A stretch of 33,223 nt of DNA. It comes from Geminicoccaceae bacterium (lineage in GTDB: Bacteria > Pseudomonadota > Alphaproteobacteria > Geminicoccales > Geminicoccaceae). Where the stretch lies: positions 1-33,223 of the forward strand of contig JANWZN010000018.1 of the NCBI GenBank assembly GCA_025054575.1. Direction: 5' to 3'. The number at the start of each line of letters is the position of its first letter. The stretch's first letter is position 1. Shown here piece after piece: positions 1-33,223 of the stretch. A program made the translations under genes and the position numbers. Under the pieces are notes generated by a model, which saw only the letters and a program-made list of their open reading frames with translations, made no database searches and was not told the origin of the DNA.

Positions 1-120
1 CTCGCGCAGCTGCCTCAGGGTCACGAACTCGCCGGAACGCGTCGACATCTGCACCTTCTCCCCGCCGCGGTAGAGCACCGCGAACTGCACCAGCTGGATC
101 TCGATGCGCGCGGGGTCGAG
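1..120 (-). pseudogene. argS: arginyl-tRNA synthetase fragment (in-frame with upstream oxidoreductase)
   Basis: Reading the minus strand from about 120 to 1 gives [20 protein letters not shown] and then [20 protein letters not shown]. This is the catalytic-core region of class I arginyl-tRNA synthetase around the degenerate KMSKS loop (here QMSTRSG). The version is the [11 protein letters not shown] type I associate with beta/gammaproteobacterial ArgS, rather than the MSKRAG type I expect in alphaproteobacteria. The roughly 300 residues that should precede it (HIGH motif, editing-free core) are absent; the preceding sequence is oxidoreductase. The rest of the gene, if any, lies beyond the left edge. 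It is either a rearranged remnant or an assembly join. Confidence 0.75.
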
Positions 121-945
121 GTCGAGGCCGCGGGCGGCGGCGAGCAGCCGCTCGGCGGCCCCCGGGTCGGGGGCGACCGCGGTCGGGTCGGCGGGCGGCC
201 GGGCCGGTCGGGATAGGCCCGCCACGACGACGCTGCCGTCGGCGCGCGGGTAGAGCTCGAGCTCGGCGAGGCCGTGGCGGACCGGGTCGAGCCGGGCGAA
301 GAGGACGCGCGGCGGCAGCGGCTCCTCGAGCTCGAGGCGGAGGCTGTGGCCGAGCAGCGAGGCGACCGGCGGCAGGGGCGGCTGGAGGTCGACTGTCGCC
401 GTCCAGGGGCCGAGGGCGAGGACCACCGCCTCCGCCTCGAGCGTCCGCTCGGCGAGCCGCACGCGCCAACCGCCCGCGCCATCCTCGATCGCCAGGACGG
501 TGCCGATCAGGAGCTGCGCTCCGGCGGCGATCGCGTCCTCGACCAGCCAGCGGGTCAGTCGGGCGGGGTCGACGAGCGCGGTGGTCGCGGGCCCGCCGAG
601 GCGCTCGAGCACGCGGAAGCCGCGGCCGAGCCAGGGGGCGGGCTCGCCGGCGGCGTCGCGGGACACGAGGAGCGTCTCCACCGGGCGGTGGCCGAGCGAC
701 TCGCCCGCCCTTCGGGCGAGCTCGGCATGGAGCGCGAAGCTCCGCCGCGACAAGGGTCCGCGTGGCAGCCCGTCGCACCAGTCGAGGGCCAGAAAGCCGC
801 CCGCTTTGCCGGAGGCGGCGCAGGCCGGCGCGGCCCGCTCGACGAGTGTCGGGGCGAGGCCCGCGCGGGCGAGGAACCAGGCGGTGGCGGCGCCGATCGC
901 GCCAGCGCCGAGGATCGCGATGGCGTGCCGCTCGATCTCGGCCAA
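1..945 (-). CDS. FAD-dependent oxidoreductase (DAO family), 3' end replaced by ArgS-like sequence
   Basis: The N-terminus carries a dinucleotide-binding fold of the FAD oxidoreductase (DAO) type: [20 protein letters not shown] followed by an acidic LVERA strand end. Next comes [13 protein letters not shown], typical of the TDA3-like branch of DAO oxidoreductases, and further on [16 protein letters not shown]. The natural substrate is unknown. I favour the TTG start at 945 because GGGAGG lies six bases upstream of it (952-957); an ATG at 972 is in frame but has no clear ribosome site. The oxidoreductase signal ends near position 120 after [12 protein letters not shown]. The same open frame then continues to the window edge as ArgS-like sequence (separate entry), so about 80 C-terminal residues expected of this family are absent. 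The frame has no stop inside the window. It is divergent from the aldolase gene at 1090. Confidence 0.75.
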
Positions 946-1089
946 GGCGTGCCTCCCGAACTGCCCGGCCATCTTCGACCGACGGCCGACCGTCGCCAAG
1001 CGCGCCCGGGCGGGTCGGCGACGGGCGGGCTCGACAGCCGAGGCGCCTGCGCCTAGCGGTGGGCCGGCAGCGGCGGGGAGGAAGGGGCG

Positions 1090-1869
1090 ATGGACGGACG
1101 GCCTTGCGTGCGCGAGCGCCTCGCCAGGGGCGAGCGGGTGGTGGGGACCATGGTGTTCGAGGTCTTCACGCCTGGCCTGCCGGCGATCCTGGCCGCGGCC
1201 GGGCTCGACTTCGTGGTCCTCGACACCGAGCACAGCGGGGTCGGGATCGACACGCTCAAGACCGTGCTCGCCTGCGCCCGCGGCCTGCCGCTCGAGGTCT
1301 ATGTGCGGGTACCGGAGAAGTCCTACGCGGCGGTCGCCACCGTGCTGGATGCCGGTGCCCGGGGGATCCTCGTGCCGATGCTGGAGACCGCGGAGGAGGC
1401 GCGCGCTCTGGTCGAATGGGTCCGCTACCGACCCGAGGGCAAGCGCGGCTGCGCTTTCGGCATGGCGCACGACGACTATCGCGCACACGACGTGGTCGCG
1501 TACATGGCCGAGGCCAACCGGCGCAATCTCGTGATGGGTCTGATCGAGACCAGGAAGGGAATCGAGAACGTCGAGGCGATCGCCGCCGTGCCCGGGCTCG
1601 ACGTGCTCTGGCTCGGCCATTTCGATCTGACCAACGACATGGGTATCACGGCGCAGTTCGACCATCCCGAGTTCTGGGCGGCGGCGCACAAGCTGATCGC
1701 GGCTGCCGGGGCGCAGGGCAAGACCTTGGCCGCGGCCGATGCCAACCTCGCCTATCTCGAGAAGCTCGCCCGTCTGGGCTTCACGATGCTCGGCTACGGT
1801 CCCGACATCGCGGTTTTGCGCGAGGGGCTGCGGCAAGGGGCAGGCAAGGTCCGGGCGTTTTCGGGCTGA
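1090..1869 (+). CDS. HpcH/HpaI family class II aldolase
   Basis: This 259-residue protein is a metal-dependent class II aldolase of the HpcH/HpaI TIM-barrel family, which cleaves or forms 2-keto-3-deoxy or 4-hydroxy-2-oxo acids to give pyruvate and an aldehyde. Family landmarks are visible: the DTEHSG loop with the general-base His at residue 48, Arg73 in YVRVPE, the [16 protein letters not shown] strand-helix, Glu153 in LIETRKG, and Asp179 in WLGHFDL. Glu153 and Asp179 are the expected metal ligands. The GHFDL version of the usual GPADL motif suggests a divergent substrate preference. Length is normal. A strong ribosome site (GGGGAGGAAGG) lies just before the ATG. No pathway partners flank it, so the physiological substrate cannot be deduced. 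It reads divergently from the oxidoreductase and converges on the transglutaminase operon. Confidence 0.9.
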
Positions 1870-1899
1870 GCCGGACGGGGTCCGAAGCCGCCCGGCGGC

Positions 1900-2775
1900 T
1901 CATCCCGCCGGGACGACGTCGACTGCGACCTCGACCGTGTGCCGGCCGCCGCCGAAGATCGTGCCGGCCACGGGGGCAACGTCGCCATAGTCGCGGCCCC
2001 AGGCGACGGTGACGTGCTCCTCGCCGACCACGAGATCGTTGGTCGGATCGAGGTCGAACCAGCCGAGATCGGGGATCCAGACCGAAAGCCAGGCGTGCGA
2101 GGCGTCGGCCCCGGTGAGCCGGGTGGCGCCGGCGCGCGGACGGGTCACGAGATAGCCCGAGACGTAGCGGGCTGGCAGCCCCAAGGCGCGCAGACAGGCG
2201 ATCGCCAGGTGCGCGAAGTCTTGGCAGACGCCGCGACGCAGCCGGAACGCCTCGGCCACCGGGGTCGCGACCGTCGTCGCGCGGGGATCGTAGCGGAACT
2301 CGCGGTGGATGCGGGCCGAGAGCTCGGCCGCGGCCTCCAGGAACGGGCGCTCGGGCGGAAAGCTGGGTGCGGCCCAGGCGAGGAGCTCGGGCTCGAAAGG
2401 CGCGTAGAGCGAGGGGAAGGTGAACTCGAGGGCGGCGAGCGCGTCGTTCTCGCGCGCGCGGGCGAGTCGCTCGCGGACCGCTCGCACCGAGGGCGTGCGG
2501 CCCGGCTCGGGCAGGAGCGGCTTCCTCACCTCGACCGAGCTCGCGGCGTGCAGCACGAGCTCGCGATGGCTCTGCTGGATGGTGAGGAACGTCACGGGAT
2601 TGCCGAAATAGTCGCGATCGTCGCGGCGGACGGAGGGCGACGGATCGATCTCGAGGGCCCAGTCGCGGCAGCGCTGCCAAGCACCGCCGCGCGGAGCGAG
2701 ATGGAGGAGGTGGTGCGAGATCGCGACCGGATCGCTGTAACGGTAGGTCGTGCGATGGCTCACCGTGTAGATCAT
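1900..2775 (-). CDS. transglutaminase-like cysteine protease/acyltransferase family protein
   Basis: The product has 291 residues. The first ~85 form the bacterial transglutaminase N-terminal domain (start IYTVSHRTTYRYSDPVAISHH), followed by a papain-fold transglutaminase core. The catalytic triad is intact: Cys184 in RGVCQDFAH, His227 in DASHAWLSVW, and Asp243 in DLDPTND. There is no signal peptide, so it is probably cytoplasmic. Bacterial members of this family are thought to act more often as peptidases or amide-cleaving enzymes than as cross-linkers, but the substrate is not known. It is the last gene of a three-gene operon: its ATG overlaps the stop of the ATP-grasp/alpha-E gene by four bases (ATGA), implying translational coupling. 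Confidence 0.92.
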   Translation of the reverse strand: MIYTVSHRTTYRYSDPVAISHHLLHLAPRGGAWQRCRDWALEIDPSPSVRRDDRDYFGNPVTFLTIQQSHRELVLHAASSVEVRKPLLPEPGRTPSVRAVRERLARARENDALAALEFTFPSLYAPFEPELLAWAAPSFPPERPFLEAAAELSARIHREFRYDPRATTVATPVAEAFRLRRGVCQDFAHLAIACLRALGLPARYVSGYLVTRPRAGATRLTGADASHAWLSVWIPDLGWFDLDPTNDLVVGEEHVTVAWGRDYGDVAPVAGTIFGGGRHTVEVAVDVVPAG

Positions 2776-5336
2776 GCGCCCTCGCGACGCTGGAGCGCGA
2801 TCGTCGTCACCGCTGCCTCAGCGTGCGCGAAATAGGTGCGGCCGATCACGTCCGAGAGCAGCGGCAGGCCGCGCGCCAGGCGGTCGAGCAGGAGGGCGAG
2901 CTCGCCGCGGCGGCCCGCTGAGTCGGGCGTGACGAGCCGCACCGGGTCGGCGAGCTGGACGGCGGTCGAAAGCTCGAGCACGAGCCGTTGCTCGGCCGTG
3001 CGGTAAGGGGTCTCGCTGGGCAGGAGCCGGCAGTGGCGGGCGAGCTCCTCGAGCTGGAAGGCGGCCGAGCGCGGGTTGGTCTCGTCGAGCAGCAGGAGGT
3101 CGACGACCGGGGCTGCGAGCGGGGTAGTGAGGTAGCGGGACCGGTAGGTCATGAAGCTGTCGCCGAGCTCCAAGAGCAGGCGCAGCGAGCCGTCGTTCTC
3201 GGGGTCGGTGCGCTCGAGCAGCAGCAGGCGGACGAGGTCGACGAGCTGGATCGCGCGCTCGATCCGCCGGCCCATCTCGAGGAAACGCCAGGCCCAGTTG
3301 CGGGTCATGTTCTCGGCCTCGGTGCCGGCGAAGGCCGAGAGCGCGCGGATGCCGTCGTCGAGCAGCTCGAGGGTGGGCCGCGCTGGGAGGGCGCCCACGG
3401 CCGTCCGCCAGCGGCGGTCGACGTGCAGCGCGTTGAGCATCCGCCAGGCGTCGTGGCTGATCTGGTCGCGCACGAGCGTGGCAGTGCGGTGGACGTGGTC
3501 GAGGGTCTCCCTGAGCCCGTAGGGCCGCGGCGCGAAGAGCAGGAGGGCGACGAGCCGCTCGAGCGAGCGGGCGTCGCTCTCGGCCGGGGGAGGGCCCTTG
3601 GCGAGCACGAGGTCCAAGAGCCGATGCAGGATCGCGGGCTCGACGTCGACCCGCCCGTCCTCGCGCAGCCGGGTGAGGACGCTGCGGGCGAGCCGCATCG
3701 TAGCCTCGGCGCGCTCGGCGTAGCGGCCGAGCCAGAACAGGTTGTCGGCGCTGCGCGAGAGGAGGTCGCGGCCGGTGCGCCGCAGATGGACCTCGCGCAG
3801 GCTCGCTAGCAGCAGACTGGGCACCGGCGGCGGCGGCCGCTCGCTCGTGATCCAGAGATCCTTGCTGCCGAAGCCGTTCGGCAGCGCCACGCCGGTGGGT
3901 GCCCCGGCTAGCCGGACCAGGCCACCGGGCAGGACCGTATAGTCCTCGCCGGCCAGCGCCACGAAGCAGCGGACTGCCCAGGGCACCGGCACGAGCCGGT
4001 CGCCGTCGAGGCTCGGGGTGGTCGCGAAGGCGATCGGCCGCTGCGCCACCCAGCGATGGCCCTCGCGCTCGAGCCGCTCGGCGAGCGCCGCCCGCTCGGC
4101 GGTGGAGAGGGCGGTGGGGTCGATCGGGAGGACGGGGGCGCCCGGATCGTTGCGGGCGGTGGCGGGCAGGACCGGCAGGCCGAGCTCGAGGGCGCGGCGC
4201 CGTTCGGCCGGATCGCCGAGCCAGAAGGTGGGCGCCTCCTCGATCAGTAGGTCCTCGCCCAGGAGGCGGCGGCAGAGGCCGGCGGTGAAGGGAGCGAGGG
4301 CGCGGCCCTGGGCGAGGCCGGCGCCGAGCCGGTTGGCGATTAGCACGCGGCCGCTTCGGGCCGCCTGGACGAGCCCGGAGATGCCGGCGAGGCCGCTGCC
4401 CGGCAGCCAGAGCGGGTCGGCCAGATGGCCCGGGGTCTTGCGGACGACGAGATCGACCCGCTGCAGTCCGTCCAGGGTCTTGAGGTAGAGGAGATCGTCG
4501 CGGACCGTCAGATCCGCCCCCTGGACCAGCGAATAGCCCAGATAGCGGGCGAGGTAGGCATGGCTGAACCAGGTCGGGCTTTCGGGGTCGCCCGCCAGCA
4601 CGACGATCCGGCCGTCGTCGCGACCGCTCGCGGCCAGCAGCGTCTCCTGCAGGCGCTGGTAGTAGCCGGCGAGCCGGCGCGTGTTGGTGGCGGCGAACAG
4701 CTCGGCGAAGCCGTGGCTCAGCGCCACCCGGCTCGCGAGCGCGTAGCCGTTGCCGATCGGCGCGTCACACTGGTCGCCGAGCACCACCCAGCGGCCCTCG
4801 GCGGTGCGCGCGAGATCGCAGGCGTAGAGGAGGAGGAAGCGGCGGTCCGGCCGGTCGGGGCGGACCTCGGGCCTGACGTATTCGGCGGCGGCCAGCACGA
4901 GCGAAGGCGGCAGCGAGCCGTCACGCAGGAGGGTGCGCGGCCCGTAGAGGTCGGCCAGCGCGCGATCGAGCAGGCGAGCGCGCTGGGCGAGGCCGCGCTC
5001 GATCCGCGACCATTCCTCCTCGGCGAGGAGGACGGGCAGGAGATCGAGCCGCCAGGCGTGGCGGCGATCCTCGGGATCGGCGTAGACGTTAAAGGCGATG
5101 CCGCTCTCGCGCAGCGCCCGGCGGGTGCTCTCCTGGGCCGCCTCGCGGCCGGCCGGACCGAGCGCCGCGAGGCCGTCGAGGAAGACGCGCCAGGCCGGCC
5201 GCACGGTCCCGTCCGGGGCCAGCATCTCGTCGTGGCCGCCGCGCGGATAGTCGCGCAGCAGGCGGCGGCACTCGCTCTCCGGGTCGATGGCGATGGACAA
5301 GGGCGCCGGCTCTCCGAGCGGGGCGGACGCGAGCAT
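2772..5336 (-). CDS. fusion of circularly permuted ATP-grasp and alpha-E domain
   Basis: The product has 854 residues and two domains. Residues ~30-510 match the circularly permuted ATP-grasp family (CP_ATPgrasp_2, formerly DUF404/407), with YVRPEVRP, the NTRRLAGYYQRL helix, YLGYSLVQGADLTVRDD, NRLGAGLAQGRALAPF and WVAQRPI segments. Residues ~520-854 are a helical alpha-E domain (DUF403), beginning LLSRSADNLFWLGRYAERAE. The two are commonly encoded by adjacent separate genes; here they are one polypeptide. ATP-grasp enzymes join a carboxylate to an amine through an acyl-phosphate, so this is the predicted ligase of the operon; alpha-E is of unknown function. It starts 22 bases after the DUF2126 gene stops and overlaps the downstream transglutaminase by four bases. 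The ribosome site is weak, consistent with coupling. Confidence 0.9.
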   Translation of the reverse strand: MLASAPLGEPAPLSIAIDPESECRRLLRDYPRGGHDEMLAPDGTVRPAWRVFLDGLAALGPAGREAAQESTRRALRESGIAFNVYADPEDRRHAWRLDLLPVLLAEEEWSRIERGLAQRARLLDRALADLYGPRTLLRDGSLPPSLVLAAAEYVRPEVRPDRPDRRFLLLYACDLARTAEGRWVVLGDQCDAPIGNGYALASRVALSHGFAELFAATNTRRLAGYYQRLQETLLAASGRDDGRIVVLAGDPESPTWFSHAYLARYLGYSLVQGADLTVRDDLLYLKTLDGLQRVDLVVRKTPGHLADPLWLPGSGLAGISGLVQAARSGRVLIANRLGAGLAQGRALAPFTAGLCRRLLGEDLLIEEAPTFWLGDPAERRRALELGLPVLPATARNDPGAPVLPIDPTALSTAERAALAERLEREGHRWVAQRPIAFATTPSLDGDRLVPVPWAVRCFVALAGEDYTVLPGGLVRLAGAPTGVALPNGFGSKDLWITSERPPPPVPSLLLASLREVHLRRTGRDLLSRSADNLFWLGRYAERAEATMRLARSVLTRLREDGRVDVEPAILHRLLDLVLAKGPPPAESDARSLERLVALLLFAPRPYGLRETLDHVHRTATLVRDQISHDAWRMLNALHVDRRWRTAVGALPARPTLELLDDGIRALSAFAGTEAENMTRNWAWRFLEMGRRIERAIQLVDLVRLLLLERTDPENDGSLRLLLELGDSFMTYRSRYLTTPLAAPVVDLLLLDETNPRSAAFQLEELARHCRLLPSETPYRTAEQRLVLELSTAVQLADPVRLVTPDSAGRRGELALLLDRLARGLPLLSDVIGRTYFAHAEAAVTTIALQRREGA

Positions 5337-5358
5337 GCCGCCGGGCGCCCTAGGCTGT

Positions 5359-8300
5359 CTACCGTCGCAGGTCGAGGGTGTGCGGGAACTCGGGGTCGAT
5401 CACCGGCGCGGGCGGGTCGAGCTCGCCCATGCTGTGTCCGATCCGCTCGAAGCGGGCGAGGCGGCGGCCCTCGGCCTCGAGATCGTTAACCGGCAGGCTC
5501 TCGTAGTTGCGCCCGGCCGGGTGCATCACGTGATAGGTGCAGCCGCCGAGCGAGCGGCGGTTCCAGCGGTCGACGAGCTCGATCGTCAAGGGGCTGTGGA
5601 CCGGGATCGTCGGGTGCAGGCAGAAGGGCGGCTGCCAGGCACGGAAGCGCACGCCCGCCACCTTCACGCCGCGGATCGCGGTCTCCTGCAGCGGCAGGGC
5701 CCGGCGGTTGCAGCAGACGAGGAAGCGCTCGCCCTCGAGACCGCGGACCTCGACCTGGAGCCGCTCGAGCGAGCTGTCGACGTAGCGCGCGGTGCCGCCC
5801 GCGACCGCCTCCTCGCCGAGCACGTGCCAGGGCTCGAGGGCGGCGCGCAGCTCGATCTCGACGTCGCGCACCCGGACGTGGCCGTAGAGCGGGAAGCGGA
5901 ACTCGAAATGCGGCCGGAACCAGGCCGGGTCGAGCCGAAAGCCGGCCTCGGCCAGGTCCTCGAGCACGCGCTCGAAGTCCTGCCAGACATAGTGCGGCAG
6001 CATGAAGCGGTCGTGCAGCGCCGTCCCCCAGCGAACGAGCCGGTGCCGGTAGGGCCGCTCCCAGAACCAGGCCACGAGCGCGCGCAGGAGGAGCTGTTGG
6101 GCCAGGCTCATGCGGGCGTGCGGCGGCATCTCGAAGGCGCGGAACTCGACCAGACCCAGCCGGCCCGTGGGACCCGCCGGATCGTAGAGCTTGTCGATGC
6201 AGATCTCGCTTCGGTGCGTGTTGCCGGTGACATCGATCAACAGGTTGCGGAACAAACGGTCGACGAGCCAGGGCGGCGGGGGCGGGCCCTCGCCGGGCAG
6301 CGGCACCTGGCGCAGCGCGATCTCGAGCTCGTAGAGCTGGTCGTGGCGGGCCTCGTCGATGCGGGGGGCTTGCGAGGTCGGGCCGATGAAGAGAGAGGAG
6401 AAGAGGTAGCTGAGCGAGGGATGGTGCTGCCAATAGGTGACGAGCGAGGCCAACAGGTCGGGGCGACGCAGGAACGGGCTGTCGGCCGCGTTCGGCCCGC
6501 CCACGACGATGTGGTTGCCGCCGCCCGTGCCGACGAGCCGGCCGTCCAGTAGGAACTTGCAGGTGTCGAGCCGGGCGAGGCGGGCCTCCTCGTAGAGCGC
6601 CTCGGTGATCGCGACCTGCTCGCGCCAGGTGCGGGCAGGGTGGATGTTGACCTCGATCACGCCCGGGTCGGGGGTGACCTTGATCACGTTGAGCCTCGGG
6701 TCGGGCGGCGGGGTGTAACCCTCGATCCGCACGGGCTGGCCGAGCTCGGCCGCGGTGCTCTCGATCGTCTGGATCAGGTCGACGAAGTCCTCCGCGCCGG
6801 TGAGCGGTGGGAGGAAGACGTGGAGGATGCCGTCGCGCGGCTCGACCGCGAGCGCGGTGCGCACCGGGGCACCGCCGCCCGGGGCGCCGAGCGGTGCGGG
6901 CTGCGGCCGGGCGAGTCGGTCCTGCTGGACAGGCGGGCGGGCCGGGAGCGCGGCATGCGCGGCGAACGGATCGAGCGGCACGACGTGCGGCCATTCCTCG
7001 GGCTCGAGCCAGGGCAGCGAGCCGAGCGGCAGGCGCAGGCCCGCCGGCGAATCGCCGGGAATCAGGAAGAGCCGGCCGCGCCGGGTGGTCCAGCGCTCGC
7101 TCTTCCAGCGCACGCGACGGTCGCGGCCCTGCCAGGGCTGGAGCGGCAGGACGAAGGAAGCGGGCACGTCGAGGCCGCGGTCGAAGACCCGGGCGAGGCG
7201 CTGGCGCTCCATCGGGTCTTCGAGGCGGTTGTCGAGCGGGTCGAGGTTCTCGGGCAGCTGGTGCTCGCGCAGCAGGAAATGCGCCGGATCCTCGAACGCC
7301 GGCAGGGCGCAGTCGGGATCGACGCCGAGGCGCTCGGCGAGGGTGCGGGCGAAGCGCTCGGCGGCGGCGACGTCGGCGCCGGTCGGCGCGTCTTCCCGGG
7401 CGATCAGCTCCGGGCGGCTCCACAAGGAGACGCCGTCGCTGCGCCAGTAGACGGCGAAGGCCCAGCGCGGCAGCTGCTCGCCCGGGTACCATTTGCCCTG
7501 GCCGTGGTGCAGGAGCCCGCCCGGGGCGAAGCGGGCCAACAGGCGGCGGACGAGATCGTCGGCGCGGGCCCGCTTGGCCGGGCCCGTGGCGGCGGTGTTC
7601 CACTCCGGTGCGTCGCGATCGTCGATGCCGACGAAGGTCGGCTCGCCGCCCATGGTGAGGCGGACGTCGCCGCGCTCGAGCGCCGCGTCGACCCGGTCGC
7701 CGGCCTCGAGGATCGCGTGCCATTGCTCGTCGGTGTAAGGCTTGGTGACTCGTGGCTGTTCCCAGATCCGCCTTACCGACATCGCGAAGGAGAAGTCGAC
7801 CTCGCAGGGGTCGACCAGGCCGCTGATCGGAGCCGCGGTCTCGGGGTCGGGGGTGGAGGCGAGCGGCAGATGGCCCTCGCCCGCCAGGAGGCCCGAGGTC
7901 GGGTCGAGACCGATCCACCCGGCACCGGGCAGATAGACCTCGGCCCAGGCGTGGAGGTCGGTGAAGTCGGCCTCGGGGCCGGAGGGGCCGTCGAGTGCCT
8001 TCACGTCCGGAGCGAGCTGGATGAGGTAGCCCGAGACGAACCGGGCGGCGAGCCCGAGATGGCGCAGGATCTGGACGAGCAGCCAGCTCGAATCGCGGCA
8101 GGAGCCGGAGCCGAGGGCGAGCGTCTCCTCGGGCGTCTGGACGCCCGGTTCCATGCGGATCAGGTAGCGGATCTCCTGCGAAAGCCTGCGGTTGAGCTCG
8201 ACCAGGAAGGCGACCGTGCCGGTGCGGCTGCGCGGGATCGCGGCGATCCGCTCGCGCAACAGCGGGCCCGGCCGGACCGTCTCGAGATAGGGCTCGAGGT

Positions 8301-8637
8301 CCTTGTGGAGCTTGGCCTCGTAGACGAAAGGCCACTGCTCGGCGCTCGGCTCCAGGAAGAAATCGAACGGGTTGATGGCGGCCATCTCGGCCACGAGGTC
8401 GACCTCGACCTCGAAATGGTCGGTCTTGTCCGGGAAGACGAAGCGGGCCTGCCAGTTGGCGTGCGGGTCCTGCTGCCAGTTCACGAAGTGGCGGGTCGGG
8501 CGGACCGAGAGCGCATAGGACAGGACGCGGGTGCGGCAGTGGGGCGCCGGTCGCAGGCGGACGAGCTGCGGCCCGAGGGTCACGAGCCGGTCGTAGCGGT
8601 AGCTCGTCCGATGGTGGAGGGCGACGTGCATGACCAT
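5359..8637 (-). CDS. large transglutaminase / DUF2126 protein
   Basis: I place the start at the ATG at 8637 (MVMHVALHHRTSYRYDR), because GGAG lies about 11 bases upstream and family members begin this way; an in-frame GTG at 8658 is less likely. The protein has 1092 residues. Residues ~1-90 are the bacterial transglutaminase N-terminal domain. Residues ~140-260 are the transglutaminase core, with Cys180 (GSGSCRDSSW), His229 (DLHAWAEVY) and Asp245 (LDPTSG). The remaining ~800 residues are DUF2126, with the conserved GGGNHIVVGGP segment and a YESLPVNDLEAEGRR C-terminus. DUF2126 has no proven activity; it has been grouped with amidoligase-type peptide modification systems. First gene of the operon with the ATP-grasp/alpha-E fusion and the small transglutaminase. 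No signal peptide. Confidence 0.93.
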   Translation of the reverse strand: MVMHVALHHRTSYRYDRLVTLGPQLVRLRPAPHCRTRVLSYALSVRPTRHFVNWQQDPHANWQARFVFPDKTDHFEVEVDLVAEMAAINPFDFFLEPSAEQWPFVYEAKLHKDLEPYLETVRPGPLLRERIAAIPRSRTGTVAFLVELNRRLSQEIRYLIRMEPGVQTPEETLALGSGSCRDSSWLLVQILRHLGLAARFVSGYLIQLAPDVKALDGPSGPEADFTDLHAWAEVYLPGAGWIGLDPTSGLLAGEGHLPLASTPDPETAAPISGLVDPCEVDFSFAMSVRRIWEQPRVTKPYTDEQWHAILEAGDRVDAALERGDVRLTMGGEPTFVGIDDRDAPEWNTAATGPAKRARADDLVRRLLARFAPGGLLHHGQGKWYPGEQLPRWAFAVYWRSDGVSLWSRPELIAREDAPTGADVAAAERFARTLAERLGVDPDCALPAFEDPAHFLLREHQLPENLDPLDNRLEDPMERQRLARVFDRGLDVPASFVLPLQPWQGRDRRVRWKSERWTTRRGRLFLIPGDSPAGLRLPLGSLPWLEPEEWPHVVPLDPFAAHAALPARPPVQQDRLARPQPAPLGAPGGGAPVRTALAVEPRDGILHVFLPPLTGAEDFVDLIQTIESTAAELGQPVRIEGYTPPPDPRLNVIKVTPDPGVIEVNIHPARTWREQVAITEALYEEARLARLDTCKFLLDGRLVGTGGGNHIVVGGPNAADSPFLRRPDLLASLVTYWQHHPSLSYLFSSLFIGPTSQAPRIDEARHDQLYELEIALRQVPLPGEGPPPPPWLVDRLFRNLLIDVTGNTHRSEICIDKLYDPAGPTGRLGLVEFRAFEMPPHARMSLAQQLLLRALVAWFWERPYRHRLVRWGTALHDRFMLPHYVWQDFERVLEDLAEAGFRLDPAWFRPHFEFRFPLYGHVRVRDVEIELRAALEPWHVLGEEAVAGGTARYVDSSLERLQVEVRGLEGERFLVCCNRRALPLQETAIRGVKVAGVRFRAWQPPFCLHPTIPVHSPLTIELVDRWNRRSLGGCTYHVMHPAGRNYESLPVNDLEAEGRRLARFERIGHSMGELDPPAPVIDPEFPHTLDLRR

Positions 8638-8860
8638 GGGGCTAGGCGCTCCGTGCACGATCGGAAGGCAGGGCGGGCCCGAGGATTGGGCGGGCGCCGG
8701 GGCGGCCGCCGCGGGGAGTTACGGCGGAGCCGATCGGACCCGTACGCCCGCGTCGATTCCTTTGCAAACATCGCGCCGATCGCCGGGCGAGGCCGTCGCG
8801 CGTCGTTTCGGTTTCGTGCACAGGGTCGGCGATAGCGGCAAGGAGGATCGGCTCGCGGCG
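8638..8860. other. intergenic region upstream of the transglutaminase operon
   Basis: No protein or RNA gene is visible between the operon start and the 3' end of tRNA-Thr. On the minus strand this would be both the 3' trailer of the tRNA and the leader and promoter of the transglutaminase operon. The least GC-rich patch is around 8758-8770 and includes the palindrome TTTGCAAA. A TTGCAA hexamer there is followed 17 bases on by TACGGG, too poor a -10 to call. No U-rich terminator is evident. Confidence 0.4.
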
Positions 8861-8936
8861 TGGTGCTGCCGACTGGAATCGAACCAGCGACCCCGTCCTT
8901 ACCAAGGACGTGCTCTACCGACTGAGCTACGGCAGC
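8861..8936 (-). tRNA. tRNA-Thr (anticodon GGU)
   Basis: The 76-base minus-strand sequence begins GCTGCCGTAGCTCAG and ends CGGCAGCACCA. The seven-base acceptor stem GCTGCCG/CGGCAGC is perfect, the D-arm is standard, the anticodon loop CTTGGTAAG presents GGT, and the T-arm loop is TTCGATT. The terminal CCA is encoded. It reads ACY threonine codons. It lies alone between the transglutaminase operon and dcd. Confidence 0.97.
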
Positions 8937-9035
8937 CCGAAACGGCACCCGCACGGGTGGGGTGCTTGCGGCAACGGGAGCCATGCCATACTCGGGGCTG
9001 GTCCGCAAGCCGCGCGGGCCGTTTCGGAGGGAGAG

Positions 9036-9260
9036 GTGGCGGGCGATCGGCCGGGCAGCGAGGGTGAAGCGTCGGGCGTGGGCGAAAAGCACGGCCCGAT
9101 CGGCAGCGCGCGCGCGCCAGCGCCGCGCGATCCGGACCGCGCGGCCAGGCTCGCCGCCGCGCTGCGCGCTAATCTCCGCCGTCGCAAGGAGCAGGCGCGG
9201 GCCCGCGCCGGCCGCGCGAGAGCGGACGCGACGGTAGAGGAAGAGCGCGGCGACGGTTGA
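9036..9260 (+). CDS. small basic hypothetical protein
   Basis: The predicted product has 74 residues. I chose the GTG at 9036 because GGAGG (9026-9030) is five bases upstream; a longer frame that begins inside tRNA-Thr cannot be right. The N-terminal half is Gly/Glu-rich and probably disordered. The core RLAAALRANLRRRKEQARAR is an arginine- and alanine-rich helix resembling the short RLAAALRxNLRRRKAQ proteins I recall as conserved hypotheticals in alphaproteobacteria. The tail is acidic. No function is assigned. It ends 51 bases before dcd on the same strand and may be co-transcribed with it. The recalled family motif is the main reason to believe it is a gene. Confidence 0.65.
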   Translation: MAGDRPGSEGEASGVGEKHGPIGSARAPAPRDPDRAARLAAALRANLRRRKEQARARAGRARADATVEEERGDG

Positions 9261-9311
9261 GGCCGTGCCGGCCACTGCCTACATCCAGGCGACCCGCAGC
9301 GAGGCCCGCGC

Positions 9312-9866
9312 ATGGCGATCATGCCCGATCACTGGATCCGCCGGATGGCGCTCGAACACGGTATGATCGAGCCGTTCGTCGATCGCCAACAGCGGCAGGG
9401 TTGCATCAGCTACGGGCTCTCTTCCTATGGCTACGACGCCCGGCTCGCTCCAGAGTTCAAGATCTTCACCAATGTCGACAACGCCATCGTCGACCCGAAG
9501 GATTTCTCCGCCCAGAGCTTCGTCGAGCGCACTGGGCCGTCTTGCGTGGTGCCGCCCAACAGCTTCGCGCTCGCCCGCACGGTCGAGTATTTTCGGATCC
9601 CGCGCGACGTACTGGTCATTTGCCTGGGCAAGAGCACCTATGCCCGCTGCGGCATCATCGTCAACGTGACCCCGCTCGAGCCCGAATGGGAAGGTCACGT
9701 AACGCTCGAGATCTCGAACACCACGCCCCTCCCGGCCCGGGTCTATGCCGAGGAGGGGATCTGCCAATTCCTGTTCTTGAAAGGCGACAGCCCGCCCGAG
9801 GTCTCTTATGCCGATCGTGGTGGCAAGTACATGCGCCAGCGGGGCGTGACCCTGCCGCGGCTCTGA
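9312..9866 (+). CDS. dcd: dCTP deaminase
   Basis: The enzyme deaminates dCTP to dUTP, the first step in making dUMP for thymidylate. It has 184 residues, normal for the monofunctional trimeric type. Key residues align with E. coli Dcd: GKSTYAR gives Ser108 and Arg112, and EGHVTLE gives the catalytic Glu133. [15 protein letters not shown] near residue 40 is a second family signature. The start at 9312 has a downstream in-frame ATG three codons on ([10 protein letters not shown]), which is also plausible. murA begins 16 bases after its stop, so the two are likely co-transcribed. Confidence 0.97.
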
Positions 9867-9882
9867 TACGGGGCGCTTGCGG

Positions 9883-11148
9883 ATGGATCGTTTGCTGATC
9901 ACCGGCGGGACGCCGCTCTCCGGCACGGTGCGCGTGAGCGGGGCCAAGAACGCGGCCCTGCCGCTGATCGCGGCCTCGCTCTTGACCGACGAGCCGATCG
10001 AGCTCGAGGGCGTGCCCGAACTCGCCGACGTGACCTCGATGCTGCGGCTCGTGCAACGGATCGGCACCTCGGCCACTTATGTCGGCGGCGCGCCGGGGCG
10101 GGTCCGGCTGCACACCCCGACCCTGCTCGCGCGCGAGGCACCGTACGACCTCGTGCGCAAGATGCGGGCATCGGTGCTCGTGCTGGGGCCGCTGCTCGCG
10201 CGCGGTGGCGAGGCGCGGGTGTCGCTGCCGGGCGGTTGCGCGATCGGCCCGCGGCCGATCGATCTCCATCTCAAGGGCCTCGAGCGGATGGGGGCCGCGA
10301 TCGATCTGGTCGACGGCTATGTCGCGGCGCGCGCCCCGCACGGGCTCGTCGGTGCGGAGATCGAGTTCCCGCAGCCCTCGGTCGGCGCCACCGAAAACCT
10401 CATGATGGCGGCTTGTCTCGCCCGCGGGACCACCCGGATCGTCGGTGCCGCGCGCGAACCCGAGATCGTCGACCTGGCACTGCTGCTGCGGTCGATGGGG
10501 GCGCGGATCGAGGGGGCCGGGACGAGCGTGATCGCCATCGAAGGGATGGCGCGGCTCGGCGGTGCCGCGCATTCGATCCTGCCCGATCGGATCGAGGCCG
10601 GCACCTACGCGATGGCGGCGGCGATCACCGGCGGCCGTCTGCGCATCGAAAACGCGCCGTTGGAGCTCTTGGGGGCCGCGCGCGAAAAACTGGTCGAGGC
10701 CGGTGTCGAGCTCGTCGAGACCGAGAACGGCTTCGAGGTCGGCCGCGCCAACGGCGTCCTCGAAGGGGTCGACGTGATGACCCGGCCCTATCCGGGCTTC
10801 GCCACCGACCTCCAGGCGCAGTTCATGGCGCTCATGACCGTCGCCCGCGGGGCCGCGATGATCACGGAGACGATCTTCGAGAACCGTTTCATGCACGTAC
10901 CCGAGCTCATGCGGATGGGGGCCAAGATCACCGTCCACGGCGGCTCGGCCATGGTGCGCGGGGTCGAGCGGCTCAAGGGCGCACCCGTGATGGCGACCGA
11001 TCTGCGGGCCTCGGTCTCGCTCGTGCTCGCCGCCCTCGCAGCCGAGGGACGGACCGAGATCAACCGCATCTATCATCTCGACCGCGGCTACGAGCATCTC
11101 GAGAAGAAGCTCGGCGCGGTCGGCGCCCGCATCGAGCGGGTGCCTTGA
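9883..11148 (+). CDS. murA: UDP-N-acetylglucosamine 1-carboxyvinyltransferase
   Basis: MurA transfers enolpyruvate from PEP to UDP-GlcNAc, the first committed step of peptidoglycan synthesis. The product has 421 residues, the usual length. Lys22 in [10 protein letters not shown] and the active-site Cys119 in [13 protein letters not shown] are both present; the Cys is the fosfomycin target and is not replaced by Asp. I use the ATG at 9883 rather than an in-frame TTG two codons upstream, because MDRLLITGG is the normal MurA N-terminus. It heads the murA-DUF2948-hisD-UPF0262-phosphatase series, a gene order widespread in alphaproteobacteria. Confidence 0.97.
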
Positions 11149-11165
11149 CGGGCGGGAAACGGACC

Positions 11166-11645
11166 ATGTCGGACAAGCTCAAGCTCAAAGCGGCCGACCC
11201 CGAGGATCTCGCGGTCATCGCCGCGTGCCTGCAGGACGCGCGGATACCGTTGCGGGAGATGGCTTTTCTTCCGGGCGAGCGGCGCTTCGCGGCGGCCTTC
11301 ACCCGCTATCGGCGCGAGCGTCAGCCGGATCCGACCCGCTGCGAGGGCCTCACCGAATGCCTCTCGGCGCTGACGATCGAGGACGTGAGCGAGGTCAAGT
11401 ATCGCGGGCTCGACGCGAACGATCTCGATCGCGAGCTTGTCCTGCTGACGATCGCCACGGAACCGGGCAAACGCCACCTGATCCACATCGACCTCGTGTT
11501 CGAGGGCGACGTCTGGATCCAACTGCGGACCGATTCGATCCGCTGCCGGCTCGAGGATTTCGGCGAGCCGGTACTCTGCACCAAGACACCGTGCGATCAT
11601 TTCGCTCAGCTCACTTACGTCGACATGGCGACCGATGCCCGTTAG
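11166..11645 (+). CDS. DUF2948 family protein
   Basis: This 159-residue protein matches the DUF2948 family: MSDKLKLKAADPEDLAVIAA, PLREMAFLPGERRFAAAFTR and a C-terminal HIDLVFEGDVWIQL segment. It is a soluble protein without a signal peptide or membrane segment, and no activity is known for the family. Its persistent position between murA and hisD in alphaproteobacteria is the main clue to identity. It begins 17 bases after murA, and its last eleven bases overlap the start of hisD, so hisD translation is probably coupled to it. Confidence 0.9.
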   Translation: MSDKLKLKAADPEDLAVIAACLQDARIPLREMAFLPGERRFAAAFTRYRRERQPDPTRCEGLTECLSALTIEDVSEVKYRGLDANDLDRELVLLTIATEPGKRHLIHIDLVFEGDVWIQLRTDSIRCRLEDFGEPVLCTKTPCDHFAQLTYVDMATDAR

Positions 11646-12933
11646 GCTCCATGCGCGCGAGCCGAGCTTCGCCGCCGCCTTCGACCGGCTGGTCGCGAGC
11701 CGGCGCGAGGAGGCGGTCGACGTCCGCGAGATCGTGGCGGCGATCCTGGCCGAGGTTCGCGGGGGCGGCGATCGGGCGCTGCTCGATCTGACCCGGCGGT
11801 TCGACCGGCTCGCGCTGTCCGCCACCGAGCTGCGCCTACCCGAAGCGGCGCTCGCGCAGGCGTTGGCCGCGATCCCGGCCGAACTCCGAGCAGCGCTCGA
11901 GCTCGCGGCCGCACGGATCCGCGCCTTCCACGAACAGCAGATGCCGACCGATCGTTATTGGACCGACCCGGAGGGCGTTCGGCTCGGCCTGCGCTGGCAG
12001 CCGATCGATTCGGTGGGACTCTACGTTCCGGGCGGCACGGCCGCCTATCCGTCCTCGGTATTGATGAACGCGATCCCGGCCAAGGTCGCGGGCTGCCGGC
12101 GCCTGGTGGTGACCGTACCGACGCCCGAGGGCCGAGTGAACGAAGCGGTGCTCGCGGCAGCCGCCATCGCCGGGGTCGACGAGGTCTACCGGGTGGGCGG
12201 AGCGCAGGCGATAGCGGCCCTCGCCTTCGGCACCGAGACGATCGCGCCGGTCGACAAGATCGTAGGCCCCGGCAACGCCTATGTGGCCGAGGCCAAGCGC
12301 CAAGTGTTCGGCCGAGTCGGGATCGACATGATCGCGGGGCCTTCAGAAGTCGTGATCCTCGCCGATCGGAGCGCCGAGCCGGCCTGGATCGCGGCCGATC
12401 TGTTGGCCCAGGCCGAGCACGACGAGCGCGCTCAGGCGATCTTGATCACCGACCACGAACCGCTCGCCGACGCGGTCGCCCTCGAGGTGGACCGCCTGCT
12501 CGAAGCCGCACCGCGGGCGGCCGTGGCGCGCGCCGCCTGGCGCGATCACGGTGCCATCCTCCTGCTCGAACGGCTGGAAGACGCGCCCGCGCTGGTCGAC
12601 CGCCTGGCTCCCGAGCATCTCCAGCTCTGCCTGGCCGAGCCCGAGCCCTTGGCCGCTCGTATCCAGCGGGCCGGTGCGATCTTCTTGGGTCATCACACAC
12701 CCGAGGTGATCGGCGATTACGTGGGCGGACCGAACCACGTGCTGCCCACCGGGCGAACCGCACGCTTCGCTTCCGGGCTCTCGGTCTACGATTTCCTCAC
12801 GCGGACCACGATACTGGGCTGCGATGTGCGCTCGCTCGAGCGACTCGGGCCGGCGGCCGTCACCCTCGCCCGTGCCGAGGGCCTGCCGGCGCACGCGGCG
12901 GCGGTGAGGCTCCGGCTCGGAGCTTCGGGGTGA
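11635..12933 (+). CDS. hisD: histidinol dehydrogenase
   Basis: HisD performs the last two oxidations of histidine synthesis, L-histidinol to L-histidine with two NAD+. The protein has 432 residues, normal length. The signature IDMIAGPSEVVILAD leads into the zinc site: Gln259 and His262 in LLAQAEHD, Asp361 in GDYVGGPNH, and His420 near the C-terminus. The general-base pair Glu327/His328 lies in APEHLQ. The ATG at 11635 overlaps the end of the DUF2948 gene. The stop overlaps the GTG of the next gene (GTGA). Other his genes are not in this window; an isolated hisD at this place is normal for alphaproteobacteria. Confidence 0.97.
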   Translation: MPVRLHAREPSFAAAFDRLVASRREEAVDVREIVAAILAEVRGGGDRALLDLTRRFDRLALSATELRLPEAALAQALAAIPAELRAALELAAARIRAFHEQQMPTDRYWTDPEGVRLGLRWQPIDSVGLYVPGGTAAYPSSVLMNAIPAKVAGCRRLVVTVPTPEGRVNEAVLAAAAIAGVDEVYRVGGAQAIAALAFGTETIAPVDKIVGPGNAYVAEAKRQVFGRVGIDMIAGPSEVVILADRSAEPAWIAADLLAQAEHDERAQAILITDHEPLADAVALEVDRLLEAAPRAAVARAAWRDHGAILLLERLEDAPALVDRLAPEHLQLCLAEPEPLAARIQRAGAIFLGHHTPEVIGDYVGGPNHVLPTGRTARFASGLSVYDFLTRTTILGCDVRSLERLGPAAVTLARAEGLPAHAAAVRLRLGASG

Positions 12934-13403
12934 AGGGCGAGCGCGACATCGTCGCGATCGAGCTCGACGCCAAGAGCATCGTCCGCTGGTCGCCCGAGGT
13001 CGAGCACGAGCGCGCGGTCGCGGTGTTCGATCTCTTGGAGGCGAACCGGTTCCGGCTCAAAAACGGACCGGCGAGCCCCTACCGGCTGGTGCTCTCGCTC
13101 AAGGAGAGCAACCTCGTCTTCGATGTAGCAGCGACCGGTTCGGCCGAGCATTGCGTGCTCGAGCTGTCGGCGCGGCCGTTACGACGCGTGATCAAGGATT
13201 ATTTCTTGATCTGCGACAGCTACTTTCAGGCCATCAAGGGGGCGACGCCGTCGAAGATCGAGACGATCGACATGGCTCGACGGGGGGTCCACAACGAGGG
13301 GGCGGAGCTGTTGCGGGAGGCGCTCGAGGATCGGGTCGAGCTCGACCACGACACCGCCCGGCGCCTGTTCACGCTCGTCTGCGTCCTCCACATCCGTGGT
13401 TGA
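12930..13403 (+). CDS. UPF0262 family protein
   Basis: The product has 157 residues. The GTG start at 12930 overlaps the hisD stop (GTGA), giving VKGERDIVAIELDAKSI. The body shows the UPF0262 consensus: SPEVEHERAVAVFDLLEANR, PLRRVIKDYFLICDSYFQAI, IDMARRGVHNEGAELL and the ending LFTLVCVLHIRG. It is soluble and of unknown function. The family is essentially alphaproteobacterial and sits next to hisD and the following phosphatase, which supports both the identity and the taxonomic placement. Confidence 0.92.
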   Translation: MKGERDIVAIELDAKSIVRWSPEVEHERAVAVFDLLEANRFRLKNGPASPYRLVLSLKESNLVFDVAATGSAEHCVLELSARPLRRVIKDYFLICDSYFQAIKGATPSKIETIDMARRGVHNEGAELLREALEDRVELDHDTARRLFTLVCVLHIRG

Positions 13404-13418
13404 GACCGGGCCCGGCCG

Positions 13419-13862
13419 ATGTCCGAGCTGCCGGCCAGCGTGCTCTTCGTATGTTCGATGAACGCGATCCGCTCGCCGATCGCCGAGGCGCTTCTGAAGG
13501 CGCTGCACGGCAAGCGGGTGTTCGTCCAGAGTGCGGGGGTGCGCCGCGGCGCGCGCGATCCGCTCGTCGTCGAGGTGATGGACGAGATCGGCCTCGATCT
13601 CTCCGGCCACCGCCCGAAGACGCTCGACGACCTCGACGACTCGTTCTTCGATCTGGTCGTGACCCTGTCGCCGGAAGCGCACCATCGCGCGCTGGAACTC
13701 ACGAGCGCCAGCGCCTGCGAGGTCGAATTCTGGCGGGTGCCCGATCCGAGCCTCGTCGAGGGTAGCCGAGAACAGCGGCTCGCCGCCTATCGCTCGCTGC
13801 GCGATCATCTCCAGGCTCGGATCCGCGATCGCTTCCCGCCGCTCGCGGCACCCACGCTTTGA
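13419..13862 (+). CDS. low-molecular-weight protein-tyrosine-phosphatase / arsenate-reductase-fold protein
   Basis: The product has 147 residues. The phosphatase P-loop C(X)5R is seen as VCSMNAIRSP, with nucleophile Cys12 and Arg18. The general-acid Asp is Asp109 in WRVPDPS. The fold is shared by low-molecular-weight tyrosine phosphatases and thioredoxin-type arsenate reductases; nearby database names vary between the two. The additional cysteines that arsenate reductases of the ArsC type need near residues 80-90 are absent, so phosphatase activity is the better guess. It starts 15 bases after the UPF0262 gene and ends the plus-strand run, 14 bases from a convergent gene. Confidence 0.88.
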   Translation: MSELPASVLFVCSMNAIRSPIAEALLKALHGKRVFVQSAGVRRGARDPLVVEVMDEIGLDLSGHRPKTLDDLDDSFFDLVVTLSPEAHHRALELTSASACEVEFWRVPDPSLVEGSREQRLAAYRSLRDHLQARIRDRFPPLAAPTL

Positions 13863-13876
13863 GCACGGCCTACCGC

Positions 13877-14467
13877 TCACGCGGCACGGGTAAGGGCCTC
13901 GCCGTTGCGGGTACGGCTATCGGCCGGCAGCGCGGCGGCCCCGCCCTCGAGCCAGCGGCCGATCGCCGCGGCCACGGTACCGCCGAACTCGACCGCGAGA
14001 TCGAACCAGCCCTGCGCGCTGAACGCCGGCACCCCCGGGCCGCCGGCGTAGCGCTGCAAGCCAGCGAAGCGCTGGAGCACCGTGTCGTCGGGGGCCACCA
14101 GCTCGAACCGTCCGGCCAGGGTTCGGACCCTGGCGGTCGTGGCGACCGCAACGAGCGGGCTCGCATCATCGGCGAGTTCGCCGCGCACGAGGATCGTGTC
14201 GGCGCTGCGCGCGGTCGCCGCCTCGTCGCCGGCGTCGGCCACGCCGCGGGTGCGGCGGAGTGCCTCGACCAGCGCGGCGCGGAAGATCGGCACGATCGGC
14301 GCCAGATGGCGGGCGCGCGGCTCGATGGCACCGAGCTGGACGCGCCGGAACCGATCGCCCGGGCGCGGCTGGCGTTCCGGCACGGCCTCGCGCGCGCAAC
14401 CGATCGCGACGATCGGGAGCGCGAGGAGCAACTCGCGCCGTGGGAACGGCAGCGCTCGCACTGCCAT
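13877..14467 (-). CDS. predicted lipoprotein of unknown function
   Basis: The 196-residue product has a lipoprotein signal peptide: an RRE n-region, the hydrophobic [10 protein letters not shown] stretch, and a lipobox ending IGC, with lipidated Cys24. The arginine pair before the hydrophobic core leaves Tat export possible. The mature part includes an [16 protein letters not shown] segment and [21 protein letters not shown] near the C-terminus. I do not recognise the family; loose resemblance to transport-auxiliary lipoproteins is not strong enough to name. AGGAG lies about nine bases before the ATG. It runs against its neighbours, placed between the phosphatase gene and infA in a cluster otherwise entirely on the plus strand. 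Confidence 0.75.
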
Positions 14468-14481
14468 CGGCTCGCCGCTCC

Positions 14482-14510
14482 TTGACCGGTGCGCTTCGCA
14501 TCCCCATGAG
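14482..14510 (+). promoter_or_regulatory. candidate infA promoter
   Basis: TTGACC at 14482-14487 is a good -35 hexamer; CATGAG at 14505-14510, 17 bases later, is a weak -10. The predicted transcript would start near 14517, at the base of a stem-loop. infA follows a minus-strand gene and therefore needs its own promoter. Confidence 0.35.
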
Positions 14511-14515
14511 AAAGG

Positions 14516-14532
14516 CGCCGCCTCGGGCGGCG
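14516..14532 (+). other. stem-loop in the infA leader
   Basis: CGCCGCC (14516-14522) and GGCGGCG (14526-14532) pair perfectly around a TCG loop, a seven-base-pair all-GC hairpin 23 bases before infA. No run of T follows on the plus strand, so it is not a terminator for this direction. It may protect or structure the 5' end of the infA transcript. Confidence 0.5.
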
Positions 14533-14555
14533 AAACGGCCCTGTCGGGAGTACGA

Positions 14556-14774
14556 ATGGCGAAAGAGGATCTGATCGAATTCAGTGGCACCGTCACCGAA
14601 GTCCTGCCCAACGCCATGTTCCGCGTCAAGCTCGACAACGACCACGAGATCCTGGCGCACACCTCCGGTCGGATGCGCAAGAATCGCATCCGGGTGTTGG
14701 CAGGCGACAAGGTGACGGTGGAGATGACACCCTACGATCTAAGCCGCGGGCGCATCACCTATCGCTTCAAGTGA
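14556..14774 (+). CDS. infA: translation initiation factor IF-1
   Basis: This 72-residue protein is a complete IF-1, the OB-fold factor that occupies the 30S A site during initiation. It begins [20 protein letters not shown] and ends with the invariant-type GRITYRFK; the central [19 protein letters not shown] is also diagnostic. It is the first gene of the infA-maf-RNase G/E-yacG unit. The TGA stop overlaps a GTG (14771-14773), which looks like the ancestral start of maf. Confidence 0.98.
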
Positions 14775-14784
14775 GCACCAAAGT

Positions 14785-15378
14785 ACGAGTGGCCGCGCCC
14801 CGCTCGTCCTCGCCTCCTCCTCTCCGCGTCGTCTGGCGCTCTTGCGCCAGGTCGGGATCGAGCCGGATCGGATCGAGCCGCCGGAGGTCGACGAGACGCC
14901 GCTGCCGCGCGAGCTGCCGCGTGCCTATGCGCGCCGTCTCGCGCGCGCCAAGGCGCTGGCCGCGCGCGACCGGCTGGGCGGGCTGCCGGCCTGGATCCTG
15001 GCGGCCGATACGGTCGTCGCCTGCGGCCGGCGGATCCTGCCCAAGGCGTCGGATCGGGCGACCGCCGCGGCCTGCCTCGATCTCCTCTCCGGCCGCCGCC
15101 ACCGGGTCTTGGGCGGGGTCTGTGTGATCGCGCCCGACGGTCGGATCGGCGAGCGGCTCGTGACCACGATCGTCAAGGTCAAGCGATTGTCGGCGCTCGA
15201 GCGGGCGCGCTACCTCGACAGCGAGGAGTGGCACGGCAAGGCCGGCGGCTATGCGATCCAGGGCAGAGCCGCCGCCTTCGTCCCGGCGATCAACGGCTCT
15301 TACGCGAACGTTGTAGGCCTGCCGCTCGTCGAAACGATCGCGCTGCTCGAGGGAGCGGGGTGGCGATGGCCGAAGTGA
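14785..15378 (+). CDS. maf: Maf-like nucleoside triphosphate pyrophosphatase, start codon disrupted
   Basis: The Maf fold is clear: LVLASSSPRRLALLRQVGIE at the N-terminus, ILAADTVVAC with the catalytic Asp, and GKAGGYAIQGRAA plus NVVGLPL near the C-terminus. Maf proteins hydrolyse non-canonical or pyrimidine NTPs to NMP and pyrophosphate. The reading frame of this core contains no ATG, GTG or TTG between an in-frame TAA at 14740 and the motif at 14803. The coordinate given uses ACG at 14785, which would give a normal ~197-residue protein. The alternative is the GTG at 14771, overlapping the infA stop, which is one frame off; one extra C in the CCCC run at 14798-14801 would join it to the core as VAAPPLVLASSS. 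The 3' end overlaps the RNase gene by 13 bases. Confidence 0.82.
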   Translation, partial: TSGRAPLVLASSSPRRLALLRQVGIEPDRIEPPEVDETPLPRELPRAYARRLARAKALAARDRLGGLPAWILAADTVVACGRRILPKASDRATAAACLDLLSGRRHRVLGGVCVIAPDGRIGERLVTTIVKVKRLSALERARYLDSEEWHGKAGGYAIQGRAAAFVPAINGSYANVVGLPLVETIALLEGAGWRWPK

Positions 15379-16763
15379 CGCGGCTCGTGGTCGAGGCCAC
15401 CGGCTTCGGGGTGCGCGGCGCGCTGCTCGATGGCGAGCGGCTGGTCGAGATCCAGGACGTCGACGCGGCCGGCGAGCAGGTCGGCGACGCCTTTTTCCTC
15501 GCCCGGGTGAGCGCTGTCGATCGCAAGCTCAATGCCGCCTTTCTCGACATCGGGCTCGACCGGCCGGCGCTGTTGACCGCCAAGGACGCGCGGTTCGCGA
15601 AAGGGGTGGTCGAGCGGCAGCCGATCGCCAAGCTCGTGCGCGAGGGCGAGCGGCTGATCGTCCAGGGGCTCAGGGAGGCGGTCGAGGACAAGGGGGCGCG
15701 GGTCACGACCGATCTCCGGCTCATGGGCTTTCATCTCTTGTGGCGACCGCACGGGATCGGGCCCGAGACCGGACCGGCGCGGGGAGCGGAGCGCGAGGCC
15801 TTGCGGCTGCGCGGAGAGACGCTCTTTCCCGGCCGCGGCGTGAGCCTGCGCCGGCACGCGGCACGGGTCGAGGATGCGGTACTGCGCGCCGAACTCGCCC
15901 GACTGGAAGCGCGCTGGCACTCGCTCCAGGCCGAAGCAGCCGAGAAGAAGAAGCCCGGACGGCTCGCCGGTGACGATCATCCGCTCGAGGCCCTCCTGCG
16001 CAACGCGCTGGCGCCGAGCCTGCGGACGATCGAGATCGCCGATGCGGAGCTTCTGGCGCGGGCCCGTTCGCTGCTGGAAGGACCGCTCGCCGCGCACGAG
16101 CTGGCACTCGTCCGGCTCGATCCGACCCGCAGTGCCTTCGAGCAGAGCGGCGTGGCGGCCGAGCTCGAGCGGGCGCTGGAGCGCGAGATCCCGATCCCGG
16201 GTGGCGGCCGGCTGATCGTCGAGCCGACCTCGGCGTTCGTCGCGATCGACGTCGACGGGGGAGGGCGCGCCCCGCTCGATGCCGACGTCGCGGCCGCGCA
16301 GGAGATCGCGCGGATCCTGCGGCTGCGCAATCTGGGCGGCACGATCCTCGTCGACTTCGTCGACCTCGAGAGCCGCCACGAGCGCCAGCGCCTCGAGCAG
16401 GCGCTGGCGCGGGCGTTTCGCGAAGATCCTGCACCGGTCCAGATCCACCCGATGACGGCCACGGGCCTGGTCGAGATCGGCAGAGCGCGGCGCGGTCGCT
16501 CGCTCGACCAGCTCCTGACCCGACCTTGTCCCTGCTGCGGGGGCACGGGCCGTGCCCCCTCGCTGCGGGCGCGGGCAGAAGAACTCTTGGGCCTGCTGCA
16601 CCGCACCGGCGCGCGGCGCCTGCGGATCGCAGCCGATCTGGCCCGTTATCTCGACGGCGAGGCACGCTCGGCCTGGGCGCCGCTGTCGGCGCGGGTCGAG
16701 CGGGCGGTGGATCCGACGCTCGGCCCCGGCGGGTTCGTCCTGGATGACGGCGATGGCCGATAG
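15366..16763 (+). CDS. ribonuclease E/G family protein (short form)
   Basis: The product has 465 residues, comparable to RNase G and lacking the long degradosome-scaffold tail of RNase E. The N-terminal S1-like part includes FLARVSAVDRKLNAAFLDIG. The DNase-I-like catalytic part has Asp295 in FVAIDVDGGG and Asp330 in LGGTILVDFVDLE, matching the two magnesium-binding aspartates. The usual Asn two residues after the first Asp is Asp297 here. The zinc-link appears as RPCPCCGGTG, with Cys388 and Cys391 in the CPxC arrangement used to dimerise. It should process rRNA or decay mRNA by 5'-end-dependent cleavage. It is translationally overlapped with maf upstream and yacG downstream. Confidence 0.9.
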   Translation: MAEVTRLVVEATGFGVRGALLDGERLVEIQDVDAAGEQVGDAFFLARVSAVDRKLNAAFLDIGLDRPALLTAKDARFAKGVVERQPIAKLVREGERLIVQGLREAVEDKGARVTTDLRLMGFHLLWRPHGIGPETGPARGAEREALRLRGETLFPGRGVSLRRHAARVEDAVLRAELARLEARWHSLQAEAAEKKKPGRLAGDDHPLEALLRNALAPSLRTIEIADAELLARARSLLEGPLAAHELALVRLDPTRSAFEQSGVAAELERALEREIPIPGGGRLIVEPTSAFVAIDVDGGGRAPLDADVAAAQEIARILRLRNLGGTILVDFVDLESRHERQRLEQALARAFREDPAPVQIHPMTATGLVEIGRARRGRSLDQLLTRPCPCCGGTGRAPSLRARAEELLGLLHRTGARRLRIAADLARYLDGEARSAWAPLSARVERAVDPTLGPGGFVLDDGDGR

Positions 16764-16992
16764 GTCCGAACCGAGCCAGCGCGCGGTGCGCGGGCGGCGC
16801 TGCCCGGTCTGCGGCCGACCGAGCGAACCGCGCTATCGACCCTTCTGCTCCGCCCTCTGCCGCGACCGCGATCTCCTGGACTGGTTCGACGAGCGGCACC
16901 GCGTGCCGGTCGTCGAGCGCGAAGCGGACGAGGAGACGGGCGCCGAGCTCCTGCCGGCGCCGCAGGCCGGCGATCGCGACGGGCGGCGCTGA
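16753..16992 (+). CDS. yacG: DNA gyrase inhibitor-like zinc protein YacG
   Basis: The 79-residue protein has a four-cysteine zinc site, Cys17 and Cys20 (RCPVCGRP) and Cys32 and Cys36 (FCSALCRDRDL), followed by the typical DLLDWFDE helix. E. coli YacG binds GyrB and inhibits gyrase; the same role here is by homology only. The start is ATG at 16753 or an in-frame ATG three codons earlier; either overlaps the end of the RNase gene, so translation is coupled. It ends the plus-strand unit, 11 bases from a convergent gene. Confidence 0.93.
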   Translation: MADRSEPSQRAVRGRRCPVCGRPSEPRYRPFCSALCRDRDLLDWFDERHRVPVVEREADEETGAELLPAPQAGDRDGRR

Positions 16993-17003
16993 GAGGGCCG
17001 GGT

Positions 17004-17627
17004 TCAGGGTGAAAAAGCGTGGGCGAGTGCTTGGAAGTGGCGCAGCCGCTGCTCGTTCATGGTTCGCAGCTGCACGGCCCAACGTTCCTCGCCGCGGCGC
17101 AGAAGCTGGAGATCCAGCAACAGCCCGAAGCCGCCAGCGGCGAAGCGGCAGCTCATCACATGCCGGCCGTCGCGGCGGAGCTGCGGGCTCTCGCAGGCCT
17201 GCAGCGCCAGTCGGCCGAGCCGGTCGATCGCGCCCAGCAGCGTGTCGACCGCGGCCCGCGTCCCCTCGCCCGCCAAGGGACTGTCCGGATCGTCGACGAG
17301 CTTTCGGAGAGCGGCTGCGAAGCCCGCCGTGTCGAGCGTCATCTGACGCTCGAGCCAGGCCGCTGGATCGCTCCAGGCGAGCGCGTCCGCGGCCGGGTCG
17401 AGCTTGCGAAGCGTCATCCGGCTCAAGGCCGCGAAGCCGCCCTCGCGCGGCCGGACGAGGACGCCGTTCTGGCCGCCGGGCAGCGTCTCGCAGGCGAGGG
17501 CGAGCTCCTCGGGGATCGCGAGCGCGGCACAGAGTGCGGCCGGCTCCTGAGCCGGCACCACGGGCGAGATCGCGGCCTGCAGCAGGGACAGGCCGAGCAC
17601 GAGCCGCAGGCGACGCGTCCGCACCAT
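17004..17627 (-). CDS. secreted or periplasmic hypothetical protein
   Basis: The product has 207 residues. A Sec signal peptide is clear (basic VRTRRLRLV, hydrophobic LGLSLLQAAI, cleavage probably after PAQ). The mature chain has four cysteines (33, 46, 145 and 160 in precursor numbering) that could form two disulphides in the periplasm, and a mixed helical-looking body with LDLQLLRRGEERWAVQLRTM near the end. I do not recognise the family. It follows the hypothetical gene at 17645 by 17 bases and is probably in the same transcript. Confidence 0.7.
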   Translation of the reverse strand: MVRTRRLRLVLGLSLLQAAISPVVPAQEPAALCAALAIPEELALACETLPGGQNGVLVRPREGGFAALSRMTLRKLDPAADALAWSDPAAWLERQMTLDTAGFAAALRKLVDDPDSPLAGEGTRAAVDTLLGAIDRLGRLALQACESPQLRRDGRHVMSCRFAAGGFGLLLDLQLLRRGEERWAVQLRTMNEQRLRHFQALAHAFSP

Positions 17628-17644
17628 CGCCGCGATGCGCCGCC

Positions 17645-18145
17645 TCAGGCCTCGATCACCGGGCCCATGATCTGCCGCAGGTAGGTCCGGCCCTGCTGCG
17701 AGACGCGGTAGCGGCCGCGCTGGTGGACGAAGACCTTCTTTGCGAGCTGGGCCTGTTTCACGCATTGGGACGGATTACCGATCTTGAAGCCGTGCTCGAC
17801 GAGCCGCTTGCTCGCCTCGGCGGTTGCGAACGTGTCGTCGCCGCTACGTCGCTGGACCCAATAGCCCGCGGCCAGCATCCGATCGACATCGGTGGCACTC
17901 GCCGGCAGGTGTTGGATGAAGGCGCCGAAGCTCTCGAGCGGGTCCTCGATCGCAGCGGCCGGCCCGCTCCCGGGCGCAGAACCGGTCGGTGGAGCCGTCT
18001 CGAGCAGGGCCAAGAGCCTTTCCAGGCGCTCCCCGTAGCTTTCGAGAAAGGTGCGCGGCCCCTCGATCTCGAGCTCCCGCTGAGCGAGGTTGATGCGGAT
18101 ACGCGCCCGCTCCTCCACCGCCGCCGCCTCCAATGCCCCGCGCAC
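17645..18145 (-). CDS. hypothetical protein with possible winged-helix C-terminus
   Basis: The product has 166 residues from a GTG start. An N-terminal segment (RIRINLAQRELEIEGPRTFL) leads into the ESYGERLERLLALLE amphipathic helix, then an Ala/Pro/Gly linker (about residues 50-65). The C-terminal ~85 residues have a helix-turn-helix look with a basic end: AEASKRLVEHGFKIGNPSQC, then KKVFVHQRGRYRVSQQGRTY. That is suggestive of nucleic-acid binding but is not a recognised domain for me. It has no signal peptide and lies 33 bases downstream of the thioesterase stop. It could be co-transcribed with the secreted protein that follows. Confidence 0.72.
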   Translation of the reverse strand: MRGALEAAAVEERARIRINLAQRELEIEGPRTFLESYGERLERLLALLETAPPTGSAPGSGPAAAIEDPLESFGAFIQHLPASATDVDRMLAAGYWVQRRSGDDTFATAEASKRLVEHGFKIGNPSQCVKQAQLAKKVFVHQRGRYRVSQQGRTYLRQIMGPVIEA

Positions 18146-18177
18146 CTGCTAGCCGTAGGGCAAAGGATCAGCAAGCA

Positions 18178-18633
18178 TCAGCTCCCGGGCGAGGGTTGGA
18201 GCAGGCGGGCGAGGGCCGCGCGGATCGGCTCGGGAATGGGCACGGGCCGCTGGCTCGCGCGGTCGACGAAGACGTGAACGAAGTGGCCGTCGGCCGCGGC
18301 CGGCTCGCGGCCGGCCTTGAAGATGCCGATTTCGTAGCGGCAAGAGGAGCTGCCGAGCCGGGCGACCCGAAGCCCGGCCTCGATCCGATCGGGAAAGGCC
18401 AAGGGCGTGTGGAAACGGCAGCCGGAATCGACCGCGAAGCCGACCACCGGGCTGCGCCAGGGATCAAGACCGGCCTCGCCCATCAGGAAATGGGCGATCG
18501 CGGTGTCGAAATAGCTGTAATAAACGACGTTGTTGACGTGACCGTAGATGTCCATGTCGAGCCAGCGGGTCTCGAGCGGCACGAGCCACGGGAAGTCGAT
18601 CCGCGAGGGGGGCGGTCGTCGGCTCGACGTCAC
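18178..18633 (-). CDS. acyl-CoA thioesterase, 4-hydroxybenzoyl-CoA thioesterase family
   Basis: This 151-residue hotdog-fold protein has the family signature RWLDMDIYGHVNNVVYYSYF, in which the Asp of DMDIYGH is the expected catalytic carboxylate. It likely hydrolyses acyl-CoA esters in the cytoplasm; the chain preference cannot be read from sequence. The start is GTG at 18633, supported by GGAGGAG about five bases upstream. It lies 28 bases after the aminopeptidase gene on the same strand. It does not look like YbgC of the Tol-Pal cluster, since no tol genes are near. Confidence 0.88.
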   Translation of the reverse strand: MTSSRRPPPSRIDFPWLVPLETRWLDMDIYGHVNNVVYYSYFDTAIAHFLMGEAGLDPWRSPVVGFAVDSGCRFHTPLAFPDRIEAGLRVARLGSSSCRYEIGIFKAGREPAAADGHFVHVFVDRASQRPVPIPEPIRAALARLLQPSPGS

Positions 18634-18661
18634 GGTCTCCTCCGATTCGTTGCGAGCGCTC

Positions 18662-20041
18662 TCAGCCCGGTCGGTAGCGACGCTCGAGCAGCTCCAGGAG
18701 CGGTCGCAGCGCGGTCGCCTCGCCGCCCTTGGGCCGACCCGGTCGGCTCTCGTCGTTCCAGGCGAAGACGTCGAGATGCGCCCAGGCGCGGGTCTCGCTC
18801 ACGAACTCCTTCAAGAACAGGGCGGCGGTGATCGCACCGGCGAAGCTCTTCTGGCCGGCGTTGTTGATCTCGGCGACGCGGCTGTCGAGATATTTTCGGT
18901 AAGGCGCGTGCAACGGCAGGCGCCAGAGCGGCTCCGCCACCCGCGCGCCCGCGGCCAGCAGCTCGGCGGCGAGCGGATCCTCGGGCGTGAAGAGGGCCGG
19001 CAGCTCGGGACCGAGGGCGACACGCGCCGCACCGGTCAGGGTCGCGGCGTCGATCAGGAGCTCGGGGCGCTCGCGATCGGCCTCGGCCAGCGCGTCGGCC
19101 AGGATCAGCCGGCCCTCGGCATCGGTGTTGCCGATCTCGACCGTCGTGCCCTTGCGCGAACGCAGCACGTCGCCGGGTCGGAAGGCGCGGCCACCGACCG
19201 CGTTCTCGACCGCCGGGATCAGGACCCTCAGGCGGACCGGCAGGGCGAGCCCCGCGATCGCCCGGGTCAGGCCCAGCATCAGCGCCGCTCCGCCCATGTC
19301 TTTCTTCATCAAGAGCATGGCCGAGGAGGGCTTGAGATCGAGGCCGCCCGTATCGAAACAGACGCCCTTGCCGACGAGAGTCACGCGCGGCGCGTCGGGC
19401 TCGCCCCAGCCGAGCTCGATCAGCCGCGGTGGCCGCGGGCTCGCGGCCCCGACCACGTGGATCAGAGGATAGCCGGCCTCGAGCAGAGCCTCGCCGACGA
19501 TGCTGGAAAAGCTCGCGCCGATCGCGAGCGCGAGTTCGGCCGCCGCGGCCTCGAGCTCGGCCGGGCCGAGCTCGTTGGCGGGCGTGTTGACGAGATCGCG
19601 GGCGAACCGGACGGATCCCGCGATCGTCTCGGCGCGTCTGCGGGCGCCGGAGTCGGCGACGGCGAGCCGCGGGATCGCCTCGGCGGGTTTGCGATAGCGC
19701 TCGAACCGGTAGAGGGCGAGCGACCAGCCGATCGCCGCCTCGGCGGGATCGACGAGCCCGAGCGGGTCGTCGAGCCGCCAGGTCCCGGCCGGGACGGCGC
19801 AGGCGGCCGAGGCGACGTCCCAGAGGCTCGCCGGCTCGCCGGCGATCGAGACCGCCGCGGCCGGGGCGCCGTCCGGCCCGGGAAGAAGGGCCGTCTTGCC
19901 GGGCTTGGCCTCGAAACCGATGCCGGCAAGCCAGCTCGCGCGCGCCGCCGGCTGCTCGGCCAGCCACTCGGAAAAGCGTCGGGCCGGCAGGAGGTGGATC
20001 GGTCGGCTGCCGTGCGGATCGGCCGTGAGCGGTAGCGTCAT
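18662..20041 (-). CDS. M17 leucyl aminopeptidase family protein
   Basis: The product has 459 residues. The di-metal catalytic part shows GKGVCFDTGGLDLKPSSAM (Lys225, Asp230, Lys237), KKDMGGAA (Asp248) and the hallmark NTDAEGRLILADAL (residues 305-318, with Asp307, Glu309 and Arg311). It is a cytosolic exopeptidase that removes N-terminal residues, normally as a hexamer. The N-terminal domain is divergent from E. coli PepA, as is common for the second M17 type in alphaproteobacteria, so I do not give a symbol. It begins 20 bases after the valS stop and is likely in the same operon. Confidence 0.93.
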   Translation of the reverse strand: MTLPLTADPHGSRPIHLLPARRFSEWLAEQPAARASWLAGIGFEAKPGKTALLPGPDGAPAAAVSIAGEPASLWDVASAACAVPAGTWRLDDPLGLVDPAEAAIGWSLALYRFERYRKPAEAIPRLAVADSGARRRAETIAGSVRFARDLVNTPANELGPAELEAAAAELALAIGASFSSIVGEALLEAGYPLIHVVGAASPRPPRLIELGWGEPDAPRVTLVGKGVCFDTGGLDLKPSSAMLLMKKDMGGAALMLGLTRAIAGLALPVRLRVLIPAVENAVGGRAFRPGDVLRSRKGTTVEIGNTDAEGRLILADALAEADRERPELLIDAATLTGAARVALGPELPALFTPEDPLAAELLAAGARVAEPLWRLPLHAPYRKYLDSRVAEINNAGQKSFAGAITAALFLKEFVSETRAWAHLDVFAWNDESRPGRPKGGEATALRPLLELLERRYRPG

Positions 20042-20061
20042 CGCCGGTGCTCCCGCTCGCC

Positions 20062-22701
20062 TCAGGCGATCCGCGCCAGCGCCGTCGCGAGGCGGGCGCG
20101 CGCAGCCGCGAGCTCGGCTAGCCGCTCGCGGCTCTCCTCGACCACCTCGGCCGGGGCACGCGCGAGGAAGCTCGCATCTTCGAGCCGGCCCTGCAGCTTG
20201 GCGATCTCGCCCTCGGTCTTGGCGATCTCGCGCCCGAGCCGCTGGCGCTCGCGCTCGAGATCGACGACCTCGCCCACGGGGAGCGCGAAGGTGGTCTCGT
20301 CGACCACCACGACGATCGCTTGCTTGGGCACCGGCCTGTCCTCGAGCTCGATCGAATCGACCCGGGCGAGACGCGCGAACGCGTCGCGATGGCGCTCCAG
20401 GCGAGCCAGGGTTTCGGGCGAGGCGCCGTGTTGGAGGAGGCGGAGCTTGGCCGCCGGCGGCACGTTGAGCTCGCTGCGCGCGGCCCGGATGCCGCCGATC
20501 ACGCGCACGAGCCAATCGAGTTCGGCGGCCGCTTCCGGATCGCGGAAGGGGGCGGGCTCTTCGGGCCAGCTGGCGACGATGAGCATGCCGCCCGGTGCCC
20601 CGAACAGAACCCGCCAGAGCTCCTCGCTCACGAACGGCGCCATCGGGTGGAGCAGATGGAGGACGCGGGCCAGGACGAAGCCCGCGACCTTCTGCGCTTC
20701 CTCGCGTGCCGCCGGATCCTCGCCCGCGAGCACCGGCTTGGCGAGCTCGATCCACCAGTCGCAGAACGTGTCCCAGACGAAGTGGTAGATCGCCATCGTA
20801 GCATCGCTCAGCCGATACTCGGCGAGCGCATCGCCCACGGTCCGGGTCAGTGCCGCGACTTCGCCCACGATCCAGCGGTCGAGCGCGAGCCGGCAGGTGG
20901 TCGGGTCGAAGGCGGGATCGAGGCGGAGCCCGTTGAGCTCGCAGAAGCGGGCGGCGTTCCAGAGCTTGGTCACGAAATTGCGCCAGCTCTCGACTCGGCT
21001 TTCGCCGAAGCGGACGTCGCGGCCCTGCTCGGTGGCGGCCAAGAGGGCCAGGCGCAGCGCGTCGGCGCCGTATTTGTCGACGAGTTCCAGGGGATCGACC
21101 ACGTTGCCCTGGGTCTTCGACATCTTCTTGCCGCGCTCGTCGCGCACGAGGCCGTGGATGTAGACGTCGCGGAAGGGCACCTCGTCCATGCAGAACAGGC
21201 CCAGCATCATCATCCGTGCCACCCAGAAGAAGATGATGTCGAAGCCGGTCACCAAGACGTCGGTCGGATAAAAGGTCGCGAGCTCGGGCGTGCGCTCGGG
21301 CCAACCCAGGGTCGAGAACGGCCAGAGTGCGGAGGAGAACCAGGTATCGAGCACGTCCGGGTCGCGCTCGAGCGCCACCTCGCGGCCGTAATGGGCGCGG
21401 GCGAGGGCGGCCGCCTCGGCCTCGTCCTCGGCCACGAAGATCCGTCCGTCCGGCCCGTACCAGGCTGGGATCTGGTGGCCCCACCACAGCTGGCGGGAGA
21501 TGCACCAGGGCTGGATCGCCCGCAGCCAGTTGAAGAAGGTCGTCTCCCAGATCTTCGGTACGAAGCGGGTAAGACCCTCTTCGACGGCGTGAATCGCCCG
21601 CTTGGCGAGCCCTTCGACGTCGCAGAACCATTGGTCGGTGAGGAAGGGCTCCAAGGGCGTGCCCGAGCGGTCGCCGTGCGGCACGCTGTGGCGCCAGGAC
21701 TCGACCTTGACCAAGAAACCCTCGGCTTCGAGGTCCGCAACGATACGGGCTCGGGCCTCGAACCGATCGAGGCCGCGATAGCGCTCCGGCGCGTTGTCGT
21801 TGACGCGGCCGCGGCGATCGAAGATCGCGATCGCCTCGAGGCCGTGCCGGCGGCCGACCTCGAAATCGTTGAAATCGTGGGCGGGGGTGATCTTGACCGC
21901 GCCCGTGCCCTTTTCGGGATCGCTCGCCGGATCGGCCAGGATCGGCAGGCGGCGCCCGACGAGCGGCAAGATCGCCCAGCGGCCGACGAGATCGCGGTAG
22001 CGCTCGTCCTCCGGATGGACGGCGATGCCGGTGTCGCCGAGCATCGTCTCGGGCCGGGTGGTGGCGACCGTGACGAACCGATCCGGCTCGCCCTCGATCG
22101 GATAGCGAATGTACCAGAGCTTGCCGTCGACCTCCCGGTTCTGGACCTCGAGGTCGGAGACCGCGGTCTCGAGGGCCACGTCCCAGTTGACCAGCCGCTT
22201 GTCGCGGTAGATCAGGCCGGCCCGGTGGAGGAGCACGAAGGCGCGGCGGACGGCGCGCGAGAGCCCCTCGTCCATGGTGAAGCGCTCGCGGGTCCAATCG
22301 CAGGAGGCGCCGAGCCGGCGCATCTGGCGCGCGATGGTGCCGCCCGACTGCTCCTTCCAGGCCCAGACCTCGGCGAGGAAGGCCTCGCGCCCCATGGCAC
22401 GGCGATCCTTGCCTTCGGCCGCGAGCTTGCGTTCGACCACCATCTGGGTGGCGATGCCGGCATGATCGGTACCCGGCTGCCAGAGCACCCGGCGCCCCTT
22501 CATGCGGTGGAAACGGATCAGGACGTCTTGGATCGTGTGGTCGAGCGCGTGGCCGATGTGGAGGCTGCCGGTGACGTTGGGTGGCGGCAGCATGATGCAA
22601 TAGGGCGTGCCCTCGCCGCGAGGCCGGAAGGCGCCGGACGCCTCCCAGGCGGTGTAGAGCCGGGCCTCGACCTCGGCGGGTCGGTAGGTTTTGTCGAGCA
22701 T
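20062..22701 (-). CDS. valS: valyl-tRNA synthetase
   Basis: ValS attaches valine to tRNA-Val. The product has 879 residues. The class I motifs are intact: HIGH at residues 48-51 in NVTGSLHIGHAL, and KMSKT at 526-530 in GKKMSKTQGN. The CP1 editing domain lies between them (TTRPETMLGDTG). The C-terminus has the coiled-coil arm (LERERQRLGREIAKTEGEIA). The start is the ATG at 22701 (MLDKTYRPAEVE), 27 codons inside a longer open frame, because ValS homologues begin here. It is preceded by the HerA-like ATPase gene, 93 bases away. Confidence 0.98.
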   Translation of the reverse strand: MLDKTYRPAEVEARLYTAWEASGAFRPRGEGTPYCIMLPPPNVTGSLHIGHALDHTIQDVLIRFHRMKGRRVLWQPGTDHAGIATQMVVERKLAAEGKDRRAMGREAFLAEVWAWKEQSGGTIARQMRRLGASCDWTRERFTMDEGLSRAVRRAFVLLHRAGLIYRDKRLVNWDVALETAVSDLEVQNREVDGKLWYIRYPIEGEPDRFVTVATTRPETMLGDTGIAVHPEDERYRDLVGRWAILPLVGRRLPILADPASDPEKGTGAVKITPAHDFNDFEVGRRHGLEAIAIFDRRGRVNDNAPERYRGLDRFEARARIVADLEAEGFLVKVESWRHSVPHGDRSGTPLEPFLTDQWFCDVEGLAKRAIHAVEEGLTRFVPKIWETTFFNWLRAIQPWCISRQLWWGHQIPAWYGPDGRIFVAEDEAEAAALARAHYGREVALERDPDVLDTWFSSALWPFSTLGWPERTPELATFYPTDVLVTGFDIIFFWVARMMMLGLFCMDEVPFRDVYIHGLVRDERGKKMSKTQGNVVDPLELVDKYGADALRLALLAATEQGRDVRFGESRVESWRNFVTKLWNAARFCELNGLRLDPAFDPTTCRLALDRWIVGEVAALTRTVGDALAEYRLSDATMAIYHFVWDTFCDWWIELAKPVLAGEDPAAREEAQKVAGFVLARVLHLLHPMAPFVSEELWRVLFGAPGGMLIVASWPEEPAPFRDPEAAAELDWLVRVIGGIRAARSELNVPPAAKLRLLQHGASPETLARLERHRDAFARLARVDSIELEDRPVPKQAIVVVVDETTFALPVGEVVDLERERQRLGREIAKTEGEIAKLQGRLEDASFLARAPAEVVEESRERLAELAAARARLATALARIA

Positions 22702-22794
22702 CGGGGACGATCCAAGAGCGCCGCGGCCGAGCCGGTCGACCACGCGAGCGGTGCCCTTACGCGAGCCGGCCGGGCTCGACAAGGACGGGCAGGC

Positions 22795-24372
22795 TCAGCG
22801 GCGCTGCTCGCGCCAGCGGCGGACGGTGTCGCGGACGAGATCGAGGCCGGCCCGATCCTCGCGCCAAGCCTGGCTGAAAGCCGGGGTGTGGCTCGCGGGC
22901 TGGGCGCCGGGCGGCAACGGATCGAGCTGGACTCGCATCGGCAGGGTGACCCCTTCGCCCAGCACGATCGCCTCGCCGGTGGCGAGCGCCGGCAGGCTGG
23001 CCAAAAGCCAGTCCGAGCCCTCGGGCAGGGTGGTGCGGACGAAGGCCTGATCGCGCTCGTTGGCCATGCGCAGGGCCACGACGGTGCCACACTGAGAGAG
23101 CGCGGAGGGCGACAGCTCGGCCGGCCGCTGGGTGACCAGCCCCAACGAGACGCCGTACTTTCGGCCCTCCTTGGCGATCCGATCGATCGCGCGGCGGCTC
23201 GGCTCGAAGCCGAGGTCGGCGCTCGCCGGGACGTAGCGATGGGCCTCTTCGCACACCAAGAGCAGCGGGGTCGCCCGGCCGCGCTCGCTCCACAGGCCGA
23301 ACTCGAACAGCATCCGACACAGGAGCGAGACCACGACGTCGACGATCTCGCTGGGCACGCCCGAGAGGTCGATGACGGTGACCGGGCGGCCCTCCACGGG
23401 AAACCGCAGGAGCCGACCCAGGACCTGGTCCATGTTGTCGCGCACATAGAGCGACTGGAAGAGAAAGGCGTAGCGACGATCGGCGCGGATACTCTCGATC
23501 CGGGTCAAGAGATGACGATAGGGTGCGGCTCCCTCGGCCTTGTTGAGAGCGCCCATCGCCTCGTCGATCAGTTTGACGAGGTCGGTCAGGCGGTAGGGGA
23601 TCGGGGTGTCGACCGTGACCGGGCCGCCGGCACCGCCGTTCCCCTTGGCCCAGGCGAGCCGTGCGGCGAGCAGCGCCTCCTTGAGGATCGAAGCTTCGGT
23701 GTAGCCGCGGCCGTCGCGTTGGGGCGCCAGGATCGCTGCCGTCTCCTCGAAGTTCATGAGCCAATAGGGCAGCTCGAGATTGGCGAGATCGAGCGCCTCG
23801 GCGCGCGGACCGAAGGCCGCCGCGTACTCGCCGTGCGGGTCGAGCAGGACGATGTGGGCGGCGGGGCAGACTTCCAATACCGCGTTGAGGATGCGCGCCA
23901 CGGTCCAAGACTTGCCGGACCCGGTGCTGCCCAGCACCGCGAAGTGCTTGCCGAGCATCGCATCGACCAGGAGATGGGCGGGCACGTCGGGCGCACTCGA
24001 CAGGCGGCCGACCGGCACGCTCGTCGCGGTGGGGGGCGCGAAGACCACCGCGGCCAGGACCGGGTCGGCCCGTCGGACCGGCGCATCGAGCACCGGGAAG
24101 ACCGAGACGCCGCGGCGAAAGCGCGGTGCGCCGCCGGCCTGTACGACCTCGCCCACGAGTTGGACGTCGGCGATCGCGTGATCCTCGGCCCGGCGGCCGT
24201 GGCGCAGCGCGTGGACGATCCCGATCGCGACGTTCGACCCTGCGGGCAGCGCCACGAGCTCGCCCAGCGTCAGCGGCCGCTGCCCCGCCCCGGCGGCGCG
24301 GTCGACCCCGACCACGAGTGCGCTGCCGTTGACGGCGAGCACGTTGCCGAGAGCGGCTGCGGGTTCGGGCAT
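22795..24372 (-). CDS. HerA-like ATPase (DUF87)
   Basis: The product has 525 residues. The N-terminal ~120 residues form the HAS-barrel-like segment typical of HerA. The FtsK-HerA ATPase core follows: Walker A GSTGSGKSWT at 148-157, PHGEYAAAFG at about 179-188, Walker B LLLVCEEAH at 370-378, and TQRP at 414-417. Archaeal HerA is a hexameric DNA translocase working with the NurA nuclease in end resection. No nurA or other nuclease gene is adjacent here, so the bacterial role is open. It lies between popZ and valS, a place where alphaproteobacteria usually have valS directly. Confidence 0.9.
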   Translation of the reverse strand: MPEPAAALGNVLAVNGSALVVGVDRAAGAGQRPLTLGELVALPAGSNVAIGIVHALRHGRRAEDHAIADVQLVGEVVQAGGAPRFRRGVSVFPVLDAPVRRADPVLAAVVFAPPTATSVPVGRLSSAPDVPAHLLVDAMLGKHFAVLGSTGSGKSWTVARILNAVLEVCPAAHIVLLDPHGEYAAAFGPRAEALDLANLELPYWLMNFEETAAILAPQRDGRGYTEASILKEALLAARLAWAKGNGGAGGPVTVDTPIPYRLTDLVKLIDEAMGALNKAEGAAPYRHLLTRIESIRADRRYAFLFQSLYVRDNMDQVLGRLLRFPVEGRPVTVIDLSGVPSEIVDVVVSLLCRMLFEFGLWSERGRATPLLLVCEEAHRYVPASADLGFEPSRRAIDRIAKEGRKYGVSLGLVTQRPAELSPSALSQCGTVVALRMANERDQAFVRTTLPEGSDWLLASLPALATGEAIVLGEGVTLPMRVQLDPLPPGAQPASHTPAFSQAWREDRAGLDLVRDTVRRWREQRR

Positions 24373-24460
24373 AGGGCGGTCTCCGGGCCGAGCGATGCGA
24401 CCCGCAGCCTGCCCCGTTCGCCCTAATAAATGGTGAAGCCCGCCGCGAAGCCCGCCGGGC

Positions 24461-25009
24461 TCACATCAGCTCGGCACGACGAGCGAGCTTCTTGACCTCC
24501 TGCTCGACGACCCGCTCGACCAGCTGGGCCAGGTTCTTGTCGAGCCATTCCTTGAGCTGCGGGCGCAACAGCTCGATCACGAGCTCTTCGACGGTGCGGC
24601 CGGCGCCGGCGAGCGGGCGCGGCTCCTCGCTCGCAGCGGCGCGCGCCAGCCGGGCGAGCGCGCTCGTGCTCGCTTGCGCGGTGGTCGGCGAGACCAGGGA
24701 TGCTTCGTCCTGCGCGGGCATGCTCGAGCGCTCCGGTGGCTGGGTCGGTCGGAGAGGGGCGGCGGCCGCGATCGGCGGCGCCGCGGCGGTCGGCGGTGGT
24801 TGCGAGATCGGCGGAGTGGCGCGGGGCGCGGGCTCGGCCACCATCTCGGTGAGCTCGAGCTCTTCCTCCTCGACCGCGGCCAAGGCGGTCGGCCGTCCGG
24901 TTTCGGCTGGCTTGCGCACCGGTTCCTCGGGCTCGTCGGCGATGATCCGCCGGATCGAGGAGAGGATTTCCTCCATCGACGGCTCTTGCGGGTCCTTGCG
25001 GTCGGACAT
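24461..25009 (-). CDS. popZ: DUF2497 polar organizing protein, PopZ family
   Basis: The 182-residue product shows PopZ architecture. An N-terminal client-binding helix (PSMEEILSSIRRIIADE) is followed by a long acidic and Pro/Ala-rich disordered linker (residues ~27-130) and a C-terminal oligomerising region (VEELVIELLRPQLKEWLDKN and VERVVEQEVKKLARR). In Caulobacter, PopZ forms polar condensates that tether ParB/parS and cell-cycle kinases; a similar role is inferred here. Start choice: GGAGGTG lies about eight bases before the ATG at 25009. Its location downstream of tolC and upstream of valS (with HerA inserted) is the standard alphaproteobacterial neighbourhood. Confidence 0.9.
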   Translation of the reverse strand: MSDRKDPQEPSMEEILSSIRRIIADEPEEPVRKPAETGRPTALAAVEEEELELTEMVAEPAPRATPPISQPPPTAAAPPIAAAAPLRPTQPPERSSMPAQDEASLVSPTTAQASTSALARLARAAASEEPRPLAGAGRTVEELVIELLRPQLKEWLDKNLAQLVERVVEQEVKKLARRAELM

Positions 25010-25091
25010 GCTCGTCACCTCCGCCATGCGCTCGCGCTGCCGCGCCTCTCGCGATCCGACACCGGGCTTCTCGCCCCTGGCGCGCGCCCGA

Positions 25092-26444
25092 TCAAGGTCG
25101 TCGCGCACCGTTGCTCGCGCCCGTGCCGAACCATTTGCCGCGGACGGTCCTGTAATGTGCCTCCACATCGTGCGCTGTGGTCGGCAGCCGCAGCCGCTCG
25201 ACCCCGAGCACACCGGTCGCGGCGAGCAACGCGTGCGCTGCCACGACCTCCTGGTAGGCCGCGCGCGCCTGGTCGACCCGGGCGGTGAACAGCTCCTGCT
25301 CGGCATCGAGGATGTCGAGCACCGTGCGGGTTCCGGTCAAGGCCTCGGTCCGGACCCCGTCGAGGGCGAGCTCGGCGCTGCGGATCTGGGTCGCGATCGA
25401 GGCGAGCCGAGCGCGCGCGGTTGCGAGATTCTGCCAAGCGGCCGCGATGTCGCGGCCGACCGCGCGGCGGGTGTCGTCGAGGTCGTAGCGGCGTTGCAAC
25501 ACGGTCTTGCGCGTCTGGCGGACCCGCGCATGCTCGCCGCCACCCTGGTAGAGTGGCACCGTCACCGTGGCGCCGAGCGAGAACTCGCTCTGCCACGAAT
25601 AGGTGACGTCGGGATCGCGGGCGTAGGCCGCCTCTCCGTGAAGGACGATGCGCGGCTTCAAGGCGGCGAGCGCGGCCGCGATGTCGTCCTCGGCCCCGTC
25701 GAGCGTGAAGCGGGCCGCGCGCACGAGCGGGTGCGTCTCGATCGCCTCCAGGGCTTCCTCGAGCGAGGCCGGTAGCGGCGCTGGCAGGCCGACCGGTACG
25801 AGCTCGCCGGGCGGACCGCCGACCAGCCGCAGGAAATCGGCACTGGCGACGGCGAGCTCGCCCTCGGCCTCGAGCCGGCGCGCGATCGCCCGGGCGAGCC
25901 GGGTCTCGGCTTGGGCGACGTCGGTACGGGTGACCTCGCCAAAGCGGAACCGATCGCGGGTCGCGGCGAGCTGGCGTTGCAGCGCGGTCTCGTTAGCCCG
26001 CGCGAGCTCGAGTATGCCACGATCGCGCAGCACCGCACCGTAGACGGCGACCGTCTCCAAGAGCACGTCCTGCTCGACCGCGGACAGCCGGGCCCGCTCG
26101 GCACGGACCGCGTTTTCGGCGCGGCTCACGAGTGCCGGCGTCTCGCCACCGGTGTAGAGCACCTGCTCGAGGGCCAAGACCTGGCGGAAGGTTCCGAGAT
26201 CCTGCCGACCGCGGTTGGTCTCGACGCGGCTCGAGGCGGCCGTGGAGCGGGCAGAAAGGCGCGGCCGGGCGGTTCCGAGAGCCTTCGGTACCTCCTCGTC
26301 GATCGCCTCGAGCCGGGCGCGGGCCGCGGCCAGTCGTGGGTTCGTTTCGTAGACCCGGGCCAGCACCTCCTCGAGCGTGGCCGCCGTCGCCGGCGCAACA
26401 AGCGTGGCGAGCAGGAGCGAACCGCAGCGCAGGGCCCTGAGCAT
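25092..26444 (-). CDS. tolC: TolC family outer membrane efflux/secretion channel
   Basis: The product has 450 residues. The signal peptide is MLRALRCGSLLLATLVAPATA with cleavage near residue 21. The mature protein has two structural repeats of the outer membrane efflux fold: one around LEEVLARVYETNPRLAAARA, the second beginning near SLEEALEAIETHPLV. The typical strand YSWQSEFSLGATVTVPLYQGG is followed by long coiled-coil helices. TolC trimers form the outer membrane exit duct for type I secretion and multidrug pumps. No inner-membrane pump or membrane-fusion protein is adjacent, which is normal for the alphaproteobacterial PIMT-TolC-DUF2497 arrangement. Confidence 0.95.
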   Translation of the reverse strand: MLRALRCGSLLLATLVAPATAATLEEVLARVYETNPRLAAARARLEAIDEEVPKALGTARPRLSARSTAASSRVETNRGRQDLGTFRQVLALEQVLYTGGETPALVSRAENAVRAERARLSAVEQDVLLETVAVYGAVLRDRGILELARANETALQRQLAATRDRFRFGEVTRTDVAQAETRLARAIARRLEAEGELAVASADFLRLVGGPPGELVPVGLPAPLPASLEEALEAIETHPLVRAARFTLDGAEDDIAAALAALKPRIVLHGEAAYARDPDVTYSWQSEFSLGATVTVPLYQGGGEHARVRQTRKTVLQRRYDLDDTRRAVGRDIAAAWQNLATARARLASIATQIRSAELALDGVRTEALTGTRTVLDILDAEQELFTARVDQARAAYQEVVAAHALLAATGVLGVERLRLPTTAHDVEAHYRTVRGKWFGTGASNGARRP

Positions 26445-26469
26445 GGTCGCAGGGATACCATGCTCTCTC

Positions 26470-26497
26470 TCTTTGCGCTAGTAGCTCGGGCTGACAA
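26470..26497 (-). promoter_or_regulatory. candidate tolC promoter
   Basis: On the minus strand TTGTCA (26497-26492) lies 16 bases upstream of CAAAGA (26475-26470). The -35 is good and the -10 poor. The predicted start would leave a leader of about 20 bases before the tolC ATG. This is also the least GC-rich patch between tolC and the PIMT-like gene. Confidence 0.25.
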
Positions 26498-26523
26498 CAA
26501 CTAATAGGAGAAAACGGCGCTTG

Positions 26524-26559
26524 CCGGTCCCGCCCGTCGCCGGCCAGCTGCCGGACCGG
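26524..26559 (-). terminator. possible terminator after the PIMT-like gene
   Basis: CCGGTCC and GGACCGG (26524-26530 and 26553-26559) pair over seven bases around a GC-rich loop that itself contains complementary tracts. Reading the minus strand, a GTTTTCTCC tract follows about nine bases later. The spacing to the T-run is longer than ideal, so Rho-independent activity is uncertain. It lies 21 bases after the gene's stop. Confidence 0.3.
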
Positions 26560-26580
26560 ACGACAGGCGGCTGCCGCGGC

Positions 26581-27234
26581 TCAGAAGGTGAACGCAGGCG
26601 CCGGGCGCAGTGCCACGAGCTCCGGGATGCGGGCATCGTCGACCACGACCCGGCCGAAGGCGTCGCCGACGCGGGTGAAGACGGTGACCTCGCCGGGTCG
26701 GCCGTCGCTCACCACCGCCACCAACCGGCCACCGTCGGCGAGCTGGTCCAACAGCGTCTGCGGCACGCTGCGGACGGCGCCGACGAGGAGGATGACGTCG
26801 AACGGGGCCTGCTCGGGTAGGCCCGCACGCGGGTCGCCGACCTGGACCAGCAGGTTCTCGGCGCCGACCTCGAGGATTCGGCGGTCGATCGCGGCCGCTT
26901 GCTCCGCATCGCTCACCAGTAGGATCACCGTCGCCGCGAGCCGGGCGACCACGGCACCGGCGTAGCCGGTCGGGTCGCCGATCACGAGCGCGACGTTCTC
27001 GCGGGCGATCCGCGCCGCCTGAACGAGCTTGGCCAGCGCCAGGGGCTCGATCAGGAACGCGCCGTCGCCGAGCGGAATGTCTTCGTCGACATAGGCCGCG
27101 TTCTTGAGCGTCGGCGGGACGAACAGCTCGCGCGGGATCTCGGCCATCGCGCGCAGGAGGCGTGGGTCGGTGATCCGATTGGGCTTGAGTTGGTTCTCGA
27201 CCATCCGCTGGCGCGCTTCGGCCGGATCGTACAT
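26581..27234 (-). CDS. PIMT-like methyltransferase-fold protein (probably not a standard isoaspartyl methyltransferase)
   Basis: The product has 217 residues from the ATG at 27234 (MYDPAEARQRMVENQLKPNR), the usual start of the alphaproteobacterial PIMT relatives that precede tolC. The overall Rossmann layout and the LPEQAPFDVILLVGAVRSVP segment match protein-L-isoaspartate methyltransferases. However, motif I, normally GTGSGYQAAVLA, is GDPTGYAGAVVARL, and the Ser-x-x-His-x-His active-site segment is replaced by LIEPLALAK. S-adenosylmethionine binding and repair activity are therefore doubtful. An upstream in-frame extension to 27327 is not typical of the family. Confidence 0.82.
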   Translation of the reverse strand: MYDPAEARQRMVENQLKPNRITDPRLLRAMAEIPRELFVPPTLKNAAYVDEDIPLGDGAFLIEPLALAKLVQAARIARENVALVIGDPTGYAGAVVARLAATVILLVSDAEQAAAIDRRILEVGAENLLVQVGDPRAGLPEQAPFDVILLVGAVRSVPQTLLDQLADGGRLVAVVSDGRPGEVTVFTRVGDAFGRVVVDDARIPELVALRPAPAFTF

Positions 27235-27362
27235 GCGAAAGTCCCCACAGGCGCGGACGCCGCGCTCTTTGGCGCGCTCGCGGCAGGCCGGCAAGCCGGT
27301 CGGGTCGCGGCCGATCGCCCGGGCCATGGGACCGTTCGGCCGGCGAGGACGGACGCCGCCGG

Positions 27363-27390
27363 TTGACCCGTTCCGGGAGCCCCCTTAAGT
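27363..27390 (+). promoter_or_regulatory. candidate tRNA-Cys/tRNA-Asn promoter
   Basis: TTGACC (27363-27368), then a 16-base spacer, then TTAAGT (27385-27390). The predicted transcription start falls a few bases before the mature 5' end of tRNA-Cys at 27401, as expected for a tRNA promoter. The same layout (TTGxCx-N16-TTAAG) recurs before atpH. Confidence 0.5.
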
Positions 27391-27400
27391 GACGTGCTGG

Positions 27401-27474
27401 GGCCCGGTGGCAGAGTGGCCATGCAGCGGACTGCAAATCCGCGTACGTCGGTTCGATTCCGGCCCGGGCCTCCA
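27401..27474 (+). tRNA. tRNA-Cys (anticodon GCA)
   Basis: The 74-base gene has acceptor stem GGCCCGG/CCGGGCC, anticodon arm GCGGA-CTGCAAA-TCCGC presenting GCA, T-arm GTCGG-TTCGATT-CCGGC, a U discriminator base characteristic of tRNA-Cys, and an encoded CCA. It is followed 53 bases later by tRNA-Asn and is probably co-transcribed with it. Confidence 0.97.
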
Positions 27475-27527
27475 ACCGCTGCTGGCCTCTGGTGTAGCGG
27501 TTCGGGCGCTGCTAGAAGCCCACGCGT

Positions 27528-27603
27528 TCCGGCGTAGCTCAGTCGGTAGAGCAAGCGGCTGTTAACCGCTGGGTCGTAGGTTCGAGTCCTACCGCCGGAG
27601 CCA
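27528..27603 (+). tRNA. tRNA-Asn (anticodon GUU)
   Basis: The 76-base gene has acceptor stem TCCGGCG/CGCCGGA with G73, a standard D-arm (GCTCAGTCGGTAGAGC), anticodon arm AGCGG-CTGTTAA-CCGCT presenting GTT, T-arm GTAGG-TTCGAGT-CCTAC, and encoded CCA. No separate promoter is evident in the 53-base spacer after tRNA-Cys. Confidence 0.97.
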
Positions 27604-27632
27604 GCCTCGCCCGAAGGCGCGGAGACCGCTCG

Positions 27633-28187
27633 ATGCCGGGGCGTGCGGCCATCGTGATCCTGACCGGCGCGGGGATCTCGGCCGAATCGGGCCTCCCGAC
27701 CTTTCGCGGCGCGGGCGGGCTCTGGGAAGGGCAGCGGGTCGAGGACGTCGCCACGCCTCGGGCCTTCGCCCGCGACCCCGAGCGCGTGCTCCGCTTCTAC
27801 GACGCCCGGCGACGGGCGCTCGGGGGCGTGAGGCCCAATCCGGCGCACCTCGCCCTCGCCCGGCTCGAAAGGGCCTGGAACGGACCGTTCTTATTGGTCA
27901 CCCAGAACGTCGACGACCTCCACGAGCGGGCCGGCTCTCTGAACCTCGTGCACATGCACACGGCGCTCGCGCGCTATACCCTGTTCGCCGCGATCGGCAC
28001 CTCGGGCCGGGTCTGGCCGGCGGCGGGGTTCGTCGAACGAGCGCTGGCAGCTGGCGCCCACACCGTCGAGCTCAACCTCGAGCCGTCGGAGACGAGCGAC
28101 CGCTTCGCCGAGCGCCGGCCGGGCCCGGCGAGTCGGATCGTGCCGGCCTGGGTGGAGGAGCTCGTCGCTGCCGGTCGACCGGGCTGA
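27633..28187 (+). CDS. class III sirtuin (CobB-like) with in-frame loss of the zinc module
   Basis: The frame encodes 184 residues, against about 240 for CobB-type NAD-dependent deacylases. The NAD-binding parts are excellent: [20 protein letters not shown] at 10-28 and [13 protein letters not shown] at 89-101. Tyr56 and Arg59 in FYDARR match the pair that recognises succinyl or malonyl lysine. After HMH (107-109, including the catalytic His) the sequence jumps directly to [20 protein letters not shown]. About 60 residues are missing: the whole four-cysteine zinc ribbon and the following VVWFGE strand. The reading frame is kept. Without this module the protein is unlikely to deacylate proteins, so this is probably a decayed gene or an artefact of sequence assembly. 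It begins 30 bases after tRNA-Asn. Confidence 0.8.
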
Positions 28188-28263
28188 TCGACCCGCTGCA
28201 CGACCCCGCATGCGTGTTCGCACCTGCGGCAACGCGCCCGCGCAGAGCTCGAAACGGGCTCGC

Positions 28264-28291
28264 TTGCCGCTCCCGGACAACCGTGTTAAGC
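28264..28291 (+). promoter_or_regulatory. candidate atp operon promoter
   Basis: TTGCCG (28264-28269), 16 bases, TTAAGC (28286-28291). The spacing and -10 resemble the candidate tRNA-Cys promoter. The predicted start near 28298 would place the adjacent hairpin at the 5' end of the atp transcript. Confidence 0.35.
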
Positions 28292-28315
28292 GGCCGCCGC
28301 CTTTCGGCGGAGCCG
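28291..28315 (+). other. stem-loop in the atp leader
   Basis: CCGCC (28297-28301) pairs with GGCGG (28306-28310) around a TTTC loop. An outer CGGC/GCCG stem (28291-28294 with 28312-28315) extends it across a small internal loop. No T-tract follows. It sits about 60 bases before the atpH start and leaves the ribosome site free. Confidence 0.4.
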
Positions 28316-28374
28316 GTTCGGGCGATCGCCAGCTCCGGCACGAGCAGCATACGAGAAAAGCGGGGACGCACCGG

Positions 28375-28935
28375 GTGGCAGTCAGTTCAGCCGCGTCGTC
28401 GGGTGTGGCGCAACGCTATGCCGCGGCCCTGTTCGAGCTCGCCCGCGAGCGCGACGCGCTCGACGCGGTGGCCGCCGACCTCGACCGGCTCGAGGGCCTG
28501 CTCGCGGAGAGCCCCGATCTCGTGCGGATCCTGGCGAGCCCGGTCGCGAGCCGCACCGAGCAGCGGCGGGCCGTGCTGGCGGTGAGCGAGCGGGTGGGCC
28601 TGGGCGAGCTCGTGCGCAACACGCTGGGCGTGCTGGCCGATCATCGCCGGCTGGGGGCACTCGCCCGAGTGATCGCGGCCTTTCGCGAGCGGCTCGCCGA
28701 GGCCAAGGGCGAGACTACGGCCGAGATCGTTTCCGCGGCTCCGCTGGCCGAGGAGGATCTGGCGAGCCTGCGCGCCGCACTGGGCCGCTTCGCCGGACGC
28801 AAGGTCCGGATCGCGACCCGGGTCGATCCCTCGCTTCTGGCCGGCCTGACCGTGCGGGTCGGCTCGCGGATGATCGACGCTTCGCTCCGCCGCCGGCTGC
28901 AGCAGCTCGAGACGACGATGAAAGGGATCGGGTGA
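28375..28935 (+). CDS. atpH: F1F0 ATP synthase subunit delta
   Basis: The delta subunit is the stator protein linking the F1 head to the F0 b subunits. The product has 186 residues from a GTG start at 28375 ([20 protein letters not shown]); the longer upstream frame is not homologous. The N-terminal helical domain with [19 protein letters not shown] and the C-terminal [20 protein letters not shown] signature are both present. Its TGA overlaps the atpA ATG (TGATG). The F0 genes are not upstream, in line with the separate F0 operon of alphaproteobacteria. Confidence 0.96.
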
Positions 28936-30470
28936 TGGACATCCGCGCCGCCGAGATCTCGGCGATCCTCAAAGAGCAGATCGCGAGCTTCGGCACCGAG
29001 GCCGAGGTCGCCGAGGTCGGTCGGGTGCTCTCGGTCGGCGACGGCATCGCGCGCGTCTACGGCCTCGACGAGGTCCAGGCCGGCGAGATGGTCGAGTTCG
29101 AGGACGGCACCCGCGGGATGGCCTTGAACCTCGAGACCGACAATGTCGGCGTCGTGATTTTCGGCGACGACCGCAACATCCGCGAGGGCTCGGTCTGCAA
29201 GCGCACCAAGTCGATCGTGGACGTGCCGGTCGGCAAGGGACTCCTGGGTCGGGTCGTCGACGCGCTCGGCAATCCCCTCGACGGCAAAGGGCCGATCCAA
29301 GCGACCGAGCGCCGCCTGGTCGAGGTCAAGGCCCCGGGTATCGTCCCGCGGCGTTCGGTGCACGAGCCGATGATGACCGGCCTGAAGGCGATCGACGGGC
29401 TCATTCCGATCGGCCGCGGCCAGCGCGAGCTCATCATCGGCGACCGCCAGACCGGCAAGACCCAGATCGCGCTCGACTGCTTCGTCAACCAGAAGCGCTA
29501 CAACGAGGCCGCCGGCGACGACGAGTCCAAAAAGCTCTACTGCGTGTACGTCGCGGTCGGCCAGAAGCGCTCGTCGGTCGCCAAGTTCGTCAAGGCGCTG
29601 CAGGACCACGGCGCCCTCGACTACACGATCGTCGTGGCGGCGACCGCTTCCGATCCGGCGCCGATGCAGTTCCTGGCGCCTTATGCCGGTTGCGCGATGG
29701 GCGAGTACTTCCGCGACAACGGCATGCACGCGGTCATCGTCTACGACGACCTGTCCAAGCAGGCGACCGCCTATCGCCAGATGTCCCTGCTGCTCCGCCG
29801 GCCGCCCGGACGCGAGGCCTATCCGGGTGACGTCTTCTACCTGCATTCGCGGCTGCTCGAGCGGGCGGCCAAGATGAACAAAGAGCACGGCTCGGGCTCG
29901 CTCACCGCGCTGCCGGTGGTCGAAACGCAGGCCAACGACGTCTCGGCCTACATCCCGACCAACGTGATCTCGATCACCGATGGCCAGATCTTCCTGGAGA
30001 CGGGCCTGTTCTATCAGGGCATCCGGCCGGCCGTGAACGTCGGCCTCTCGGTCTCGCGGGTCGGCTCCTCGGCCCAGACCAAGGCCATGAAGAAGGTCGC
30101 CGGGCGGATCAAGCTCGAGCTCGCGCAGTATCGCGAGATGGCGGCTTTCGCGCAGTTCGCCTCCGATCTCGACCTCGCCACCCAGCGGCTGTTGAACCGC
30201 GGCGCGCGGCTGACCGAGCTCTTGAAGCAGCCGCAGCTGTCGCCGATGCCGATGGAAGAGCAGGTCTGCTCGATTTTCGCCGGCGTTAACGGATATCTCG
30301 ACAGCATCAAGGTCGCCGACGTCCAGCGCTTCGAGCGCGAGCTCCTCGAGGAGTTGCGCGAGCGCGGCAAGGATATCCTGGCGGCGATTCGGGATACGGG
30401 CGACCTCGACGCCGAGACCGAGAAGAAGCTGCGCGCGCTGCTCGACGATTTCAGCAAGAAGTTCGCCTGA
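28935..30470 (+). CDS. atpA: F1F0 ATP synthase subunit alpha
   Basis: The alpha subunit carries the non-catalytic nucleotide sites of the F1 hexamer. The product has 511 residues, normal length. It begins [16 protein letters not shown] and has a Walker A motif, GDRQTGKT, at residues 169-176. The Walker B region [12 protein letters not shown] follows, and [11 protein letters not shown] lies in the C-terminal helical domain. I prefer the ATG at 28935, overlapping the atpH stop, to the GTG one codon earlier. The next gene starts 18 bases after its stop. Confidence 0.98.
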
Positions 30471-30488
30471 GCCAGGGGGCGAGCGCCC

Positions 30489-31373
30489 GTGCCCAGCCTC
30501 AAGGACATGCGAACCCGGATCAACTCGGTCCGGGCGACCCGCAAGATCACGAGTGCCATGAAACTTGTCGCCGGCTCGAAGCTGCGCCGGGCCCAGGAGC
30601 ACGCGGAGGCGGCGCGGCCGTTCGCCGCCAAGATGGCGGCGATGCTGGCCAACCTCGCGGCGGCGGTGAAGGATCAGGGCGAAGCACCGCCGCTCTTGGC
30701 CGGCACCGGCAAGGACGAGGTGCATCTGATCGTGGTCGCGACCGCCGATCGCGGCCTGTGCGGTGCCTTCAACAGCTCGATCGTCCGTGCGACCCGCCGC
30801 CGGATCCAGGAGCTCAAGGAGCAGGGCAAGCAGGTCAAGCTCATCTGCGTCGGCCGCAAAGGTCGCGACATGCTCCGGCGCGAATATGGCGACCTGATCG
30901 TCGAGTTCATCGACGGGATCGCCGGCAAACGACGGATCGCCTTCGCCGATGCCGAGCGGATCGCGCGCAAGGTGTTGGAGCTCTACGAGGCGGGCGAGTT
31001 CGACGTCGCCACGATCGTCTTCAACCGCTTCAGGAGCGCCATGTCGCAGGTCGTGACCTTCAAGCAGCTCGTCCCCGTCGAGCCGCCCGAGGCCGCGGCG
31101 GCGGGGGAGGGCGTCCAGGCGATCTACGAGTTCGAGCCGAGCGAAGAGCAGATCTTGGCCGAGCTCTTGCCGCGCAATCTCGCCGTTCAGATCTACGGCG
31201 CGCTCCTCGAGAACGCGGCGAGCGAACAGGGCGCGCGGATGGTGGCGATGGACAACGCCACCCGCAACGCCGGCGAGATGATCGATCGGCTGACGCTGCG
31301 CTACAATCGCCAGCGCCAGGCCAACATCACCAAAGAGCTCATCGAGATCGTCTCGGGTGCCGAGGCCGTCTGA
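30489..31373 (+). CDS. atpG: F1F0 ATP synthase subunit gamma
   Basis: Gamma is the rotating central shaft of F1. The product has 294 residues from a GTG start ([20 protein letters not shown]). Both long coiled-coil helices are recognisable: the N-terminal [17 protein letters not shown] and the C-terminal [20 protein letters not shown]. The [11 protein letters not shown] loop lies between them. The length is typical of alphaproteobacterial gamma subunits. It is part of atpHAGDC; atpD begins 36 bases after its stop. Confidence 0.98.
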
Positions 31374-32840
<1,467 letters not shown>

Positions 32841-32845
32841 GGCCG

Positions 32846-33223
32846 ATGGCCGAGACCGTCAACCTCGAGCTCGTCGATCCCGAACGGGTGCTGGCGAGCG
32901 AGGCCGTGGAAATGGTCGTGCTGCCGGGGGCGGAGGGCGACTTCGGCGTGCTTCCGGCGCACGCCCCGCTGGTCTCGCTGCTGCGGCCGGGCGTGATCGC
33001 CCTTTACGAGGGTGGCAAGGTCACCCGCCGAATCTTCGTCGCGGGCGGCTTGGTCGAAGTCAGCGAGGAGGGCTGCACCGTACTGGCCGAAGGTGCGGAG
33101 CCGCTCGAGGAGCTCGACCGCGCGAGCGCGGAGCTGGCGCTCAAGAACGCCGAAGAGGACCTCGCCGACACCAAGGAGCCGTCCGAGGAGCAGCGGGCCC
33201 GTCTCGAACGGGCGATCGCGATC
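32846..33223 (+). CDS. atpC: F1F0 ATP synthase subunit epsilon (cut by window end)
   Basis: The first 126 residues are present and the frame is open to the last base. The N-terminal beta-sandwich is clear: MAETVNLELVDPERVLASEA, MVVLPGAEGDFGVLPAHAPL and VAGGLVEVSEEGCTVLAE. The helical tail begins DRASAELALKNAEEDLADTK. Epsilon couples gamma rotation to F1 and can inhibit ATP hydrolysis. It is the last gene of the atpHAGDC operon; only the end of the C-terminal tail and the stop lie outside the window. Confidence 0.96.
   Translation, partial: MAETVNLELVDPERVLASEAVEMVVLPGAEGDFGVLPAHAPLVSLLRPGVIALYEGGKVTRRIFVAGGLVEVSEEGCTVLAEGAEPLEELDRASAELALKNAEEDLADTKEPSEEQRARLERAIAI

Follow-up and report, generated by a model that had tools for sequence, protein, structure and literature searches.

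A minus-strand reading frame without a stop codon runs from a gene for a DAO-family FAD-dependent oxidoreductase to position 1 of the DNA studied here, where it reads as part of arginyl-tRNA synthetase (ArgS). The locus raises the question of whether this frame is a real fusion gene, the product of recombination, or an error of assembly. Misjoined contig ends are a known kind of error in draft and metagenome assemblies. An earlier note on this DNA had rightly described one frame passing from DAO into ArgS, and had preferred, over a fusion, either a recent recombination or a chimera made by assembly where the contig ends. The analysis reported here eliminates a spurious gene fusion. Almost certainly, the contig's first 130 bases are a chimeric end produced by assembly and not a gene fusion. 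The DAO gene itself is ordinary and is split over contigs C99 and C139, and the real argS of the genome lies on contig C53.

Materials and methods

The stretch studied, here called the window, is the entire contig C99 (33,223 bases; C99:1-33223), and position 1 is its first base. The draft genome comprises 3,546,225 bases in 429 contigs, with 95.94% completeness and 1.01% contamination. The comparison set consisted of 60 genomes, namely 59 relatives and the genome itself, and included five of the same genus (G001-G005). G005, a single-contig genome, was used as the reference for contig order.

Genome contigs were scanned with the last 48 residues of the frame as the query; 595 stretches matched, 259 were confirmed, and the best 80 of these 259 were used. 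The change point was located by DNA identity, which was also averaged in 10-base bins, with three DAO orthologs (G003, G004, and G005) and the 80 listed ArgS loci, nine of which were also taken for an ungapped comparison at the join. The missing end of the DAO gene was searched for with the last 84 residues of the ortholog from G003.

Results and discussion

Approximately the first three quarters of the DAO gene occupy window positions 131-972 on the minus strand, as indicated by Pfam and by orthologs, and the gene is cut at the contig end. Read from the sequence, its start is likely the ATG at 970-972. The Pfam DAO family (PF01266) matched residues 9-273 of the 315-residue translation with an E-value of 9.7e-34 and a score of 117.9 bits against a gathering cut-off of 27.9. 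This match covers profile positions 2-295 of 353, and thus DAO is truncated before its end. ApbA was also above its cut-off (25.2 versus 22.2), over residues 9-48 only. In an NCBIfam search with the DAO part, 72 families appeared at E-values up to 10, and the best 25 of these 72 were all below their cut-offs.

The remainder of the frame, window positions 1-130 on the minus strand, is a foreign tail of 43 codons from the catalytic core of a gammaproteobacterial-type argS, as judged from identity to ArgS loci, the drop in DAO identity, and the start of the G005 alignment at 131. The 43 ArgS residues are encoded by positions 1-129 and carry the motif [16 protein letters not shown]. In locus L054, this motif is found at about residue 397 in a frame of 571 residues and thus inside ArgS. 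The ArgS part is cut by the contig end. A 42-residue tail alone gave no family in NCBIfam and matched the Pfam ArgS catalytic domain weakly (E 0.15, below the cut-off), so the ArgS label rests mainly on the 48-residue scan.

Among the matches listed in that scan (best 80 of 259), the tail reached up to 83% identity with gammaproteobacterial loci. The top six were Alkalisalibacterium limincola, a Wenzhouxiangellaceae MAG, and two Gammaproteobacteria MAGs (83% each), followed by a Xanthomonadaceae MAG and a Lysobacterales MAG (79% each), and each of these six titles refers to gammaproteobacteria at the level of class, order, family, or species. Betaproteobacteria such as Nitrosomonas rank lower among the matches listed; where a title is silent, the named groups are taken to be gamma- or betaproteobacterial. 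The beta- or gammaproteobacterial character that the earlier note had ascribed to this piece is therefore upheld by loci of both groups. No identical donor was present among these best 80 of 259 matches, the closest being the loci at 83%. Within the set of relatives, 23 of the 60 genomes gave tail matches at E ≤ 0.001. The best of these besides the window itself were 54%-55% identical and came from other families of the same class, while three of the five same-genus genomes matched at 46% and the other two gave no match at E ≤ 0.001. The tail is closer to gammaproteobacterial ArgS than to the ArgS of its own genus or class.

A DAO-ArgS fusion gene with a function would be favored by the open frame only. 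As the earlier note had already stated, both halves are incomplete where they meet: the DAO match ends at profile position 295 of 353 and the tail consists of 43 residues from inside ArgS, so that the two parts are not complete domains. Orthologs of the DAO protein were found in three of the five same-genus genomes (G003, G004, and G005), with 70%-75% identity from query residue 7 or 9 to residue 274. All three follow the window up to the join and then continue and end as normal DAO proteins. With the DAO query, G001 gave no match and G002 two weak ones (best E 8.0e-5), below the level of an ortholog, and both genomes are uninformative on the join, for or against. Slightly longer matches were found in G011 (residues 9-289) and G009 (9-287), and these two proteins also continue as normal DAO beyond the join. 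Among the matches listed for the 60 genomes, only the contig itself covers the DAO part together with the whole tail. A junction shared with close relatives, which the earlier note had named, together with continuous read support, as an observation that would speak against an artefact, is thus absent among these matches. We therefore reject a real fusion, since the orthologs in three same-genus genomes and the genome's own C139 show a normal gene. The probability that remains for a functional fusion is negligible, and the earlier note was correct in treating it as the less likely reading.

The best change point for the join with the 80 listed ArgS loci was window position 130, followed by 127-129, which is close to the switch at about 120 proposed earlier. 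With the first ten ArgS loci, the best position was again 130, followed by 128, 129, 127, and 131. Mean DAO identity per bin was 0.67-1.00 from window position 260 to 131 and 0.13-0.60 below 131, and mean ArgS identity was 0.16-0.50 above 130, 0.46-0.60 in 130-91, and 0.67-0.90 in 90-1. The ungapped comparison and the change point at 127-130 together delimit a join zone at window positions 127-150 (minus strand), where the window protein reads [12 protein letters not shown]. Its RLLAAAR corresponds to residues 266-272 (window 150-130), and residue 272 ends at window position 130. Two of the three DAO orthologs possess RLxAAAR at this place (RLLAAAR and RLSAAAR), and the third has LLAAAAR. In five of the nine ArgS loci compared, RLKAAA stands in the same register; the next residue is R, Q, or K, and GLG comes after it. 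The remaining four have RIRAGA, RVRAAL, or RVKAAL, and the in-register resemblance is imperfect to this extent. Such a resemblance between DAO and ArgS at the join would explain the preserved open frame. A wrong join can keep a frame open where a short in-register resemblance exists, and thus, close to a contig end, a frame that stays open through a join is not evidence of a fusion gene when taken alone.

The true continuation of the DAO gene is located elsewhere in the assembly. The G003 query matched C139:3-200 with 80% identity over query residues 19-84, and the next best of the six matches (46%) lies in another gene, whose frame has 428 residues. C139, a contig of 3732 bases, begins within the DAO frame, which ends at a stop codon 66 residues later. 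These residues cover positions 311-353 of the Pfam DAO profile and complement the 2-295 covered on C99. Without the tail, the gene shows nothing unusual and is only split between contigs. A 4901-base stretch of G005 aligned from query positions 532-4200 with C139:3-3722 (85%) and from 4256-4901 with C99:131-776 (78%). C139 is accordingly collinear with the neighboring G005 region, the alignment of the DAO region begins at window position 131, and 55 bases of G005 separate C139 from C99:131. A separate blastn comparison reproduced the 55-base distance, the identity being 75% for C99:131-1200 and 85% for C139. These 55 bases equal eighteen codons and one base, which fits the frame, as window position 131 is a second codon base and C139:3 is a first base. 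Because G005 places both pieces, the order and orientation of C139 and C99 as neighbors can be deduced, with approximately 55 bases missing between them. The assembly yielded no copy of the 55 intervening bases; a weak match on C344 (75%) overlaps the part of the query in which they lie. Window positions 111-130 also match 20 bases at another place of the G005 locus (95%, E 4e-4), which is taken as chance.

It could be proposed that real recombination or horizontal transfer has carried part of a gammaproteobacterial argS into the DAO gene, in the whole population or in some of its cells. The uninterrupted frame at the join and the foreign type of the tail would both agree with such an event. 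However, the 3' part of the DAO gene starts at the first bases of C139, and this contig runs collinear with G005, where the two pieces are separated by no more than 55 bases. Moreover, the left end of C99 is about 130 bases away from the join, within approximately one read length of it, and an insertion would have to coincide with a break in the assembly. The search for a second complete argS that the earlier note had suggested led to contig C53, where a complete ArgS at 5123-6772 scores 320.5 bits against TIGR00456 and contains the N-terminal, catalytic, and DALR domains. The tail is not derived from this gene, a possibility that we reject since the C53 ArgS is only 40%-41% identical to it over the stretch. 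Besides C53, the ArgS family-model search of the genome returned only C366 (25 bits, 32 positions, below the cut-off), whose frame reads like leucyl-tRNA synthetase, and a match to the tail on C32 was 41% identical with an E-value of 0.47. The family search and the tail search of the genome show no second ArgS of the tail's type. Recombination is thus very improbable. Still less probable is a variant in which a fraction of the population carries a real, recent recombination of foreign argS DNA in the DAO gene and the remainder is intact, with the assembler breaking at the variant site.

A chimeric contig end, which is strongly supported by the place of the join at the contig end, by C139, and by G005, may have arisen as follows. 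The assembly would have broken within the DAO gene, where the GC content is very high. The 55 bases of G005 are 85% GC and rank 48 among 1595 same-size stretches in a 16-kb locus; the surrounding 135 bases rank 8 of 159 in folding energy (DNA parameters, G005). Dips of coverage in such GC-rich or folded stretches are a usual cause of contig ends, and a high GC content may have been the cause here as well. The contig would then have been extended by roughly one short-read length into the argS of a different, gammaproteobacterial organism; 130 bases is about the length of one short read. It is possible that the assembler used a word shared by the two genes, and that the jump at their in-frame resemblance kept the frame open. 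As in other chimeric contig ends, foreign sequence of about a read length stands at the extreme end, the join falls at a local similarity, and the true continuation is on another contig. In contrast to these, the join in C99 keeps an open reading frame and therefore looked like a gene fusion. The tail resembles gammaproteobacterial-type ArgS over its 43 residues (up to 83% identity among the matches listed), although it is only a fragment and differs from the ArgS of its own genome.

Several short matches were also observed at the left end. A plasmid search with window positions 1-400 returned three Sinorhizobium records with 72 bases at 78%, and the one inspected has no annotated features there. 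Window positions 1-1200 gave ten further short matches to the genome itself, and only one of them, on C222, falls in the tail (49 bases, 80%, window 80-128). By eye, none of the six frames of the C222 match reads as ArgS.

The right end of C99 is in order. Its last 4724 bases align at full length to G005:C1:1512015-1516735 with 88% identity, to the last base, and we therefore reject disorder at both ends of the contig. The orientation of this match agrees with that of the DAO end, and the distance of about 32.5 kb fits the contig. The two stretches compared with G005 (131-1200 and 28500-33223) belong with the same-genus genome. On the plus strand, an intact-looking gene at window positions 1090-1869 is divergent from the DAO gene, and its translation reads like an HpcH/HpaI-type aldolase.
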